From: Streptomyces beijiangensis
GTDB lineage: Bacteria; Actinomycetota; Actinomycetes; Streptomycetales; Streptomycetaceae
DNA: 64,000 nucleotides
Direction of reading: 5' to 3'
Assembly: GCF_017315755.1 (NCBI RefSeq)
Contig: NZ_JAFLRJ010000036.1
Location: 62,001 to 126,000 of the forward strand
Positions within the stretch are counted from its first letter, which is position 1. Every line of letters begins with the position of its first letter. The translations under genes were made by a program, and so were the position numbers. Under the pieces are notes generated by a model. That model did no database searches. It was not told where the DNA came from and saw only the letters and a program-made list of their open reading frames with translations. Below, piece by piece: positions 1 through 64,000 of this stretch.

Positions 1-102
1 CATGGAGACGGCCCGCGCCAGCTCGGCGAAACCGGCCCGTCCCTCGCGCTGCAGGACATCGAGAATGCGCCAGTCGGTGGCGTCCGGGGAATACTCGGTC
101 AT
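1..102 (-). CDS. Lrp/AsnC-family regulator, N-terminal part (cut by window edge)
   Basis: Only the first 34 codons lie in the window, reading leftward off the edge. The protein starts MTEYSPDATDWRILDVLQ and continues REGRAGFAELARAVSM. This is the usual start of the Lrp/AsnC winged helix: an acidic N-terminus, a D-xx-IL-xx-L first helix, then the start of the DNA-recognition unit. The effector-binding RAM domain would lie outside the window. It is divergent from the rhodanese gene at 197, so both could be controlled from the 94-bp gap. Family assignment is reasonable but rests on a short fragment; effector and targets are unknown. Confidence 0.72.
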   Translation of the reverse strand, partial: MTEYSPDATDWRILDVLQREGRAGFAELARAVSM

Positions 103-196
103 GCTCCACATTCAAGCGCCGAATCACCGGCCGATCAAGGGAAGTGCCGGGGAATCTCACTTCCTGGGGTGGTCGCCGCGCCGTAGATTTTTGGGC

Positions 197-682
197 ATGA
201 CCTCACAGCTCACCGCACCCGCCAACGCCGTTCTCCGAGTGCCGCCGGCGTCTCCCGCGGCGGCCGCCGCCTACTTCTCGGCCAGCCTGGCCTTCCACGC
301 GGATGTCTCCGACGTCGCCGCCGCGCTCGCCGCCGACGGTGACCCGGGCTTCGTCGTCGTCGACTCGCGCTCCACCGCCTCCTGGGACCAGGGGCACGTC
401 CCCGGTGCGGTGCACCTGCCGACCGCGCTGATCGCCGAGCAGGCCGGGAAGCTCCTCGACACGTCGGTGCCGGTCGTCACGTACTGCTGGGGCCCCGGCT
501 GCAACGGCGGCACCCGCGCCGCGCTCGCCCTCGCCGGATTCGGCTTCCAGGTCAAGGAGATGCTGGGCGGATTCGAGTACTGGGTGCGCGAGGGCTTCGA
601 GTTCGAGACCTGGGAGGGCAGGGAGAAGCGCGACGCCGACCCGCTGACCGCCCCCGTCGACTCGGACGACTGCGGCTGCTGA
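197..682 (+). CDS. Rhodanese-like domain protein
   Basis: 161 residues, a single rhodanese fold after a roughly 35-residue Ala-rich N-terminus. The N-terminal landmark VVVDSRS is followed by W-x-x-GHVPGAVHLPT, the usual first rhodanese signature. The active-site loop is Y-C-W-G-P-G-C-N-G, with the catalytic Cys near residue 99 and a second Cys in the same loop. The C-terminus ends DDCGC, a pair of cysteines close to the end that could be a metal or redox site. The family moves sulfane sulfur to thiols or cyanide; the actual acceptor is unknown. The start at 197 puts the ATG just before MTSQLTAP. No operon partner; transcription should end at the hairpin at 691-731. Confidence 0.85.
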   Translation: MTSQLTAPANAVLRVPPASPAAAAAYFSASLAFHADVSDVAAALAADGDPGFVVVDSRSTASWDQGHVPGAVHLPTALIAEQAGKLLDTSVPVVTYCWGPGCNGGTRAALALAGFGFQVKEMLGGFEYWVREGFEFETWEGREKRDADPLTAPVDSDDCGC

Positions 683-690
683 CCACAGCA

Positions 691-731
691 CGGGGGCCGG
701 GTCCCGGCGATGTGCCAGGACCCGGCCCCCG
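691..731. terminator. Bidirectional hairpin terminator
   Basis: GGGGGCCGGGTCC (692-704) pairs with GGACCCGGCCCCC (718-730) around a 13-nt loop. It lies between the convergent rhodanese and DUF885 genes and can serve both. There is no U-tract, as is usual in Streptomyces. Confidence 0.8.
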
Positions 732-740
732 TAACCCGTG

Positions 741-2423
741 CTAGAGCTTCGACAGCTCGTCCACCAGGTCGTCCAGACCCAGCGAACCCTGCGAAAGCGC
801 CGCCATGTGCCAGGCCTTGGCGTCGAAGGAATCGCCGTGCGCCTTACGGGCGTTCTCGCGGCCGAGCAGCCACGCCCGCTCGCCCAGCTTGTAGCCGATC
901 GCCTGCGCGGGCATCGACAGATAGCGGGTGAGCTCGCTCTCCACGAAGTCCGCGGGACGGCCGCTGTGGCTGCCGAAGAACTCCTGGGCCAGCTCCGGCG
1001 TCCAGCGCTCACCCGGGTGGAAGGGCGAGTCCGCCGGGATCTCCAGCTCCAGGTGCATGCCGATGTCGACGATCACCCGGCAGGCGCGCATCATCTGCGC
1101 GTCCAGGTAGCCGAGCCTGCGCTCCGCGTCGGGCAGGAAGCCCAGCTCGTCCATCAGCCGCTCCGCGTACAGCGCCCAGCCCTCGGCATTGGCGCTGACG
1201 ATGCCGACGGTCGCCTGGTAGCGGGAGAGCTGGTCGGCGACGTGCGCCCACTGCGCCAGCTGCAGGTGGTGGCCGGGGACGCCCTCGTGGTACCAGGTGG
1301 AGACCAGGTCGTAGACCGGGAAACGCGTCTCGCCCATCGTCGGCAGCCAGGTGCGGCCCGGGCGGGAGAAGTCCTCCGACGGAGGCGAGTAGTACGGGGC
1401 CGCCGCGCCGCCCGGCGGGGCGATGCACGACTCCACCTTCCGCACCCGCTCGGCGAGTTCGAAGTGGGTGCCGTCGAGCGCGTCCATCGCCTCGGTCATC
1501 AGCGACTGCAGCCAGGCCTGGACCTCGTCGACGCCCTCGATGTGGGTACCGTGCACATCGAGATGCGCCAGGGCCTCCCAGGGGCCGGCGCCGGGAAGGA
1601 TCTTCTCCGCCTCGGTCTTCATCTCGGCCAGCAGACGGTGGTACTCCGACCAGCCGTAGGCGTACGCCTCGTCCAGGTCGAGGTCGGTGCCGTTGAAGTA
1701 GCGCGACCAGCGGGCGTACCGCTCGCGGCCCACCGTGTCGGGGGCGTCCGCGACGGCGGGCGCGTACACGTCGCGCATCCAGTCGCGCAGTGCCACGACC
1801 GCCTCGGTGGCGGAGCGGCCCACGGTGTCCAGTTCCTTGCGCAGCGAGTCGGGACCGGTCGCCGCGAAGTCCTCGAACCAGCCGCGGTCCTCACCCGCCC
1901 ACTCGGTGAGCTGCCCGACGAAGGTCGCGGTCGGGCGCGGACCGCCGAGGAGCCCGCGCTCCAGGCCCAGCGCGAGCGACTGACGGTAACCCTCCAGCGC
2001 GGCCGGTACGGCGGCGAGCCGCTCGACGACCGCAGCCCAGTCCTCCTCGGTCTCCGTGGGCGTCACGCTGAACACTTCGCGGATGCCGTGTGCCGGGGAG
2101 TGGATGTTGGAGACGGCGCGCAGTGCCTCGTCGCTGTCGTGGACGGCGAGTTCCGCGGTGAGCCGCTCGCGCAGCAGCCGTCCGCAGCGCCGCTCCGCAT
2201 CGTTCTGTGCGCCCGGCAGCTGCTCGGCCGCGTCCAGCTTCGCGAGCGTCGTACGGGCGAGCGCGGCGAGGCGCGCGGTGCCTGCGGGGGAGAAGTCGGG
2301 CAGGCCGGCGGAGCTCTCCTTGACTCCGAGGTAGGTACCGGTGATCGGGTCGAGCGCGATGAGCTCGTCGACGTAGGCGTCGGCGACCTGGCGGGGCAGT
2401 GAGCTGCCGGGTGTCTCTGACAT
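741..2423 (-). CDS. DUF885 family metallopeptidase-like protein
   Basis: 560 residues from the chosen start MSETPGSS. An upstream in-frame ATG at 2462 exists, but the ATG at 2423 has an ACGAGGA ribosome site at proper distance. DUF885 proteins are predicted zinc peptidases or carboxypeptidases. Here the signature is WYHEGVPGHHLQLAQ at about residues 385-400: an HEXXH-like element with the family's extra PGHH. A further conserved stretch, NAEGWALYAERL, with a Glu that may be the third zinc ligand, follows about 45 residues on. No signal peptide or membrane segment is visible, so it is probably cytoplasmic. The Lrp-type regulator gene at 2466 is 42 bp upstream on the same strand; the two may be co-transcribed. 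Substrate unknown. Confidence 0.87.
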   Translation of the reverse strand: MSETPGSSLPRQVADAYVDELIALDPITGTYLGVKESSAGLPDFSPAGTARLAALARTTLAKLDAAEQLPGAQNDAERRCGRLLRERLTAELAVHDSDEALRAVSNIHSPAHGIREVFSVTPTETEEDWAAVVERLAAVPAALEGYRQSLALGLERGLLGGPRPTATFVGQLTEWAGEDRGWFEDFAATGPDSLRKELDTVGRSATEAVVALRDWMRDVYAPAVADAPDTVGRERYARWSRYFNGTDLDLDEAYAYGWSEYHRLLAEMKTEAEKILPGAGPWEALAHLDVHGTHIEGVDEVQAWLQSLMTEAMDALDGTHFELAERVRKVESCIAPPGGAAAPYYSPPSEDFSRPGRTWLPTMGETRFPVYDLVSTWYHEGVPGHHLQLAQWAHVADQLSRYQATVGIVSANAEGWALYAERLMDELGFLPDAERRLGYLDAQMMRACRVIVDIGMHLELEIPADSPFHPGERWTPELAQEFFGSHSGRPADFVESELTRYLSMPAQAIGYKLGERAWLLGRENARKAHGDSFDAKAWHMAALSQGSLGLDDLVDELSKL

Positions 2424-2465
2424 GCCGACATCCTCGTACGGAAGAGGGGTCCGCGTCATCACCCT

Positions 2466-2954
2466 TCAGACCCTGACTCCTGACTCGGGCGGCAGCAGCG
2501 GCCCGCACTCCCACTGCTGGAAGATGAGCCGGGTCTCCACCCTGACCACTTCGCGCCGCGCGGTGAACTCGTCGAGGACGAGCCGCTGGAGGTCCGCGGT
2601 GTCGGCCACCGCCACATGGACCAGATAGTCCTCGGGACCGGCCAGGTGGAAGAGCGCCCGTACCTCGGGCAGCGCACGGATCCGGTCCACGAAGGGTCCG
2701 ACGAGCTCGCGGAGGTGCGGCCGCACCTGCACGGAGAGCAGCGCCTCCAGACCCCGGCCCAGCTTCGCCGGGTCGAGCCGGAGCTGATGGCCGAGAATCA
2801 CCCCCGAGCGGCGCAGCCGCGCCACCCGGTCAAGACAGGTCGAGGCGGCCACGCCCACTTCCGCGGCGAGCTCCCGGTAGGTGGTCCGGGCATCGTTCTG
2901 CAGCAGGCGGAGTATGTGCAGATCGACCGGGTCCAGTGCGACAGATTCGGTCAT
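2466..2954 (-). CDS. Lrp/AsnC-family transcriptional regulator
   Basis: 162 residues. Residues 1-60 form the AsnC helix-turn-helix (DPVDLHILRLLQNDART, then ELAAEVGVAASTCLDRVARL). The remainder is the RAM/effector domain ending in an acidic strand region. Proteins of this family sense amino acids and regulate nearby metabolic or transport genes. The gene is divergent from a Cys/Met-metabolism PLP enzyme at 3014, the most likely local target, and lies just upstream of DUF885. The ATG at 2954 has no purine-rich ribosome site; a TACGTT -10 hexamer ends 6 nt before it, which suggests a leaderless message. Effector unknown. Confidence 0.88.
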   Translation of the reverse strand: MTESVALDPVDLHILRLLQNDARTTYRELAAEVGVAASTCLDRVARLRRSGVILGHQLRLDPAKLGRGLEALLSVQVRPHLRELVGPFVDRIRALPEVRALFHLAGPEDYLVHVAVADTADLQRLVLDEFTARREVVRVETRLIFQQWECGPLLPPESGVRV

Positions 2955-2960
2955 CGGGCG

Positions 2961-2966
2961 AACGTA
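2961..2966 (-). promoter_or_regulatory. -10 box for a leaderless Lrp-type mRNA
   Basis: On the minus strand TACGTT is followed by 6 nt (CGCCCG) and then the ATG at 2954. This TANNNT spacing places the transcription start at or next to the A of the start codon. No Shine-Dalgarno sequence is visible. Confidence 0.5.
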
Positions 2967-3013
2967 ACACGGCAGTTGGCGGTGCCAGCCCGACGGTTGT
3001 TCAGAGTACGGCC

Positions 3014-4207
3014 ATGGAAACCGACGCCTCGACCACACCCAGGGCCCTGGCCACCGAAGCCGTGCACGCCGGACGCGAAGACCTCGCCGGGCTCGGACTG
3101 CACGCCCCGCCGCTCGACCTGTCGACGACCTACCCCTCCTACGACAGCAGGGGCGAGGCCGCCAGGATCGACGCCTTCGCCGCCACCGGGGCCCGCCCCG
3201 AAGGACCGCCCGTCTACGCCCGCCTCGACAACCCGACCACGGGCCGCTTCGAGACGGCGCTCGCCCGGCTCGAAGGGGCCCAGAGCGCGGTCGCGTTCGC
3301 GAGCGGCATGGCGGCGCTGACCGCGGTCCTTCTCGTACGGGCGGCGGCGGGCCTGCGCCATGTCGTGGCCGTACGTCCGCTCTACGGATGCAGCGACCAC
3401 CTGCTGACCGCGGGGCTGCTCGGCACGGAGGTGACCTGGGTCGACCCGGCTGGGGTCGCCGACGCGATCCGCCCCGACACCGGTCTGGTGATGGTCGAGA
3501 CGCCCGCCAACCCGACCCTCGCCGAGACCGACATCCGGGCGCTCGCCCACTCCTGCGGCTCCGTCCCGCTGCTCGTCGACTCGACGTTCGCCACCCCGGT
3601 GCTCCAGCGGCCGCTCGGACTCGGCGCACGGATCGTGCTGCACAGCGCGACCAAGTACCTGGGCGGGCACGGCGATGTGATGGGCGGGGTGGTGGCCTGC
3701 GACGAGGAGTTCGCGGGGAAGCTCCGCCAGATGCGCTTCGCGACCGGCGGCATCCTGCATCCGATGGCCGGATATCTGCTGCTGCGCGGCCTCTCCACTC
3801 TCCCCGTACGGATGCGGGCAGCGTCGGCGACCGCCGCCGAACTGGCCCGCAGACTGACCGTGGACCCGCGCGTCGCGCGGGTCCACTATCCGAAACTGGG
3901 CGGCGCCATGGTCGCCTTCGAGGTGTACGGCGACCCGCACCGGCTCATCGCCGGCGTCACCCTGATCACTCCCGCCGTCAGCCTCGGCAGCGTCGACAGC
4001 CTCATCCAGCACCCGGCCTCCATAAGCCACCGCATCGTGGCCGAGGGAGACCGGCGCGCCGGGGGCGTCAGCGACCGGCTGCTGCGGATGTCGGTCGGGC
4101 TCGAGGACGTCGAGGACCTGTGGCGGGACCTGTGTGAGGCCCTCAGTACTCAGCCTGCTCGTACGGAAGGCGGGAGCGTACCGGTGTTGCGTCCAGTCGT
4201 GCGGTGA
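3014..4207 (+). CDS. Cys/Met metabolism PLP-dependent enzyme (cystathionine gamma-lyase/synthase family)
   Basis: 397 residues, beginning METDASTTPRALATEAVHAG; the ATEAVHAG start is typical of the trans-sulfuration family. The substrate loop YARLDNPTT, the phosphate-binding area AFASGMAAL, and the PLP-lysine motif HSATKYLGGHGD near residue 215 are all present. These enzymes make or cleave cystathionine, O-acylhomoserine or methionine. The sequence alone does not say which; gamma-lyase/methionine gamma-lyase is a fair guess. The family core ends around DLCEALS, but no stop occurs there. The frame runs on 21 codons into the antisense of the next gene, giving a 65-bp tail-to-tail overlap. The divergent Lrp-type gene may regulate it. 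Confidence 0.85.
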   Translation: METDASTTPRALATEAVHAGREDLAGLGLHAPPLDLSTTYPSYDSRGEAARIDAFAATGARPEGPPVYARLDNPTTGRFETALARLEGAQSAVAFASGMAALTAVLLVRAAAGLRHVVAVRPLYGCSDHLLTAGLLGTEVTWVDPAGVADAIRPDTGLVMVETPANPTLAETDIRALAHSCGSVPLLVDSTFATPVLQRPLGLGARIVLHSATKYLGGHGDVMGGVVACDEEFAGKLRQMRFATGGILHPMAGYLLLRGLSTLPVRMRAASATAAELARRLTVDPRVARVHYPKLGGAMVAFEVYGDPHRLIAGVTLITPAVSLGSVDSLIQHPASISHRIVAEGDRRAGGVSDRLLRMSVGLEDVEDLWRDLCEALSTQPARTEGGSVPVLRPVVR

Positions 4208-5525
4208 CCACCAGGGTGCCGTCCTCGATCTGGTAGTCCAGCGGCAGGCCCAGACCGCGCATGGCCGCGACCATCCCGGTGTTGGACGCCTGGGTCACTG
4301 CGTACACGCTCTCGCAGCCGGCCTCGACGGCGAGCGTGACCAGCCGGCCGAGGAGCTCGGAGCCGATGCCGCGGCGCTGCCAGTCGTCCTCGACGAGCAG
4401 TGCCACCTCGGTCTCGTCGCCGTCCCACAGCAGGTGGCCGAGGGCGACGATCCGGCCCGATGCGGTCTGCACGGCGAGGGTGCGGCCGAAGCGCGGGCTG
4501 AGGAGGTGGCTGAGATAGCGGTCCGCGTCGCCGACGGGGCCGTGGTAGCGCAGGCCCAGCGTCCGCTCCGAGCAGCGCTCCTGCATCTCCCGGGCGGCCT
4601 CGACATCGTCGAGGTCGGCCCGGCGGACGCTGATCTCGTTGCCCTCGGGGAGCGTGAGGACGTCCCGGCTGCGCGGCATGCGCGGCCCGAGGCGGGCATC
4701 GAGCTCGACGAGGGCGCGGGCGCGGGCGAACTCGGTCGGGGTGAACGGCAGATAGGGCCGCTCGACGGTGATGACACCGCCCGAGGGATCGCGCAGCCGC
4801 AGCGACGTTCCTTCGAGTACGCCTTCCACGGGTGCCGTCTCGCCGGTGGGCCGGCCGGTGAAGGAGACGGCGGGAAGCGAGTGGATGGTGCAGCGGCCGA
4901 GCAACTGGCGCAGCGCGAGCGGCAGTTCGGCGGCGTCCAGCGCGGTGCGGGTGGCCAGACCGAGGACCCGGGTGGGTGCGTCGACCAGATCGTGGGCGTC
5001 GGCGCGCTCGATCCAGGTGTCCCGGCCGCCGGCCACGGAGACCTCCCGGCTCAGCTCGTTGGCCTGCATATCGGCGGGCGCCCTGAGGAGGAACTCGTCG
5101 ACCGTGGCGTCGCCGAGTGGATGGGTCTGCAGGGTCAGGATGTCCACCCGGTGGCGGGCGAGTGCGATGCAGAGCGAGGCGAGGGTGCCCGGTTCGTCCC
5201 GTACGGTCGTGCGCATCCGCCACAGGGCGGTCGCGGTGCCGGAGGCCTCGGCGGCGGGGGAGCCGCCGGCCGTATCGCCGGCCGCCCCGCTGTCGGCCGG
5301 TGGTGCATGGCTGTGGCGGCGTGCCCACCATGTGTGGAAACCGGCCGTGGCGGCGAGTGCGACGGCCGAGAACACCAGGAGGTATGGCCCGTCCGGGCCA
5401 TGCGCGACGAGATTGGCGATCGCGTCGGCGACGGCCACGGCGGTGAAGAGGGCGGCGAGCTCGACGAGGTCCCGCCGCCAGTGGTGCGGACGGCGGGCGC
5501 TCTTCGAAGAAGTCACATCAGTCAT
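4143..5525 (-). CDS. Membrane-anchored ACT-GNAT fusion protein
   Basis: 460 residues with an uncommon layout. Two hydrophobic helices lie near residues 20-66 (LVELAALFTAVAVADAI and YLLVFSAVALAATAGF), followed by a Pro/Ala-rich linker. An ACT-like ligand domain is at about 105-215 (TVRDEPGTLASLCIALARHRVDI). A GNAT acetyltransferase occupies about 290-455, with the acetyl-CoA loop motif QRRGIGSELL and the final ASNTGMVAAMRGLG segment. GNAT enzymes acetylate small molecules or lysines; ACT domains bind amino acids. The combination suggests membrane-proximal acetylation controlled by an amino acid, but the substrate is unknown. The start at 5525 has only a weak GAGTGA site. Confidence 0.8.
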   Translation of the reverse strand: MTDVTSSKSARRPHHWRRDLVELAALFTAVAVADAIANLVAHGPDGPYLLVFSAVALAATAGFHTWWARRHSHAPPADSGAAGDTAGGSPAAEASGTATALWRMRTTVRDEPGTLASLCIALARHRVDILTLQTHPLGDATVDEFLLRAPADMQANELSREVSVAGGRDTWIERADAHDLVDAPTRVLGLATRTALDAAELPLALRQLLGRCTIHSLPAVSFTGRPTGETAPVEGVLEGTSLRLRDPSGGVITVERPYLPFTPTEFARARALVELDARLGPRMPRSRDVLTLPEGNEISVRRADLDDVEAAREMQERCSERTLGLRYHGPVGDADRYLSHLLSPRFGRTLAVQTASGRIVALGHLLWDGDETEVALLVEDDWQRRGIGSELLGRLVTLAVEAGCESVYAVTQASNTGMVAAMRGLGLPLDYQIEDGTLVVTARLDATPVRSRLPYEQAEY

Positions 5526-5653
5526 GGCATCACTCTGGCAAAGCGGTGTTGCGTGATCACGAACGTTTTGTGACTGACGGGTTAAGTGTGGTTTTGGCTG
5601 TTTGGGTACCTTTTCTCGCCAGAGATGGCGTGAAATGCCTTGATCCGTTGCTG

Positions 5654-7237
5654 TTACTGGCCGACACGCCCGGGCTGCAGAACCTGGGTGAAGAGCACGG
5701 TGCCGCCCTGCGCCCGCAGCCGTACCGTCAGCTCACCGCTCTCCCCGTCGATCTCCACCTCGCCGTAGTACGGCGGATTCTCCAGCGGCGAGGCGTTGGC
5801 GAACGCCGGCGCCGCCACGAAGACGCGGTCCGGGCCGAAGGTGCCGTCCAACTGGCTCGCCTGGAACCCGCCCGCGGCCAGCGGTCCCGAGACGAACTCC
5901 CAGAACGGCGCGAAGTCCTTGAACGCCGCACGCTCCGGCAGGTAGTGCTGGGCGGAGGTGTGGTGCACATCGGCTGTCAGCCACAGGGTCCCGGTGATCC
6001 GCCGGTGCTTGATGAACCGCAGCAGCTCCGCGATCTGCAGCTCCCGCCCCAGCGGCGCCCCCGGATCGCCCTGTGCGACCGCCTCGAAGTCGGTCGCCCC
6101 GTCGGGAACGACCAGCCCCAGCGGCATGTCGGCGGCGATCACCTTCCAGGTCGCACGCGACCGCGCCAGCTCGCGCTTGAGCCAGGCCAGCTGCTCGGCG
6201 CCCATGATGCCCGTGGTGTCGTCGGTCTGCCGGCCGGGGGAGTTGGCGTTGCGGTACGTCCGCATGTCGAGGACGAAGACGTCGAGGAGCGGGCCGTGAT
6301 TGACCACCCGGTGCACCCGGCCGCCGGGCCGGTCGGGACGCAGCGTGGAGATGGGGAAGTACTCGCGGAAGGCCCGCATCGAGCGGGCGGCCAGTACGTC
6401 GACGTTCTTCTCGGTGTAGCGGACGTCGTCGAGTATCTGGCCGGGGTACCAGTTGTTGCGGACCTCGTGGTCGTCCCACTGGATGATCGAGGGGACCTGT
6501 GCGTTGAACCGGCGCAGGTTGTCGTCCAGCAGGTTGTAGCGGAAGTTGCCGCGGTATTCGGCAAGGGTCTCGGCCACCTTGGACTTCTCCGCGGTGGTGA
6601 CATTGCGCCACACCCGTCCGTCCGGCAGCGTCACGCTGGGCAGGATGACGCCGTCGGCATAGATGTTGTCACCGCTGCACAGGAAGAAATCGGGGTCCAG
6701 ACGGCTCATCTCGTCGTAGACGGTGTAGCCGCCGATGTCCGGGTTGATGCCCCAGCCCTGCCCGGCGATGTCGCCGGACCACAGGAAGCGCACCCCGTCG
6801 CGGCGGTGGGCTGGCGCGGTGCGGAAGGTGCCGTGCACCGGCTCCGAGGTGCGGCGCGGGTCGTCCGGGTCGGCGAGGGTGACGCGGTAGTGGATCTGCT
6901 CGCCGGCGGGCAGGCCGTGCAGCGCGGTCGTACCGGTGAAGTCGGTTCCGGAACCGAGCAGCGGGCCGTGCCAGCTGCGGGCGCGCCGGAAGGACTCGGT
7001 CGCCGAGGTCTCCACGGTCAAACGGGCCGGACGGTCCGAGCGCGCCCAGATGATGCCCGACGAGGTGGTGATGTCGCCGGCCTGGACACCCCAGTCGGCG
7101 CGGGGGCGGCCGGCGAGCGCCTGTGCGGGGGCGGCGGCCGCGAGGCCGGCGGGGACGGCCAGCGCGGCCGATGCGGCGAGCGAACCGCGCAGCACGGTGC
7201 GGCGGTCGGGTACAGGGATGCGGGGGCTGTACGACAT
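5654..7237 (-). CDS. PhoD-like alkaline phosphatase/phosphodiesterase, Tat-exported
   Basis: 527 residues. The N-terminus has a twin-arginine signal (DRRTVLRG followed by a hydrophobic Ala/Leu run ending APAQALA). A PhoD N-terminal beta domain follows (WGVQAGDITTSSGIIWARSD). The catalytic domain carries the metal-ligand motifs FLWSGDIAG, FFLCSGDNIYADG, QWDDHEVRNNW and LTADVHHTSAQHY. PhoD enzymes use Fe3+/Ca2+ to hydrolyse phosphodiesters and monoesters such as teichoic acid or phospholipid phosphate outside the cell. The start has a GGAGGCGCATCG ribosome site. The gene follows mocR with a 97-bp gap. No clear PhoP box was seen upstream. Confidence 0.92.
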   Translation of the reverse strand: MSYSPRIPVPDRRTVLRGSLAASAALAVPAGLAAAAPAQALAGRPRADWGVQAGDITTSSGIIWARSDRPARLTVETSATESFRRARSWHGPLLGSGTDFTGTTALHGLPAGEQIHYRVTLADPDDPRRTSEPVHGTFRTAPAHRRDGVRFLWSGDIAGQGWGINPDIGGYTVYDEMSRLDPDFFLCSGDNIYADGVILPSVTLPDGRVWRNVTTAEKSKVAETLAEYRGNFRYNLLDDNLRRFNAQVPSIIQWDDHEVRNNWYPGQILDDVRYTEKNVDVLAARSMRAFREYFPISTLRPDRPGGRVHRVVNHGPLLDVFVLDMRTYRNANSPGRQTDDTTGIMGAEQLAWLKRELARSRATWKVIAADMPLGLVVPDGATDFEAVAQGDPGAPLGRELQIAELLRFIKHRRITGTLWLTADVHHTSAQHYLPERAAFKDFAPFWEFVSGPLAAGGFQASQLDGTFGPDRVFVAAPAFANASPLENPPYYGEVEIDGESGELTVRLRAQGGTVLFTQVLQPGRVGQ

Positions 7238-7334
7238 CGATGCGCCTCCAGGGGCGGTTCGGCCGGGTGTGCCGAGCCATGCCTACTGCCCGGCCGAGGC
7301 GCCCGCGCGAACCCCAGGTGAACGGCGGGTGGTG

Positions 7335-8753
7335 TCAGTCGGAGCCCGCCAGCAGCCGGACCCCGCGGACGATCTGAGCGGGCGTCAGATGCGCGTATCC
7401 GAGCACCAGCCTGACGGCTCCGTCCTGCGGGCGCGCGCTGCCGTAGTCGGTCAGCGGACGGACGGCCACGCCGGCGCGCTCCGCCCGCCGCAGGAAGCCG
7501 GCCTCGGGTCCGTAACGCTCGGGCAGTCGCGCGATGATGTGCAGACCTGCGGCGATGCCGCTGACCTCCGTGCCAGGGAAGTGCTCGGCGAGGGCGCTGA
7601 CCAGGGTGTCGCGGCGCTCGCGGTAGGCGCGCTGGCAGCGGCGCAGCTGACGGTCGTAGTCGCCGCCGGTGATCAGCTCGGCGAACAGGGCCTGGTCCAG
7701 GACGGGATGGCCCAGGTCCAGGGTGCGCTTGCGGACGGCGACCGCCTCGGTCAGCCGCGCCGGTGCGAGCAGCCAGCCGAGCCGCAGGCCGGGGGCGAGC
7801 GACTTGCTCACCGAGCCGGTGTACGCGACGTGTTCGGGGTCCAGACCCTGGAGCGCGCCGACAGGGGCCCGGTCGTACCGGAAGTCCCCGTCGTAGTCGT
7901 CCTCGATGATCAGACCGTCCACCGACCGTGCCCAGTCGAGGAGTTCGGTGCGCCGCGCGGCCGAATAGCCGATTCCGGTGGGGAAGTGGTGGGCGGGCGT
8001 CGTCTGTACTGTCCGTACGCCGCTCGCCGTGAGCGGCCCGACGGCAAGCCCCTCGTCGTCGAGGGGGAGCGGAACCGCCTTCAGCCCGGCCGCAGCGAAG
8101 AGGGCGGAGTGCTCGGGGCTTCCGGGGTCCTCCGTGCCGACCGTGCGCTGTCCCTCCTCGCGCAGGACGAAACCGAGCAGCGTCATCGCCTGCGCCACGC
8201 CCGAACAGACCACGATCCGCCCGGGGTCGGCGACCACCCCGCGGCGGCGTGCCAGCAACTCGGCCAGAGCGATCCGGAGTTGAGGCAGTCCGCGCGGATC
8301 GGGATAGCCCAGCGCATGGTGCTCCAGCGTGTTCAGGACGGACTTGTGCGCGGCGCCCCAGGCGGCGCGCGGGAAGAGCGAGAGATCCGGAGTGCCGGGA
8401 CGGAAGCTGACGAGGGCGTCGGGGGAGCGCGGGGCCGGATCGCCCGCTTCCCGGGCCACTTCCGGGACCGCGGCCCGCGCCGAGTCGCCCACCCAGGTGC
8501 CGGAACCCCGGCCGCTGCGCAGGTACCCCTCGGCGGTCAGCTGCTCGTACGCCTCGGTGACCAGTCCGCGCGAGACCCCGAGATCCATGGCGAGTTCACG
8601 GCTGGGAGGCAGCCGGGTGCCCGCCGCGAGCCGCCCCGAGCGGACCGCCTCGCGCAGCGCCTCCTGGAACTGCCTGCCCCGACGGCGGGCGGGAGCCGCT
8701 GCGGAGGGCAGCAGCAGTTCCCAGGCAGGCGAATTGGTCCCCGATGGCTCCAT
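7335..8753 (-). CDS. MocR/PdxR-type GntR regulator with aminotransferase domain
   Basis: 472 residues. Residues 30-95 form a GntR winged helix (LPPSRELAMDLGVSRGLV, then EAYEQLTAEGYL). A fold-type I aminotransferase-like domain follows (about 125-470), with IIEDDYDGDFRYD and the PLP-lysine motif GSVSKSLAPGLRLGW. MocR regulators bind PLP or PLP-amino acid adducts and often control PLP, GABA, taurine or transporter genes. The EamA exporter gene is divergent with only 47 bp between starts, so it is the obvious candidate target. A TAGGGT hexamer lies 8 nt before the ATG and no ribosome site is seen, consistent with leaderless transcription. Confidence 0.9.
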   Translation of the reverse strand: MEPSGTNSPAWELLLPSAAAPARRRGRQFQEALREAVRSGRLAAGTRLPPSRELAMDLGVSRGLVTEAYEQLTAEGYLRSGRGSGTWVGDSARAAVPEVAREAGDPAPRSPDALVSFRPGTPDLSLFPRAAWGAAHKSVLNTLEHHALGYPDPRGLPQLRIALAELLARRRGVVADPGRIVVCSGVAQAMTLLGFVLREEGQRTVGTEDPGSPEHSALFAAAGLKAVPLPLDDEGLAVGPLTASGVRTVQTTPAHHFPTGIGYSAARRTELLDWARSVDGLIIEDDYDGDFRYDRAPVGALQGLDPEHVAYTGSVSKSLAPGLRLGWLLAPARLTEAVAVRKRTLDLGHPVLDQALFAELITGGDYDRQLRRCQRAYRERRDTLVSALAEHFPGTEVSGIAAGLHIIARLPERYGPEAGFLRRAERAGVAVRPLTDYGSARPQDGAVRLVLGYAHLTPAQIVRGVRLLAGSD

Positions 8754-8761
8754 GGAAGTGG

Positions 8762-8793
8762 ACCCTAATACGGACCGCCCGGTTGCCTAACGT
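8762..8793. promoter_or_regulatory. Divergent leaderless promoters of mocR-type gene and EamA gene
   Basis: TAGGGT (8767 to 8762, minus) lies 8 nt before the regulator ATG. TAACGT (8788-8793, plus) lies 7 nt before the EamA ATG at 8801. Neither start has a Shine-Dalgarno sequence. The two -10 boxes are only 20 bp apart, so the promoters face each other over one short operator-sized segment where the MocR protein could bind. Confidence 0.5.
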
Positions 8794-8800
8794 CGCTCCC

Positions 8801-9964
8801 ATGAACGTGACTTCCTTGCGAGGGGCGCTCCTCGCGGCCTTCGCCTGCATCCTCGTCGGCGGCTCCTTCACCGCCAACTCCGTACTCGGCGACTATCCGT
8901 ACGCGGGTGGCCAGGCCCTGCGCTACGCACTCGCCTGTCTGCTCCTCCTGCCCCTGCTCGGCCGCGGCCACGGATCCAGGCAGGCGGTCCGTACGCTCTC
9001 CCCGGCCCAGTGGGGCCGTATCGCGCTCGTCGCCGCCGTCGGCATGGTCGGGTTCAACCTGGCGGTGCTCGCCGCCGAACGCAGCGCGGAGCCCGCGGTC
9101 CCCGGGGTCTTCGTGGGCTGCGCACCCGTCGTGGTCGCCGTGCTCGTACCGCTGCTCGCGGGCAGACGGCCCACCGGGCCCGTCCTCGTCGGGGCGCTCC
9201 TGGTGGCGGCCGGGGCCTTCACCGTCCAGGGCTGGGGCCGCAGCGACCTCGCGGGCATCGCCTTCTCGGCGGGCGCCCTGGTGGGGGAGGTGGGCTTTGC
9301 CGTACTGGCCGTCCCCGTGCTGCGGCCCCTCGGGCCGAAGCTGCTGTCCGCGACCGTGTGCGGGGTGGCCGCCGTCGAGGCGACGGTGCTCGGGCTCGTA
9401 CTCGGCGGGCGCGATTTCGTGCGCGTACCCGATGCGGGGGAGACGGCGGCGCTGCTGTGGCAGGCCGCCGTCGTGACCGTCATCGGCTTCGTCTGCTGGT
9501 ACATGGGGATGCAGCGGATCGGCGCCGAGCGGGCCACCCTCTTCTCCGGGCTCATCCCCGTGGCGGCCGCGATGACCGCGCCGCTGGTCGGCACGGGTGC
9601 GTACGGCATCGCGCAGGGGGCGGGGAGCGCACTGGTCGGAGCGGGGGTCGCGCTCGGCTCCGGGGTCCTCGCCCGCCGCTCAGCGGCTGGTGTCGAGGAT
9701 GACGCGCGCCACGGCGGCCGGGTCGTCGTTCATCGGGACATGGCCGCAGCCGGGGAGCCGGACGAGACGGGCGCCGGGGATCGTGTGCTTGGCCCGGATC
9801 CCCTGGCGGCGCAGGAGCAGCCGGTCCTTCGTACCCCAGGCGACCGTGACCGGGATGTCGCTCACATCGTCGGAGAACAGGATGGACCGGCCGGCGGCCA
9901 GGGTCTCATCGAAGCCGGTGGCCTCGCGCAGCGCGAGCGTCTCGGCGACGACGTCCTCGGGTGA
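8801..9964 (+). CDS. EamA/DMT-family membrane transporter with antisense-derived tail
   Basis: 387 residues from the ATG beginning MNVTSLRGALLAAFACILVG. The first roughly 290 residues form a ten-helix drug/metabolite transporter with two EamA repeats (for example AEPAVPGVFVGCAPVVVAVL, and later WYMGMQRIGAERATLFSGLIP). Such proteins export metabolites, amino acids or drugs. The family normally ends around GSGVLARRS. Here there is no stop, and the frame continues about 95 hydrophilic residues antisense to the hydrolase gene, a 285-bp overlap. The tail has no family similarity that I recognise. The divergent MocR-type regulator may control it. Confidence 0.85.
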   Translation: MNVTSLRGALLAAFACILVGGSFTANSVLGDYPYAGGQALRYALACLLLLPLLGRGHGSRQAVRTLSPAQWGRIALVAAVGMVGFNLAVLAAERSAEPAVPGVFVGCAPVVVAVLVPLLAGRRPTGPVLVGALLVAAGAFTVQGWGRSDLAGIAFSAGALVGEVGFAVLAVPVLRPLGPKLLSATVCGVAAVEATVLGLVLGGRDFVRVPDAGETAALLWQAAVVTVIGFVCWYMGMQRIGAERATLFSGLIPVAAAMTAPLVGTGAYGIAQGAGSALVGAGVALGSGVLARRSAAGVEDDARHGGRVVVHRDMAAAGEPDETGAGDRVLGPDPLAAQEQPVLRTPGDRDRDVAHIVGEQDGPAGGQGLIEAGGLAQRERLGDDVLG

Positions 9965-10513
9965 ACGGCGGGCGGGCCGGGCGTAGATGGTGCTGGCGAG
10001 CGCCGTACGCCCGGCCGCCGAGTGCGACAGCCGCTCGATGACCGGGAGCGGCAGGGCGCTCGCGATCCCCCGCATCGCACGCAGCGTGGCGAAGGCGTAC
10101 CGGCGCTCGGCCTGCGTCCAGAACCCTGCGGGCGACAGGGCGGTCACCGACCGTACGAGCTTCTCGCGGCCCAGTTCCAGGGCGAGCAGCCCGCCCAGGG
10201 AGTTCCCCGCGACGTGCGGGCGCTCGATGTCGAGCGCCTCGCACAGTGCGCCGAGTGTCGGCACCACCGTCGAGAGGCCGTACGAGACGTCCTCGGGCAG
10301 CGCGGGCGACGCGCCGAACCCGGGCAGGTCCACGGCTATCACATCGCGCTCGGCGGCCAGGATCCCGACGACCGGGTCCCAGGCCTGCCGGTGGTGTCCG
10401 ATGCCATGGAGCAGCAGGAGGGGATCGCCGGTACCGGTGCGGTCGTACGAGACGGTGACCGTGCGGTTCCCCCGGGGGGACTCGACGGTGAATGAGACCT
10501 GGGCGGCGGTCAT
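9680..10513 (-). CDS. Alpha/beta hydrolase
   Basis: 277 residues with the complete alpha/beta-hydrolase set: oxyanion HGIG (LLLLHGIGHHRQAW), nucleophile elbow GNSLGG (Ser near residue 103), acid in WGTKDR, and His in GCGHVPMNDDP. There is no signal peptide, so it is cytosolic. The substrate is unknown; the family includes esterases, C-C hydrolases and haloperoxidase-like enzymes. An AGGGAGC ribosome site precedes the ATG at 10513. It lies 101 bp behind the F420/NADP reductase gene, so co-transcription is possible. It overlaps the EamA gene tail-to-tail. Confidence 0.88.
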   Translation of the reverse strand: MTAAQVSFTVESPRGNRTVTVSYDRTGTGDPLLLLHGIGHHRQAWDPVVGILAAERDVIAVDLPGFGASPALPEDVSYGLSTVVPTLGALCEALDIERPHVAGNSLGGLLALELGREKLVRSVTALSPAGFWTQAERRYAFATLRAMRGIASALPLPVIERLSHSAAGRTALASTIYARPARRSPEDVVAETLALREATGFDETLAAGRSILFSDDVSDIPVTVAWGTKDRLLLRRQGIRAKHTIPGARLVRLPGCGHVPMNDDPAAVARVILDTSR

Positions 10514-10614
10514 GCTGCTGCTCCCTGCTGTCGGGGACGGTGGTGAGACACCGTGTCAACAAGGATTACCCCTGGGTAGCTTCCACTTCAAGAGGCCGCC
10601 GCGAACCCGTTGGC

Positions 10615-11268
10615 TCAATGCCCCCTGCGGATCTCGTAGTTGAACGACCCGTCGCCGAACCTCTGGTACAGGTTCATCCAGAACGGCATCAGCATCTCCA
10701 GACCGCGCGCCTCCACGATCCCGCCGAGGTCGAGCACCCGGTGGGCCGGCCAGCCGAACTCGCCGAGCAGCGCCACCGTTTCCTCCTTGGCCCCCACGTC
10801 GTCGCCGCACATGAACAGCTGGTGCTCACCCGGCACCCGGTCCGGATCGATCATCACGGCCAGGTTGACGGTGTTGAGCGTCTTCACCACCCGCGCCTCG
10901 GGGAACGACCGCTGGAGCAGCGCGCCCACACTGTCCGACTCGACGGGCGCCACCCGCAGCAGACCGTCCTCGAACGCGATCGGATTCGACACGTCGACCA
11001 GCAGCTTTCCCGCCAACTCCGCCTCACCCGCCGCCTGCAGAGCGGCGAGCGCCACCCGGCCGTTGACCGCCACGACGATCCGCTCGGCGAACGCCGCGGA
11101 ATCGGCGAAGGTGCCGCAGCCGGCCCGCGGGCCCGCCCCCTGCGCCCACTCCAGCGCCTGCGGATTGTCCTTGGTGCGGGAGCCCATCACCACCTCGTGC
11201 CCCAGCTCCACGAGTTTGCCGCCCAGCGCGCTGCCCACCGCGCCCGTCCCCAGAACTCCGTAGCGCAT
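10615..11268 (-). CDS. NADP/F420-dependent reductase-like Rossmann protein
   Basis: 217 residues. It starts MRYGVLGTGAVGSALGGKL, an N-terminal dinucleotide-binding GxGxxG fold, then GHEVVMGSRT, which fits the phosphate of NADP. The order matches the F420:NADPH oxidoreductase (Fno)/pyrroline-carboxylate reductase-like family: LVDVSNPI in the middle, VVKTLNTVN, and C-terminal LMPFWMNLY. The start at 11268 has GGGGAGG just upstream. It is divergent from the ECF41-type sigma factor. Such sigma factors usually sit beside an oxidoreductase, epimerase or decarboxylase gene that they regulate, so this is the likely target. Confidence 0.82.
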   Translation of the reverse strand: MRYGVLGTGAVGSALGGKLVELGHEVVMGSRTKDNPQALEWAQGAGPRAGCGTFADSAAFAERIVVAVNGRVALAALQAAGEAELAGKLLVDVSNPIAFEDGLLRVAPVESDSVGALLQRSFPEARVVKTLNTVNLAVMIDPDRVPGEHQLFMCGDDVGAKEETVALLGEFGWPAHRVLDLGGIVEARGLEMLMPFWMNLYQRFGDGSFNYEIRRGH

Positions 11269-11379
11269 CGCATGCCTCCCCTGGCGGGCCGCCACCGGTC
11301 GGCGGTCGCCCCGACATTGTGCTCTGTCGCACGGTAAATGTGCCTGGACAGCGGGGACCCGGTCGGGTGGGATGGGAGC

Positions 11380-12264
11380 GTGGCAGTCGAATTCGCAACC
11401 GATACCTTCGAAGAGCACCGCTCCGTACTGACCGGAGTGGCCTACCGCATGACCGGGCGGGTGGCCGACGCCGAGGACGTCGTCCAGGAAACCTGGCTGC
11501 GCTGGTCCGCCGACGGGCGCGAGGAGGTCCGCGATCCGCGCGCCTATCTCGTACGGATCACCACACGGCTGGCCATCAACCGCCTGCGGTACGTCCAGTC
11601 CCGGCGCGAGACCTACGTCGGCCCCTGGCTGCCCGAGCCGATCGTCACCGAGTTCGGGCGGACCACGCCGGACACGGCGGAGAAGGCGGTCCTGGCCGAG
11701 TCCGTCTCGCTCGCCGTCCTCGTCGTCCTCGAATCGCTCTCCCCGCTGGAGCGCGCCGTCTTTGTCCTGCACGAGGCGTTCGGATTCCCGTACGGAGAGA
11801 TCGCGGAGACCCTCGACCGATCCGATGCGGCGGTGCGCCAGCTCGGTGCCCGCGCCCGCAAGCACGTCGAGGAGCGCAAGCCCCGCTTCGACGTCGATCC
11901 GGCCGAACGCCGCGATCTGACCGAGCGGTTCCTCGCCGCGGCGACCGAGGGTGACCTCCAGGGGCTGCTGTCGATCCTCGCGCCCGATGTGCGGCTGGTG
12001 GGCGACAGCGGCGGCAAGTCCAAGGCGCCCCTGCGCGTCATCGAGGGCTCCGACAAGGTCGGGCGCTTCGTACTCGGCGCTGCGGCCAAGGGGATCGAGG
12101 ACGCCGGCTTCCGGTTCGCGGAGCTCAACGGCGGTCCCGCGCTGCTGGTGTTCTCCGGCTCCACGCTGGACAGCGTCTTCCAGCTGGACGTCGTGGACGG
12201 ACGCATCCAGTGCCTGTACATCGTGCGCAATCCCGACAAACTCGCGCTGCTCGCCGTGGAGTAG
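11380..12264 (+). CDS. ECF41-type RNA polymerase sigma factor with SnoaL-like C-terminal domain
   Basis: 294 residues from the GTG at 11380. Sigma region 2 is at about 8-75 (AYRMTGRVADAEDVVQETWL) and region 4 at about 115-165 (LSPLERAVFVLHEAFGFPYG, then IAETLDRSDAAVRQLGARAR). A SnoaL-like domain fills 180-294. Two short motifs define group ECF41: WLPEP in the linker (residues 83-87) and NPDKL near the C-terminus. In this group the C-terminal extension acts in cis in place of an anti-sigma factor. The divergent Rossmann reductase is its probable target. I did not find the expected promoter pair convincingly in the gap. Confidence 0.92.
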   Translation: MAVEFATDTFEEHRSVLTGVAYRMTGRVADAEDVVQETWLRWSADGREEVRDPRAYLVRITTRLAINRLRYVQSRRETYVGPWLPEPIVTEFGRTTPDTAEKAVLAESVSLAVLVVLESLSPLERAVFVLHEAFGFPYGEIAETLDRSDAAVRQLGARARKHVEERKPRFDVDPAERRDLTERFLAAATEGDLQGLLSILAPDVRLVGDSGGKSKAPLRVIEGSDKVGRFVLGAAAKGIEDAGFRFAELNGGPALLVFSGSTLDSVFQLDVVDGRIQCLYIVRNPDKLALLAVE

Positions 12265-12286
12265 GAGTGACGCAGGCGCACTCCAG

Positions 12287-12318
12287 AGCCCCGTGTTCCG
12301 TACCGGACGCGGGGCTTT
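12287..12318 (+). terminator. Intrinsic terminator after the ECF sigma gene
   Basis: AGCCCCGTGT (12287-12296) pairs with ACGCGGGGCT (12307-12316), one G-U pair, followed by TTGT. It lies 23 bp after the sigma gene stop. Confidence 0.75.
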
Positions 12319-12408
12319 GTGCTGCGCGCGCCTCACGTCCGTACGAACGTCCTGTGAACGCTCTGCGGCAGGCCTCGGTTTCGCTCCGTAACGGAAGGAG
12401 GATTGGTC

Positions 12409-12437
12409 TTGACCAAGGGGGAGCGTCGCCCTATGGT
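12409..12437 (+). promoter_or_regulatory. Vegetative (HrdB-type) promoter of the GntR gene
   Basis: TTGACC (12409-12414), a 17-bp spacer, then TATGGT (12432-12437). Transcription should start near 12444, leaving a leader of about 70 nt before the GTG at 12517. This argues against the in-frame upstream start codons near 12403. Confidence 0.7.
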
Positions 12438-12516
12438 CGCAGAGTTAGTGCAGGAACCTTTAATAAACAAGGGCACGGAAAAGCCGCCGGGGACACGGCG
12501 ATTGCGGAGGATCAGG

Positions 12517-13293
12517 GTGGGGACCACGCAGCTGGAAACGGCGCCGGAGCCGAAGTACTGGCACCTCAAGACCGTCCTGAGCGATGCTCTCGACTCGGAT
12601 TTCGCGGTGGGGGAGATCCTCCCGAACGAACGTGACCTGGCAGCCCGCTTCGGCGTGGCCCGCGCCACGCTGCGCCAGGCGCTCGAACAGCTCGAGCTGG
12701 AGGGCCGTCTGCAGCGCCGCCGCGGTGTGGGCACCACTGTCGCTCCGCCGCGTGTGGGTGTGGACGTGTCGACGTCGCAGCACGTCTGGCCGGGAGCCGG
12801 TGACGACGCCTGGAAGCCGGTGGACTGCACGCTCGCCGTACCGCCGGTCGCGGTGGCGCGGATGCTGGACGTGGCCGCCGACGCCGGGTCCGGCGACGCG
12901 GTGCACACCGTGCGCAGGATCCGTATGACGCACGGTTCGCCGGTCGCGGCCGAGCTCCTGTACGTACCCGCCGGATCCGTGCCCGAACTCTCCGCCATCG
13001 ACGCCCCTTCGGGCGCGATCCGGGCGCGCAATGTGCTGCGCGAGCTGCAGCGCCTCGGCCTCGAAGGCCAGGACCGCTCGGTGGAGCTCGGCTCGGCCCG
13101 TGCCGAGGACGCCAAGGAACTCGACCGGCTCCCCGGTGCACCCGTGCTCGTCGTCACCACGCGCTACATCGCGGCGGGCGGCACGGTCGCCGTCTCGGTG
13201 GCGACCTACCGCGCCGACACCTGCCGGCTCACCTTCGGGGACTCGGGCGACCTGGAGATCAGCCACGACGGCGAGCAGCGCCAGGCCTCCTGA
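12517..13293 (+). CDS. GntR-family regulator with UTRA-like effector domain
   Basis: 258 residues from GTG (VGTTQLETAPEPKYWHLK), chosen because GCGGAGG lies 6 nt upstream and a strong promoter sits between this start and the longer in-frame option. Residues 15-80 are the winged helix (LPNERDLAARFGVARATL, then RQALEQLELEGRLQRRRG). The rest is a UTRA-type domain ending in a beta strand with YRADTCRLTF. HutC-like GntR proteins bind sugars, sugar phosphates, fatty acids or other small molecules. No transport or catabolic genes are adjacent except a convergent ROK gene, so the ligand is not evident. Confidence 0.88.
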   Translation: MGTTQLETAPEPKYWHLKTVLSDALDSDFAVGEILPNERDLAARFGVARATLRQALEQLELEGRLQRRRGVGTTVAPPRVGVDVSTSQHVWPGAGDDAWKPVDCTLAVPPVAVARMLDVAADAGSGDAVHTVRRIRMTHGSPVAAELLYVPAGSVPELSAIDAPSGAIRARNVLRELQRLGLEGQDRSVELGSARAEDAKELDRLPGAPVLVVTTRYIAAGGTVAVSVATYRADTCRLTFGDSGDLEISHDGEQRQAS

Positions 13294-13310
13294 ACAACAG
13301 TCTTTACCGT

Positions 13311-13343
13311 ACGGCCCGTTCGCTGATCTCAGCGGCGGGCCGT
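13311..13343. terminator. Bidirectional hairpin between GntR and ROK genes
   Basis: ACGGCCCG (13311-13318) pairs with CGGGCCGT (13336-13343). The ROK stop codon lies in the loop. It can end both convergent transcripts. Confidence 0.65.
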
Positions 13344-14489
13344 CACCGTTCCCTCGACCGCGAAGAGCTGCTCCTCGACATGGTCGAGAGCGAGCCGCAG
13401 TGCACCCGTCGCCACGGCCGAGTCGCCGAGCAGCGAGAGCGCGACGCGCGGCGGCCGCAGACAGAACCGCGCCAACTCCCCGCGCAGCGGCTCCAGTACG
13501 TCCTCCAGACCGGCCGCCCAGCCGCCGATCACGACCAGTTCGGGATCGAGCGCGAGCACGAGCGCCGCGACATCGTGCACCAGACGCTCGATGAACCGCT
13601 CCATCGCCGCCCGGGCCTGCGCATCGCCCCGCTTGGCGTCCGCGAAGACCTGCGCCACCGCCGGCTCGTCGAGTGCGTGCAGCGGTTGGTCCGTCGTCGA
13701 CAGGAGCGTCTCCGGGGTCGCCCCGCGGCCGAGCAGATGCAGCGCGCCGATCTCGCCCGCCGCGCCCCCGTAACCGCGGTGCAGCCGGCCGCCGATCAGT
13801 GATCCGGCACCGGGGCTGAGCCCTGCGAGGACGAAGACGATGTCGTCGGAGTCGGTGGCCGCGCCCTTCCAGTGCTCGGCGACCGCCGCCGCGTTGGCGT
13901 CGTTCTCCACCAGTACGGGACAGCGGAAGGACCGCCGCAGCCGCTCGCCCAGCGCCAGACCCGTCCACTCGGGAAGCGCGGTGCCGAGCCGTACGGTGCC
14001 GTCCGCCTCCACGATCCCGGGACTGCCGACCCCGACCGCGCGCAGGCTGCTGCGGGCGACCCCGGCACGGCGCAGCAGATCGGCCACCGTCGTACGCACC
14101 CGGTCGAGCCGCTCGTCCGCCGGTGCGGTCTCGGTCACCTCGCGCGAACCCGCTCCGATGATCCGTCCGTCGAGCCCCGAAAGCATGGCGGCGACCCGGT
14201 GCGGCCCGATCTCGATGCCCAGCAGATGCCCGGCCTCCGCACGGAACCGGAAGCGTCTGGCAGGCCGCCCCTGGCGGCGCGTCTCGCCGTCCTCCTCGGG
14301 CGCGTCCTCGACGACGAGGCCGGCCACCATGAGCCCCTCGATGACACCCTCCACCGTCGGCCGGGAGAGGCCGGTGATCCGGGTGAGATCCGTGAACGTC
14401 GGGAAGTCCGCTCCACGCAGTGCGTGGAGCACCACGGCGGAGTTGATCCGCCGCAACAGAGAGGGATCCCCGCCGGTCAGACGCCCCAA
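13329..14489 (-). CDS. ROK-family regulator lacking the zinc motif
   Basis: 386 residues from a TTG preceded by CAGGAGGACACG. An N-terminal winged helix (TDLTRITGLSRPTVEGVIEG) comes before the ROK fold: LLGIEIGPHR (ATP-type phosphate loop), VGVGSPGIVEADG, VENDANAAAVAEHW and GGAAGEIGAL. ROK repressors bind sugars or sugar phosphates. The usual zinc site (GEIGH plus a CxCG-xx-GC cluster) is absent: GEIGA is followed directly by LHLLGRGAT. The Asp of ENDAN, used as base in ROK kinases, is kept. It is therefore a regulator of unusual type, perhaps without ordinary sugar sensing. Neighbours do not reveal its regulon. Confidence 0.86.
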   Translation of the reverse strand: MGRLTGGDPSLLRRINSAVVLHALRGADFPTFTDLTRITGLSRPTVEGVIEGLMVAGLVVEDAPEEDGETRRQGRPARRFRFRAEAGHLLGIEIGPHRVAAMLSGLDGRIIGAGSREVTETAPADERLDRVRTTVADLLRRAGVARSSLRAVGVGSPGIVEADGTVRLGTALPEWTGLALGERLRRSFRCPVLVENDANAAAVAEHWKGAATDSDDIVFVLAGLSPGAGSLIGGRLHRGYGGAAGEIGALHLLGRGATPETLLSTTDQPLHALDEPAVAQVFADAKRGDAQARAAMERFIERLVHDVAALVLALDPELVVIGGWAAGLEDVLEPLRGELARFCLRPPRVALSLLGDSAVATGALRLALDHVEEQLFAVEGTVTARR

Positions 14490-14519
14490 CGTGTCCTCCT
14501 GGCTCAGTTCATGTACGTG

Positions 14520-15083
14520 TCATGCGCGTGTCTGCCGGATGGTACCGGCTGGCCAGGCGGACCGCAGCAGCCGGGCGTACTCGGCCGCCATCGTCTCCGC
14601 CGTCCAGCGCGCGTTGAGGCCGCTCGGATTGGGGAGCGCCCAGATCCGGGTGGCGCCGATCGTCCGCTCCTGCGGCCCGATCCGCGCCTTCGGCTCGTGG
14701 AAGGCCGTGCGGTACGCCGTGATGCCGACGACCGCCAGCCACTCCGGCTCCAGCCGTTCCACCTTGGCGGTGAGGATCCGGCCGCCCTCGCGGAACTCCT
14801 CCGCGCTCACCTCGTCGGCCCGCGCGGTGGCCCGCCCGACGACATTCGTGATGCCCAGGCCGTACGACAGCAGCTCGCCCTGCTCCTCGGGCTTCAGCCG
14901 GTGCGGAGTGAAGCCCGACAGCTGCAGCACGGGCCAGAAGCGGTTGCCGGGGCGCGCGAAGTGGAAGCCCGTGGCGGCGGTCATCAGCCCCGGATTGATC
15001 CCGCAGAACAACACGCGCAGACCGCCCGCGACCACATCGGGAACGATGCGGTCGCGGGCGGCTTCGAGCTCTTCGCGCTTCAT
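14520..15083 (-). CDS. mug: G/U mismatch-specific DNA glycosylase
   Basis: 187 residues from MKREELEAARDRI. The upstream extension of the frame reads back into purB and is not part of the gene. The MUG/TDG fold is shown by the catalytic-loop motif GINPGLMTAATGFHFARPGN and the DNA-intercalating loop LPNPSGLNARW. The enzyme removes uracil or ethenocytosine opposite guanine in base-excision repair. The MUG family has Asn rather than Asp in the GINPG motif, as seen here. Its start is 16 bp after the purB stop, so it is probably translated from a purB-mug message. Confidence 0.92.
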   Translation of the reverse strand: MKREELEAARDRIVPDVVAGGLRVLFCGINPGLMTAATGFHFARPGNRFWPVLQLSGFTPHRLKPEEQGELLSYGLGITNVVGRATARADEVSAEEFREGGRILTAKVERLEPEWLAVVGITAYRTAFHEPKARIGPQERTIGATRIWALPNPSGLNARWTAETMAAEYARLLRSAWPAGTIRQTRA

Positions 15084-15099
15084 ACGGTCCTGACGGCGG

Positions 15100-16533
15100 T
15101 CAGAGGATCGAGCCGGGGGTGTAACCGGCCGCGGCCGGGTGCTGCTTGGCGATCTCCTCGATACGGGAGACAACTGCCGCCACCTGGGCGCCCGCCGCAC
15201 CGGTGAAGGAGAGCTTGTCCGCCATGAGCGTGTCCAGCTGGGCGCGGTCCAGCGGCATCCGCTCGTCCGCGGCCAGCTTGTCCAGGAGCTCGTTGCGCTC
15301 GGCGCCCTGCTCGCGCATGGCCAGCGCGGAGGCGACCGCGTGCTCCTTGATGACCTCGTGCGCGGCTTCGCGGCCGACTCCCGCCCGTACCGCGCCCATC
15401 AGCACCTTGGTGGTGGCGAGGAAGGGCAGGTAGCGGTCGAGCTCGCGGGCGACGACCGCGGGGAACGCGCCGAACTCGTCCAGGACGGTCAGGAAGGTCT
15501 CCAGGAGGCCGTCGAAGGCGAAGAACGCGTCCGGCAGCGCGACGCGGCGGACCACGGAGCAGGAGACGTCGCCCTCGTTCCACTGGTCGCCCGCCAGCTC
15601 ACCGGTCATCGAGGCGTACCCGCGCAGGATCACCATCAGGCCGTTGACGCGCTCGCAGGAGCGGGTGTTCATCTTGTGCGGCATCGCGGATGAGCCGACC
15701 TGGCCGGCCTTGAAGCCCTCGGTGACCAGCTCGTGCCCGGCCATCAGCCGGATCGTCTTGGCGATCGACGAGGGGGCCGCGGCCAGCTGCACCAGCGCGG
15801 TCACCACGTCGTAGTCCAGCGAGCGCGGGTAGACCTGACCGACCGAGGTGAAGGCGTGCGCGAAGCCGAGGTGACCGGCGATCCGCTGCTCCAGGTCGGC
15901 GAGCTTGGCCTCGTCGCCGCCCAGCAGGTCGAGCATGTCCTGGGCGGTGCCGACCGGGCCCTTGATGCCGCGCAGCGGGTAGCGGGAGAGGAGGTCCTCC
16001 AGGCGTCCGTACGCCACGAGCAGCTCGTCGGCGGCGGTCGCGAAGCGCTTGCCCAGCGTGGTGGCCTGCGCGGCGACGTTGTGCGAGCGCCCCGCCATCA
16101 CGAGCTCGGCGTGCTCGGCGGCCAGCTTGCCGAGACGGGCGAGGACGGCCACCGTACGGCCCTGCATGAGCTCCAGCGAGAGCCGGATCTGCAGCTGCTC
16201 GACGTTCTCGGTGAGGTCGCGGGAGGTCATGCCCTTGTGGACCTGCTCGTGCCCGGCGAGGGCGTTGAACTCCTCGATGCGGGCCTTCACGTCGTGCCGG
16301 GTGACCTTCTCGCGCTCGGCGATCGAGGCCAGGTCCACCTGGTCGAGTACGCGCTCGTAGTCGGCGACAGCGGCTTCCGGCACCTCGATCCCGAGGTCCT
16401 TCTGCGCACGCAGCACGGCGAGCCAGAGCTGGCGCTCCAGCTTCACCTTCTGCTCGGGGGACCAGAGGACGGCGAGCTCGGCGGAGGCGTAGCGGCCGGC
16501 CAGGACATTGGGGATGCGGGGCTTTGCAGTCAC
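15100..16533 (-). CDS. purB: Adenylosuccinate lyase
   Basis: 477 residues, full length for the family. It catalyses two steps: SAICAR to AICAR plus fumarate, and adenylosuccinate to AMP plus fumarate. The fumarase/aspartase superfamily signature GSSAMPHKMN is at about residue 282, with the mobile-loop Ser. The other conserved regions are present: GMTSRDLTENV (His-side region) and GRSHNVAAQATTLG. The start is a GTG with no Shine-Dalgarno sequence; TAGAAT lies 8 nt before it, so the mRNA is probably leaderless. mug follows in the same transcript. A 5-6-5 inverted repeat (ACCAG-ATTCTA-CTGGT, 16537-16552) covers the -10 box. Confidence 0.96.
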   Translation of the reverse strand: MTAKPRIPNVLAGRYASAELAVLWSPEQKVKLERQLWLAVLRAQKDLGIEVPEAAVADYERVLDQVDLASIAEREKVTRHDVKARIEEFNALAGHEQVHKGMTSRDLTENVEQLQIRLSLELMQGRTVAVLARLGKLAAEHAELVMAGRSHNVAAQATTLGKRFATAADELLVAYGRLEDLLSRYPLRGIKGPVGTAQDMLDLLGGDEAKLADLEQRIAGHLGFAHAFTSVGQVYPRSLDYDVVTALVQLAAAPSSIAKTIRLMAGHELVTEGFKAGQVGSSAMPHKMNTRSCERVNGLMVILRGYASMTGELAGDQWNEGDVSCSVVRRVALPDAFFAFDGLLETFLTVLDEFGAFPAVVARELDRYLPFLATTKVLMGAVRAGVGREAAHEVIKEHAVASALAMREQGAERNELLDKLAADERMPLDRAQLDTLMADKLSFTGAAGAQVAAVVSRIEEIAKQHPAAAGYTPGSIL

Positions 16534-16536
16534 GTA

Positions 16537-16552
16537 ACCAGATTCTACTGGT
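16537..16552 (-). promoter_or_regulatory. purB -10 box within an inverted repeat; leaderless start
   Basis: ACCAG (16537-16541) and CTGGT (16548-16552) are perfect inverted arms around ATTCTA. On the minus strand this centre reads TAGAAT, a close match to a vegetative -10, 8 nt before the purB GTG. Confidence 0.55.
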
Positions 16553-16592
16553 GGTTTCTGCAGGCCAGAGCCCCGGCCTCATTTGTGACTTG

Positions 16593-17375
16593 CTACGAGA
16601 GCGGCTCGTTCTCGTACGGCAGCAGCTCGGCCCTCTTGGGAGCTCTTCCGTCGCCCGAGGACCTGCCCGTGAGCCGCCGTCCGATCCACGGCACCAGGTG
16701 CTCGCGGGCGAAGCGCAGATCAGTGGTGCGACGGGTGGTCCAGCCGGGGGCGACGGAGGGCGGCAGCACTGCCTGCCAGTCGTCCTCCGCCTCCAGACCC
16801 AGCGCCTGCCAGATGGCCTCGGCGACGCGGCGGTGGCCTTCGGCGGTCAGATGCAACCGGTCGATGTCCCACATCCGCTGGTCGCCGAGGACCTCGGCGC
16901 CGTACAGGTCCACGACCAGGGCGCCGTGCCGCGAGGCCAGGGAGTCGATGAAGGCGAAGAGCTCCTCCATGCGCGGGCGGAAGCGCTGGAACACCGGGCC
17001 GTTGCGGCCGGGGCTGCGCATCAGCACGAGCTGCTTGCAGGACGGTGCGAGCCGCTCGACGGCCTCTTCGAGACGGCCGCAGACCATGGCCATGTCGCAC
17101 TTGGGCCGCAGGGTGTCGTTGAGCCCGCCGACCAGGGTCACCACGTCCGCCTGCATGGCGGCCGCGACGTCGACCTGCTCGTCGACGATCTGGCTGATGA
17201 GCTTTCCGCGTACGGCGAGATTGGCGTAGCGGAAGCCGGGCGTGCGCGCGGCGAGGCGGGCGGCGAGCAGATCGGCCCAGCCGCGGTACGAACCGTCGGG
17301 GAGGCGGTCGGACATTCCCTCGGTGAAGGAATCGCCGACGGTGACGAGGCTGGTGTACGAGGCATTCAAATCCAT
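16593..17375 (-). CDS. SGNH/GDSL hydrolase family protein
   Basis: 260 residues. The nucleophile block is VGDSFTEGMSDRLPDG (Ser at about 16). The other SGNH blocks are NLAVRGKL (Gly), GGLNDTLRP (Asn), and the C-terminal DIDRLHLTAEGH (Asp and His). The family includes esterases, lipases and acyl-carbohydrate deacylases. No signal peptide is evident, so it is probably cytosolic. The C-terminal 50 residues beyond the catalytic core are basic and rich in Arg. The gene starts 59 bp beyond the purB start codon on the same strand and is not clearly part of that operon. Confidence 0.9.
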   Translation of the reverse strand: MDLNASYTSLVTVGDSFTEGMSDRLPDGSYRGWADLLAARLAARTPGFRYANLAVRGKLISQIVDEQVDVAAAMQADVVTLVGGLNDTLRPKCDMAMVCGRLEEAVERLAPSCKQLVLMRSPGRNGPVFQRFRPRMEELFAFIDSLASRHGALVVDLYGAEVLGDQRMWDIDRLHLTAEGHRRVAEAIWQALGLEAEDDWQAVLPPSVAPGWTTRRTTDLRFAREHLVPWIGRRLTGRSSGDGRAPKRAELLPYENEPLS

Positions 17376-17526
17376 GGCGGCGCAATCCTACCGTGCAGTA
17401 GGGAGTGGGCCGGGGGCCCTCCCGGGCTCTTGTCATCGCGGGACCTGTCCGCCGGGGCGCTGCCGCGGTATGCCGGGAGCACACCGGGCTCCCGGCCCCG
17501 GTCCGCCACACGAGAGGGAGCGATCC

Positions 17527-17754
17527 ATGTTCACCGCAGCCTTCTGGAAGGCCACCGCAGAGCGCGCCGTCCGCACCTTCGCGCAGTCGCTCGCCGCGGT
17601 CCTGGTCGCCGGTGCGACCAGCCTCATCGACGTCGAGTGGCGCGCCGCCTTCGCGACGGCGGGCCTCGCCACCCTTCTTGCCGTACTCACCGCGATCGGA
17701 GCCTCCGGCGTGGGCCGGGAGGGCCCCGGCCTCACCGAGACGACCGACCGTTAG
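17527..17754 (+). CDS. Small holin-like membrane protein
   Basis: 75 residues: a short amphipathic N-terminus (MFTAAFWKATAERAVRTFAQ), one or two hydrophobic segments (SLAAVLVAGATSLI and FATAGLATLLAVLTAIGA), and a short polar tail. This resembles the r1t-type phage holin family that is widespread as single genes in Streptomyces. There are no phage lysis genes around, so a role in prophage lysis is not supported; function unknown. Ribosome site GAGAGGGAGC. Its stop overlaps the stop of the convergent CNNM gene by 4 bp. Confidence 0.75.
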   Translation: MFTAAFWKATAERAVRTFAQSLAAVLVAGATSLIDVEWRAAFATAGLATLLAVLTAIGASGVGREGPGLTETTDR

Positions 17755-18779
17755 CCCGCGGTCGCGGCGGGCGGCTGGCCGACCAGTTCCCGCAGGACGT
17801 CCTCCATCGTGACCAGTCCGGCGAGCGTCCCCTCGTCACCCAGTACGGCAGCCAGGTGCGTTCGGCTGCGGCGCATCGCGGTCAAAACGTCGTCGAGCGG
17901 TGTCGCCGCCCGCACCCGGGCGATGGGCCGCATGTCGGACGCCGGGAACGGCACGTCGCGCGGGGTTGCGTCCAGCGCGTCCTTCACATGGAGGTAGCCC
18001 AGGATCCGCTGCGCCGAGTCCACCACGGGGAAGCGGGAGAAGCCGGACTCCGACGAGAGCTGCTCCAGCTGTTCCGGGGTCGTCCCCAGACGTGCGTACA
18101 CGACCTTCTCCAGAGGCACCACCACGTCCCGCACCGGGCGGCGGCCCAGCTCCAGGGCGTCGTGCAGCCGTTCGGTCGCCCGGTCGTCGAGCAGTCCGGC
18201 GATCTTGGCGTCGGTGACAAGACGGGCCAGCTCGTCGTCGGTGAAGGTCGCGGCCACCTCGCTCTTCGCCTCGACCTTGAGCAGTCTCAGCAGGAAGTTG
18301 GCGAAGGAGTTGATCGCGAAGATCACCGGGCGCAGGGCCCTGGCGAGCGTCACCAGGGGCGGGCCGAGCAGCAGCGCGGTCCGTACAGGGCCTGCCAGTG
18401 CGATGTTCTTCGGCACCATCTCTCCGAAGAGCATGTGCAGATACGTGGCCACCGCCAGCGCGATGACGAACGAGATGGGGTGGATCAGACCGGTCGGCAT
18501 CCCGACGGTGTGGAACACCGGCTCCAGGAGGTGCGCGATGGCGGGCTCAGCGACCACACCGAGTACCAGCGTGCAGAGCGTGATGCCCAACTGCGCGGCC
18601 GCCAGCAGGGCCGACACATGCTCCAGGCCCCACAGCACGCTGCGCGCACGACGGTTCCCGGCCTCGGCCTCCGGCTCGATCTGGCTGCGCCGTACCGAGA
18701 TCAGCGAGAACTCGGCGCCGACGAAGAAGGCGTTGACGACCAGCGTGAGCAGACCGATGAGCAACTGAATCGCGGTCAT
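17751..18779 (-). CDS. CNNM/CorC-type hemolysin-family membrane protein (shorter paralogue)
   Basis: 342 residues. A DUF21/CNNM transmembrane domain spans about 1-180 (VVNAFFVGAEFSLISVRRSQ, FGEMVPKNIALAG). Two CBS domains follow (about 200-330; RPVRDVVVPLEKVV, TMEDVLRELVGQ). It lacks the C-terminal CorC_HlyC domain that its upstream neighbour has. Bacterial CNNM proteins transport Mg2+ or Na+, with CBS domains binding ATP-Mg. The start overlaps the stop of the longer paralogue by 4 bp (ATGA), so the two are translationally coupled and may form a heterodimer. Confidence 0.9.
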   Translation of the reverse strand: MTAIQLLIGLLTLVVNAFFVGAEFSLISVRRSQIEPEAEAGNRRARSVLWGLEHVSALLAAAQLGITLCTLVLGVVAEPAIAHLLEPVFHTVGMPTGLIHPISFVIALAVATYLHMLFGEMVPKNIALAGPVRTALLLGPPLVTLARALRPVIFAINSFANFLLRLLKVEAKSEVAATFTDDELARLVTDAKIAGLLDDRATERLHDALELGRRPVRDVVVPLEKVVYARLGTTPEQLEQLSSESGFSRFPVVDSAQRILGYLHVKDALDATPRDVPFPASDMRPIARVRAATPLDDVLTAMRRSRTHLAAVLGDEGTLAGLVTMEDVLRELVGQPPAATAG

Positions 18780-20116
18780 CGGCCCGCCTCCTCTTCCTCG
18801 TCCTGGCCGGTGGACAGCGGTTCGTGCAGCAGGACGCGCGCCGCGCGCCGCCCTGTCGCGTCCACCACGTCGAGCCGCCAGCCCGCGGCCTCGAAGGTGT
18901 CGCCCTCGGCCGGGATGCGTCCCAGCGCGCTCGCGACCAGACCGGCGAGTGTTTCGTACGGCCCGTCCGGCACGCGCATGCCGATCGTCTGCAGCTGGTC
19001 GGTGCGTACGGCGCCGTCGGCCGAGTAGACCGTCCGGCCGTCCGCGTCCTGGCCCGCGGGGGCGAGGTCGGACGTCTCGTGCGGATCGTGCTCGTCGCGT
19101 ACCTCGCCGACGACCTCCTCGACGATGTCCTCCAGTGTGACGACCCCGGCCGTGCCGCCGTACTCGTCGATGACGACGGCCATGGTGCGCTTGCCGTACA
19201 GCCGGTCGAGCAGCCGGTCCACGGTCAGCGTCTCCGGTACGAGCAGCGGCTCGCGCAGCAGCTCGGAGACGGGGTGGCGGTGCCTGCGCTCGGCGGGCAG
19301 CGCGAGGACGTCCTTGATGTGCGCGACGCCGACGACCGTGTCGAGGCTGCCCCGGTAGACGGGGAAGCGCGAGAGGCCGGTGGCGCGCGTGGCGTTGGCG
19401 ACGTCCTCGGCGGTGGCCTGTATGTCGAGCGCGGTGACCTGCACCCGCGGGGTCATCACGTTCTCCGCGGTCAGTTCGGCGAGGTTGAGCGTACGGACGA
19501 ACAGCTCGGCGGTGTCGGCCTCCAGCGCGCCCGCCTTCGCGGAGTGCCGTGCCAGCGCCACCAGTTCCTGCGGGCTGCGCGCGGAGGCCAGCTCCTCGGC
19601 GGGCTCCATGCCCATCCGGCGGAGCATCCGGTTCGCGGTGTTGTTCAGGTGGCTGATCAGCGGCCGGAAGAACGCGCTGAACGCCCGCTGCGGGGTCGCC
19701 ACCACCTTCGCGACGGCCAGCGGCGACGAGATCGCCCAGTTCTTCGGGACCAGCTCGCCGACCACCATCAGGACGACGGTGGAGAGCGCGGTGCCGATCA
19801 CCAGCGCCACGGTGGAGGCCGCGCCCGAGGACAGACCGAGGGACTCGACCGGGCCGCGGATCAGCTCGGCGATCGAGGGCTCGGCGAGCATGCCGATCAC
19901 CAGGTTGGTGACGGTGATACCGAGCTGGGCGCCGGAGAGCTGGAAGGTGAGGCTGCGTACGGCCTGCAGTGCGCTGGACGCACCGCGCTCGCCACGCTCC
20001 ACGGCCCGTTCCAGCTCACCGCGCTCGATGGTGGTCAGCGAGAACTCGGCGGCGACGAAGGCCGCACAGGCCAGGCAGAGCAGCAGCGCCACGACGATCA
20101 GGAGCACTTCGGTCAT
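18776..20116 (-). CDS. CNNM/CorC-type hemolysin-family membrane protein with CorC domain
   Basis: 446 residues in family order: DUF21 membrane domain (FVAAEFSLTTIERGELERA, GELVPKNWAIS), two CBS domains (VMTPRVQVTALDI, YGGTAGVVTLEDIVEEVVGE), and a C-terminal CorC_HlyC domain (about 350-435; GDTFEAAGWRLDVVDATGRR). The first gene of a two-gene operon with its shorter paralogue downstream. The pair probably acts in divalent-cation or sodium transport. No riboswitch of the Mg-sensing type is evident in the 150 bp upstream. Confidence 0.92.
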   Translation of the reverse strand: MTEVLLIVVALLLCLACAAFVAAEFSLTTIERGELERAVERGERGASSALQAVRSLTFQLSGAQLGITVTNLVIGMLAEPSIAELIRGPVESLGLSSGAASTVALVIGTALSTVVLMVVGELVPKNWAISSPLAVAKVVATPQRAFSAFFRPLISHLNNTANRMLRRMGMEPAEELASARSPQELVALARHSAKAGALEADTAELFVRTLNLAELTAENVMTPRVQVTALDIQATAEDVANATRATGLSRFPVYRGSLDTVVGVAHIKDVLALPAERRHRHPVSELLREPLLVPETLTVDRLLDRLYGKRTMAVVIDEYGGTAGVVTLEDIVEEVVGEVRDEHDPHETSDLAPAGQDADGRTVYSADGAVRTDQLQTIGMRVPDGPYETLAGLVASALGRIPAEGDTFEAAGWRLDVVDATGRRAARVLLHEPLSTGQDEEEEAGR

Positions 20117-20262
20117 CGGTTCACCTCCGTCCCATGATCAGGCAGGGAGTGGAGGAACGCGCGATGTCGGGTACTGGGAGGCTCGCCCATGGGCGGACGC
20201 TCACACCTTTCGGTCGTCGGAACAAAGTTCACCCATGGTAAAGGAAGGGCAAAGTAGCGGGT

Positions 20263-20280
20263 TGGCCGGTCAGCCGGCCA
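20263..20280 (-). terminator. Short hairpin over the GNAT stop codon
   Basis: TGGCCGG (20263-20269) pairs with CCGGCCA (20274-20280) around a 4-nt loop. The stop codon is within it. Probably ends the GNAT transcript. Confidence 0.5.
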
Positions 20281-20695
20281 GCGGTTTGACCCAGCGGGTC
20301 CACTGTTCCTCAGGACCGTAACCGGCGGCGCGCCAGGTGCGCTGCCCCTGGTCGTTCCGGTCGAGCACCATGGCGTCCGCGCGCCGCCCGCCCAGCGAGA
20401 CGAACCGTTCCTCCGCCGCGGCGAGCAGGGCGGAACCGATGCCCCTGCGCCGCTGGTCCGGATGGACGGCGAGCCGGTACAGATGGCAGCGCCAGCCGTC
20501 GAAACCGGCGATCACCGTGCCGGCGAGCTCCCCGCCGCGCTCCGCGAGCAGCAGTGCGTCGGGGTCGCGGGCGACGAGCCGCTCGATGCCGCTCCGGTCG
20601 TCGCTGATGCTGGTGCCCTCCGCCGCCGTCTTCCAGAAAGCCAGTACGGCATCCAGGTCGTCGGGCGATGCGGACCGTATCCGAAGATCGTTCAT
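20270..20695 (-). CDS. GNAT-family N-acetyltransferase
   Basis: 141 residues, a single GNAT domain. The acetyl-CoA pyrophosphate loop is DQRRRGIGSALL (about residues 80-91). Strand-4 elements LYRLAVHP and the C-terminal LDRNDQGQRTWRAAGYGPE are typical of RimI-like or small-molecule acetyltransferases. Substrate unknown. Stands alone between the CNNM operon and the ABC exporter. Confidence 0.88.
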   Translation of the reverse strand: MNDLRIRSASPDDLDAVLAFWKTAAEGTSISDDRSGIERLVARDPDALLLAERGGELAGTVIAGFDGWRCHLYRLAVHPDQRRRGIGSALLAAAEERFVSLGGRRADAMVLDRNDQGQRTWRAAGYGPEEQWTRWVKPLAG

Positions 20696-20767
20696 ATGCG
20701 GATCCCATCACCGGCCGGGGCGCGCGGTCGACCGGATTCCACGATGCGGTCACTCACATCGCTCATG

Positions 20768-23332
20768 TCACTCATGGGCGATTGCGGTCAGTACGTTCAT
20801 CCGCGAGGCCCGGAGCGCGGGCAGCACCGCCGCGGCCAGGCCCACCACCACCGAACCCACCACGACCGCGACCACCGTCGACCACGGCACCGCGAACGCC
20901 TTGAGACCCTGCAGCGCCAGGACCTGCTGCATCGCCACGCCCCACACCATGCCCAGCGCGAGACCGAGCAGCGCGCCGAAGACGGCGATCACCACCGACT
21001 CCAGGCGGATCATCCGCCGCAGCTGCACCCGCGAGAGCCCGATCGCCCGCAGCAGCCCGATCTCCCGGGTGCGCTCCACGACCGACAGGGCAAGGGTGTT
21101 GACGACCCCGAGCACCGCGATGACGATCGCCAGACCGAGGAGCGCGTAGACCAGGTAGAGCAGGACGGCGATCTGGTCGCTGACGATCTTCTTGTAGTCG
21201 GCCTGGTTGTTGACCTTCACCTGCGGATACGAGGCGAGGGCCTTCTCCAGGGCCGTACGGAGCGTCTGCTGATCGACGCCGCTCGCCGCATTGACGTAGA
21301 CGACCGCGTCCTGGCCGTCGGGGAGGTACTTCTCCGCCGTCGCGAGCCCCATGAACATGCCCGCTTCCGCGCCTGGGCCGCCGGAGGAGTCCATGTCGGT
21401 GAGCGCGGACAGGGTCAGGACCGCGGTGGCGCCCCCGGGGAAGGCGACCCGCACGGTGGAGCCGAGCTTCAGGCCGTGGTCATGGGCGTAGTCGCGGTCC
21501 ATGGCGACATGCCCCGACGCCAGGGCCTCGGCGGTGGAGCCGTCGGAGTAGCTGAGGTGGGCGACGTCGTCGAGCTGCGGGTCGTAGCCCGCGGCCGTCG
21601 TGTCGGTGCGCCGGCCGTCGGGGAGCCGGAGCTGGAGGGGGACGAACCGCTGCCGTACGACCGTGCCCACGCCTTCCACACCACGGATCTTCCCGGTGAT
21701 CTCCTCGGGGAACGGGGTGAAGTTGCTGTTCTGCACGATGTAGTCGGCGCCCAGGACCCGGTCGATCTGCTGGTCGAAGGACTTGGTCATGGAGGCGCTC
21801 GCCACCGACATCCCGACCACCAGGGCGAGACCCACCATCAGCGCCGACGCGGTCGCGCCGGTGCGCCGGGGATTGCGCAGCGCGTTGCGCTGGCTCATCC
21901 GGCCGACGGAGCCGAACACCCGGGGGAAGGCACCGCCCAGGACCCGGATCACCGGGCGTACCAGCAGCGGTCCCGCCACCACGGTGGCGATCAGCGTGAG
22001 GACGACACCGAGGCCCAGCAGCGACGAGGACGTCGCGGTCTTCGTGCTCGCCGCGCAGCCCGCGAGCGCCGCCGCACCGGCCGCCGCGAGGACGGAGCCC
22101 ACCACCGCGCGTACCCTCAACGGCCTTCCCACACCGGCGACTTCGGCGTCCGAGAGCGCGGCCATCGGGGACACCTGTGCCGCCCTCCTGGCCGGCAGGT
22201 AAGCGGCCACGAAGGTCACTCCGACGCCCACCAGATACGAGGCGACCGGGGTGCCCCAGCCGATCACGATCTCCGCGGCACTGAGGTTCATCCCGAAGGT
22301 GCCCATCAGCGCGATGAGCCCGTACGCGAGCCCGATACCCGCGGCCAGCCCCAGCGTGGAGCCGATCGCGCCGAGCAGCAGCGCCTCGATCCGCACCGAG
22401 CGCTGGACCTGGCGGCGGTCGGCGCCCAGCGCCCGCAGCAGCCCCAGTTCGCGGGTTCGCTGGGCGATGAGCATGGAGAAGGTGTTGACGATCAGGAAGA
22501 TGCCGACCAGCACCGCGATGCCTGCGAAGCCCAGCATCACGTACTTGATCACGTCGAGGAAACCGCCCAGGCTGGCGGCGGAGTCCTTGGCCTGCTCGGC
22601 GGCGGTCTTCAGCTCGTACCCGCCGCCGATCTCGGTGGCGATCCGCTGCTTGAGCACCTTGTCGTCGACACCCTTGGCCGCCTCGACGGAGATTGCGGTC
22701 GCCTCGTCGGCCCTGCCGAGCAGCTTGGTCTGGGCGGTCGGCGTGTCCAGGAAGACCAGCGCCGCACCGGGGTTGGTGGTCGTGAAGGTGGCGATGCCCA
22801 CGACCCGCACCGTGAAGGAACCCGGCCGGGCCAGGACCGTCAGCGAGTCGCCGATCCGCACCTTCTTCTTGTCGGCCGTGTCCTTGTCGAGGAGTGCCTC
22901 GCCCGCGCCGTGCGGCTCGTGCCCGCTGGTCAGCTTCACCGGACTGCGGTCGGTGAGATACCAGTTGGTGGCGATCGTGGGGGCGCCGCTCGTCGGCCCC
23001 ACGTTCTTGTTGTGGCTGTCGACGATCGTGATGTTCTCCACGGAGGCGTCGACCCACGCCTTGGAGACCCCGTCGACCTTCCCGATCCGGCCCGCGAGCG
23101 AGGCCGGGACGGTACGGGTGATGCCGGACGGTATCTGCTCGTCCACGTCCTTCTTCGGCTGGACCTGTACGTCGGCCGAGGTGGAGGCGAAGAGCCGGTC
23201 GAAGGTGCGGCCCACCGTGTCGGAGAAGATCAGGCTCCCCGCGACGAAGGCCACGGACAGGATGATGGCCATCGCCGACAGCAGCAGGCGGCCCTTGTGC
23301 GCGAAGAAACTCCGCAGTGTCGCCCTCAGCAC
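20768..23332 (-). CDS. MacB/FtsX-type ABC transporter permease
   Basis: 854 residues from GTG. The layout is the duplicated FtsX type. There is an N-terminal helix (RLLLSAMAIILSVAFVAGSL), a periplasmic-like extracellular domain, and a first FtsX domain with three helices at about 265-390 (RTRELGLLRALGADRRQVQR). After a central pair of helices comes a second extracellular domain, then a final FtsX domain at about 730-854 (RTREIGLLRAIGLSRVQLRR). Such permeases pair with a LolD-like ATPase and export lipoproteins, peptides or antibiotics, or signal mechanically. The ATPase gene is 7 bp upstream. Cargo unknown. Confidence 0.95.
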   Translation of the reverse strand: MLRATLRSFFAHKGRLLLSAMAIILSVAFVAGSLIFSDTVGRTFDRLFASTSADVQVQPKKDVDEQIPSGITRTVPASLAGRIGKVDGVSKAWVDASVENITIVDSHNKNVGPTSGAPTIATNWYLTDRSPVKLTSGHEPHGAGEALLDKDTADKKKVRIGDSLTVLARPGSFTVRVVGIATFTTTNPGAALVFLDTPTAQTKLLGRADEATAISVEAAKGVDDKVLKQRIATEIGGGYELKTAAEQAKDSAASLGGFLDVIKYVMLGFAGIAVLVGIFLIVNTFSMLIAQRTRELGLLRALGADRRQVQRSVRIEALLLGAIGSTLGLAAGIGLAYGLIALMGTFGMNLSAAEIVIGWGTPVASYLVGVGVTFVAAYLPARRAAQVSPMAALSDAEVAGVGRPLRVRAVVGSVLAAAGAAALAGCAASTKTATSSSLLGLGVVLTLIATVVAGPLLVRPVIRVLGGAFPRVFGSVGRMSQRNALRNPRRTGATASALMVGLALVVGMSVASASMTKSFDQQIDRVLGADYIVQNSNFTPFPEEITGKIRGVEGVGTVVRQRFVPLQLRLPDGRRTDTTAAGYDPQLDDVAHLSYSDGSTAEALASGHVAMDRDYAHDHGLKLGSTVRVAFPGGATAVLTLSALTDMDSSGGPGAEAGMFMGLATAEKYLPDGQDAVVYVNAASGVDQQTLRTALEKALASYPQVKVNNQADYKKIVSDQIAVLLYLVYALLGLAIVIAVLGVVNTLALSVVERTREIGLLRAIGLSRVQLRRMIRLESVVIAVFGALLGLALGMVWGVAMQQVLALQGLKAFAVPWSTVVAVVVGSVVVGLAAAVLPALRASRMNVLTAIAHE

Positions 23333-23339
23333 GGCGGCC

Positions 23340-24122
23340 TCAGCTCTTGTGGGCCGGGTCGAAGCGTTTCATCCGCTCCAGGACCAGGTCCGCGGTGGGT
23401 TCCGCCATCTCGTCCACGATCCGTCCGTCCGCCAGGAAGAGCACCAGGTCGGAGTGGCCTGCGGCGCCCGGGTCGTGGGTCACCATCACCACCGTCTGGT
23501 CCAGCTGGTCCACGGCGTCACGGAGGAAGGAGAGCACCTCGGCGCCGGCCCGCGAGTCGAGGTTGCCGGTCGGTTCGTCGGCGAAGATCAGCTCCGGCCG
23601 GGAGGCGAGCGCCCGCGCGCAGGCCACCCGCTGCTGCTGGCCGCCGGAGAGCTGCGCGGGGCGGTGCTTGAGGCGGTCGCGCAGCCCGAGCGTGTCGATC
23701 ACCTGGTCCAGCCATTTCTGGTCCGGCTTGCGGCCCGCGATGTCCATGGGCAGCGTGATGTTCTCCGCCGCGGTGAGCGTGGGCAGCAGGTTGAAGGCCT
23801 GGAACATGAAGCCGATACGGTCCCTGCGCAGCCGGGTCAGCTCGCGGTCCCGCATCCCGGTGATCTCCGTCTCGTCCAGCCACACCTGCCCCGCGGAGAC
23901 GGTGTCGAGCCCGGCCAGGCAGTGCATCAGCGTGGACTTGCCCGACCCCGAGGGGCCCATGACGGCGGTGAAGCGGCCGCGGGCGATGTCGACGTCGACC
24001 GAGTCCAGGGCCAGGACGGTGGTCTCCCCGCTGCCGTACGCCTTGGTGAGCCCCCGGGCGCGCGCCGCCACCGGAACCTCCGATGCCAGGCCGTACGTGC
24101 GTGCAGTCGTAGGTGTGGACAA
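23340..24122 (-). CDS. LolD/MacB-like ABC transporter ATP-binding protein
   Basis: 260 residues. Walker A GPSGSGKST, Q-loop FQAFNLLPTL, signature LSGGQQQRVACARAL, Walker B LIFADEPTGNLD and H-loop VMVTHDP are all intact. The NLDS and FNLLPTLTAAEN features are typical of the LolD/MacB/SalX group. The start is a TTG at 24122, preceded at the right distance by GGGGAGG. Forms an operon with the FtsX-type permease. It energises that permease from the cytoplasmic face. Confidence 0.96.
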   Translation of the reverse strand: MSTPTTARTYGLASEVPVAARARGLTKAYGSGETTVLALDSVDVDIARGRFTAVMGPSGSGKSTLMHCLAGLDTVSAGQVWLDETEITGMRDRELTRLRRDRIGFMFQAFNLLPTLTAAENITLPMDIAGRKPDQKWLDQVIDTLGLRDRLKHRPAQLSGGQQQRVACARALASRPELIFADEPTGNLDSRAGAEVLSFLRDAVDQLDQTVVMVTHDPGAAGHSDLVLFLADGRIVDEMAEPTADLVLERMKRFDPAHKS

Positions 24123-24227
24123 GGCCGCCTCCCCGTTTGTGGCCGTCCCAACTCCCGTGCAGACGTTGAGAGTAGAGGGTGAGGAGCTGCCTCCGGTATC
24201 CCCCGGAGGTCTGGTCCTCTTGCGAGT

Positions 24228-24249
24228 GCTAGCGTCATCGCGCTAGCGT
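24228..24249 (+). promoter_or_regulatory. Repeated GCTAGCGT operator with leaderless -10 box
   Basis: GCTAGCGT occurs twice, at 24228-24235 and 24242-24249, with starts 14 bp apart. The second copy supplies TAGCGT (24244-24249), which lies 6 nt before the antitoxin GTG, a leaderless spacing. Paired palindromic half-sites over the promoter are what an autoregulating ribbon-helix-helix antitoxin needs. Confidence 0.55.
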
Positions 24250-24255
24250 GGTGGT

Positions 24256-24489
24256 GTGGCCAAGACTCAGCTGAACGTACGCGTGGAAGAGTCCACTGCC
24301 GAAGCCGCACGCCGGCGCGCCCTCCAGCGCGGTATGAGCGTGAACCGGTACATCGAAGAGCTGGTGAAGCAGGACGCGGGCGAGGTGGGGCGCACCTTTG
24401 TCGACGCCGCGGCCGACTTCATGAAGCAGTACGCCTCGGTGTTCGCCGAGGAGTTCGACTCCGAGCAGCAGCGCAAAGGCCACCGTTGA
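24256..24489 (+). CDS. Ribbon-helix-helix antitoxin
   Basis: 77 residues from GTG. The N-terminal 45 residues fit an Arc/CopG ribbon-helix-helix: a short strand QLNVRVEES, then helix STAEAARRRALQRG and helix SVNRYIEELVKQD. The rest is an acidic helix likely to hold the toxin. Its stop overlaps the toxin start by 4 bp. It probably represses its own promoter through the twin GCTAGCGT sites and neutralises the Fic-like partner. Confidence 0.85.
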   Translation: MAKTQLNVRVEESTAEAARRRALQRGMSVNRYIEELVKQDAGEVGRTFVDAAADFMKQYASVFAEEFDSEQQRKGHR

Positions 24490-24857
24490 ACCTCGAGATC
24501 GACCTCGCCTGGCTGTTGATGGTCGCCGAGCACAAGACCCCCGGCGACCCGCAGGTCACCGACTGGGGTGCGCTGGTCGCTGCCGTATCGCGTCATCAGG
24601 CGGAGATATTCGGCATCCCGGTCTACAGCGACCCGCCCGCCCGCGCTGCGGCGTTACTCCAACTCCTGCTCCATGTACCGGCGTTGGAGCACTCCAATGC
24701 GATGTTCGCCTCGGCCGTCGCCTACGGCTATCTCGTCGCCTGCGGCCTGAAGGTGGTCACCTCGCCGGAGCAGGTCAGAGATCTGGCCCGGCTCGTCAAA
24801 CAGGACAAGGCCGATGTACGGACCATCGCCGACGAACTGCGCCAGTGGAGCCTGTGA
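24486..24857 (+). CDS. Fic/Doc-like toxin component with degenerate active site
   Basis: 123 residues from TTG, overlapping the antitoxin stop (TTGA). It resembles the small Streptomyces family described as a Fic-type toxin component. Doc and Fic proteins transfer phosphate or AMP using an H-x-F/P-x-D/E-A/G-N-K/G-R motif. Here the corresponding stretch is HVPALEHSNAMFASAVAYGY. A His and Asn remain, but the basic residue for phosphate binding is gone. Either activity is altered or the protein acts another way. No membrane segments. Tightly coupled with the antitoxin. Confidence 0.7.
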   Translation: MNLEIDLAWLLMVAEHKTPGDPQVTDWGALVAAVSRHQAEIFGIPVYSDPPARAAALLQLLLHVPALEHSNAMFASAVAYGYLVACGLKVVTSPEQVRDLARLVKQDKADVRTIADELRQWSL

Positions 24858-24861
24858 GACC

Positions 24862-25545
24862 TCACTGCTCCCCGGTGAGCCCGGGACGGTACGCGACGCC
24901 CAGCACGCAGGGCGAAGTGGGGACCCGCAGCCCCTCCTCCGGCACAGTGAACCGCCGGTACTCACCCAGTTCGAAGCCCGCCGCCTCGATCGCGGCCAGG
25001 GTGTCCCGTGAGGTGTGACAGCCGCCGAACAGCAGCGGCCAGAGGGTCCGGTCCGCGACCCGCTGGACCGTCGCCATGGTCCGGTCCTGTGCCAGCCCGT
25101 GCTCGAAGAAACGCAGTTCACCGCCGGGGCGCAGCACCCGCCTGATCTCGGCGAGCGCCCGCGGCAGATTCCGTACGGTGCACAGCACCAGCGAGGCCAC
25201 GGCCGCGTCGAAGGCCTCGCTCTTCACCGGCAGCGCCTCGGCCGCACCCGGCACCACATCCACCGGCACCTCGGCGCGCAATGCGCTGCGCAGGGCCAGC
25301 TGCCGCAGGGTGCGCTCCGGTTCGATCGCCACGACCTCGGAGACCGCCGACGGGTAGTGGGCGAAGTTCAGACCGTTGCCCGCACCGATCTCGATGACCC
25401 GGCCGGAGAGCCCGGAGAGCAGCTCGGTGCGGTGTGCCGCGACCCCGCCCTTCAGGTCGGCGGAGACGCTCACGCGGGCGTAGAAGCGCGCGAAGACCGG
25501 ATGGTGCACGGCATCGCGGGGAACCTTGGCGGGGCGCAGGGGCAT
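24862..25545 (-). CDS. Class I SAM-dependent methyltransferase (type 11)
   Basis: 227 residues from MPLRPAKVPRD; the longer in-frame start lacks a good ribosome site, while GAAGAGG lies before 25545. Motif I is VIEIGAGNGLNFAHYP; motif II carries VAIEPE; motif post-I/III are PVKSEAFDAAVASLVLCTV and RVLRPGGELRFFEHG. This is the UbiE/Coq5-like type 11 methyltransferase pattern. The C-terminal portion (GGCHTSRDTLAAIEAAGFEL) resembles proteins related to phospholipid or thiol methylation. Substrate unknown. Convergent with the toxin gene, 4 bp apart. Confidence 0.88.
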   Translation of the reverse strand: MPLRPAKVPRDAVHHPVFARFYARVSVSADLKGGVAAHRTELLSGLSGRVIEIGAGNGLNFAHYPSAVSEVVAIEPERTLRQLALRSALRAEVPVDVVPGAAEALPVKSEAFDAAVASLVLCTVRNLPRALAEIRRVLRPGGELRFFEHGLAQDRTMATVQRVADRTLWPLLFGGCHTSRDTLAAIEAAGFELGEYRRFTVPEEGLRVPTSPCVLGVAYRPGLTGEQ

Positions 25546-25635
25546 CGTGGACCTCTTCCGGCGGACCGGTCCGCCTTCGAGCGGGCGGCTGCAGTGATTG
25601 TCCCCCCGCGCGGGCCCCCTCACCCCCTTCATGTC

Positions 25636-26319
25636 TCAGTACGCCCAGGTGCCACCGAGGCCCGGCGCCAGCCAACTCGCCGCCCGGGCACGGAAGTCGG
25701 CGGGCGTGAGCGAGCCCGCGCCCTCGGGGACCATGCCCACCAGCGGCGCCCCGGTGGCCCCGGCGAAGTCGTGCACATTGCAGCGGGCGGCCAGGTCCGG
25801 GGCGGCCGGCCAGCTGCCGATGACGACCCCGGCGCAGTCCAGCCCCCGCGCGTGCAGCGCCTCCACGGTCAGCGCGGTCGCGTTCAGTGTTCCCAGGCCG
25901 GCCTGCGCCACCACAAGCACAGGGGCCCCGAGCAGCCGTGCCGCGTCGGCGAGGGTCCCGCCCTCGTCGTCGAAGCGTACGAGCAGCCCGCCCGCCCCCT
26001 CGACCAGTACGAGGTCGTGCTCGGCTGCCAGCTTCCCGGCCGCGTCCGCCACCTCGTGCGGCCGCACCGGAGCCATCCCGGCACGGCGCGCGGCCGTCGC
26101 GGGCGCCAACGGCTCAGGGAACCGGGCCAGTTCGACGGCGGTCACGGAGCCGGCGAGCCGCTCCACCTCCTGCGCGTCGCCGCGCTCGCCGGGCGCGAGC
26201 CCGGTCTGCGCGGGCTTGAGCACCGCCACCGACCGGCCCCGGGCCGCCGCAGCCAGCGCGGCGGTCACCACGGTCTTGCCGATCTCCGTGCCCGTACCCG
26301 TCACCACGAGAATCGTCAT
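25636..26319 (-). CDS. bioD: Dethiobiotin synthetase
   Basis: 227 residues. Catalyses ATP-dependent carboxylation and ring closure of 7,8-diaminopelargonate (DAPA) to dethiobiotin. The P-loop is GTGTEIGKT at residues 8-16, immediately after the N-terminal strand MTILVV. The DAPA-binding region KPAQTG and the EGAGGLLV motif are conserved. The start at 26319 is 1 bp after the bioA stop, so bioB-bioA-bioD form one coupled operon in that order. The methyltransferase gene downstream is separated by 90 bp. Confidence 0.95.
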
Positions 26320-26320
26320 C

Positions 26321-27601
26321 TCAGCCCTCCTGTGCGACCGCGCGCACCGCACGGCAGATCTGTGCGAGGTCCGCGTCCCCGGTGACGTACGGCGGCATGG
26401 TGTAGACGAGATCGCGGAACGGCCGCAGCCAGACGCCCTCCCGTACGGCAGCCCTGGTGGCCGCCGCCATGTCCACCGGACGGTCCAGCTGTACGACACC
26501 GATCGCGCCCAGGACCCGTACGTCCCGCACACCCGGCAGCCCCGCGACATCGGCCAGACCGTCGCGCAGCCCGGTCTCCAGCCGCTTGACCTCCTGCCGC
26601 CAGTCCTGGCCGAGCAGCAGCTCGATCGAGGCCAGTGCGACCGCGGAGGCCAGCGGATTGCCCATGAAGGTCGGACCGTGCGCGAGGACGGGGACCTCGC
26701 CCTGCGCGATCCCTGCCGCCACCCGCTCCGTGCAGAGCGTTGCCGCCATCGTCAGATAGCCGCCGGTCAGCGCCTTGCCCACACACATCACATCGGGGGA
26801 GACACCCGCATGGTCCGCCGCGAAGAGCTCGCCCGTACGGCCGAAACCGGTGGCGATCTCGTCGAAGACCAGCAGCACGTCATGGGCGTCGCACGCCTCG
26901 CGCAGCACCCGCAGATACGCGGGGGAGTGGAACCGCATCCCGCCCGCGCCCTGCACGACCGGCTCCACGATCACCGCGGCCACCTCGTGCGCATGGAGCC
27001 CGATCAGCTCCCGCAGCCGGTCGGCGTACGCCTCGTCGAACTCCGCCGGCGGGGCGTCCGCGAAGACCTGACGCGGCAGCGCACCCGACCACAGCTCGTG
27101 CATCCCGCCCTCGGGATCACATACGGACATGGGCTGCCAGGTGTCCCCGTGGTAGCCGCCGCGCCAGGTCAGCAGCCGCTGCTTGGCGGGCCGCCCCACC
27201 GAACGCCAGTACTGGAGGCACATCTTCACCGCGACCTCGACCGACACCGAACCCGAGTCGGCGAGGAAGACGTGCTGCAGCGGCTCCGGTGTGATCTCCA
27301 CCAGCTTCGCGGCGAGCCGCACGGCGGGCTCATGGGTGAGCCCGCCGAACATCACATGGCTCATCCGCTCCACCTGGCCGTGGGCCGCCGCGTTGAGCAC
27401 CGGGTGGTTGTAGCCGTGGATCGCCGACCACCAGGACGACATGCCGTCGATGAGGTCACCGGTGCCCGCGACCCGCAGCCGTACGCCCGAGGCCGACTCC
27501 ACCAGCAGCGGCTCCTGGCGTCCTGGCATCGGTCCGTACGGATGCCACACATGACGGCGGTCGAGTTCGAGCAGCTCACGCAGGTCGAGCAGCTCAGGCA
27601 T
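26321..27601 (-). CDS. bioA: Adenosylmethionine-8-amino-7-oxononanoate aminotransferase
   Basis: 426 residues. Converts KAPA to DAPA with S-adenosylmethionine as amino donor, using PLP. The family marks are HVWHPYGPM near the start, [15 protein letters not shown] (substrate Trp), [33 protein letters not shown], and the PLP-lysine region [12 protein letters not shown]. Its start overlaps the bioB stop by 8 bp. Confidence 0.97.
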
Positions 27602-28655
27602 TGGGTGCGAGATCCGTCCCCGCGCCCCGGCGGCGTACCGACACCAGACCGTCGCGGTGGTCGGGCAGCGTGGTCTCCCCGGCGCCCTCCACCACGAAAC
27701 CGGCGTCCGCGATCATGTCGAGGTCGGCCTTGCCCGCCTGGCCCTCGCTGGTCAGGTAGTCGCCCAGGAAGATGGAGTTGACCAGGTTCAGGGCGAGCGG
27801 CTGCATCGAGCGCAGATGCACCTCGCGCCCGCCCGCGAGCCGTACCTCCGCGTCCGGGCAGACGAACCGGACCATCGCCAGGATGCGCAGGCACCGCTGC
27901 GGGGTGAGGTTCCACTCCTCTGCGAGGGGCGTCCCCTCGAAGGGGATCAGGAAGTTGACCGGCACCGAGTCGGGGTCCAGGCCGCGCAGCGCGAAGACCA
28001 CGTCGACCAGGTCGGCGTCGCTCTCGCCCATGCCCGCGATCAGTCCGGAGCAGGCCGAGAGGCCCGCCGACTGGGCGTGCTGGACGGTCTCCACGCGATC
28101 GGAGAACTCATGCGTGGAGCAGATGTCCTTGTATGTGGCTTCTGAGGTGTTGAGGTTGTGGTTGTACGCGTCGGCGCCGGCGTCCCGCAGCCGCTCGGCC
28201 TGGCCGCCCTTCAACAGCCCCAGGCAGGCACAGACTTCGACGCCCTCGTTCTCGCCCTTGATCGCCTCGATGGTCTCCGAGACGCGGTCGATGTCACGGT
28301 CGGAAGGACCGCGTCCGCTCGCCACCAGACAGACCCGCTTTGCGCCGCCCGCCACACCGGCGGCCGCCGCCTTGGAGGCCTCGTCGGGCTTCAGCCAGGT
28401 GTACTTCAGGATCTCGGCCTTGGAGCCGAGCCGCTGCGAGCAGTACGAGCAGTCCTCGGGGCAGAGACCCGACTTCAGATTGACGAGATAGTTGAGCTTC
28501 ACCCGCTTCCCGAACCACTGACGGCGCACCTTCCCGGCCGCGGCCACCACATCGAGCAGTTCGTCGTCGGAGGTCGCCAGTACGGCGAGAGCTTCTTCGC
28601 GGGTCGGCAGCTCGCGCCGCAGCCCTTTGTCCACCAGTGTGTTCAGCAGGTCCAT
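27594..28655 (-). CDS. bioB: Biotin synthase
   Basis: 353 residues from [12 protein letters not shown]; the frame stays open far upstream but only antisense to bioF. Radical-SAM enzyme that inserts sulfur into dethiobiotin. The cluster motif is [10 protein letters not shown] (Cys-x3-Cys-x2-Cys) near residue 68. It also has YNHNLNTS, the [10 protein letters not shown] region and [12 protein letters not shown], all typical of BioB. First gene of the bioBAD operon; the start has AGGA upstream. Divergent from bioF across 141 bp that carry a perfect inverted repeat. Confidence 0.97.
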
Positions 28656-28721
28656 GGGCCTGATCCTGGCGTACGGCACCATGCGCCGCCAAGGAGGAAC
28701 CGCACAACAGACCCGGTCCAC

Positions 28722-28741
28722 GGTGTGTGCATTGCCACACC
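28722..28741. promoter_or_regulatory. Perfect inverted repeat between bioB and bioF
   Basis: GGTGTG (28722-28727), 8 nt, CACACC (28736-28741). It sits near the middle of the bioB-bioF gap. A likely bioF -10, TAGTGT, lies at 28763-28768. This is a plausible site for a biotin regulator acting on both transcripts; no biotin-protein-ligase box I know of matches exactly. Confidence 0.45.
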
Positions 28742-28796
28742 CTGACCTCGGACGGCCGCCGCTAGTGTCTGTGCACTGCCTACAAAAGGAACGCCC

Positions 28797-29948
28797 ATGC
28801 CCCGTGACGCTTTTGATGGGTTCCGCTGGATCGACGAAGCGGCCCGGGGGCGCGAGGCGGCCGGTCTGGTGCGCACGCTGCGTCCGCGCCCCCCGGTGTC
28901 GGCGCTTCTCGACCTGGCGAGCAACGACTATCTGGGGCTCACCCGGCGGCCGGAACTGACCGGTGCCGCCGCCGAGGCCGCCCGCCGCTGGGGCGCGGGC
29001 GCCACCGGCTCGCGCCTCGTCACCGGCACCACCGAACTGCACGCCGAGCTCGAACGCGAACTGGCCGACTTCTGCGGTTTCGAGGCCGCCCTCGTCCTGT
29101 CCTCCGGCTACGCGGCGAACCTGGCCGCGCTCACGGCGCTCACCGGAGCCGACTCGCTGATCGTCTCCGACGCGGGCAATCACGCCTCGATCGTGGACGG
29201 CTGCCGGCTCTCCCGCGCCGGGACCGCGGTCGTCCCGCACACCGACCCCGAGGCCGTACGCAAGACGCTCGACGCGTACGGCGGCCGGGCGCTCACCGTC
29301 ACCGACTCCATCTTCTCCGTCGACGGCGACGCCGCGCCGCTCGCCGAACTGGCCGCCGTATGCCGTGAGTTCGGGGCTGCGCTCGTCGTCGACGACGCAC
29401 ACGGTCTCGGTGTGCTCGGCGAGGGAGGCAGGGGAGCGGTCAGCGCCGCGGGACTCGCGGGCGACGCGGACGTGGTCGCCACCGTCACGCTGTCCAAGTC
29501 GCTGGGCAGTCAGGGCGGCGCGGTCCTGGGGCCCGCCCGGGTCATCGAGCACCTGGTGAACACCGCCCGTACGTTCATCTTCGACACGGGCCTCGCACCG
29601 GCAGCGGCGGGAGCCGCCCTGGAAGGACTGCGGCTGCTGCGCCGCGAGCCCGCCCTGGCGGGGCGTGCCCGTACCGTGGCGAGCGCACTCTACGAAGGTC
29701 TGACCGGCGCAGGACTGACCGCGTCACGGCCGCAGGCCGCTGTCGTCTCCGTCATCGCCCCGTCCGCGGAAGCCGCGGTGCGCTGGGCAGGCGACTGCCG
29801 GAGCGCGGGCCTGGCCGTCGGATGTTTCCGGCCGCCGTCGGTCCCGGACGGCATCTCGCGGCTGCGACTCACCGCGCGGGCCGACCTGACGGACCGGCAG
29901 ATCAGGACGGCGGTGGACACGATCGTGGCGACCGCGCCCACCGGATGA
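28797..29948 (+). CDS. bioF: 8-amino-7-oxononanoate synthase
   Basis: 383 residues. Condenses pimeloyl-ACP or -CoA with L-alanine to give KAPA; PLP enzyme of the alpha-oxoamine synthase family. Family features are [15 protein letters not shown], the [19 protein letters not shown] glycine-rich region, [12 protein letters not shown], and the PLP-lysine in [24 protein letters not shown] lies before the ATG. It is split from bioBAD as a divergent unit. Pimelate-supplying genes are not in this window. Confidence 0.96.
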
Positions 29949-29951
29949 CCG

Positions 29952-30194
29952 TCAGTCCAGGTTCCCGAGCGCCTCGTCGCGCACGGCGGCCAGGAAGTCC
30001 GTCCACGTTCCGGCCGCGAAGAGCAGTGCGGGGAACGTGACGTTCTTCGAATCACGTACGGCAAGCCGGCCGCAGCCGAGCTGTGCCGCCTCGACACAGT
30101 TGTTCATTCCGGTACTGCGGCTGCTGCGCCGCCATTGCGCGCCGTGCAGAGAAGTGGAAGTGCTGGAAGAGGTGTTCGCATGGCGCATGGACAT
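29952..30194 (-). CDS. DUF397 small regulatory protein
   Basis: 80 residues. The DUF397 core is WRRSSRSTGMNNCVEAAQL, then AVRDSKN and the C-terminal WTDFLAAVRDEAL. Members sit next to XRE-DUF5753 regulators in Streptomyces and are thought to work with them as an antitoxin-like or partner protein. The upstream XRE gene ends inside this gene's ribosome site (TAAGGGGAGG), so the two are coupled. The N-terminal 18 residues are Ser/Thr-rich and lack the fold. Confidence 0.9.
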   Translation of the reverse strand: MSMRHANTSSSTSTSLHGAQWRRSSRSTGMNNCVEAAQLGCGRLAVRDSKNVTFPALLFAAGTWTDFLAAVRDEALGNLD

Positions 30195-30205
30195 GATGCC
30201 TCCCC

Positions 30206-31063
30206 TTACACGCCGTCACCGATCCCGGCGATGAGATCCAATGAGTGCTGTGGCGGAAGGGCGAGCGCCTGAATGGTGCGGAACGCGGCGCTGTATGCCT
30301 CAAGGTCTTCTTTCCGCTCAAGGTAGAGGCTACTCGTCAAGTGGTCGAGAACAACCACATCCAGATCAGCAATGTTCGGAAAGGAGAAGATAATGAAAGG
30401 ACATGTCATTCCGATGTAGGCGCCGATACCAACGGGCAGTACTTGGAGTCGTACTTGCGGCAGTTGGGCGGTATCCGTCAAATGGCGCAGCTGGTCCGCC
30501 ATCACCCTGCGGCCGCCGACCGGCCGGTGCAGCACCGCCTCGTCGATCACGGCGCTCAGCTCCAGCGGGTACTCCACCCTCAGCACCTCCTGGCGGGCGA
30601 GACGCACCTCCACCAGTGAGTCGACGGCGTCCTGCGGCAGTTCGGCCAGCGAGGCGCGGGTGACGGCCCGTGCGTAGTCCGGGGTCTGCAGCAGCCCTGG
30701 CACCGCCGAAGTCTCCAGGGTCTTTGCGGTCCTCGCCTGTGACTCCAGACTGATGAAATCCTGGTACTGGGGCGGCAGCAGCCCCCGGTAGGCGTGCCAC
30801 CAGTGGGCGCCCCCGTCGTCGCCGGCGCCCGACAACGCCGTGAACAGTGCGCGCTGTTGGGGGTCGCGCACCCCGTACGCGTCGAGGAGCAGTGTCACAT
30901 CGGCTGTTTTCACCCCGCTCCGACCCGTCTCGATGCGGCTGATCTTGGACTGGTGCCAGCCCACGAGCTGTGCTGCCTGATTGCTGGTGAGTCCGGCACG
31001 GCAACGCAGATTCCGTAATTCCATGCCCAGTTTGCGGCGTCGCACCGCAGGGCCGTTGCCCAT
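30206..31063 (-). CDS. XRE-family regulator with DUF5753 (WhiJ-like)
   Basis: 285 residues. Helix-turn-helix at about 12-70 (LRNLRCRAGLTSNQAAQLVG, then SKISRIETGRSGV). A DUF5753 domain follows (about 105-280; VPGLLQTPDYARAV, VGGRRVMADQLRHL, LDVVVLDHLTSSLYLE). This is the WhiJ/AbaA-cluster regulator type. Its base composition is a little lower in GC than the neighbours near 30.2-30.45 kb. Together with the DUF397 gene downstream and the divergent kinase-fold gene it forms a complete WhiJ-type triad, commonly involved in repression of development or antibiotic production. Ribosome site GAAGGGAGA. Confidence 0.92.
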   Translation of the reverse strand: MGNGPAVRRRKLGMELRNLRCRAGLTSNQAAQLVGWHQSKISRIETGRSGVKTADVTLLLDAYGVRDPQQRALFTALSGAGDDGGAHWWHAYRGLLPPQYQDFISLESQARTAKTLETSAVPGLLQTPDYARAVTRASLAELPQDAVDSLVEVRLARQEVLRVEYPLELSAVIDEAVLHRPVGGRRVMADQLRHLTDTAQLPQVRLQVLPVGIGAYIGMTCPFIIFSFPNIADLDVVVLDHLTSSLYLERKEDLEAYSAAFRTIQALALPPQHSLDLIAGIGDGV

Positions 31064-31298
31064 AGGATTCTCCCTTCACTCCTGCCATGCGGCGATGGGC
31101 CAGTCTGCCTCCCAAATACGGCCTTCCGTAGCAGAGTTCATCACTTCGGGCGACAGATATATGCACATCTCGGTGGATCGGCGCCGATGGCGGCACGATG
31201 AGTGGCACTCTGGCGCGAAGCACAGTCCGAGGCCGTCCTCGAAGGACATATCCGGAATGCGTCGGAGCCGGCCTCGGAGGGAAAGGGACAGCGACGCC

Positions 31299-31760
31299 AT
31301 GGCAGACCATCAGGAAGCATCCGTCACTCTGCCGAGCGAGCCGGGCTCGGTATCCTCCGCCCGTCGCTTTGTCGCCAACGTACTGACCGAATGGGGGCTT
31401 CCGGCGGATACGGAGATCGCCGACACCGTTCGGTTGATCGTCTCGGAGCTGGCGACCAATGCCGTACAGCACACCTTCGGGCAGTCACCCACCTTCACGG
31501 TCGACGTCCAGCTGGACCGCGACGAGCAACTGCGCATCGGCGTCACCGACAGCCATCCGAGGTGGCCGCAGCGACTGCCCGCCGCCGTCCAGCAGGACAA
31601 CGGCCGCGGCATGGTGATCATCCGCTGGCTGGCCGCGGAGTGTGGCGGGCGGCTGACCGTCACCCCGACCCCCGAGGGCGGCAAGACGGTCTGGATCGCG
31701 CTGCCGTGGACGGCCGCCGTCGAGAGATGGCCGGACAGGTCCCAGCCGGACCGCTCCTAG
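31299..31760 (+). CDS. RsbW/anti-sigma-like ATP-binding (HATPase_c) protein
   Basis: 153 residues from MADHQEASVTLPSEPG. A lone GHKL domain: N-box IVSELATNAVQHTFG, then the G1-like VTDSHPRWPQ and G2 DNGRGMVIIRWLAAECGG. This is the pattern of Streptomyces anti-sigma/serine-kinase-like proteins. It is divergent from the XRE-DUF397 pair, completing a WhiJ-like locus. It may phosphorylate an anti-anti-sigma factor or bind a sigma factor; no partner is adjacent. The Asp in the G1 box is followed by SHP rather than the usual DxGxG, as in many of these proteins. Confidence 0.88.
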   Translation: MADHQEASVTLPSEPGSVSSARRFVANVLTEWGLPADTEIADTVRLIVSELATNAVQHTFGQSPTFTVDVQLDRDEQLRIGVTDSHPRWPQRLPAAVQQDNGRGMVIIRWLAAECGGRLTVTPTPEGGKTVWIALPWTAAVERWPDRSQPDRS

Positions 31761-31771
31761 GAGCACAGAAC

Positions 31772-32695
31772 CTAGGAGGGACGCCCCTCCTGGCCGCGCC
31801 CGAACCCTCCGCGCAACAGCGCCCGGAGGGTGTCGGCGGCCGGGCTCTCCTCGCCCGTCCGGTATGCGACCGAGATCGTACGGCGGTACGCGGAGGGCTC
31901 CAGGGGGCGTACGCCCAGCGGCGTCATCGACATCGCAGCGACCATCTCCGGCACCACCGCCACCCCGATCCCGGCACTGACCAGCGCGCACACCAGGGCG
32001 TAACCCGGCGTCTCGCACACCACCGCGGGCGTCGCCCCCGCCGCGGCCAGCGCGGACTCGACACCCTGCCGGGGCGGATGTGCGGGCGCGCTGCTGATCA
32101 GCGGCTGCCCGGCGAGCGAGGCCACCGGCAGCCGTCCCGTACCGCCCGCAAGGACATGTCCCGGCGCGGTCACCAGCACCAGTTCCTCCACCAGCAGCGG
32201 CTCCAGGGCCACCCCCGAGGGCGGCGGCGCGGAGACGGCGGGCTCGTACGCATGGGTCAGCGCCAGGTCCGCCTCGCCGGTGGCCACCGCGTTCACACCG
32301 TTCGGCGGCTCGTAGTCGGCGAGGGTCAGCTCCACATCAGGATGGGCGCGGCGGAAGGAGCTCAGCACCGGCGGCAGCAGATGGATGCCCGCGGTGGTGA
32401 AGGTGCCCACCTTCAGCCGGCCGCCGGAGAGGCCGGCCAGCTGGGACAATTCGTGCCGGGCCCGGTCCATCTCGTCCAGTACGGTGCGGGCCCGCGCAGC
32501 CAGCAGCTCACCGGCCGCGGTCAGCCTGGCCCCGCGGCGGTGGCGTACGAGAAGAGTGGCTCCCGCCTCGCGCTCCAGCTTGGTGATCTGCTGGGAGAGC
32601 GCGGGCGCGGTGTAACCGAGCCGCACGGCGGCCCCGGTGATCGAACCGGCCTCGGCGACCGCCACCAGCGCGGTCAGGCGCGTCGGATCGTACAT
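31772..32695 (-). CDS. LysR-family transcriptional regulator
   Basis: 307 residues. N-terminal HTH (LTALVAVAEAGSITGAAVRL, SQQITKLEREAGATLLVRHR), then the LysR effector domain. It is divergent from a LysE-family exporter at 32769, a common arrangement in which LysR activates export when the amino acid accumulates. Ribosome site GAAGGAA. The 73-bp gap holds AT-rich sequence around TTGCAAGTACACGTTAA, a plausible binding site. Confidence 0.93.
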   Translation of the reverse strand: MYDPTRLTALVAVAEAGSITGAAVRLGYTAPALSQQITKLEREAGATLLVRHRRGARLTAAGELLAARARTVLDEMDRARHELSQLAGLSGGRLKVGTFTTAGIHLLPPVLSSFRRAHPDVELTLADYEPPNGVNAVATGEADLALTHAYEPAVSAPPPSGVALEPLLVEELVLVTAPGHVLAGGTGRLPVASLAGQPLISSAPAHPPRQGVESALAAAGATPAVVCETPGYALVCALVSAGIGVAVVPEMVAAMSMTPLGVRPLEPSAYRRTISVAYRTGEESPAADTLRALLRGGFGRGQEGRPS

Positions 32696-32768
32696 TAAGG
32701 GTTCCTTCAGGCAGACCCAGAAGATTGCAAGTACACGTTAAAGCCTCCGGCAGTCCAGGCTGTACGGC

Positions 32769-33398
32769 ATGGACGCTCAACTGCTCGCTTTCACCGGGGT
32801 CGCCGCAGGCATGGTCGCCATGCCCGGCGCGGACTTCGCCGTGGTCGTACGCAACGCGCTCGCCTCGCGCGGCGCCGGTGTCGCCTGCGCTGTCGGCGTG
32901 GCAGGGGGGCTCCTGGTGCACACCGCGCTGGCCGTCGCCGGACTGGCCGCCGTCCTCGTCGCGGTGCCGGTCCTCTTCCGTACGCTCCAGATCGCGGGCG
33001 GGATCTACATCCTCTACCTGGGCTGCCGCGCGCTCCACGCGGTGCTCCGCCCCGCACCCGTGCAGCCGGAGGCGGACGGGGATGCGGCCGACGGCATCGG
33101 GCGCTGCCTGCGCCAGGGCTTCCTCACCAATGTCCTCAACCCCAAGGCGCCGGTCCTCTTCCTCAGCCTGCTGCCCCAGTTCGTCCCGCACGGGGCGCCC
33201 GTCCTGCCCCGTACCCTGCTGCTCGCCTCGATCGTGGTCGCGCTCGCCCTCGTGTGGTTCCCGGCCGTGGCGCTCCTGGTGGACCGGCTCGGGCACTGGC
33301 TGCGCAGGCCTCGTACGGCCAGGACGGTCGAGGGCGTCACCGGGACCGCTCTGGCCGGTCTCGGCGTGATCCTCGTGGCCGGCTCCGTTTCCCACTGA
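32769..33398 (+). CDS. LysE-family amino-acid exporter
   Basis: 209 residues, five to six hydrophobic helices. It starts MDAQLLAFTGVAAGMVAMPG with the family GADFAVVVRNALASRG motif after helix 1, and later GFLTNVLNPKAPVLFLSLLPQF. LysE/RhtB proteins export lysine, arginine, homoserine or other amino acids. Divergent from the LysR gene that probably controls it. Its 3' end overlaps the DUF6328 gene by 62 bp, tail to tail. Confidence 0.93.
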   Translation: MDAQLLAFTGVAAGMVAMPGADFAVVVRNALASRGAGVACAVGVAGGLLVHTALAVAGLAAVLVAVPVLFRTLQIAGGIYILYLGCRALHAVLRPAPVQPEADGDAADGIGRCLRQGFLTNVLNPKAPVLFLSLLPQFVPHGAPVLPRTLLLASIVVALALVWFPAVALLVDRLGHWLRRPRTARTVEGVTGTALAGLGVILVAGSVSH

Positions 33399-33870
33399 GC
33401 TCGCGTCCCACCAGCCACGGCAGCACCGCCCACAGCCCGCCGCAGACGAGCAGCGTGCCTACGCCTGCCGCGATGCCCTCCGGCATCCCGTGGACCACAT
33501 CGACGACCAGCAGCACCGACGCCGAAAGGGCGAGCGCCAGAACGGCCATCCCCGCGCCCGCGAGCCGCGAGGACACCGTCACGATCCGCTCCTTCGCGCC
33601 CTGACCGAACAGGACTCGGTGCAGCGCTGCGGGAGCGGTGAAGAGCCCGGCGGCCACCACGGTGAGCAGCAGGGTCGTCACATAGGTCCCCCGCTCGAAG
33701 GAGTCGAGCTCAGGAAAACGGCTGGTGAAGGCGAGGGTCAGCAGAAAGGCGAAGAGGAACTGCACGCCGGTCTGGACAACCCTGAGCTCCTGGAGCAGTT
33801 CGCCGTAGTTGCGGTCGGCCCGCTCCAGCCGTGTCTCGTCGCGTTCTGTGCCGGCACCCTCGTCAGTCAT
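33337..33870 (-). CDS. DUF6328 membrane protein
   Basis: 177 residues. A charged N-terminus (RLERADRNYGELLQELRVVQ) leads into four hydrophobic helices (FLFAFLLTLAF, TYVTTLLLTVVAAGLF, MAVLALALSASVLLVVDVV, AAGVGTLLVCGGLWAVLPWL) and an Arg/Ser-rich cytoplasmic tail. The NYGELLQELRVVQTGVQ segment is the mark of DUF6328, common in Actinobacteria. Function unknown. The tail lies antisense to the end of the LysE gene. Confidence 0.85.
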   Translation of the reverse strand: MTDEGAGTERDETRLERADRNYGELLQELRVVQTGVQFLFAFLLTLAFTSRFPELDSFERGTYVTTLLLTVVAAGLFTAPAALHRVLFGQGAKERIVTVSSRLAGAGMAVLALALSASVLLVVDVVHGMPEGIAAGVGTLLVCGGLWAVLPWLVGRELSGKRSRPRGSRRDRPERSR

Positions 33871-33925
33871 GGAGTGCGGGTAGCCAGCCGGCCGGAGACC
33901 ATGCCCCGGCCGGCGGGACAGCGCG

Positions 33926-34399
33926 TCAGCGCACGCGTCCGTACCAGACGCTCTTCGTCCAGATCTTCTCGAGCTTCACCACGGAGCCCGTCTTGGGCGA
34001 GTGCCAGATCTTGCCGCTGCCGGCGTAGATCCCCACGTGGTAGACGTTGCGTCCGGAGTGGAAGAAGACCAGGTCGCCCCGGACCCGGCTGCCGGACGAG
34101 ATGTGGCGCACCTTGTTGTACTGCGCCTGTGCCGTGCGCGGCAGGCTCTTGCCCGCCTTCTTGTACGAGTAGAGCGTCAGCCCCGAGCAGTCGAACCGGG
34201 ACGGGCCCGCGGCCCCGTACTTGTACAGCGATCCCTTCTTGGACGCGGCGACATTCAGCGCCTTCGTCGCGAGTGTGGCCGCCTGGGCCTCGGATGCGGC
34301 GCCGGGCGCCAGCAGGGTGCCACCTACAGCGGCGGCGGTGAGAACCGTTACGGCACCGGTTCTGGACAGCAGGGACGGGACACAAATCCGCGCAGTCAT
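33926..34399 (-). CDS. Secreted NlpC/P60 cell-wall endopeptidase
   Basis: 157 residues, starting at the ATG at 34399 rather than the TTG two codons upstream because GAAGGG is 6 nt before it. A signal peptide (about residues 1-40, ending ASEAQA) precedes a single NlpC/P60 domain. The catalytic Cys is in RFDCSGLTLYSY, the His in YHVGIYAGSG, and a third polar residue in KIWHSPKTG. It cleaves peptidoglycan stem peptides, here probably as a free secreted enzyme because no binding domain is present. Expression should be controlled by the c-di-AMP riboswitch just upstream. Confidence 0.92.
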   Translation of the reverse strand: MTARICVPSLLSRTGAVTVLTAAAVGGTLLAPGAASEAQAATLATKALNVAASKKGSLYKYGAAGPSRFDCSGLTLYSYKKAGKSLPRTAQAQYNKVRHISSGSRVRGDLVFFHSGRNVYHVGIYAGSGKIWHSPKTGSVVKLEKIWTKSVWYGRVR

Positions 34400-34417
34400 G
34401 CGCAACCCTTCGTCAAC

Positions 34418-34600
34418 CGCCTGTGAAGGATGACCTGTCGGATTCGGACTGGCGAAGATGCCCGGCCGCTGCTCGCGGCTTCACCCCAAGGGCCGATCCC
34501 ACACTCGGGTCGGGCCCGTACTGCCTGGGTCCTCCACTCCTGCCGATGCACTCCTGTCGACCAGACGTCCGGGTGCGGCGGCAGGACTCGGCGTCCGCCC
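34418..34600 (-). ncRNA. ydaO-yuaA (cyclic di-AMP) riboswitch
   Basis: On the minus strand the conserved blocks come in the known order: GCCGAGTCCTGCC (near 34593-34581), GGAGGACCCAGG, CCTTGGGGTGAAGCC, then CCGAATCCGACAGGTCATCC and AGGCGG ending at 34418. The last block ends about 6 nt before the Shine-Dalgarno of the NlpC/P60 gene. In Streptomyces such riboswitches control cell-wall hydrolases, switching them off when c-di-AMP is high. Edges are approximate, as I matched the consensus by eye. Confidence 0.88.
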
Positions 34601-34688
34601 GGACCGCCCCGCCGAGGTGGCGGGGGCTTGTCGTCATCAGGGATCTTGACGCATGAAGTGCCGGATTTCCGAACTTTACCGTTGGTAT

Positions 34689-34792
34689 GTGAGGCTCCTC
34701 ACGACTGCCCTGTTCGGGTGGACAGGACTCCGCAGCTGTAGAGCGTCGAGCCCTCGACGACCGCCCCGCCAGGTGCGGAATCGCAGATTCCG
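34689..34792. repeat. Cluster of small inverted repeats upstream of the riboswitch
   Basis: Three perfect stems lie within 104 bp: GTGAGG-CT-CCTCAC (34689-34702), GTCGAG-CC-CTCGAC (34745-34758) and CGGAATC-GCA-GATTCCG (34776-34792). A fourth, CCTGT/ACAGG, is between the first two. The stretch 34601-34869 holds no gene. It separates the ClpP-like operon from the riboswitch, so some stems may terminate the former. Confidence 0.6.
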
Positions 34793-34869
34793 TACTACGT
34801 CTCAGTGCACCGCGCAAGTCATTTGGTGCAGAGGGCCTAGTCCCGTCTACGCCATCCGGGGGAGACAGA

Positions 34870-35187
34870 TCAATTCCCCGCCGGGGGTGGCACGGTAACC
34901 CGTCCGGCTCTGCGCTCCCCGTCCAGCACCCGCAGCGCCGTCGCGAGGGTCCCGGCATGGAGCCGGTCCTCGCCGCGGGCGTGCATCAGCGTCAGTGCGT
35001 CCCGGAGCTCGGCGGCGCGGGCGACCAGCGCCTGCGCTGCCCTCAGCGCCCCGTAGGTGTCGCTGCCGCGGGCGGGATTGATCCGCCCCAGCTGGTCCAC
35101 CACGTCCAGATAGCTGTCGATGAACTCGGCCTCGGCGCGCGTCAGCGCGGGCAGCGGCGGCAACTCCGGTGGCAGCATCCCGGTCAC
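34870..35187 (-). CDS. Conserved small helical protein coupled to the ClpP-like gene
   Basis: 105 residues, not recognised. The N-terminus is Pro-rich ([12 protein letters not shown]). The centre looks like two or three amphipathic helices ([40 protein letters not shown]). The C-terminus ends [10 protein letters not shown]. It has no membrane segment or signal peptide. The start overlaps the ClpP-like stop by 4 bp (ATGA), so the two proteins are made together. A role as partner or adaptor of the ClpP-like protein is an inference from this coupling only. Confidence 0.75.
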
Positions 35188-35804
35188 CTCTTGGTGACGA
35201 CATGGTCGACCAGCCCGTACGCCTTGGCCCCGGTGGCGTCGAAGACCTGCGTGCGTTCGATGTCCGCCGCGATCTGCCCGGCGCTGCGGCCCGTGTGCGT
35301 GACGAGGATCGAGGCCATCAGCTCCCTCATGCGCAGCAGCTCACGGCTGTGGATCTCCAGATCGGACGGCTGCCCCTGTACGGGTTCGTCGATCGCGGGC
35401 TGCGTCACGACGATCCGCGCACCAGGCAGCGCCGCCCGCTTGCCCGGGGCGCCGGCGGCCAGCAGTACGGCGGCAGTGGACGCGGCCTGGCCCAGGCAGT
35501 AGGTGGCGACGTCGCAGCCGATGAGCTGCATGGTGTCGTAGATCGCGGACATGGCGCTGACCGAGCCGCCGGGCGAGTTGATGTAGAGCGAGATGTCACG
35601 GTCGGGGGCGTCGTACTCGAGATGGATGAACTGCGCGATCACGTCGTTGGCCGAGATGTCGTCCACGGCGGTCCCGAGGAAGACGACGCGCTCCCCGAGC
35701 AGCTTCGAGTACGGGTCGAGGGTGCGGCTCCCCGAACTGGTGCGCTCGGTGAACTCGGGCAGTACGTAACGGGCGCTGTGGGCGGAAGGGCTGTGCATGG
35801 GCAT
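35184..35804 (-). CDS. ClpP-like protein lacking catalytic His and Asp
   Basis: 206 residues, full length. The ClpP fold is clear: [20 protein letters not shown], the nucleophile region [17 protein letters not shown], and [14 protein letters not shown]. Compared with E. coli ClpP the catalytic Ser is kept. The His of the MIHQP motif is Thr (VVTQP), and the Asp in ERDRF is Thr (ERTQV). A Ser-only site should be inactive or very weak. Possibly a regulatory or structural paralogue mixing into Clp rings. First gene of a two-gene operon, divergent from a Phd antitoxin. GAGGAGAGGT precedes the ATG. Confidence 0.9.
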
Positions 35805-35824
35805 ACCTCTCCTCGGGCGACGCT

Positions 35825-35850
35825 CCTGTAAAAAATGTACAGGACGTACA
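35825..35850. promoter_or_regulatory. Overlapping palindromes in the ClpP-like/Phd divergent promoter
   Basis: CCTGTA (35825-35830) pairs with TACAGG (35838-35843). TGTAC (35836-35840) pairs with GTACA (35846-35850) across AGGAC. They lie 20-45 bp before the antitoxin ATG. TATGAT (35857-35862) lies 7 nt before that ATG as a -10 box. Phd-family antitoxins repress their own promoters, so this is the likely site and would affect both genes. Confidence 0.6.
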
Positions 35851-35869
35851 GGGCGTTATGATGGGGAGC

Positions 35870-36139
35870 ATGGCCTACGAGATTCCCGTGACGCAAGCCC
35901 GGGCAGAGCTTGCCGACTTGATCAACCGTGTCGTCTACGGCGGCGAACGGGTGGTCGTCACACGCCATGGCAAGCCGCTTGTCGCACTGGTGTCCGCCGC
36001 TGACCTGGAGCGACTCGAGAGCGAGTCGGTGGTGGCCGAGGAACAGGTGATCAGTTCGGTCTCCTCCGTGCGCTCGATCACGTCCGCTCCCGGCGAACGC
36101 GGCCGCTTCGGTATCGCCGCGGAGCACCGCGAGCGCTGA
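35870..36139 (+). CDS. Phd/YefM-family antitoxin without a toxin gene
   Basis: 89 residues from MAYEIPVTQARAEL; two upstream in-frame ATGs lie within the promoter and are less likely. The Phd/YefM N-terminal DNA-binding fold is clear: ADLINRVVYGGERVVVTRHG, then KPLVALVSAADLERLE. The C-terminal half is unstructured-looking and Ser-rich, normally the toxin-binding part. No toxin follows: the next 205 bp are non-coding and then comes urease. The divergent gene is ClpP-like, which may be the functional partner or a coincidence. Confidence 0.88.
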   Translation: MAYEIPVTQARAELADLINRVVYGGERVVVTRHGKPLVALVSAADLERLESESVVAEEQVISSVSSVRSITSAPGERGRFGIAAEHRER

Positions 36140-36203
36140 ACGCCGTGTCCGTATACGGAGGAACGGCCCGCGTGCCGCTGATCATGAGTAATCAAAGGAT
36201 CAG

Positions 36204-36235
36204 TTAACGCATCGGAAAAACTTCCGCCCTAATGT
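36204..36235 (+). promoter_or_regulatory. Possible GlnR box and promoter of the urease operon
   Basis: TTAAC-N6-GAAAA (36204-36219) is close to the GlnR half-box gTnAC-N6-GaAAc. TAATGT at 36230-36235 can be the -10, putting the box where an activator binds. Urease is a known GlnR target in Streptomyces. Only one half-box is reasonably clear. The rest of 36140-36345 contains a small palindrome, TCCGTATACGGA, near 36150 and no gene. Confidence 0.4.
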
Positions 36236-36345
36236 GCAATGCCTGGCCGCGGGGTCTGTCGTCGCACCTCAACGAAATGTTGAAGTTCGGGTACGGCCCC
36301 GCTGCGCCCAGCCGGGCACTGGGCCGCGAACTGTGAGGTGGAAGC

Positions 36346-36648
36346 GTGCAATTGACCCCGCATGAGCAGGAACGGCTGCTCATTCATGTGGCAGCGGATG
36401 TGGCCGCGAAGCGACGGGCGCGCGGGCTGCGGCTCAATCACCCCGAGACGATCGCCCTCATCACCTCGCACATCCTGGAGGGCGCCAGGGACGGACGTAC
36501 CGTCGCCGAACTCATGGCATCCGGACGCAAAGTGCTCAGCCGTGCGGACGTCATGGAGGGCATCCCCGAGATGATCCACGACGTACAGGTCGAGGCGACC
36601 TTCCCGGACGGCACCAAGCTCGTCACCGTCCACGAGCCCATAGCCTGA
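36346..36648 (+). CDS. ureA: Urease subunit gamma
   Basis: 100 residues from GTG. It begins [20 protein letters not shown] and has the gamma-subunit marks [20 protein letters not shown] and [21 protein letters not shown]. Structural subunit of the (alpha-beta-gamma)3 nickel urease that splits urea into ammonia and carbamate. First gene of ureABCFGD; ureB starts 16 bp after its stop. Confidence 0.97.
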
Positions 36649-36664
36649 CGGGGGAGCGGCACCG

Positions 36665-36976
36665 ATGATTCCCGGAGAGATCCTGTACGCGGAAGGGGTC
36701 GTCCCCTTCAACGAGGGGCGCCCCGTCACCCGCCTCACCGTCCTGAACGCCGCCGACCGGCCCGTCCAGGTCGGCTCCCACTACCACTTCGCCGAGGCCA
36801 ACCCCGGTCTGGCCTTCGACCGCGCCGCCGCCCGCGGACAGCGGCTGAACATCGCCGCGGGCACCGCCGTGCGCTTCGAGCCCGGGATCCCGGTCGACGT
36901 CGAACTCGTCCCCTTCACCGGGGCGCGCATCATCCCCGGCCTGCGGGGAGAGACCGGAGGTTCCCTCGATGCCTGA
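36665..36976 (+). CDS. ureB: Urease subunit beta
   Basis: 103 residues. It begins [20 protein letters not shown], with the conserved [20 protein letters not shown] and [10 protein letters not shown]. Structural subunit around the alpha active site. The last 8 bp overlap ureC. Confidence 0.97.
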
Positions 36977-38690
36977 GCTCTCCCGCGCCGTGTACGCCGA
37001 CCTGTTCGGCCCCACCACCGGCGACCGGATCCGTCTCGCCGACACCGACCTGCTCATCGAGATCGAGGAGGACCGTTCCGGCGGACCCGGACTCGCCGGT
37101 GACGAGGCGGTGTTCGGCGGCGGAAAGGTGATCCGCGAGTCGATGGGCCAGTCCCGTACGACCCGTGCCGAAGGCGCACCCGACACCGTCATCACCGGCG
37201 CGGTGATCCTCGACCACTGGGGCATCGTCAAGGCCGACATCGGCATCCGCGACGGCCGGATATCCGGGATCGGCAAGGCCGGCAACCCCGACACCATGGA
37301 CGGAGTCCACCCCGATCTGGTCATCGGTCCCGAGACCGAGATCATCGCGGGCAACGGCCGGATCCTCACCGCCGGAACCGTCGACGCACACGTCCACTTC
37401 ATCTCGCCGACCCTCGTCGACCAGGCGCTGTCGGCGGGAGTCACCACGCTCGTCGGCGGCGGCACAGGACCGGCCGAGGGCACCAAGGCGACCACCGTCA
37501 CCCCGGGCCAGTGGCACCTCACCCGGATGTTCGAGGCGCTGGAGGAGTACCCGGTCAACATCGGGCTGCTCGGCAAGGGCAACACCATGTCCCGCGACGC
37601 GATGCACTCCCAACTGCGGGGCGGCGCGCTCGGATTCAAGATCCACGAGGACTGGGGTGCCACCCCGGCGGTCATCGACGCCTGTCTGCGGGTCTGCGAC
37701 GAGACGGGCGCCCAGCTCGCCATCCACACCGACACCCTCAACGAGGCCGGGTTCGTCGGCGACACCCTGGCCGCCATCGCGGGTCGCACCATCCACGCGT
37801 ACCACACGGAGGGGGCGGGTGGCGGGCACGCGCCGGACATCATCACGGTGGTCTCCGAGCCGTACATCCTGCCCAGCTCCACCAACCCGACCCGCCCGCA
37901 CACCGTCAACACCATCGAGGAACACCTCGACATGCTGATGGTCTGCCACCACCTCAACCCGTCCGTCCCCGAGGACCTGGCGTTCGCCGAGTCCCGGATC
38001 CGGCCCTCGACCATCGCGGCCGAGGACATCCTCCACGACCTCGGCGCCATCTCGATCATCTCCTCGGACGCCCAGGCGATGGGGCGCATCGGCGAGGTCG
38101 CCCTGCGGACCTGGCAGACCGCCCATGTGATGAAGAAGCGCCGGGGTTCACTCCCCGGGGACGGGCGCGCCGACAACCACCGGGCACGTCGCTATGTCGC
38201 CAAATACACGATCAACCCGGCCGTCGCCCAGGGCCTCGACCACGAGATCGGCTCGGTGGAGACCGGGAAACTCGCCGACCTGGTGCTGTGGGAGCCCGCG
38301 TTCTTCGGCGTCAAGCCACTGCTGGTGATCAAGGGCGGACAGATCGCGTACGCACAGATGGGCGACGCCAACGCCTCCATCCCGACCCCGCAGCCGGTCA
38401 TGCCGCGCCCGATGTTCGGCGCCAAGGGGCGCGCGCCCGCGGCCAATTCGTACAACTTCGTCACTCAGACGGCGATCGACGACGGCCTGGAGGAACGGCT
38501 CGGGCCCGGCAAGCAGCTCGTCCCGATCCACTCCACTCGGGGGATCACCAAGGCGGACATGCGGGAGAACGACGCGCTGCCGCGCGTCACTGTCGACGCC
38601 GACACCTTCACGGTGACCATCGACGGCGAGGCGGTCGAGCCCGCGCCCGCCGCCGAACTGCCCATGGCCCAGCGTTACTTCCTCTTCTGA
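36969..38690 (+). CDS. ureC: Urease subunit alpha
   Basis: 573 residues. Carries the dinickel centre: HVHF (two His), the carbamylated-lysine motif [23 protein letters not shown] (His), [10 protein letters not shown] (His), the mobile-flap Cys/His in [20 protein letters not shown], and the catalytic Asp in [10 protein letters not shown]. All key residues are present, so the enzyme should be active. It ends MAQRYFLF, as is typical. ureF follows 10 bp later. Confidence 0.98.
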
Positions 38691-38700
38691 TGGGCTCCTG

Positions 38701-39363
38701 ATGAGCCGCGCAGCACTGCTCGTCCTCGCCGACGGCCGGTTCCCCGCCGGAGGCCACGCGCACTCCGGCGGCGCCGAACCGGCCGTCAAGGCGGGGCGGA
38801 TACGCGACGCCCAGGATCTGGCCGCCTTCTGCCGGGGGCGGCTGCACACCGCCGGACTCACCGCGGCGGCGCTCGCCGCCGCGGCCGCGCTCGGTCTCGA
38901 CCCGCTCCGCCTCGACGAGGCGGCCGACGCCCGTACGCCGTCACCCGCCCTGCGCGCCACCGCGCGCAGGCTCGGCCGCCAGATGATGCGGGCCGCCCGC
39001 GCCAGCTGGCCGTCACCCGAGCTGGAAGCACTGGCAGCGGCCCGGCCGCGCGGCGCGCACCAGCCTGTCGTCCTCGGGCTCGCCGCCCGGTCGGCGGGGC
39101 TCGGCCCCGAGGACGCCGCGCACTGTGTCGCGTACGAGACGGTGAGCGGTCCGGCGACAGCGGTCGTACGTCTGCTGAGCCTGAACCCCTTCGACGCGAC
39201 GGCCGTCCTCGCGCGCCTGGCCCCGGAGATGGACGAGGTCGCCCGGCGGGCTGCCGAAGCCGCGCGCGGCGGCTTCGGCGAACTCCCCGCAGCCTCCGCG
39301 CCGTTGCTCGACATCACGGCGGAGGCGCATGCGGCCTGGCCCGTACGCCTCTTCGCCTCGTAA
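38701..39363 (+). CDS. ureF: Urease accessory protein UreF
   Basis: 220 residues. It begins with [19 protein letters not shown], the UreF start, followed by an all-helical body with Ala/Arg-rich segments. UreF assembles with UreD on the apo-urease and gates nickel delivery from UreG. Shorter and more Ala-rich than enteric UreF, as usual in actinomycetes. Confidence 0.93.
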
Positions 39364-39392
39364 GAACTCCGCACGGCCCAAGGAGTCGCACC

Positions 39393-40066
<674 letters not shown>

Positions 40067-40070
<4 letters not shown>

Positions 40071-40819
40071 GCATCCGGGCCACCGCCCGTATCCACGCGG
40101 TCCGTACGGAGGGCGGCGCCACCGCGCTCCCCGTGCTGGAGAGCGCCGGACCCCTGGCCCTGCGGCGCACGCGCGCCTCGGGGGCAGGGGCCAAGGTGAC
40201 CGTCGTCGGCGCGATGAGCGCACCGCTCGGCGGCGACCGGCTGGCGATCGAGGCCGAGGTGGGGGCAGGGGCGCGGCTCGCGGTCGACTCGGCGGCGGCC
40301 ACCATCGCCCTCCCCGGCCGCGACGGAGAACGGGCCCACTACGACGTACGCCTCACGGTCGGCGACGATTCCGAACTGCGCTGGCTGCCCGAGCAGTTGA
40401 TCTCCGCGTACGGCAGCGACCTCAGGATGCGGACCCGTATCGATCTCGCCCCCACCGCCCGGCTGGTCTACCGCGAGGAGCAGATCCTGGGCCGGTACGG
40501 CGAAATGCCCGGCACGCTCTCCACCCGCCTCACTGTCCACCGCGACGGACGCCCGCTCCTGGACCAGGAGTTGGGGTACGGCCCCGGCGCGCCCGGCGGC
40601 TGGGACGGCGGCGCCGTTCTCGGCGGACACCGGGCCGTCGGCCAGCTCCTGATCGTGGATCCGGCGTTCGAGGAGAAAGAGCCGGAGGTGAGGATTCTGT
40701 CAGGGACAGCAGTCCTCACCCCTCTCGCAGGCCCCGCCGTTCTCGTCACCGCGCTGGCCCCCGACGCGCTGTTGCTGCGCAGGCTCCTCGACGCCGTACT
40801 GCGCGACGAGGCCGGGTGA
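40067..40819 (+). CDS. ureD: Urease accessory protein UreD/UreH
   Basis: 250 residues. UreD features: [21 protein letters not shown] (beta helix), [20 protein letters not shown] and [14 protein letters not shown]. It binds apo-urease as the scaffold for UreF and UreG. Last gene of the operon. No ureE is present nearby. Confidence 0.93.
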
Positions 40820-40828
40820 CGCGGGCCG

Positions 40829-40981
40829 TCAGCTGCCGACGTACCAGCTGAACCCGGCGTTGGAGGCGGCGAAGGCCGGCAGAGCTCCGAAGATCACCAG
40901 GTCGGCGATGCCGAGGATCACGGCGGCCTTCGCCATCCCGCGCGACTCACGGTGCGATGCGCTGGTTCCGTAACCGGTCAT
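40829..40981 (-). CDS. Small single-helix membrane peptide
   Basis: 50 residues beginning MTGYGTSASHRESRG, with a hydrophobic stretch AAVILGIADLVIFGALPAFA and a short outer tail SNAGFSWYVGS. AAGGAGTGCTC is an excellent ribosome site. Third codon positions are mostly G or C, supporting coding. It resembles conserved small Streptomyces membrane proteins of unknown function. It ends 9 bp from the ureD stop. Confidence 0.7.
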   Translation of the reverse strand: MTGYGTSASHRESRGMAKAAVILGIADLVIFGALPAFAASNAGFSWYVGS

Positions 40982-41185
40982 GAGCACTCCTTGGGTCTCG
41001 GGGACGGTCCCGGGGAGATGCGGGTCACCCGCAATGTCCCTTCCATGCGCGGAGGTTGGGCGGCCGGTCCGGCGCACCGCTGAGCGGTACCACCGGCTCC
41101 GGCTATCGGATTGGTAAAGAAACATCTGTACGACCTGTTGCCGGGGGCACTCCAGGGGCGAGGATCCCCGGGTACGTACAGAGAC

Positions 41186-41204
41186 GCGCCGCCACGAGCG
41201 GCGC
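41186..41204 (+). promoter_or_regulatory. Hairpin in the leader of the tripeptidyl aminopeptidase gene
   Basis: GCGCCGC (41186-41192) pairs perfectly with GCGGCGC (41198-41204), 7 nt before the GGAGGGGGAGG ribosome site. It could affect mRNA stability or translation; not matched to a known riboswitch. Confidence 0.4.
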
Positions 41205-41226
41205 TTCACGGAGGGGGAGGTACCAC

Positions 41227-42825
41227 TTGAGACGCACCGCAGTGCTCGGCTCGGCCGGCGCGATTGCCGCCGCAGCGACCCTCATAGCGAGTGCCATGGC
41301 AGTTCCGGCGACCGCCGACGGCCGCCACCACGGAGGCCACGGCTCCTCGCAGGGCAAGACCGAGGCGTACGGCGCCGCCGTCGCGGCCGCGAAGGCCGCG
41401 AAGACGGGTATCGCCTGGGCGGACTGTCCGGCGGACTGGGGCTTCTCGAAGCCGATCCAGTGCGGCTGGGTGACCGTCCCGGTCAACTATGCCAAGCCCA
41501 ACGGCAAGCAGATCAAGATCGCTGTCGACCGTGCGGTCTCCACCGGCACGGCGGCCGAGCGCCAGGGCGCGCTGGTCTACAACCCGGGCGGCCCCGGCGG
41601 CTCGGGCATGCGCTTCCCGACCCGGGTCACCACGAAGAACCCGCTCTGGGTGAACACTTCCAAGGCGTACGACTTCGTGGGCTTCGACCCGCGCGGTGTG
41701 GGTCACTCGGCGCCGATCTCCTGCGTCGACCCGCAGGAGTTCGTGAAGGCCCCCAAGGCCGACCCGGTCCCCGACAGCGAGGCCGACAAGAAGGTCCAGC
41801 GCAAGCTGGCCGCCGCGTACGCGGACGGCTGCGCCAAGCGCAGCGGCGACCTGCTGCCGTACATGACGACGCCGAACACCGCACGCGACCTGGATGTCAT
41901 CAGGGCCGCGCTCGGTGAGAAGAAGCTCAACTACCTGGGCGTCTCCTACGGCACGTACCTCGGCGCGGTCTACGGGACGCTCTTCCCCGGCCACGTCCGT
42001 CGCATGATCGTCGACAGCGTGGTCAACCCGGAGCAGTCGAACATCTGGTACGAGGCCAACCTCGGCCAGGACGTGGCCTTCCAGGGCCGCTGGAACGACT
42101 GGGAGGCGTGGGTCGCCAAGTACGACGCGACCTACCACCTCGGCGACACCCCCGCGAAGGTCGAGGCCAACTGGCTGAAGCTGCGGGCCGCCGCGAAGAA
42201 GGCCCCCATCGGTGGGGTCGTCGGACCGGCCGAGCTCCTCGGCTTCTTCCAGAGCGCCCCGTACTACGACTCCTCGTGGGTGCTGGTCGCCTCCACCTGG
42301 AGCAAGTACGTCGCCGGTGACACCCAGGCGCTCGTCGACGCAGCAGGCCCCGACATGTCGGACATCGCGGGCAACATCTCCGCGGAGAACGGCAACGCGG
42401 TCTACACGGCGGTCGAGTGCGCGGACGCCAAGTGGCCCACCAGCTGGAAGAAGTGGGACCGCGACAACACCGAGCTCAACAAGAAGTACCCGTTCCTGAC
42501 CTGGTCGAACGCCTGGATGAACCTGCCGTGTGCCACCTGGTCCACCAAGCAGCAGACTCCGGTCAAGGTCAGGACCGGCAAGGGTCTGCCGACGGTCCTG
42601 ATCGTCCAGTCCCAGCGTGACGCGGCCACCCCGTACGAGGGCGCCGTGAAGCTGCACCAGGCCTTCAGGGGATCGCGTCTGATCACCGAGAAGGACGCGG
42701 GCTCGCACGGTGTGACCGGTCTGGTCAACCCGTGCATCAACACCAAGGTGGACAGCTACCTGCTCACCGGCAGGACCGACAGCCACGACGTGACGTGCAC
42801 ACCGCACGCCACGCCCAAGCCGTAG
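41227..42825 (+). CDS. tap: Secreted tripeptidyl aminopeptidase (S33 family)
   Basis: 532 residues from TTG (LRRTAVLGSAGAIAAAATL), chosen because GGAGGGGGAGG lies 6 nt upstream. A signal peptide ends near PATADG. The alpha/beta hydrolase has HG-like YNPGGPGGSG, nucleophile GVSYGTYLG, acid in QSQRDAATP and His in GSHGVTG. This is the Streptomyces Tap type that removes N-terminal tripeptides from secreted proteins and peptides, often alongside SSI-type inhibitors. The 3' end meets an 18-bp-stem terminator. Confidence 0.93.
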   Translation: MRRTAVLGSAGAIAAAATLIASAMAVPATADGRHHGGHGSSQGKTEAYGAAVAAAKAAKTGIAWADCPADWGFSKPIQCGWVTVPVNYAKPNGKQIKIAVDRAVSTGTAAERQGALVYNPGGPGGSGMRFPTRVTTKNPLWVNTSKAYDFVGFDPRGVGHSAPISCVDPQEFVKAPKADPVPDSEADKKVQRKLAAAYADGCAKRSGDLLPYMTTPNTARDLDVIRAALGEKKLNYLGVSYGTYLGAVYGTLFPGHVRRMIVDSVVNPEQSNIWYEANLGQDVAFQGRWNDWEAWVAKYDATYHLGDTPAKVEANWLKLRAAAKKAPIGGVVGPAELLGFFQSAPYYDSSWVLVASTWSKYVAGDTQALVDAAGPDMSDIAGNISAENGNAVYTAVECADAKWPTSWKKWDRDNTELNKKYPFLTWSNAWMNLPCATWSTKQQTPVKVRTGKGLPTVLIVQSQRDAATPYEGAVKLHQAFRGSRLITEKDAGSHGVTGLVNPCINTKVDSYLLTGRTDSHDVTCTPHATPKP

Positions 42826-42834
42826 GTCGAACCG

Positions 42835-42874
42835 CGGAGGGGCGGGACCGGAGCGATCCGGTCCCGCCCCTCCG
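42835..42874. terminator. Strong bidirectional terminator
   Basis: An 18-bp perfect stem: CGGAGGGGCGGGACCGGA (42835-42852) and its complement (42857-42874), with loop GCGA. It lies between the convergent tap and epimerase genes. Confidence 0.9.
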
Positions 42875-42882
42875 TGCTGCGG

Positions 42883-43920
42883 TCAGCGCGCCGCGAGCCA
42901 GGTGTCCTCGGCCGCGTAGTCGAAGAGATCGAGATGCGGGTCGTACGTCCTGGCCATGTCGGGGAAGGCCTCCCGCCAGTCCTTGCCCCGCAGCCGCTCG
43001 GCCAGCAGCGCGACGGTGACGGGCAGGGAGTCGGCGTACGAGGTCACCGGCCGGTAGCCCAGCTCGCGCTCGGCGGCCGCCATGTCGAGCACGACGGGGT
43101 TCTCACCGCTCCACGGGGTCGCCCCGACCGTGCCGTCGACCGGCTTCCCCTCGAAGGTGACCAGTTCACTCCGTACGCCCAGTACCCCGTCGACGGCCGC
43201 ACTGATCTCCGCCACCGTCGGGGCCTGCGGATCCGCGGCGTTGAGCACCCGCGCACCGGGCTTCGAGGCGGCGAGCCGGATCAGCTCCGCCACATTGGAG
43301 GAGTGCACCGGCTGGAAGCGGCTGCGGCCGCCGTACGCCAGGACGCGCACCGGCCGCCCGTCCAGCGCCCGCTTGACGAAGAACAGTTCGCGTGGGGCCT
43401 TGCAGTACGGGCCGTGGATCGCGCCCGCCCGCAGCAGCGTCGCCGGCAGGGCGCTCGCCAGCAGCTCCTGCTCCAGGGCGACTTTCCGCCCCGCGTACGC
43501 CGCCTCGTCGGCAGCCACCGTCGCCTGGGTCTCCGGCATCGGCAACGGGAAGCGCGGGGCGCCGTCCGGCTCGCCCTGGGTGGCGAGACTCCGGCCCGAG
43601 GAGTCCTCGTACACCGAGAGACTGGAGATCACCACGGCCGATCCGACCCGGTCCGCGAGACCGGCCAGCTGCTGTGCGTGTCCCTTTCCGTACGCGACCA
43701 CGTCGACGAGGACGTCGCAGCCCTCGCCCAGGGCCGCTTCGAGCGCGCCCTCCTCGTTGCGGTCGACGGTGACCGTACGTACCTCACCGGGCCAGCCCGC
43801 CACGCGGTCGCCGCCGCGCGAGGCGGCCCGCACCTCCCAGCCGTCCGCGACGAGCGCGGGCACCGCAGCCCGTCCCACCATTCCTGTTGCCCCGACCACG
43901 AACGCGATTCCCTTGCTCAT
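42883..43920 (-). CDS. NAD(P)-dependent epimerase/dehydratase family protein
   Basis: 345 residues. N-terminal GATGMVGRA cofactor motif, SSLSVYEDSSGR strand (Ser of the catalytic triad), and YAGRKVALE (Tyr-xxx-Lys). It contains QPVHSSNVAELIRLAA and a C-terminal WREAFPDMARTYDPH. It resembles a Streptomyces family of NAD-dependent epimerases acting on unknown nucleotide sugars or reductase substrates. Transcribed alone. The divergent neighbour on the far side is plsC on the same strand, 49 bp upstream. Confidence 0.86.
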   Translation of the reverse strand: MSKGIAFVVGATGMVGRAAVPALVADGWEVRAASRGGDRVAGWPGEVRTVTVDRNEEGALEAALGEGCDVLVDVVAYGKGHAQQLAGLADRVGSAVVISSLSVYEDSSGRSLATQGEPDGAPRFPLPMPETQATVAADEAAYAGRKVALEQELLASALPATLLRAGAIHGPYCKAPRELFFVKRALDGRPVRVLAYGGRSRFQPVHSSNVAELIRLAASKPGARVLNAADPQAPTVAEISAAVDGVLGVRSELVTFEGKPVDGTVGATPWSGENPVVLDMAAAERELGYRPVTSYADSLPVTVALLAERLRGKDWREAFPDMARTYDPHLDLFDYAAEDTWLAAR

Positions 43921-43969
43921 GGGGCGACCGTAGGCGCGAAGTGATCACGGTTTCCAGGGTCTTTCGCTC

Positions 43970-44674
43970 TCAGCTCAGCGGACGGCGCAGGAACTTCCGG
44001 GCCTCCTCGGCCTTCACATCGGCCGCGTAGCGGTCCACGTACTCCTGCCCGGAGAGCCCGAGGATCGCGTAGATGATCTCGTCGGTGACCGCCCTGAGAG
44101 CCGCCTTCTCGTTCTCCATGCCCGCGTAGCGCGAGAATTCGAGGGGCTCCCCGAAGCGGATGGTGACCCGTTTGATGTTCGGCAGCTTCTGCCCGGCAGG
44201 CTGGATCTCGAAGGTGCCCACCATCGCGCATGGCACCACAGGCACCTGCGCCCTGATCGCCATGACGGCGACACCGACCTTGCCCTTGTAGAGCCGGCCG
44301 TCGTGCGAGCGCGTGCCCTCGGGATAGATCCCCAGCAACTCGCCCTTGCGCAGCACCCCGAGGCCCTCACGGACCGCCGCCTGCCCGGCCTCCTTGCCCG
44401 ACCTGTCCACCGGGATCTGTCCCGCGCTGCGGAAGAACGCGGCGGTCAGCCGGCCTCTGATGCCGGGGCCGGTGAAGTACTCCTGCTTCGCGAGGAAGGT
44501 GATCCGCCGCTTCAGGACGACGGGCATCAGGAAGTGGTCGGAGAACGACAGATGATTCCCCGCGACGATCGCGGCTCCGTCCTCCGGTATGTGTTCGAGC
44601 CCCTCGGTCCTCGGCCGAAAAAGGACTCTCAACAGAGGCCCCAGGAATATGTATTTGAGTACGTAATAGAACAC
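43970..44674 (-). CDS. 1-acyl-glycerol-3-phosphate acyltransferase (PlsC-like)
   Basis: 234 residues from GTG. Acyltransferase motif I is NHLSFSDH (HX4D), motif II FFRSAGQIPVDR, motif III YPEGTRSHDG, motif IV VPVVPCAMVG. It transfers an acyl chain to lysophosphatidate in phospholipid synthesis, membrane-associated by the N-terminal hydrophobic segment YYVLKYIFLGPLL. Streptomyces carries several paralogues, so the exact lipid is unknown. Confidence 0.92.
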   Translation of the reverse strand: MFYYVLKYIFLGPLLRVLFRPRTEGLEHIPEDGAAIVAGNHLSFSDHFLMPVVLKRRITFLAKQEYFTGPGIRGRLTAAFFRSAGQIPVDRSGKEAGQAAVREGLGVLRKGELLGIYPEGTRSHDGRLYKGKVGVAVMAIRAQVPVVPCAMVGTFEIQPAGQKLPNIKRVTIRFGEPLEFSRYAGMENEKAALRAVTDEIIYAILGLSGQEYVDRYAADVKAEEARKFLRRPLS

Positions 44675-44899
44675 CCGGTTGCTCCCTACTGCAGCGAACC
44701 ACTCTGCGAAGTGTGTTCTTGCTGGTCGCAGCTCGTTTCGGGGCGCTCAGTGTAGGGGCAGGTGTCGCCTGGTGTAACCACCCAGGGACATACCGCACTT
44801 GTCCTCGCGACGGCCGGGCGGCGTCCGCCTCCGCGGCGCCTTCGGAACTCGTTGAGGTGAACGACCAATCCCCTCACGTACCTGCTCCGAATAGCAGCC

Positions 44900-46486
44900 G
44901 TGATGAAAATTTGGAGCAGAGGCATCCGCCTTCCGCTCGCAGCCCTCTCGGGACTGCTGGCCGGGTTCGCCGCACTGGCCGTCGCCGAGCTGGTGTCCGC
45001 GGTGGTACGCCCCGAAGCGGGGCCCGTGGTGGCGGTGGGCGGTGCGGCCATCGACCGCACCCCGCCCGCGGTGAAGGACTGGGCGATCCGGCACTTCGGC
45101 ACCAACGACAAGCTCGTGCTGCAGCTCGGCATCGTTGCCGTACTCGGTCTGCTGGCGCTCGCGCTCGGTGTGCTGGCTCTGCGCCACCGCCGTATCGGGG
45201 CCGCGGGGGTCCTGCTGTTCGGAGTGGTCGGCGCCCTGGCGGCGACCAGCCGTCCGGACTCGGACAGTTCCGCGGACGCGCTGCCGTCCGTCGCCGGGGC
45301 GTTGGTCGGCGCGGTGCTGCTGTACTGGCTCATCGGCCGTCTCACCCTGCCGCCGCGCGGTGCGAGGGATCCGGCGGATACACCGGGTGAACAGGGCTGG
45401 GACCGGCGTGGATTCGTCATCGCCGCGACCGCCGCAGCCGCAGCCTCCGCCGGTGCGGGGCTCGTCGGACGGTCGCTGAACAGTTCGCGCGGCGCGGGAG
45501 CCGTCGCCTCCCGGGGAAAGGTGGTCCTGCCCGCTCCGGCATCGGCCGCGCAGCCGGTACCTGCGGGGGCTGCCCTGCATGTGCCGGGCATCAGCCCTTT
45601 CATCACGCCGAACGGCGACTTCTACCGCGTCGACACCGCCCTGGTGGTGCCCAAGGTCGATGCCATGGACTGGAAACTCACCATCCACGGCAAGGGTGTC
45701 GGCCGTCCCGTCACGGTCACCTTCCAGGACCTGCTGAACCGCCGGCTCATCGAGCGGGACATCACGCTGACGTGCGTGTCCAACGAGGTGGGCGGCCCCT
45801 ACGTCGGCAACGCCCGCTGGATCGGTGTGCGGCTGGCCGACCTCCTCAAGGAGGCGGGAGTGAAGCCTCCCTCGCGGGGCGGTCCGGCCGATCAGCTGGT
45901 GGCCCGCTCCGTGGACGGGATGACGATCGGCAGCCCGGTGGAGGACGTCATGGACGGCCGCGACGCGATGCTGGCCATCGGGATGAACGGCGAGCCGCTG
46001 CCCTTCGCACACGGCTTCCCGGTCCGGATGCTCGTCCCCGGACTGTACGGATACGTGTCCGCCTGCAAGTGGATCAAGGATCTCGAACTGACGACGTTCG
46101 ACTCCTACGACCCGTACTGGGTGAAGCGGACCTGGGCCAGGAAAGCGCCGATCAAGACCGAGTCGCGCATCGACACCCCCAAGCCCTTCGCCCGTCCCAA
46201 AGCCGGCACCGTGATGATCGCCGGGGTGGCCTGGGCCCAGCACCGGGGCATCGACAAGGTCGAGATCCAGGTCGACGACGGTCCCTGGATGCCGGCCGAT
46301 CTCGCCGCCGAGGACACCTCCGACACCTGGCGCCAGTGGTCCCGTCCCTGGAACGCCACCTCCGGCGGTCACACCCTCACGGTCCGCGCGACCGACCGCA
46401 CGGGCCAGGTCCAGACCGAGGAGCGCACCGACACCATCCCCGACGGCGCGAGCGGCCGGCACTCGGTGGTGATCACCGTCGACTGA
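44900..46486 (+). CDS. Membrane-bound molybdopterin (sulfite oxidase/YedY-type) oxidoreductase
   Basis: 528 residues; GTG 44900 and ATG 44903 are both possible starts. Four or five N-terminal helices span about 1-155, then a stretch like a second signal anchor (FVIAATAAAAASAGAGLVG). A sulfite-oxidase-type molybdopterin domain lies at about 235-415, with the Mo-coordinating Cys in ITLTCVSNEVGG and YVSACKWIKDLEL. A Mo-co dimerisation/Ig-like domain forms the C-terminus (VEIQVDDGPW). In such proteins the domain is outside the membrane and reduces protein methionine sulfoxide or other S/N-oxides. A fasciclin lipoprotein gene follows 81 bp later. Confidence 0.88.
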   Translation: MMKIWSRGIRLPLAALSGLLAGFAALAVAELVSAVVRPEAGPVVAVGGAAIDRTPPAVKDWAIRHFGTNDKLVLQLGIVAVLGLLALALGVLALRHRRIGAAGVLLFGVVGALAATSRPDSDSSADALPSVAGALVGAVLLYWLIGRLTLPPRGARDPADTPGEQGWDRRGFVIAATAAAAASAGAGLVGRSLNSSRGAGAVASRGKVVLPAPASAAQPVPAGAALHVPGISPFITPNGDFYRVDTALVVPKVDAMDWKLTIHGKGVGRPVTVTFQDLLNRRLIERDITLTCVSNEVGGPYVGNARWIGVRLADLLKEAGVKPPSRGGPADQLVARSVDGMTIGSPVEDVMDGRDAMLAIGMNGEPLPFAHGFPVRMLVPGLYGYVSACKWIKDLELTTFDSYDPYWVKRTWARKAPIKTESRIDTPKPFARPKAGTVMIAGVAWAQHRGIDKVEIQVDDGPWMPADLAAEDTSDTWRQWSRPWNATSGGHTLTVRATDRTGQVQTEERTDTIPDGASGRHSVVITVD

Positions 46487-46512
46487 ACCTCCTCGCCCCC
46501 ACCAGACCCTCT

Positions 46513-46538
46513 GACCGGGCCGGACATTCCGGCCGGTC
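46513..46538 (+). terminator. Hairpin after the YedY-like gene
   Basis: GACCGGGCCGG (46513-46523) pairs with CCGGCCGGTC (46529-46538) with one bulged G. It may reduce read-through into the fasciclin gene. Confidence 0.5.
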
Positions 46539-46567
46539 CTCAGCAACCCCTCACAGGAGAATCCATC

Positions 46568-47206
46568 ATGAGTGCCCCCCGTTTCCGCCGTGCCGCCCTC
46601 ATCGCCGCTGCCGCCGCGGTCCTGCCGATCGCACTGACCGCCTGTTCCAGCGACAGCAAGGACAGCACGGCGGAGTCCACGCCGACCGCGAGCAAGTCGA
46701 TGGCGTCGTCGGGTGATGCGATGAGTACGGACAAGCCGTTCGGTCCGGGGTGCGCCTCGGTCCCCAAGGACGGTGCGGGCAGCTTCGACGGCATGGCCAA
46801 GGACCCCGTCGCCACCGCCGCCTCCAACAACCCCGCCCTGTCGACCCTGGTCGCCGCGGTGAAGAAGGCCGGCCTGGTCGACACCCTCAACAACGCCCAG
46901 AACATCACCGTCTTCGCCCCGACCAACGACGCCTTCGCGAAGATCCCCAAGGCCGACCTCGACAAGGTCCTCAACGACAAGGCCCAGCTCACCAAGATCC
47001 TCACCTACCACGTCGTCGGCCAGAAGCTCACCCCCAAGCAGCTCGAGAACGGCACCTTCACCACCCTGGAGAAGAGCAGCCTCACCACCTCGGGCTCCGG
47101 CACCGCCTACAAGGTCAACGACACCTCCAACGTCGTCTGCGGCAACGTCCCCACCGCCAACGCCACCGTCTACATCGTCGACACCGTCCTCATGCCCAAG
47201 AGCTGA
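46568..47206 (+). CDS. Fasciclin-domain lipoprotein
   Basis: 212 residues. The lipoprotein signal ends with lipobox LTAC (Cys at 26), followed by a Ser/Thr/Lys-rich linker. One FAS1 domain lies at about 70-212: PALSTLVAAVKKAGLVDTLN, ITVFAPTNDAFAKIPK, TYHVVGQKLTPKQLENGTF and a C-terminal ATVYIVDTVLMPKS. It resembles the Mpt70/83-like secreted fasciclins of Actinobacteria. Extracellular, attached to the membrane; possibly adhesive or binding. In Mycobacteria these are controlled by SigK, but no sigma gene is adjacent here. CACAGGAGAATCC gives the ribosome site. Confidence 0.93.
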   Translation: MSAPRFRRAALIAAAAAVLPIALTACSSDSKDSTAESTPTASKSMASSGDAMSTDKPFGPGCASVPKDGAGSFDGMAKDPVATAASNNPALSTLVAAVKKAGLVDTLNNAQNITVFAPTNDAFAKIPKADLDKVLNDKAQLTKILTYHVVGQKLTPKQLENGTFTTLEKSSLTTSGSGTAYKVNDTSNVVCGNVPTANATVYIVDTVLMPKS

Positions 47207-47233
47207 CCCTGTCGTCCGGGGGAATCGCCTCGT

Positions 47234-47265
47234 GGTCCCGGTCCGCGGCATTCGCGGCCGGGACC
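47234..47265 (+). terminator. Terminator after the fasciclin gene
   Basis: GGTCCCGGTCCGCG (47234-47247) pairs with CGCGGCCGGGACC (47253-47265) around GCATT, with one bulged T. Confidence 0.75.
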
Positions 47266-47352
47266 GCCTGCGGGGAATTCCGCTGCCCTCGTGATCTCGT
47301 GTGGGGTGATGGCAGCCGCCAACGGATCAGCACAGAGCAGGTGGGAGGCCTC

Positions 47353-48282
47353 ATGGACAGCGATACGAATCCGTCGCTCCGATGCCTGGTGACCGGCGCG
47401 ACCGGATACGTCGGAGGACGGCTGGTGCCCCCCTTGCTGAAGGCGGGCCACCAGGTGCGCTGCATGGTGCGTTCCCCCGAGAAGCTGCGCGACCACGAGT
47501 GGTCCGGTCAGGTCGACACCGTCCGAGGCGATGTGACCGACCCGGCGTCCGTGGCCGCCGCGCTGGACGGCATCGATGTGGCGTACTACCTGGTGCACGC
47601 GCTCGGTACGGGCGCCGACTTCGAGCAGACCGACCGCGATGCGGCCCGTGTCTTCGCGGACGCCGCCGCGACCGCCGGAGTACGGCGGATCGTCTACCTC
47701 GGCGGGCTCACCCCGACGGAGGTCCCGACCCAGGACCTCTCGCCCCATCTGCGTTCACGCGCCGAGGTCGGTGACATCTTCCTCAAGTCCCCGGTGCCTG
47801 CCACCGTGCTGCGCGCCGCCGTCATCATCGGCTCCGGCTCGGCCTCCTTCGAGATGCTGCGCTACCTCACCGAACGTCTTCCGGTCATGGTGACCCCCAG
47901 CTGGGTCAGCACCCGGATCCAGCCCATCGCCGTCCGGGACGTCCTCCGCTACCTCGTCGGCAGCGCCCTCATGCCCCAGGACGTCAACCGCACCTTCGAC
48001 ATCACAGGGCCGGACATCATGACCTACCGGGACATGATGGAGAGGTACGCGGCGGTCGCCGGCCTGCGGAAGCGGCTGATCCTTCCCGTGCCCATGCTGA
48101 GCCCGAGACTCTCCAGCCACTGGATCGGCCTCGTCACACCGGTGCCGCGGTCGATCGCCCGGCCCCTCGCCGAGTCCCTGCGTCATGAAGTGGTCGGCGA
48201 CGAACACGACATCGCGCGTTATGTGCCCGACGGGCCGGACATGCCGATCGGCTTCGACCAGTCGTTGTCGCTGGCCCTGTAG
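47353..48282 (+). CDS. SDR/NAD(P)H-binding protein, truncated by an in-frame stop
   Basis: 309 residues up to a TAG at 48280-48282. GTGGGAGG precedes the ATG. The N-terminal Rossmann motif is LVTGATGYVGGRL, then VDTVRGDVTDPASV and YYLVHALGTG, as in the NmrA-like/YbjT proteins that carry a C-terminal DUF2867 domain. In such proteins the chain runs to about 500 residues. Here it stops after SLAL, and the reading frame resumes without a shift as RVQDAQVVTHW. The TAG is a single C-to-T change from CAG. The Rossmann half could still fold. Confidence 0.8.
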   Translation: MDSDTNPSLRCLVTGATGYVGGRLVPPLLKAGHQVRCMVRSPEKLRDHEWSGQVDTVRGDVTDPASVAAALDGIDVAYYLVHALGTGADFEQTDRDAARVFADAAATAGVRRIVYLGGLTPTEVPTQDLSPHLRSRAEVGDIFLKSPVPATVLRAAVIIGSGSASFEMLRYLTERLPVMVTPSWVSTRIQPIAVRDVLRYLVGSALMPQDVNRTFDITGPDIMTYRDMMERYAAVAGLRKRLILPVPMLSPRLSSHWIGLVTPVPRSIARPLAESLRHEVVGDEHDIARYVPDGPDMPIGFDQSLSLAL

Positions 48283-48852
48283 CGGGTCCAGGACGCCCAG
48301 GTGGTGACGCACTGGTCCTCCGCCTCCGTGCCCGGCGCGCCCAGCGATCCGCTGCCCACCGACCCCGACTGGACGGGCGGCAGTCTTTACACCGACCGCA
48401 GGCAACGCGTCGTACACGCATCCCCGGAAGACCTCTGGCGGGTCGTCGAAGGCATCGGCGGCAAGAACGGCTGGTATTCCTTCCCTCTCGCCTGGGCCTT
48501 GCGCGGTTGGCTCGACCGGCTGGTCGGAGGGGTGGGCCTCGGCCGCGGCCGGCGCGACGCACTCCGGCTGCGCGTGGGGGACTCGCTGGACTTCTGGCGG
48601 GTAGAGGAGATCGTCCCCGGCCGGCTGCTCCGGTTGCGTGCGGAAATGAGGCTGCCGGGTCTGGCCTGGCTGGAGATGCGCGTGGACCAGGACGACGAGG
48701 GCGGGTCCCGGTACTCCCAGAAGGCGATCTTCCATCCGCGCGGGCTGCTCGGCCATGCCTACTGGTGGAGCGTCTCGCCCTTCCACGCCGTGGTTTTCGG
48801 GGGAATGGTACGGAACGTCGCGAAAGCCGCCGAGAAGGGGAAGGGCCGGTGA
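48283..48852 (+). pseudogene. DUF2867 C-terminal part separated by the amber codon
   Basis: 190 codons in the same frame as the preceding SDR gene, opening RVQDAQVVTHWSS and continuing into a DUF2867 domain (EDLWRVVEGIGGKNGWYSF, WALRGWLDRLVGGVGLGRGR, LDFWRVEEI). A GTG at 48301 could restart translation, but no ribosome site is near it. It is either the dead end of a broken gene, a re-initiated product, or made by stop read-through. The frame and codon use are intact to the TGA at 48850-48852, so the mutation must be recent if real. Confidence 0.75.
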
Positions 48853-48957
48853 AGACCAATCCGTACCCCGGGGCGGCTACGGATCACCTGTGCACCGAGC
48901 GACGGGAAATCCCTCCGTTGCGGCGGATGCGGATACGGCGCGGGTGAGGTGAGGACG

Positions 48958-49098
48958 ATGACGGACGACGAGTTCGACAGGCTGATGGCGGAGCTCCGCG
49001 AGGCAGCGGACCACGGTCGGCTGCCGCCCGCGCCGGAGCAGGACGACGAGTACGCGATGCTGGCCCGCCACGCCGAGTTCGGCGCAGGCGCGCACTGA
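48958..49098 (+). CDS. Small acidic protein, unknown
   Basis: 46 residues: MTDDEFDRLMAELREAADHG followed by RLPPAPEQDDEYAMLARHAEFGAGAH. GTGAGGTGAGGACG gives a strong ribosome site and nearly every third base is G or C, so it is probably translated. Mostly helical, acidic. No family recognised. Confidence 0.5.
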   Translation: MTDDEFDRLMAELREAADHGRLPPAPEQDDEYAMLARHAEFGAGAH

Positions 49099-49245
49099 AC
49101 CGCCGGACCTGCCCGCTGACCGAGGGACATGCCCTGCTCGTACGAGGGAAGACCGGCGCGGCAGCTTGCTGTACGCCGATGCCGGGCGGTGCCCTGGGCT
49201 CTCCCCTTGGCACCACACCCGCACCACAATCACCAGGAGCCCCGG

Positions 49246-49632
49246 ATGCGTATCCCTGTCGCCCTCGCCGCAGCAGGCCTCGTCGCCCTCGCCGCCGCGG
49301 CCCCGGCCGCCCAGGCGGAACCGACCCCGGCGCAGGGTCTCTTCCTCACCGTCACCGGCGACGAGAACACCTGGATCCGCGGAGTTCTGCTGCAGTGCCC
49401 GGCGGGCGGCCCCAGCCACCACCCGGACGCCGGGGCCGCCTGCGCGGCGCTCGACGCGGCGGGCGGCGACCTCGACGTGCTGGCCGGCGACCCTCATCCG
49501 TGCACCAGGGAGTTCGCCCCGGTGACGGTCGGCGCGACGGGGACCTGGCACGGCCGTCCCACCGCCTGGCACAAGACCTACGCCAACGCCTGCATGCTGC
49601 AAGCGGCGACGGGCCCCGTCTTCCACTTCTGA
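49246..49632 (+). CDS. Secreted SSI-type subtilisin/trypsin inhibitor
   Basis: 128 residues from MRIPVALAAAGLVALAA, AGGAG before the ATG. Signal peptide cleaved near AAQA. The mature part has the SSI cysteines: LLQCPAGG with AACAAL, and PCTREFAPV with NACML. It lines up with the reactive loop of SSI, where the family sequence reads CPMVYDP. Here it reads CTREFAP, so the P1 residue is Arg rather than Met. This suggests inhibition of trypsin-like rather than subtilisin-like proteases. The gene ends with CACTTCTGA, which is tandemly repeated after the stop. Confidence 0.9.
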   Translation: MRIPVALAAAGLVALAAAAPAAQAEPTPAQGLFLTVTGDENTWIRGVLLQCPAGGPSHHPDAGAACAALDAAGGDLDVLAGDPHPCTREFAPVTVGATGTWHGRPTAWHKTYANACMLQAATGPVFHF

Positions 49633-49659
49633 CACTTCTGACACTTCCGGCACTTCTGA
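49624..49659 (+). repeat. Four tandem copies of the 9-bp CACTTCTGA (SSI stop region)
   Basis: Units: 49624-49632 (the His-Phe-stop codons of the inhibitor), 49633-49641, 49642-49650 (CACTTCCGG), 49651-49659. Three unit copies are exact. It looks like slippage duplication of the last 9 coding bases. Confidence 0.85.
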
Positions 49660-49818
49660 TCAGTTGCCGCGCGACGCGACCATCCCCAGGGTCGCGAGCC
49701 CCAGTACCACCCAGCTGAACCACAGCCAGCCGTTGCTGCCGAGCACCACCGTGTAGCCGGTCACCGTGACCAGCGCTCCGACGGTCATCACACCCATCGC
49801 CTTCGTGGAACCGGTCAT
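49660..49818 (-). CDS. Small two-helix membrane protein
   Basis: 52 residues: MTGSTKAMGVMTVGALVTVT, then GYTVVLGSNGWLWFSWVVLG and LATLGMVASRGN. Two hydrophobic segments with a short loop. GGAGGGGGCC precedes the ATG, but that stretch is the 3' arm of a 10-bp hairpin, which could hide the ribosome site. The gene lies downstream of ctaG. Function unknown. Confidence 0.65.
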   Translation of the reverse strand: MTGSTKAMGVMTVGALVTVTGYTVVLGSNGWLWFSWVVLGLATLGMVASRGN

Positions 49819-49823
49819 GAAGA

Positions 49824-49850
49824 GGCCCCCTCCTTCGAGTGGAGGGGGCC
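49824..49850 (-). terminator. Hairpin between ctaG and the small membrane gene
   Basis: GGCCCCCTCC (49824-49833) pairs with GGAGGGGGCC (49841-49850). As a terminator it would end ctaG. On the minus strand the GGAGG of the next gene is inside the stem, so it may instead control translation of that gene. Confidence 0.65.
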
Positions 49851-49877
49851 ATCGTCACCCGGAGCGTGCCCGCTCCG

Positions 49878-50831
49878 CTACTGCTGGCGCGCCTGCAGTG
49901 ACGCCAGGTAGGCGTTGTACGCCTGCAGTTCCTTGTCGCCGTCCCGGTCAGCGGCCCGGTCGGAGCGCCGTGCGATGCGCTGCTCGGAGCGGTACCACTG
50001 GAAGACCAGCGCGATCAGCACCAGCACCGAAGGGATCTCGCTGAACGCCCAGGCGATGCCGCCGGCCGCGCTCTGGTCGGCGAGGGCATCGATCGCGAGC
50101 GAGGACGACGGGTTCTTGTACGTGGTGACCATCGGCTCGGTCGCCATCATCAGTGCGATCCCGAAGAAGGCATGGAACGGCATGCCCGCGAAGAGCTCCA
50201 GCATCCGCATCACATAGCCGGGCCTGTGCGGGCCGGGATCCACGCCCATGATCGGCCAGAAGAAGACCAGACCGACCGCCAGGAAGTGCACCATCATCGC
50301 GATGTGGCCGGTCTTGCTGCCCATCAGGAAGTCGAACAGCGGCGAGAAGTACAGCCCGTAGAGACTCGCGATGAAGAGCGGGATCGTGAACGCCGGATGC
50401 GTGACGATCCGCATGAACCGGCTCTGCAGCAGCGCGAGCAGCCATTCGCGCGGCCCCTTGCGGTTGCCCCGCCCGGCCACCGGGAGCGCGCGCAGGGCGA
50501 GGGTCACCGGGGCGCCGAGCAGCAGCAGGATGGGGGAGAGCATGGAGATCACCATGTGCTGCACCATGTGCACGCTGAACATGACCATGCCGTAGTCGTT
50601 GAGCTTGGTGCACATCACCAGCGCGACGCTCAGCACGCCGAGGGTGAAGAGCGCGATCCGGTGCACCGGCCAGCTGTCGCCGCGCCGTCGCAGCCGCACG
50701 ACACCCCAGCCGTAGAGGCCGAGACCGACCAGGGAGCCGATCAGAAAGAAGGGGTCCGCGGAGAATTCGAGCCCCCGCCCCAGCGTGAACGGCGGCAGAT
50801 CCATCATCATGCCGTGCCCGCTGTGATCCAT
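49878..50831 (-). CDS. ctaG: Cytochrome c oxidase assembly protein (CtaG family)
   Basis: 317 residues, seven hydrophobic helices. The His-rich N-terminus is MDHSGHGMMMDLPPFTLGRG. The core includes VHMVQHMVISMLSPILLLLG, GPREWLLALLQSRFMRIVTH and GMPFHAFFGIALM. This is the caa3-type CtaG family, which inserts copper into cytochrome oxidase in Actinobacteria and Bacilli. It is not the Cox11-like CtaG of Proteobacteria. The His residues can bind copper. AGGAG precedes the ATG. Confidence 0.9.
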   Translation of the reverse strand: MDHSGHGMMMDLPPFTLGRGLEFSADPFFLIGSLVGLGLYGWGVVRLRRRGDSWPVHRIALFTLGVLSVALVMCTKLNDYGMVMFSVHMVQHMVISMLSPILLLLGAPVTLALRALPVAGRGNRKGPREWLLALLQSRFMRIVTHPAFTIPLFIASLYGLYFSPLFDFLMGSKTGHIAMMVHFLAVGLVFFWPIMGVDPGPHRPGYVMRMLELFAGMPFHAFFGIALMMATEPMVTTYKNPSSSLAIDALADQSAAGGIAWAFSEIPSVLVLIALVFQWYRSEQRIARRSDRAADRDGDKELQAYNAYLASLQARQQ

Positions 50832-50876
50832 TCGTCCGCTCCTGATTCGTTCCGTACGGTCCGCACCAGAGTAGAA

Positions 50877-50908
50877 CTGCCCCCGGCCGCAGCAGCGGCC
50901 GGGGGCAG
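50877..50908 (-). terminator. Terminator downstream of pfkA
   Basis: CTGCCCCCGGCCGC (50877-50890), loop AGCA, then its exact complement (50895-50908), a 14-bp stem. It lies between the pfkA repeat array and the ctaG start, ending pfkA on the minus strand. Confidence 0.85.
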
Positions 50909-50924
50909 TTCGTTACGTATCGGA

Positions 50925-51008
50925 CGAATCCGGAAGCGAATCCGGAAGCGAATCCGGAAGCGAATCCGGAAGCGGATCCGGAAGCGAATCCGGAAGCGGA
51001 TCCGGAAG
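50925..51008. repeat. Seven-copy 12-bp tandem repeat behind pfkA
   Basis: Unit CGAATCCGGAAG, copies at 50925, 50937, 50949, 50961, 50973, 50985, 50997. Copies 5 and 7 read CGGATCCGGAAG. It ends 2 bp before the pfkA stop. Each unit has TCCGGA, a palindrome. Confidence 0.95.
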
Positions 51009-51010
51009 TG

Positions 51011-52039
51011 CTAGAGCACGCACTCGGCTTCGGCGTACCGCTCGGCGGGAACCGTCTTCAGGGTCTCCACGGCCTCGGCGAGCGGGACCATCACGATGTC
51101 GGTGCCGCGCAGCGCGGTCAGCATCCCGAATTCGCCGCGGTGCACCGCCTCCACCGCGTGCCAGCCGAAGCGGGTGGCGAGGACACGGTCGTACGCGGTG
51201 GGCGTGCCGCCGCGCTGGACGTGGCCGAGGATCACCGGGCGGGCCTCCTTGCCCAGGCGCTCCTCCAGCTCGACGGAGAGCCGGTTGGCGACACCGGTGA
51301 AGCGCTCGTGCCCGTACATGTCCTTGACGCCGACGTCCACGCTCATCGAACCGCCCTCACGCGGCTTCGCGCCCTCGGCAACGACCACGATCGCAAACTT
51401 CTTGCCGGCCGAGAAGCGCTTGCCGACCAGCGCGGTCAGCTCCTCGATGTCGAAGGGCCGCTCGGGTACGACGATGGCGTGCGCGCCAGCCGCCATGCCC
51501 GAGTGCAGTGCGATCCAGCCGGTGTGCCGGCCCATGACCTCGACGATCAGCACGCGCTGGTGCGATTCGGCCGTGGTCTTCAGCCGGTCGAGGGCCTCCG
51601 TCGCGACCCCGACGGCGGTGTCGAAGCCGAAGGTCACGTCGGTGGACGCTATGTCGTTGTCGATGGTCTTCGGTACGCCGACGATCGGCAGCCCCGCCTC
51701 GGAGAGGAGGTTGGCGGCCTTCAGCGTGCCTTCGCCGCCGATCGGGATGATCGCGTCGAGGCCCAGGTCGGCGACGTGCCCCCTGGCCGTCTCCACGCCG
51801 CCGCGCAGGTGAGCGGGCTGTACACGGGAGGAGCCGAGGATCGTGCCGCCGCGGGCCAGGATTCCGCCCACCGCATCGAGGTCGAGCTTGCGGTAGTCGC
51901 ACTCAAGCAGGCCCTTCCACCCGTCGTGGAAGCCGATGACCTCGTCGCCGTGGTCGACGACGGCACGGTGGACGACCGACCGGATCACGGCGTTGAGGCC
52001 GGGGCAGTCGCCGCCTGAGGTGAGTACACCAATTCGCAT
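51011..52039 (-). CDS. pfkA: 6-phosphofructokinase (atypical ATP-PFK)
   Basis: 342 residues from MRIGVLTSGGDCPGLNAVIR; the open frame runs further up without a plausible start. Phosphorylates fructose 6-phosphate. Motifs are GGDCPGLNA, GGEGTLKAA, PKTIDND (catalytic Asp) and MGRHTGWIA. E. coli PFK has GGDGS and PGTIDND. Here Gly stays at the ATP-favouring site while Lys replaces Gly in PKTIDND, a feature otherwise linked to PPi enzymes. This mixture is typical of actinobacterial ATP-dependent PFKs. The repeat array follows the stop. Confidence 0.96.
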   Translation of the reverse strand: MRIGVLTSGGDCPGLNAVIRSVVHRAVVDHGDEVIGFHDGWKGLLECDYRKLDLDAVGGILARGGTILGSSRVQPAHLRGGVETARGHVADLGLDAIIPIGGEGTLKAANLLSEAGLPIVGVPKTIDNDIASTDVTFGFDTAVGVATEALDRLKTTAESHQRVLIVEVMGRHTGWIALHSGMAAGAHAIVVPERPFDIEELTALVGKRFSAGKKFAIVVVAEGAKPREGGSMSVDVGVKDMYGHERFTGVANRLSVELEERLGKEARPVILGHVQRGGTPTAYDRVLATRFGWHAVEAVHRGEFGMLTALRGTDIVMVPLAEAVETLKTVPAERYAEAECVL

Positions 52040-52179
52040 TGCCCGGAAAACCTTTGCAACGTGGGCCGATGACCGGACCACGTCGTCCGGTTGGATCCCC
52101 GCCACCCTACCGGCGCAAGGTGGCGGGACCGAACCGGGCGTCCGCCTGCTGGACTTCGCTCAGCTGAGCGAACTGTGCG

Positions 52180-52908
52180 TCATGCGGGCTGCGTTGCAGA
52201 TGCGATGCGTTCGGCGCGCAGCGCTTCGTACCAGCGGTCGTCCGTCGGCGGAAGCGCGTTCACATCGAGGGCCAGCTTCAGCAGCAGGTCCGCGATCTGC
52301 GGATTGCGGGCGAGAACCGGGCCGTGCATGTACGTACCGAAGACGGTGTCGTTGTACGCGCCCTCGGTGCCGTCGCCCGTACCGTTGCCCTTGCCGAGGC
52401 GTACTCGTGCGAAGGGGCGTGCGGAGGGGCCGAGGTGGGTGATGCCCTGGTGGTTCTCGAAACCGGTCAGCTGCGGCAGCCCGAGCCGGTCGTCGATGTC
52501 CCCGAGCACGTCGCCGACACACCGTTCGCCTTCGCCGCGGGTCGAGACCACATCGAGCAGTCCGAGGCCGGGCTCACGCTCACCGAGGTCGTTGATGAAC
52601 TCGTGGCCGAGGATCTGGTACCCGGCGCAGACCGAGAAGATGATCGCGCCGTTGGCGGCGGCCCGGCTGAGCCCGCCGTCGCGGCGCAGCCGCTCTGCGG
52701 CCAGTCGCTGCGGCCGGTCCTCGCCGCCGCCGATCAGATAGATGTCGCCCGAAGTGGGCACCGGCTGGTCGCTGCGTACGTCGATACGCGTGACGTCCAG
52801 GCGGCGCTGATGGGCGCGGCGCTCCACGACGAGGGCGTTGCCCTGGTCGCCGTAGGTGGACAGCAGGTCGGGGTAGACCCACACCAGGCGCAGGCTGTTG
52901 TCGCTCAT
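52180..52908 (-). CDS. gatD: Lipid II glutaminyl amidase subunit GatD
   Basis: 242 residues from MSDNSLRLVWVYPDLLSTYG. A class I glutamine amidotransferase of the CobB/CobQ type: nucleophile IFSVCAGYQILG (Cys), His in TYMHGPVLARNP, and the GGGEDRPQ region. GatD supplies ammonia to MurT, which amidates D-Glu of lipid II to D-isoglutamine. Its gene starts 19 bp downstream of the murT stop. The C-terminus carries a helical tail. Confidence 0.93.
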   Translation of the reverse strand: MSDNSLRLVWVYPDLLSTYGDQGNALVVERRAHQRRLDVTRIDVRSDQPVPTSGDIYLIGGGEDRPQRLAAERLRRDGGLSRAAANGAIIFSVCAGYQILGHEFINDLGEREPGLGLLDVVSTRGEGERCVGDVLGDIDDRLGLPQLTGFENHQGITHLGPSARPFARVRLGKGNGTGDGTEGAYNDTVFGTYMHGPVLARNPQIADLLLKLALDVNALPPTDDRWYEALRAERIASATQPA

Positions 52909-52927
52909 GCTTGCTCTCCTCAACGCG

Positions 52928-54166
52928 TCAGTTGCCGACTCGGCGGCGCACGTCCTGGAACGCGGTGTAGTTGGCGATCAGTTCGATCCGTCCCGGCGCG
53001 GAGGCCCGTACCGCCTCGTCCACGCTCTCGCAGACCCGGAAGTCCAGGCCCGCGACCTCGAGGCGTACCGCGAGGTCCAGCCTGCGGTCGCCGATCAGGG
53101 AGATCGGGTGGCCGGCGAGACGCGTGTAGTCGACGTCCCAGAGCCAGGAGGTGTCCGTGCCGTCGGCGCCGCGGGCGTTGACGGCGAGGATCACCGGGGT
53201 GGGCGGCGGGTCGATCAGCGAGAAGGTCTCCAGCCAGCCGGCCGGGTTCTTCGCGAGGAGCAGGCGCAGATCGCGGCCCTGGAACTGGACCACGTCATAG
53301 CGTCCGGCCACGGCCTGTACGGCGTACATCCGCTCCAGCGCCACCTGCGGCGGCACACCGAAGGTGGCGGCGACAGCAGCGGTGACGGCTGCGTTGGCCT
53401 TGTTGGCGCGGCCCGGGAGCTGCAGATGGATCGGCCACGCCGAGCCGTGCGGGTCCAGGACATGGTCGCCGGAGAGCGCCCAGCTGGGCGCGGGGCGGCG
53501 GAAACCGCACTCGCCGCAGAACCAGTCGTCGCTCGGCCGCTGCAGCACACCGCCGCAGGACGGGCACGACCAGGCGTCGTCCTTCCACTCCTGGCCGGCC
53601 GCGACCCACACCACGGTGGGGGACGACGAGGCGGCCCAGACGATCAGCGGGTCGTCCGCGTTGGCGATGACCACCGCCTGCGTACCCGCGAGGCCCTCGC
53701 GCCACTTCTCGGCCAGCATCCGCGTCTCGGCGGCCCGGTCCAGCTGGTCGCGGGAGAGGTTGAGCAGTGCGATCGCCTTGGGCGTCACATCGCGTGCGAC
53801 CCCGGAGAGGTACTTCTCGTCGACCTCGATCACGCCGTACCTGGCGTCCGAACCACCGGCGAGCGCGGAGGTGATGCCCGCGGGCATGTTCGCGCCCAGG
53901 GCGTTCGACACCACAGGGCCACTGGCCTGCAGCGCCTCGGCGATGAGCCGGGTCGTCGTCGTCTTGCCGTTGGTCGCGGAGACGAGGATCACGTCCAGAT
54001 GCTGGGCGAGGCGGCCCAGCAGATCCGGGTCGAGTCTCAGCGCGACCTTGCCGCCGATCACCGATCCGCTGCCGCGCCCCGCGGCGCGCGATACCGCTGC
54101 CGCGGCCTTGCCTGCGGTCACGGCCAGCTTGGCCCGCGGCGACAGCGGCTCCGTGTTGCCTGACAT
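52928..54166 (-). CDS. murT: Lipid II isoglutaminyl synthase subunit MurT
   Basis: 412 residues from MSGNTEPLSPRAKLAV. Mur-ligase P-loop VSATNGKTTTTRLIAEAL, Mg site region GVIEVDEKYL, and the Cys-rich zinc ribbon CPSCGG/CGECG, which marks MurT. A C-terminal DUF1727 domain follows (from about residue 300; LLLAKNPAGWLETFSLI). It activates the alpha-carboxylate of D-Glu in lipid II with ATP and accepts NH3 from GatD. The amidated stem peptide is required for PG cross-linking in Gram-positives. Operon murT-gatD. Confidence 0.94.
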   Translation of the reverse strand: MSGNTEPLSPRAKLAVTAGKAAAAVSRAAGRGSGSVIGGKVALRLDPDLLGRLAQHLDVILVSATNGKTTTTRLIAEALQASGPVVSNALGANMPAGITSALAGGSDARYGVIEVDEKYLSGVARDVTPKAIALLNLSRDQLDRAAETRMLAEKWREGLAGTQAVVIANADDPLIVWAASSSPTVVWVAAGQEWKDDAWSCPSCGGVLQRPSDDWFCGECGFRRPAPSWALSGDHVLDPHGSAWPIHLQLPGRANKANAAVTAAVAATFGVPPQVALERMYAVQAVAGRYDVVQFQGRDLRLLLAKNPAGWLETFSLIDPPPTPVILAVNARGADGTDTSWLWDVDYTRLAGHPISLIGDRRLDLAVRLEVAGLDFRVCESVDEAVRASAPGRIELIANYTAFQDVRRRVGN

Positions 54167-54269
54167 CGTCCCTGGTCCTCCTTGCATCGGCGCGGGCCTC
54201 AGCCTATCGAGATCCGCACCGGGGCCCGACCTCGGCTCCACCGGCGGCGGGCTCGTCCCGTACAGAACG

Positions 54270-54275
54270 TAATCT
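54270..54275 (+). promoter_or_regulatory. -10 box for a leaderless def mRNA
   Basis: TAATCT lies 7 nt before the def ATG at 54283 (spacer TGCCGCC). No Shine-Dalgarno sequence is present. Confidence 0.5.
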
Positions 54276-54282
54276 TGCCGCC

Positions 54283-54828
54283 ATGCGAAACCGTCCGATC
54301 CCCGGCAGTTCGGGAGCCGCGCAGGAGATGTCCCTGCTCGGCGACCCGGTGCTGCACTCGCCCTGCGAACCCGTGACCGCGTTCGGTCCCCAGCTCGCCC
54401 GGCTCGTCGAGAACATGTTCGCGACGATGTACGCGGCCCAGGGCGTCGGGCTCGCCGCCAATCAGATCGGGGTGGCGCAGCGGGTCTTCGTGTACGACTG
54501 CCCGGACGACGAGGACGTCCGCCACCTGGGGCATGTGGTCAACCCGCGCCTGGTCGAGGCGGATGGCATCACCGTACGGGGCCCGGAGGGCTGTCTCTCG
54601 CTGCCGGGTCTGGAGGCCGCCACCTCCCGCTTCGACCACGCGGTCGTCGAGGGCTTCACGGTGGACGGCGATCCGGTGCGGGTCGGCGGGACGGGCTTCT
54701 TCGCCCGCTGTCTGCAGCACGAGTGCGACCATCTGGACGGACTCGTCTACACGGACCGCCTCGGCGGCTGGCGCAAGAGCAAGGTGATGCGCGCGGCCCG
54801 CAAGACGCCCTGGGGTGCGAACGCCTGA
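54283..54828 (+). CDS. def: Peptide deformylase
   Basis: 181 residues. Removes the formyl group from the start Met of new proteins. All three motifs are intact: GVGLAANQIG, EGCLSLPG (Cys metal ligand), and QHECDHLDG (HExxH). Streptomyces carries several paralogues; this is a normal-looking active one. A short N-terminal extension precedes the fold. Divergent from murT by 116 bp. Confidence 0.96.
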   Translation: MRNRPIPGSSGAAQEMSLLGDPVLHSPCEPVTAFGPQLARLVENMFATMYAAQGVGLAANQIGVAQRVFVYDCPDDEDVRHLGHVVNPRLVEADGITVRGPEGCLSLPGLEAATSRFDHAVVEGFTVDGDPVRVGGTGFFARCLQHECDHLDGLVYTDRLGGWRKSKVMRAARKTPWGANA

Positions 54829-54869
54829 GGGCCTGACCACCGGGCCTCGAACGTGAGAAGCCGGGACCG

Positions 54870-55511
54870 CTAGAAGCCGGGGCCGCCGGCCCGGTTGCCC
54901 GCGGCGGCCAGCCTGCCCCACAGCAGATCGGCCAGCGAGCGCACCAACTCGGCGCGCGAGCAGGGCCGTTCGCCGAGCCACCAGTCACCGGCGGCATGCA
55001 TCATCCCGACGATGCCGTGTCCCCACACCCGCGCCAGCTGCTCGCTGCCGGGTCCGAGGTCGACGCGCTCGGCGATCACTTTGGCGAGCTCCTCGCCGAG
55101 CCGGCGCAGCAGCGGAGCCGAGTGGAGACCGACGTCGAAGCCGTTCTCCGGCATCACGGTGTCCTCGGCGGGATGCATCAGGAAGCGATAGACCTGCGGC
55201 CGGGCCTCGATCGCGGCGAGATAGGTGTCGAGCGTGGCCTCGACCCGCTCGCGCCGCTCGGCCGGGGCGTCGAGCGCCGCGCGCAGCGCGTCGAGCAGGG
55301 CGTCGGTGTGCCGCTTGGCCAGGGCGCGGTAGAGGCCGCCCTTGTCGCCGAAGTGGCGGTAGAGGATCGGCTTGGTGATGCCGGCCTCGGCGGCGATGGC
55401 GTTCATGGAAGCATGCGGGCCGTCCCGGAGCACCACCCGGTCGGCAGCCTCGAGCAGCTGGCGTCGCCGGTTTGCGGCCGACCGCTGCTGGGTGGCCTGT
55501 GTGGTCTCCAT
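54870..55511 (-). CDS. TetR-family regulator divergent from an acyl-CoA dehydrogenase
   Basis: 213 residues. HTH at about 18-63 (LLEAADRVVLRDGPHASMNA, GITKPILYRHFGDKGGLYRA). The ligand-binding C-terminal domain has YLAAIEARPQVYRFLMHPAED. TetR regulators of this kind often sense acyl-CoA. The gap to the acyl-CoA dehydrogenase contains two TTAC/GTAA palindromes, so it probably represses that gene and itself. Confidence 0.92.
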   Translation of the reverse strand: METTQATQQRSAANRRRQLLEAADRVVLRDGPHASMNAIAAEAGITKPILYRHFGDKGGLYRALAKRHTDALLDALRAALDAPAERRERVEATLDTYLAAIEARPQVYRFLMHPAEDTVMPENGFDVGLHSAPLLRRLGEELAKVIAERVDLGPGSEQLARVWGHGIVGMMHAAGDWWLGERPCSRAELVRSLADLLWGRLAAAGNRAGGPGF

Positions 55512-55566
55512 GGTGCTTCTCCCCGCCCGTCCGTACGATTCCGATCCCCTGCCGAAACGTAACAGG

Positions 55567-55614
55567 TTGACAGCGCCTACTTACCGGTAACAGACTGCGG
55601 TTACCGCAAGTAAC
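55567..55614 (+). promoter_or_regulatory. Palindromic operators in the TetR/acyl-CoA dehydrogenase gap
   Basis: TTACCGGTAA (55581-55590) is a perfect palindrome. GTTAC-CGCAA-GTAAC (55600-55614) is a second inverted repeat with the same TTAC/GTAA arms. TTGACA at 55567-55572 can be the -35 for the dehydrogenase. Likely binding sites of the TetR protein. Confidence 0.65.
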
Positions 55615-55644
55615 TCCTTGAACGACCGCAGTACTGGAGGGGAC

Positions 55645-56874
55645 ATGGCCGAGTTCACGCTCGAACTCAACGACGACCAGAAGCAGGTGCGCGACTGGAT
55701 CCACGGCTTTGCCGCGGATGTCATCCGCCCGGCCGCCGCCGAGTGGGACGAGCGTGAGGAGACTCCCTGGCCGGTGATCCAGGAAGCCGCCAAGGTCGGC
55801 ATCTACTCGCTCGACTTCTACGCGCAGCAGTTCTTCGACCCCACGGGTCTCGGCATCCCCATGGCCATGGAGGAGCTCTTCTGGGGCGACGCGGGCATCG
55901 CCCTCTCCATCGTCGGTACGGGTCTGGCCGCGGTCGGCGTCCTCGCGAACGGCACCGAGGAGCAGATCGGCACCTGGATTCCCCAGATGTACGGGGACGC
56001 CGCCGACGTCAAGGTCGCCGCCTTCTGCTCCTCGGAGCCGGACGCGGGCTCGGACGTCGCCGCGATGCGCACCCGTGCGGTCTACGACGAGGCCAAGGAC
56101 GAGTGGGTCCTCAACGGCACCAAGACCTGGGCGACCAACGGCGGCATAGCCAACGTGCACGTCGTGGTCGCGGCGGTCGACCCGGAGCTCGGCTCCAAGG
56201 GTCATGCCTCCTTCATCGTCCCGCCGAACACCCCCGGCCTCTCCCAGGGCCAGAAGTTCAAGAAGCACGGCATCCGCGCCTCGCACACCGCCGAGGTCGT
56301 ACTGGAGGACGTGCGCATCCCCGGACACTGCCTGCTCGGCGGCAAGGACAAGCTGGACGACCGCCTGGCCCGCGCCCGTGAGCGCGTGAAGGCGGGCGGC
56401 GGCGAGCGCGTGAAGAACGCCGCGATGGCCACCTTCGAGGCGTCCCGCCCGGCTGTCGGCGCCATGGCGGTGGGCACCGCCCGGGCCGCGTACGAGGTCG
56501 CACTCGACTACGCGAAGACCCGCACCCAGTTCGGCCGCCCGATCATCGACAACCAGGGCATCGCCTTCCAACTGGCCGACATGCGCACCCAGATCGACGC
56601 GGCCCGCCTTCTGGTGTGGCGCGCCTCCTGGATGGCGTCCGCGGGCAAGCCGTTCACTTCGGCCGAGGGCTCGATGTCGAAGCTGTACGCCAGCGAGACG
56701 GCGAAGAAGGTCACGGCCCAGGCCATCCAGATCCTCGGCGGCAACGGCTACACCCGCGAGTACCCGGTGGAGCGGATGCACCGCGACGCGGCGATCTACA
56801 CGATCTTCGAGGGTACGAGCGAGATCCAGCGCCTGGTGATCGCCCGCACTCTGTCGGGCATGCCGATCCGCTGA
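55645..56874 (+). CDS. Acyl-CoA dehydrogenase
   Basis: 409 residues from [29 protein letters not shown] before the ATG. The N-terminal helical domain, middle beta domain ([20 protein letters not shown] and [20 protein letters not shown]) and C-terminal helices ([40 protein letters not shown]) are complete. The catalytic Glu position is [11 protein letters not shown]-dependent alpha,beta-dehydrogenation of acyl-CoA; chain length is not evident. A 35-residue basic insertion ([18 protein letters not shown]) is notable. Likely repressed by the divergent TetR. Confidence 0.95.
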
Positions 56875-56957
56875 CGTCCCGGCGGCGTCTCCGCATGCGG
56901 ACCTCCGTCACCTGCGGCACGGTGGGGGCGGGGGACCGTAGACGAAAGGCGGCAGTG

Positions 56958-57158
56958 ATGGGCGACGACAACGGCACCTTCGACAAGCTCAAGGGCAAGG
57001 CGAAGGAAGCGGTCGGCAAGGCGACAGGCAATGACCGCATGACCGGCGAGGGCAAGACCGACCAGGCCAAGGGCAAGGCCAAGGACATGGTCGAGAGCGC
57101 GAAGGACACCCTCGCGGGCGCCAAGGACTCGCTGACGGGCGACAAGAAGCCGGAATAG
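56958..57158 (+). CDS. CsbD-family stress protein
   Basis: 66 residues. CsbD-like pattern of lysine/alanine/glycine-rich helices: TFDKLKGKAKEAVGKATGND, RMTGEGKTDQAKGKAKDM. CsbD proteins in B. subtilis are under sigma B and are general stress proteins; role unknown. Followed by a 14-bp hairpin terminator. I saw no clean sigma-B-type promoter. Confidence 0.9.
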   Translation: MGDDNGTFDKLKGKAKEAVGKATGNDRMTGEGKTDQAKGKAKDMVESAKDTLAGAKDSLTGDKKPE

Positions 57159-57173
57159 CACGCGCCGCACGAA

Positions 57174-57206
57174 GAGGGCCCCGCAGGCCGGACCTGCGGG
57201 GCCCTC
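57174..57206 (+). terminator. Terminator after csbD-like gene
   Basis: GAGGGCCCCGCAGG (57174-57187), loop CCGGA, exact complement (57193-57206). Confidence 0.88.
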
Positions 57207-57277
57207 GACTGTCCCCGACGCGCCGTACCGCCTTCACGCACGCATCGTCGGGCCACGACGGGGCAACCTTTTCCACC

Positions 57278-57592
57278 ATGACCATCTTCGTCGTGACGAT
57301 CCCCGGCACATTCCTCGCCGACCTCACCCCGGCCGCGCACCAGACGCTCCTGAGCAGGCTGAGTCCGGCCGATCCGCAGACGACCACGTTCGGTGAGGCG
57401 GAGGATCTCGCTCTCCTCACGCTCTACAGCGGCACCAAAGCGTTCAGCCTCCGCCTGGAGGTGGAGGCCGACGACACGACGGGCGCCGAGGACGAGGCCC
57501 GCCGCATCGCGGCCGACGCCCTGCAGGTGGCGGGCTTCACCGAAGCAGAAGCCCCGCTCGGGGACGCGGTCATCACCGGCATCGACTCCTAG
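57278..57592 (+). CDS. Hypothetical protein
   Basis: 104 residues, starting MTIFVVTIPGTFLADLTPAA and ending in an acidic region with EADDTTGAEDEARRIAADAL. No signal peptide or strong hydrophobic segments, and no family recognised. Good GC3 supports coding. The ATG has no clear ribosome site. The bL37 gene follows 83 bp later. Confidence 0.65.
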   Translation: MTIFVVTIPGTFLADLTPAAHQTLLSRLSPADPQTTTFGEAEDLALLTLYSGTKAFSLRLEVEADDTTGAEDEARRIAADALQVAGFTEAEAPLGDAVITGIDS

Positions 57593-57628
57593 GGGCGAAG
57601 CGCCGAGTCGTGCGGGGCGCGAGGGAGT

Positions 57629-57643
57629 GGAATCATAGATTCC
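57629..57643 (+). promoter_or_regulatory. Palindrome over the bL37 promoter
   Basis: GGAATC-ATA-GATTCC. It contains TAGATT (57636-57641), a possible -10 for the bL37 gene. A second copy of the same arms occurs at 34777-34791. Confidence 0.5.
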
Positions 57644-57675
57644 GGTGAGAAACGCACCCTCAGGAAGGAGGAGGC

Positions 57676-57753
57676 ATGGCCTCCAAACGACGCCGCAAGA
57701 AGAAGGCCCGCCGTAAGCACAACGCGAACCACGGCAGCCGCCCCCAGAGCTGA
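57676..57753 (+). CDS. Ribosomal protein bL37
   Basis: 25 residues, MASKRRRKKKARRKHNANHG then SRPQS. The basic run and terminal ANHG-x-RP match the tiny actinobacterial large-subunit protein bL37, known from mycobacterial ribosome structures. AAGGAGGAGGC is one of the strongest ribosome sites in the window. A U-tailed terminator follows 20 bp after the stop. Too short for ordinary gene callers, so often missed. Confidence 0.9.
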   Translation: MASKRRRKKKARRKHNANHGSRPQS

Positions 57754-57773
57754 GCCCACAGCCGGAGCGCGAA

Positions 57774-57804
57774 AGCGCCCGCTCCCGGCCAGGGAGCGGG
57801 CGCT
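57774..57804 (+). terminator. Intrinsic terminator of the bL37 gene
   Basis: AGCGCCCGCTCCC (57774-57786), loop GGCCA, complement (57792-57804), then TTTCTCT. Confidence 0.92.
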
Positions 57805-57845
57805 TTTCTCTGCGTATGACGGAGTGCGGCCAGTGAGCCGGCAGG

Positions 57846-57990
57846 CTTCACGAATTCAGCGTCGGCGGTCCACCCGATGCCGCCGCACGGCGGGCGCAGG
57901 AAGACGAGACTCCCGAAGGCATCCATGGCCTCGCCCTCCTTGCCGCTCTGGGTGAGGCCGTGTCGCTCGGTGTAAGCGTGCCCAGTGGAT
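57846..57990 (-). pseudogene. Short decayed coding fragment, unidentified
   Basis: On the minus strand about 48 codons with GC-rich third positions read STGHAYTERHGLTQSGKEGE, then AMDAFGSLVFLRPPCGGIGW and TADAEFVKPAG. No proper start or continuation. I cannot name the family. The rest of 57805-58108 holds nothing I can support. Confidence 0.3.
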
Positions 57991-58108
57991 CTACGCAGGT
58001 GGCTTTGCAGGTGCGCCGGATCTCGGAGAGGAACCGGGAACCGGGCCGTGTGTCGTCTCGGCGGTCGTCAAGCACGGGGCCCGGGGACCGAGTGCACCGG
58101 AGCGCAAA

Positions 58109-58142
58109 GAAGCGCCCGGTCCCCTTTCAGGGCGGGCGCTTC
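58109..58142. terminator. Terminator after glutathione peroxidase
   Basis: GAAGCGCCCG (58109-58118) pairs with CGGGCGCTTC (58133-58142), placed just beyond the minus-strand stop at 58177. Confidence 0.7.
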
Positions 58143-58176
58143 ATTCTGTGCATGGTTATCCGATGGCGATTCCGCT

Positions 58177-58665
58177 TCAGGCGGGCAGCTGGGCCTCAAT
58201 AGCCGCGATGAGCTCGGGGGCGTCCGGCTCGGTGCGGGGACGGAAACGGCCTACCACTTCGCCGCGTGAATTTGTCAGGAACTTCTCGAAGTTCCACTGG
58301 ATGTCGCCGGCCTCGCCCTCCGCGTCGGCGACCTGGGTCAGCTCCGTGTACAGCGGGTGCCGGTGCTCCCCGTTGACCTCGACCTTCTCCAGCAGCGGGA
58401 ACGTTACGCCGTACGTGGCCGAGCAGAAGGTCTGGATCTCCTCCGCGTTGCCCGGCTCCTGGCCCGCGAACTGGTTGCACGGTACGCCGAGGACCGTGAA
58501 GCCCTTCTCGCCGTACGTCTGCTGCAGGCGCTCCAGGCCGGCGTACTGCGGTGTGAGGCCGCACTTGGACGCGACGTTCACCAGCAGGACCGCTTTGCCG
58601 CTGTAGTCGGCCAGGGAGGTGGGCTCGCCGGTCAGGGTGCGCAGGGGGATGTCGTAGAGGCTCAT
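58177..58665 (-). CDS. Glutathione peroxidase-like (thioredoxin-dependent) peroxidase
   Basis: 162 residues from MSLYDIPLRTLTGE; AGGAGCTATCG before the ATG. The peroxidatic Cys is in VNVASKCGLTPQYAGL, the Gln in CNQFAGQEPGN and the Trp in IQWNFEKFL. A second Cys in FCSATYGV could be the resolving Cys, as in thioredoxin-linked bacterial Gpx. It detoxifies peroxides. The decayed transposase fragment lies just upstream. Confidence 0.94.
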   Translation of the reverse strand: MSLYDIPLRTLTGEPTSLADYSGKAVLLVNVASKCGLTPQYAGLERLQQTYGEKGFTVLGVPCNQFAGQEPGNAEEIQTFCSATYGVTFPLLEKVEVNGEHRHPLYTELTQVADAEGEAGDIQWNFEKFLTNSRGEVVGRFRPRTEPDAPELIAAIEAQLPA

Positions 58666-58734
58666 CGATAGCTCCTGTCGTGCGGATTGCGGGTCTATGG
58701 GTACGTACTGTTCCAGAGACCCGCCGTAACGCAT

Positions 58735-58939
58735 CGGAGGGGTCGGTCCGTGCAGACCTCGGCTTGCGCCCGGCGTCGGCCGCCCTGCGGCGTTCCCCAC
58801 CTCGGGCTTCGCGAAGTCCGGACTGCCGCGTGGCCTCCCACGGGGCGGCGAGTTCGGCGAACAACTCGCCGAGGTGTGAGCGGGAGACACCGGACAGGGC
58901 AGGCTGAGAGCAGGCCGCGCGGGCCCAGGTCGGCTTCAC
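58735..58939 (-). pseudogene. Remnant of an IS5-like transposase (N-terminal part)
   Basis: The minus-strand frame reads LSGVSRSHLGELFAELAAPW, then EATRQSGLREARGGERRRAA and DAGRKPR. This matches the start of common Streptomyces IS5-type transposases, where a catalytic DDE domain should follow. Here the similarity stops. There is no start codon context and no downstream domain, so it is a dead fragment. The rest of 58666-59014 has no other gene. Confidence 0.65.
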
Positions 58940-59014
58940 AACTCACTTAACCCGCACGGCCCTTGCTACGGCACGGCCACATCAGCCGGAGCGTCGCTGA
59001 GAGCGGCAACCGCC

Positions 59015-59392
59015 TCACATGGGCTCAGCCAGAGCCGCCCGCCACTCCGGGCGCGGATCAGCCCCCACACTCGTCCAGTACTCCCGGCCACGCACGATCC
59101 GTCCCTGCTGGACGGTCCAGAACGAGGCCACACGGAACACGCCGAACTCGTCATGCGGCACCTCGACTTCGGAAACAACCTCGCTGCCGTCAGCTACGAT
59201 CCGCAGCACCCGAATCGACCAGCCCCCCGGATATTCGCTGTTCACCGCGACGAAGTTCTTGTTGCCAACGATGCGCTCCGCGCTGACCGGCCACTCCACC
59301 ACGACGTCCTCTGCGACCAAGTCAGCGACACCTGACCAATCGCGCGCCTGGATCCGATCCCACAATGCCTCAACCACTGCCAAAGGTTCCAT
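59015..59392 (-). CDS. SnoaL/NTF2-like protein
   Basis: 125 residues from MEPLAVVEALWDRIQARDW. Cone-shaped NTF2 fold typical of SnoaL-like polyketide cyclases and steroid-isomerase relatives: DLVAEDVVVEWPVSAERIVG, FWTVQQGRIVRGREYW. Substrate unknown; many such proteins have no known enzyme activity. AAGGG precedes the ATG. Confidence 0.85.
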   Translation of the reverse strand: MEPLAVVEALWDRIQARDWSGVADLVAEDVVVEWPVSAERIVGNKNFVAVNSEYPGGWSIRVLRIVADGSEVVSEVEVPHDEFGVFRVASFWTVQQGRIVRGREYWTSVGADPRPEWRAALAEPM

Positions 59393-59603
59393 GGGAGCAC
59401 CCTTGCATGAGCCACTGACACCTCGGCCCTGGGCGGCTGCGGTGTTCGCGCGACGACGGGGCTCCACCCGGTGCCCATACGAGGGAGGGCCCTTTGGCGA
59501 GCTCCGGACTGTCGGCTTTCACGACCTGTGCAGCAAGTCTGCTGCAGCCGACTGGGTGTGAGCGGATTCGGGTGTATGGGCCGGACCGGATCGGGATACC
59601 CGT

Positions 59604-60494
59604 TCAGGGTGTCGATTTGTTACCTGTGTTGTACGGACGAAATAGCCCTTCCTGGACCACCGAGACCAGGAGGTTCCCCGCCCGGTCGTAGATCCGGCCG
59701 CGCGCAAGGCCGCGTCCGCCCGTCGCGATCGGGGACTCCTGGTCGTACAGGAACCATTCGTCCGTACGGAACGGGCGGTGGAACCACATCGCGTGGTCCA
59801 GCGACGCCATGTCGAACCCGCGCGGGCCCCACAGCGGTTCGACGGGGATGCGGACCGCGTCCAGCAGCGTCATGTCGCTGGCGTACGTGAGCGCGCAGGT
59901 GTGCACCAGGGGGTCGTCGCCGAGATCGCCGACCGCGCGCATCCAGACCGTGCTGCGCGGTTCGGCTCCCTTGATCTCGTCGGGTGTCCAGCGCAGCCGG
60001 TCGACGTAACGGATGTCGAAGGGCTGGCGGCGGGCCATCCGTTCCAGGGCGTCGGGGAGTTCGCCCAGGTGCTCGCGGATCTCCTCGGTGACCGTCGGCA
60101 GCGACTCGGGGTCGGGGACCTCGCGGGCCGGCGGCAGCTGGTGCTCGAAGGTGCCCTCCTCCGGCTTGTGGAAAGAGGCCGTGAGGTTGAAGATCGTGCG
60201 GCCTTGCTGGACCGCGGTGACCCGACGGGTGGTGAAGGAGCGGCCGTCCCGCATCCGCTCGACCTGGTAGACGATCGGGACGCCCGGGCGGCCGGGGCGC
60301 AGGAAGTACGCGTGCAGGGAGTGGACCGGGCGGTCGCCGTCGGTCGTACGCCCGGCCGCGACCAGCGCCTGGCCCGCGACCTGGCCGCCGAAGACCCTCT
60401 GGAGGGACTCCTGGGGTGAGCGGCCGCGGAAGATGTTGACCTCGATCCGCTCCAGGTCGAGCAGGTCGACGAGTCGCTCGGCGGGGTTCGTCAT
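59604..60494 (-). CDS. tesB: Acyl-CoA thioesterase II (TesB)
   Basis: 296 residues from MTNPAERLVDLLDLERIE. Double hot-dog fold: FGGQVAGQALVAAGRT in the first half, FDMASLDHAMWFHRPFRTDE with the catalytic Asp in the second, and YDQESPIATGGRGLARG. Cleaves acyl-CoA to free acid plus CoA. AGGAG precedes the ATG. The start is 19 bp downstream of the helicase stop; the two may be co-transcribed. Confidence 0.95.
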   Translation of the reverse strand: MTNPAERLVDLLDLERIEVNIFRGRSPQESLQRVFGGQVAGQALVAAGRTTDGDRPVHSLHAYFLRPGRPGVPIVYQVERMRDGRSFTTRRVTAVQQGRTIFNLTASFHKPEEGTFEHQLPPAREVPDPESLPTVTEEIREHLGELPDALERMARRQPFDIRYVDRLRWTPDEIKGAEPRSTVWMRAVGDLGDDPLVHTCALTYASDMTLLDAVRIPVEPLWGPRGFDMASLDHAMWFHRPFRTDEWFLYDQESPIATGGRGLARGRIYDRAGNLLVSVVQEGLFRPYNTGNKSTP

Positions 60495-60513
60495 CTGTGA
60501 ATCTCCTGAGGTC

Positions 60514-63027
60514 TCAGAGCTGGCCGACTGCGGTGACACGGACGACCGCACGGGCCTCTTCGTCGGAGGCCGCGAGATCCACCTCCGCGCTGATGCCCCA
60601 GTCATGGTCGTCGCTGGGGTCGGCGAAGATCTGGCGGACACGCCACAGACCGTGGGCGGCGTCCTCCTCGATGATCAGCAACTTGGGGCCGCGGGCGTCG
60701 GGCCCCGTGCCCAGCTCGTCGTGCTCGTCCCAGTACGCGTCCATGGCCTCGCTCCAGGCGTCCTTGTCCCAGCCGGACTCGGCGTCCAGCTGGCCCAGGT
60801 CGTAGAAGCGGTCGAGCGCGGCCAGTTCGACGCGGCGGAACATCGCGTTGCGTACGAGAACGCGGAAGGCCCGGGCGTTGGCGGTGACCGGCTTGACCTG
60901 GTCGGCGCGCTCGGCGGCCTGTTCGGCCGTCTCCACCTCGGGGTTGGCGAGCTGCTCCCACTCGTCCAGGAGGCTGGAGTCGACCTGGCGGACCAGCTCG
61001 CCGAGCCAGGCGGTCAGGTCCTGGAGGTCCTCCGACTTCAGGTCGTCGGGAATGGTGTGTTCGAGCGCCTTGTACGCGCCCGCGAGATAGCGCAGCACGA
61101 TGCCTTCGGTGCGGGCCAGCTCGTAGTGGGAGGTGAACTCCGCGAAGGTCATGGCGCGTTCGTACATGTCGCGGATGACGGACTTCGGCGAGACCGGGTG
61201 GTCGCCGACCCACGGGTGGCTCGTGCGGTACACGTTGTACGCGTGGACCAGGAGCTCTTCGAGGGGTTTGGGGTACGTGACGTCCTGCAGGAGCTCCATG
61301 CGCTCCTCGTACTCGATGCCGTCCGCCTTCATCTGGCCGACCGCCTCGCCACGCGCCTTGTTCTGCTGGGCGGCCAGGATCTGCCGCGGGTCGTCCAGCG
61401 TCGACTCGACGACGGACACCATGTCCAGCGCGTACGAAGGGGACTCGGCGTCCAGCAGGTCGAAGCAGGCCAGCGCGAAGGTGGAGAGCGGCTGGTTGAG
61501 CGCGAAGTTCTGCTGGAGGTCGACGGTGAGCCGGATGGTGCGGCCCTCGGCGTCGGGGGTGTCGAGCTGCTCCACCACACCGCCGTCCAGCAGGGAGCGG
61601 TAGATCGCGATGGCGCGACGGATATGGCGCAGCTGGGCCCTGCGCGGCTCGTGGTTGTCCTCCAGGAGGTGGCGCATCGCGTCGAAGGCGTTGCCCGGGC
61701 GGGCGATCACCGAGAGCAGCATGGTGTGGGTGACCCGGAAGCGCGAGGTCAGCGGCTCGGGATCGGCGGCGATCAGCTTGTCGAAAGTGGCGTCCGTCCA
61801 GGCGATGAAGCCCTCGGGGGCCTTCTTGCGGACCACCTTGCGGCGCTTCTTCGGGTCGTCCCCCGCCTTCGCGAGCGCCTTCACGTTCTCCACTTCGTGC
61901 TCGGGCGCCTGGGCGGCGACGAAGCCCGCCGTGTCGAAGCCGGCCCGGCCCGCGCGGCCCGCGATCTGGTGGAACTCACGGGCGCGCAGGGTGCGGACAC
62001 GGGTGCCGTCGTACTTGGTGAGCGCGGTGAACAGGACGGTACGGATGGGGACGTTGACGCCGACGCCCAGTGTGTCCGTACCGCAGATGACCTTCAACAG
62101 GCCTGCCTGCGCCAGCTTCTCGACCAGGCGGCGGTACTTGGGGAGCATGCCCGCGTGGTGGACGCCGATGCCGTGGCGGACGTAACGCGAGAGGTTCTGG
62201 CCGAACTTGGTGGTGAATCGGAAACTGCCGATCAGGTCGGCGATCTTCTCCTTCTCCTCTTTGGAGCACATATTGATGCTCATCAGCGACTGCGCGCGCT
62301 CGACGGCGTTCGCCTGCGTGAAGTGCACGATGTAGATCGGGGCCTGCTTCGTCTCCAGGAGCTCGGTGAGCGTCTCGGTGATGGGCGTGCGGCGGTACTC
62401 GTAACTGAGCGGGACCGGTCGCGTCGCCGACTGGATGATCGAGGTGGGCAGGCCCGTGCGGCGGGTCAGATCCTCCTTGAAGCGCGACATGTCACCGAGG
62501 GTCGCGGACATCAGGATGAACTGGGCCTGCGGGAGCTCCAGGATCGGGATCTGCCAGGCCCAGCCGCGGTCCGGCTCGGCGTAGAAGTGGAACTCGTCCA
62601 TCACGACCTGGCCGATGTCGGCGTGCTTGCCGTCGCGCAGGGCGATGGAGGCCAGGACCTCCGCCGTGCAGCAGATGACGGGTGCGTCGGCGTTGACCGA
62701 GGCGTCGCCGGTCAGCATGCCGACGTTCTCGGTGCCGAAGAGTTTGCAGAGGTCGAAGAACTTCTCGGAGACCAGCGCCTTGATCGGAGCGCTGTAGAAG
62801 GTGACCTTGTCCTGGGCCAGCGCGGCGAAGTGCGCACCCGCCGCGACCAGGCTCTTTCCGGACCCGGTGGGGGTGGAAAGGATCACGTTGGCCCCGGAGA
62901 CCACCTCGATCAGCGCCTCTTCCTGGGCCGGGTAGAGGGTGATGCCCTGATCCTCGGCCCATGACGAGAAGGCCTCGAAGAGGGCGTCGGGGTCGGCGGT
63001 CGGCGGCAGCTGATCAATAAGGGTCAC
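60514..63027 (-). CDS. Ski2-like DEAD/DEAH-box helicase with DUF3516
   Basis: 837 residues from GTG (VTLIDQLPPTADPDALFEAF). Walker A TPTGSGKS, motif II VVMDEFHFYAE (DExH), motif III SAT, motif VI HQIAGRAGRAG. These lie in the first 430 residues. The C-terminal half is DUF3516 (RRKVVRKKAPEGFIAWTDAT, later RYLAGAYKALEHTIPDDLKS). Mycobacterial and streptomycete proteins of this sort are predicted RNA or DNA helicases in RNA turnover or repair; substrates are unknown. The longer in-frame ATG at 63087 has no good ribosome site. Confidence 0.92.
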   Translation of the reverse strand: MTLIDQLPPTADPDALFEAFSSWAEDQGITLYPAQEEALIEVVSGANVILSTPTGSGKSLVAAGAHFAALAQDKVTFYSAPIKALVSEKFFDLCKLFGTENVGMLTGDASVNADAPVICCTAEVLASIALRDGKHADIGQVVMDEFHFYAEPDRGWAWQIPILELPQAQFILMSATLGDMSRFKEDLTRRTGLPTSIIQSATRPVPLSYEYRRTPITETLTELLETKQAPIYIVHFTQANAVERAQSLMSINMCSKEEKEKIADLIGSFRFTTKFGQNLSRYVRHGIGVHHAGMLPKYRRLVEKLAQAGLLKVICGTDTLGVGVNVPIRTVLFTALTKYDGTRVRTLRAREFHQIAGRAGRAGFDTAGFVAAQAPEHEVENVKALAKAGDDPKKRRKVVRKKAPEGFIAWTDATFDKLIAADPEPLTSRFRVTHTMLLSVIARPGNAFDAMRHLLEDNHEPRRAQLRHIRRAIAIYRSLLDGGVVEQLDTPDAEGRTIRLTVDLQQNFALNQPLSTFALACFDLLDAESPSYALDMVSVVESTLDDPRQILAAQQNKARGEAVGQMKADGIEYEERMELLQDVTYPKPLEELLVHAYNVYRTSHPWVGDHPVSPKSVIRDMYERAMTFAEFTSHYELARTEGIVLRYLAGAYKALEHTIPDDLKSEDLQDLTAWLGELVRQVDSSLLDEWEQLANPEVETAEQAAERADQVKPVTANARAFRVLVRNAMFRRVELAALDRFYDLGQLDAESGWDKDAWSEAMDAYWDEHDELGTGPDARGPKLLIIEEDAAHGLWRVRQIFADPSDDHDWGISAEVDLAASDEEARAVVRVTAVGQL

Positions 63028-63146
63028 ACCCCCATCTTGCCTGCCGGACGACCGGATCACGGAACCGGACGTCAGGACGAAGATCATGAGCGATACGCTC
63101 TGACCTCAACTGGCTTCACCACAACAGCAATGGGGCGGGAACGACC

Positions 63147-63941
63147 ATGATGGGACCGGCACACTCTCTGTCAGGAGCGGCAGCCTGGCTGGGGGTGGGG
63201 GCCGCCGCGGCGGCCAAGGGCCATCCGATGCCATGGCCGGTGCTCGTGGTCGGAGCACTGATCTGTGCGGGCGCGGCCCTGGCGCCCGACCTGGACCACA
63301 AGTCCGCGACCATCTCGCGGGCCTTCGGGCCGGTCTCCTGGGTGCTCTGCGAGATCGTCGACAAGATCTCCTCCGGCGTCTACAAAGCGACCCGCGCCAA
63401 GGGCGACCCGCGCAGGAACGGTGGCCACCGGACCCTGACCCACACCTGGGTGTGGGCGGTGCTGCTCGGGGCCGGCATCTCGGCCGTGGCAATCTTCGGC
63501 GGCAGGTGGGCGGTGCTCGGCATCCTCTTCGTCCACCTGGTCCTCGCGATCGAAGGCCTGCTCTGGCGGGCGGCACGCGGGACCAGCAGCGACGTCCTGG
63601 TGTGGTTGCTCGCCGCCGCCGGTGCGTGGATCCTCGCGGGGGTCCTGGACAAGCCGGGGAACGGCGCGGACTGGCTGTTCACGGAGCCGGGCCAGGCGTA
63701 CATGTGGCTGGGCCTGCCGATCGTGCTCGGCGCGCTGGTGCACGACATCGGGGACGCGCTGACGGTGTCGGGGTGCCCGATCCTGTGGCCGATCCCGATC
63801 GGCCGCAGGCGCTGGTACCCGATCGGGCCGCCGAAGCTGATGCGGTTCCGGGCCGGCAGCTGGGTGGAGCTGAAGGTGCTGATGCCGGTGTTCATGGTGG
63901 CGGGCGGGGTGGGCTGCGCCGCGGCGCTGGGCTACATCTGA
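63147..63941 (+). CDS. YdjM-type metal-dependent membrane hydrolase
   Basis: 264 residues. The family motif set is seen: AHSLSGAAAWLG at the start (His near residue 6), LAPDLDHKSATI (Asp and His), NGGHRTLTHTWVWA (His) and LVHDIGDALTVSGCPILWP. Five or so hydrophobic helices. The LexA-inducible inner-membrane YdjM family of E. coli has this arrangement; it is predicted to be a metal-dependent hydrolase on lipids. ATG 63147 or 63150. Confidence 0.88.
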   Translation: MMGPAHSLSGAAAWLGVGAAAAAKGHPMPWPVLVVGALICAGAALAPDLDHKSATISRAFGPVSWVLCEIVDKISSGVYKATRAKGDPRRNGGHRTLTHTWVWAVLLGAGISAVAIFGGRWAVLGILFVHLVLAIEGLLWRAARGTSSDVLVWLLAAAGAWILAGVLDKPGNGADWLFTEPGQAYMWLGLPIVLGALVHDIGDALTVSGCPILWPIPIGRRRWYPIGPPKLMRFRAGSWVELKVLMPVFMVAGGVGCAAALGYI

Positions 63942-63954
63942 GTTCCTGCCCGGG

Positions 63955-64000
63955 TCAGACGCGGCGTGCGGCCCACACGGTGCGTTCGGTACGGACCGCC
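63955..64000 (-). CDS. C-terminal end of a gene cut by the window edge
   Basis: Reading leftward from the right edge the last codons give RSVRTERTVWAARRV and a TGA at 63957 to 63955. It is convergent with the YdjM-type gene, 13 bp away. Only 15 residues are visible, so no function can be given. Confidence 0.4.
   Translation of the reverse strand, partial: AVRTERTVWAARRV

Follow-up and report, generated by a model that had tools for sequence, protein, structure and literature searches.

An in-frame TAG in a Streptomyces beijiangensis SDR-DUF2867 gene, most likely a young nonsense pseudogene

A gene for a putative SDR-type oxidoreductase in the draft genome of Streptomyces beijiangensis is cut by a single in-frame TAG, with a recognizable protein domain on either side. 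Is the gene broken, is the stop an error in the sequence, or are both parts made and useful? We addressed this question in a stretch of 64,000 nucleotides (the window), which corresponds to bases 62001-126000 of contig C1083 (172,285 bases) in an assembly of 1769 contigs that is 94.64% complete.

The interrupted frame and its uninterrupted relatives

On the plus strand, a single reading frame extends from an ATG at 47353 to a TGA at 48850-48852 and contains one in-frame TAG, at 48280-48282. The frame (47353-48852) encodes 309 residues, the TAG (residue 310), and a further 189 residues up to the TGA. The residues flanking the stop are SLAL*RVQDAQ, and the base next to the TAG is C. The in-frame TAG is truly present in the given sequence, and translation bears out the preliminary description, in which the frame continues across position 48280 without a shift.

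Pfam searches revealed that the domain content also spans the TAG, as had been proposed. The first part (47353-48282) carries an SDR/NmrA-like NAD(P)-binding domain (NAD_binding_10, 1.4e-22; NmrA, 3.9e-16), whose relatives of known structure, by sequence, include NDUFA9 of complex I, a monooxygenase (5f5l), and the ketoreductase SimC7. The second part (48283-48852) holds the rest of a helix-like stretch, a conserved connector (TRWS...PSDPLPTDPDW), a whole DUF2867 domain (PF11066, positions 1-142 of 142, 4.5e-45), and the TGA. Thus, the gene has both the N-terminal SDR/NmrA domain and the complete downstream, in-frame DUF2867 of the fused SDR-DUF2867 family, while the TAG deprives it of that family's uninterrupted chain. 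The same domain order is found in the YbjT-like SDR oxidoreductases with a C-terminal DUF2867; the compared relatives of this kind are unbroken, whereas the window frame breaks at residue 310.

The idea that both halves are intact holds in that each is open and retains its domain. It fails in that the stop lies within a conserved stretch, FDxALxLALRRVREAQVxTRWS, so the first product would lack the end of that stretch. A structure model predicts a helix at residues 301-314, at low confidence (pLDDT about 58 for 301-310 and about 43 for 311-320; mean pLDDT 59.4 and pTM 0.47 overall), which is suggestive of a stop that cuts a helix. The best 50 PDB matches listed for the model were SDR-type proteins and complex I entries, and they did not inform the second half.

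To establish the form of the parent gene, we gathered 158 loci and compared them all; removal of 16 duplicates left 142 distinct relatives. None of the 142 has an internal stop, and every one has a residue opposite the TAG. Since no distinct relative is interrupted, the parent gene was one chain, as anticipated for homologues of about 500 residues, and the frame across the TAG is not a chance pairing of frames. When 199 genomes of the genus were searched, the sole stop-bearing place among the matches listed was the window's own. Mean identity to 109 homologues was 78% before the stop and 79% after it. The genome contains no second full-length copy, as the other 16 of its 17 matches reach at most 49.9 bits.

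Searches with DUF2867 matched 134 of 197 genomes of the class. Among the matches listed with E values of 7.9e-33 or better, all 113 other places lie in frames of at least 486 amino acids, compared to 189 for the window gene, and we found no orthologues that are naturally two genes, the case that the preliminary description had named as contrary to its reading. Among lower-scoring places listed, short frames of 178-293 amino acids are common, alongside some long ones, and DUF2867 therefore seems able to stand alone in other proteins. The window gene resembles these proteins in that its DUF2867 occupies a separate short frame, but its domain scores among the long-frame places (1.4e-44 in the class-genome search), while theirs, among the matches listed, score 1.4e-32 or weaker.

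What the TAG replaced, and constraint on either side

In the 142 relatives, the column of the TAG holds Arg in 72, Gln in 61, Lys in 4, Ala in 2, Glu in 2, and Ser in 1, and its commonest codon is CAG (48 relatives). The suggested one-base change from CAG to TAG is plausible given the Gln and CAG counts, but Arg is the more frequent residue and the three nearest relatives do not carry CAG. These relatives (L033, L035, and L067), with which the window gene groups at a local support of 0.99, have CGA, CGC, and CGC, respectively, each of which differs from TAG at all three bases. We infer that an ancestral step via CAG would be the likeliest path.

With residue 310 treated as CAG, the window gene has 118 one-base routes to a stop, of which 71 give TAG (5783 of 8644 in the contig's genes). 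Residues 300-341 hold 11 of these 118 routes, or 8 of 41 if only transitions are counted, and a stop near the domain border therefore needs no special cause. A TAG is what one would expect, and neither the type of stop nor its position is remarkable.

Compared to the three nearest relatives, dN/dS was 0.185-0.240 before the stop and 0.184-0.225 after it. Ratios near 0.2 in both halves imply either a recent event or an error; no long decay appears in them. The gene is divergent overall: its terminal branch is 0.164 (median 0.059), in each half its profile score is low by about two standard deviations, and its mean dN is exceeded by just 4 (first half) and 5 (second half) of 142 others, where each sequence was compared to 25 sampled partners. 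Given the first half, the profile score of the second was only 1.1 standard deviations lower than predicted.

We also counted departures from conserved columns, using as a test set 73 other sequences fetched without bias to either half. At columns conserved in at least 97% of sequences, the window gene has four departures after the stop (R320H, A341T, R397G, and R457K), a count that 1 of the 73 others reaches, and three before it, which 8 of the 73 reach. At a 95% threshold, there were three departures in the first half (reached by 19 of 73) and four in the second (reached by 3 of 73). The clearest is R320H, at a position that is Arg in all 142 relatives; R457K is not unique, as the near relative L067 also has K457. 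An earlier test had given seven departures in the C-terminal half, compared to at most four in 109 others, and was set aside, since the N-terminal half had served as query for most of those sequences. The four departures after the stop lean weakly toward a real, young lesion, and the remaining tests of relaxed constraint are neutral.

A young pseudogene and the competing explanations

The gene is most likely a young nonsense pseudogene, a reading that we hold with some confidence. A single-chain SDR-DUF2867 oxidoreductase gene would recently have gained an amber codon at residue 310, a break set against 142 intact relatives. Translation from the ATG at 47353 to the TAG would yield a fragment of 309 residues that lacks the end of the helix-like stretch, the connector, and DUF2867; the fragment would probably be inactive, and the remainder of the frame would hardly be translated. 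This account takes the base to be real and ATG 47353 to be the start of translation, and it further infers an inactive fragment and a recent lesion. As in bacterial amber pseudogenes, there is one in-frame stop, past constraint in both flanks, and one affected genome among those compared. No feature that we saw separates the window gene from them, and the case is ordinary.

The strongest competitor is a sequencing or assembly error, under which the gene is whole in the living strain, with a sense codon at this place; we consider it a real possibility, though clearly the less probable one. The assembly is fragmented and incomplete, the lesion is one codon within an otherwise constrained gene, and another part of the assembly holds an apparently frameshifted MFS gene. 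However, the window sits on a contig of 172 kb, and a working protein would need to tolerate the unusual residues downstream of the stop, R320H among them.

To gauge how often frames are interrupted elsewhere, we inspected 290 listed matches to MFS_1 and ABC_tran, for which 140 of 200 and 150 of 271 initial candidates had been scored. Stop flags appeared on four, of which just one was an in-frame stop inside a domain, a TAG in an ABC_tran domain, which also speaks against an error-ridden assembly; the others were the frameshifted MFS gene and two natural gene ends. In the first (L190, C628:8759-9274, minus strand), the TAG follows the Walker-A region, and a second ABC_tran domain lies downstream in the same frame. 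The MFS transporter gene (L191, C971:5372-6554, minus strand) appears as two matched pieces in different frames. We rejected the TGA flags in the MFS genes on C800 and C1212, which are the genes' own ends, and that on C971, which is the end of the frameshifted piece. An SDR homologue on C1046 was likewise rejected as a second case of an in-frame TAG, as its TAG lies just ahead of the gene's start.

Scans by codon score gave no clear excess of interrupted frames over two relatives. A strict scan returned 3 candidates in 475.7 kb here and 1 and 1 per 400 kb in the relatives, while a looser scan returned 9 in 458.7 kb here and 8 and 2 in the relatives. Several candidates were ordinary neighbouring genes by eye, and of two from the looser scan that were sent to Pfam, one matched a transposase and one had no match. 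The TAG studied here escaped both scans, which are therefore insensitive. Synteny with two genomes (G094 and G187) did not serve as a survey of broken genes, as the SDR gene was the sole match within 400 kb of either one. Contig C1083 itself has a Mutator transposase gene with an in-frame TAG at 60393 (L182:393; PF00872, 4e-25, 81 residues read through), about 1.6 kb before the window. At 45439 of the same contig (L181:5439), a coding-like frame runs through a TAG; it is transposase-like by eye, with 81 residues that have no Pfam match. Ordinary pseudogenes would account for these interruptions elsewhere in the genome, and so would a degree of assembly error.

Less probable than an error, and in our view unlikely, is that both parts are made and useful, either as full-length protein through low-level read-through or as two associating chains through a restart at a GTG. 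Each part is open and under the constraint seen in its relatives, short-frame DUF2867 proteins are known among the lower-scoring places listed, and the closest candidate restart codon, a GTG at 48301-48303 (Val 317), lies 18 nt past the TAG with AGGA upstream. Nevertheless, its ribosome site is weak. Using what we take to be the rRNA tail sequence, the duplex upstream of this GTG was -4.2 kcal/mol, which ranks 12th (tied) among 34 in-frame internal ATG and GTG codons, compared to -11.4 kcal/mol upstream of the ATG at 47353. Moreover, a study of six gene pairs in E. coli and Haloferax (PMC10666635) reports that termination-reinitiation is almost lost when the gap is about 20 nt. The stop would also cut the conserved, helix-like stretch of the model, and it is shared by none of the 142 relatives. 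With no two-gene relatives among the matches listed and a weak restart site, the gene does not resemble a naturally split pair. It is very improbable that this is the first step of a gene fission, in which a shortened SDR chain and a separate DUF2867 protein restarted at GTG 48301 assemble into a working enzyme.

Read-through fares no better. We found 61 tRNA genes, of which 60 were typed by ARAGORN and the last has anticodon TCC, from its sequence and an Rfam alignment. None of the 61 has a CTA anticodon, although a tRNA could have been missed in a genome that is 94.64% complete. The RF1 gene is present and has no stops within it. These observations disfavour amber suppression, and programmed read-through finds neither a TAG-reading tRNA among the 61 nor a stop conserved among the 142 relatives. 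Thus, the suggestion of read-through or re-initiation in the preliminary description gained no positive support.

That this organism decodes TAG as a residue in certain genes is barely conceivable. The three in-frame stops with a Pfam match across them (window gene, ABC_tran, and Mutator transposase) are all TAG; the unverified scan candidates comprised 3 TAG, 3 TGA, and 3 TAA. Of the one-base routes to a nonsense codon, however, roughly two in three give TAG anyway. In addition, TAG terminates 17 of the contig's 90 long coding-like frames (the first part of the window gene may be among the 17), and the tRNA set and RF1 argue against recoding.

Neighbourhood and meaning of the interrupted gene

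A fasciclin-domain gene (46568-47206, plus strand; Pfam Fasciclin, 2.1e-34) lies 146 bp upstream of the SDR-DUF2867 frame. By eye, a fasciclin gene also directly precedes SDR-DUF2867 in one other genome (G039) and lies about 3 kb upstream in two more (G004 and G025). In the flanks (up to 6 kb) of 80 named relatives, we detected a fasciclin match in one (L068, on the other strand) and no match to the CtaG, PFK, GatD, or MurT genes. Because the wider neighbourhood is unmatched in these 80 relatives, the SDR-DUF2867 gene may vary in its location among Streptomyces genomes. Elsewhere in this genome lie a second copy of the fasciclin gene, 93% identical (C1349:3630-4241), and a fragment of 34 residues that is 94% identical to it (C1018), which suggest that the fasciclin gene was recently duplicated.

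What the interrupted gene means depends on whether the stop is real. If it is an error, the case is a matter for annotation. If both parts were made, and only then, the gene would be of greater note. If the stop is real, as in the young pseudogene that we favour, the gene would be another young nonsense pseudogene. In 63 of the 197 class genomes searched, DUF2867 had no match, and a real stop would suggest that a conserved, little-studied enzyme can be lost in this genus.
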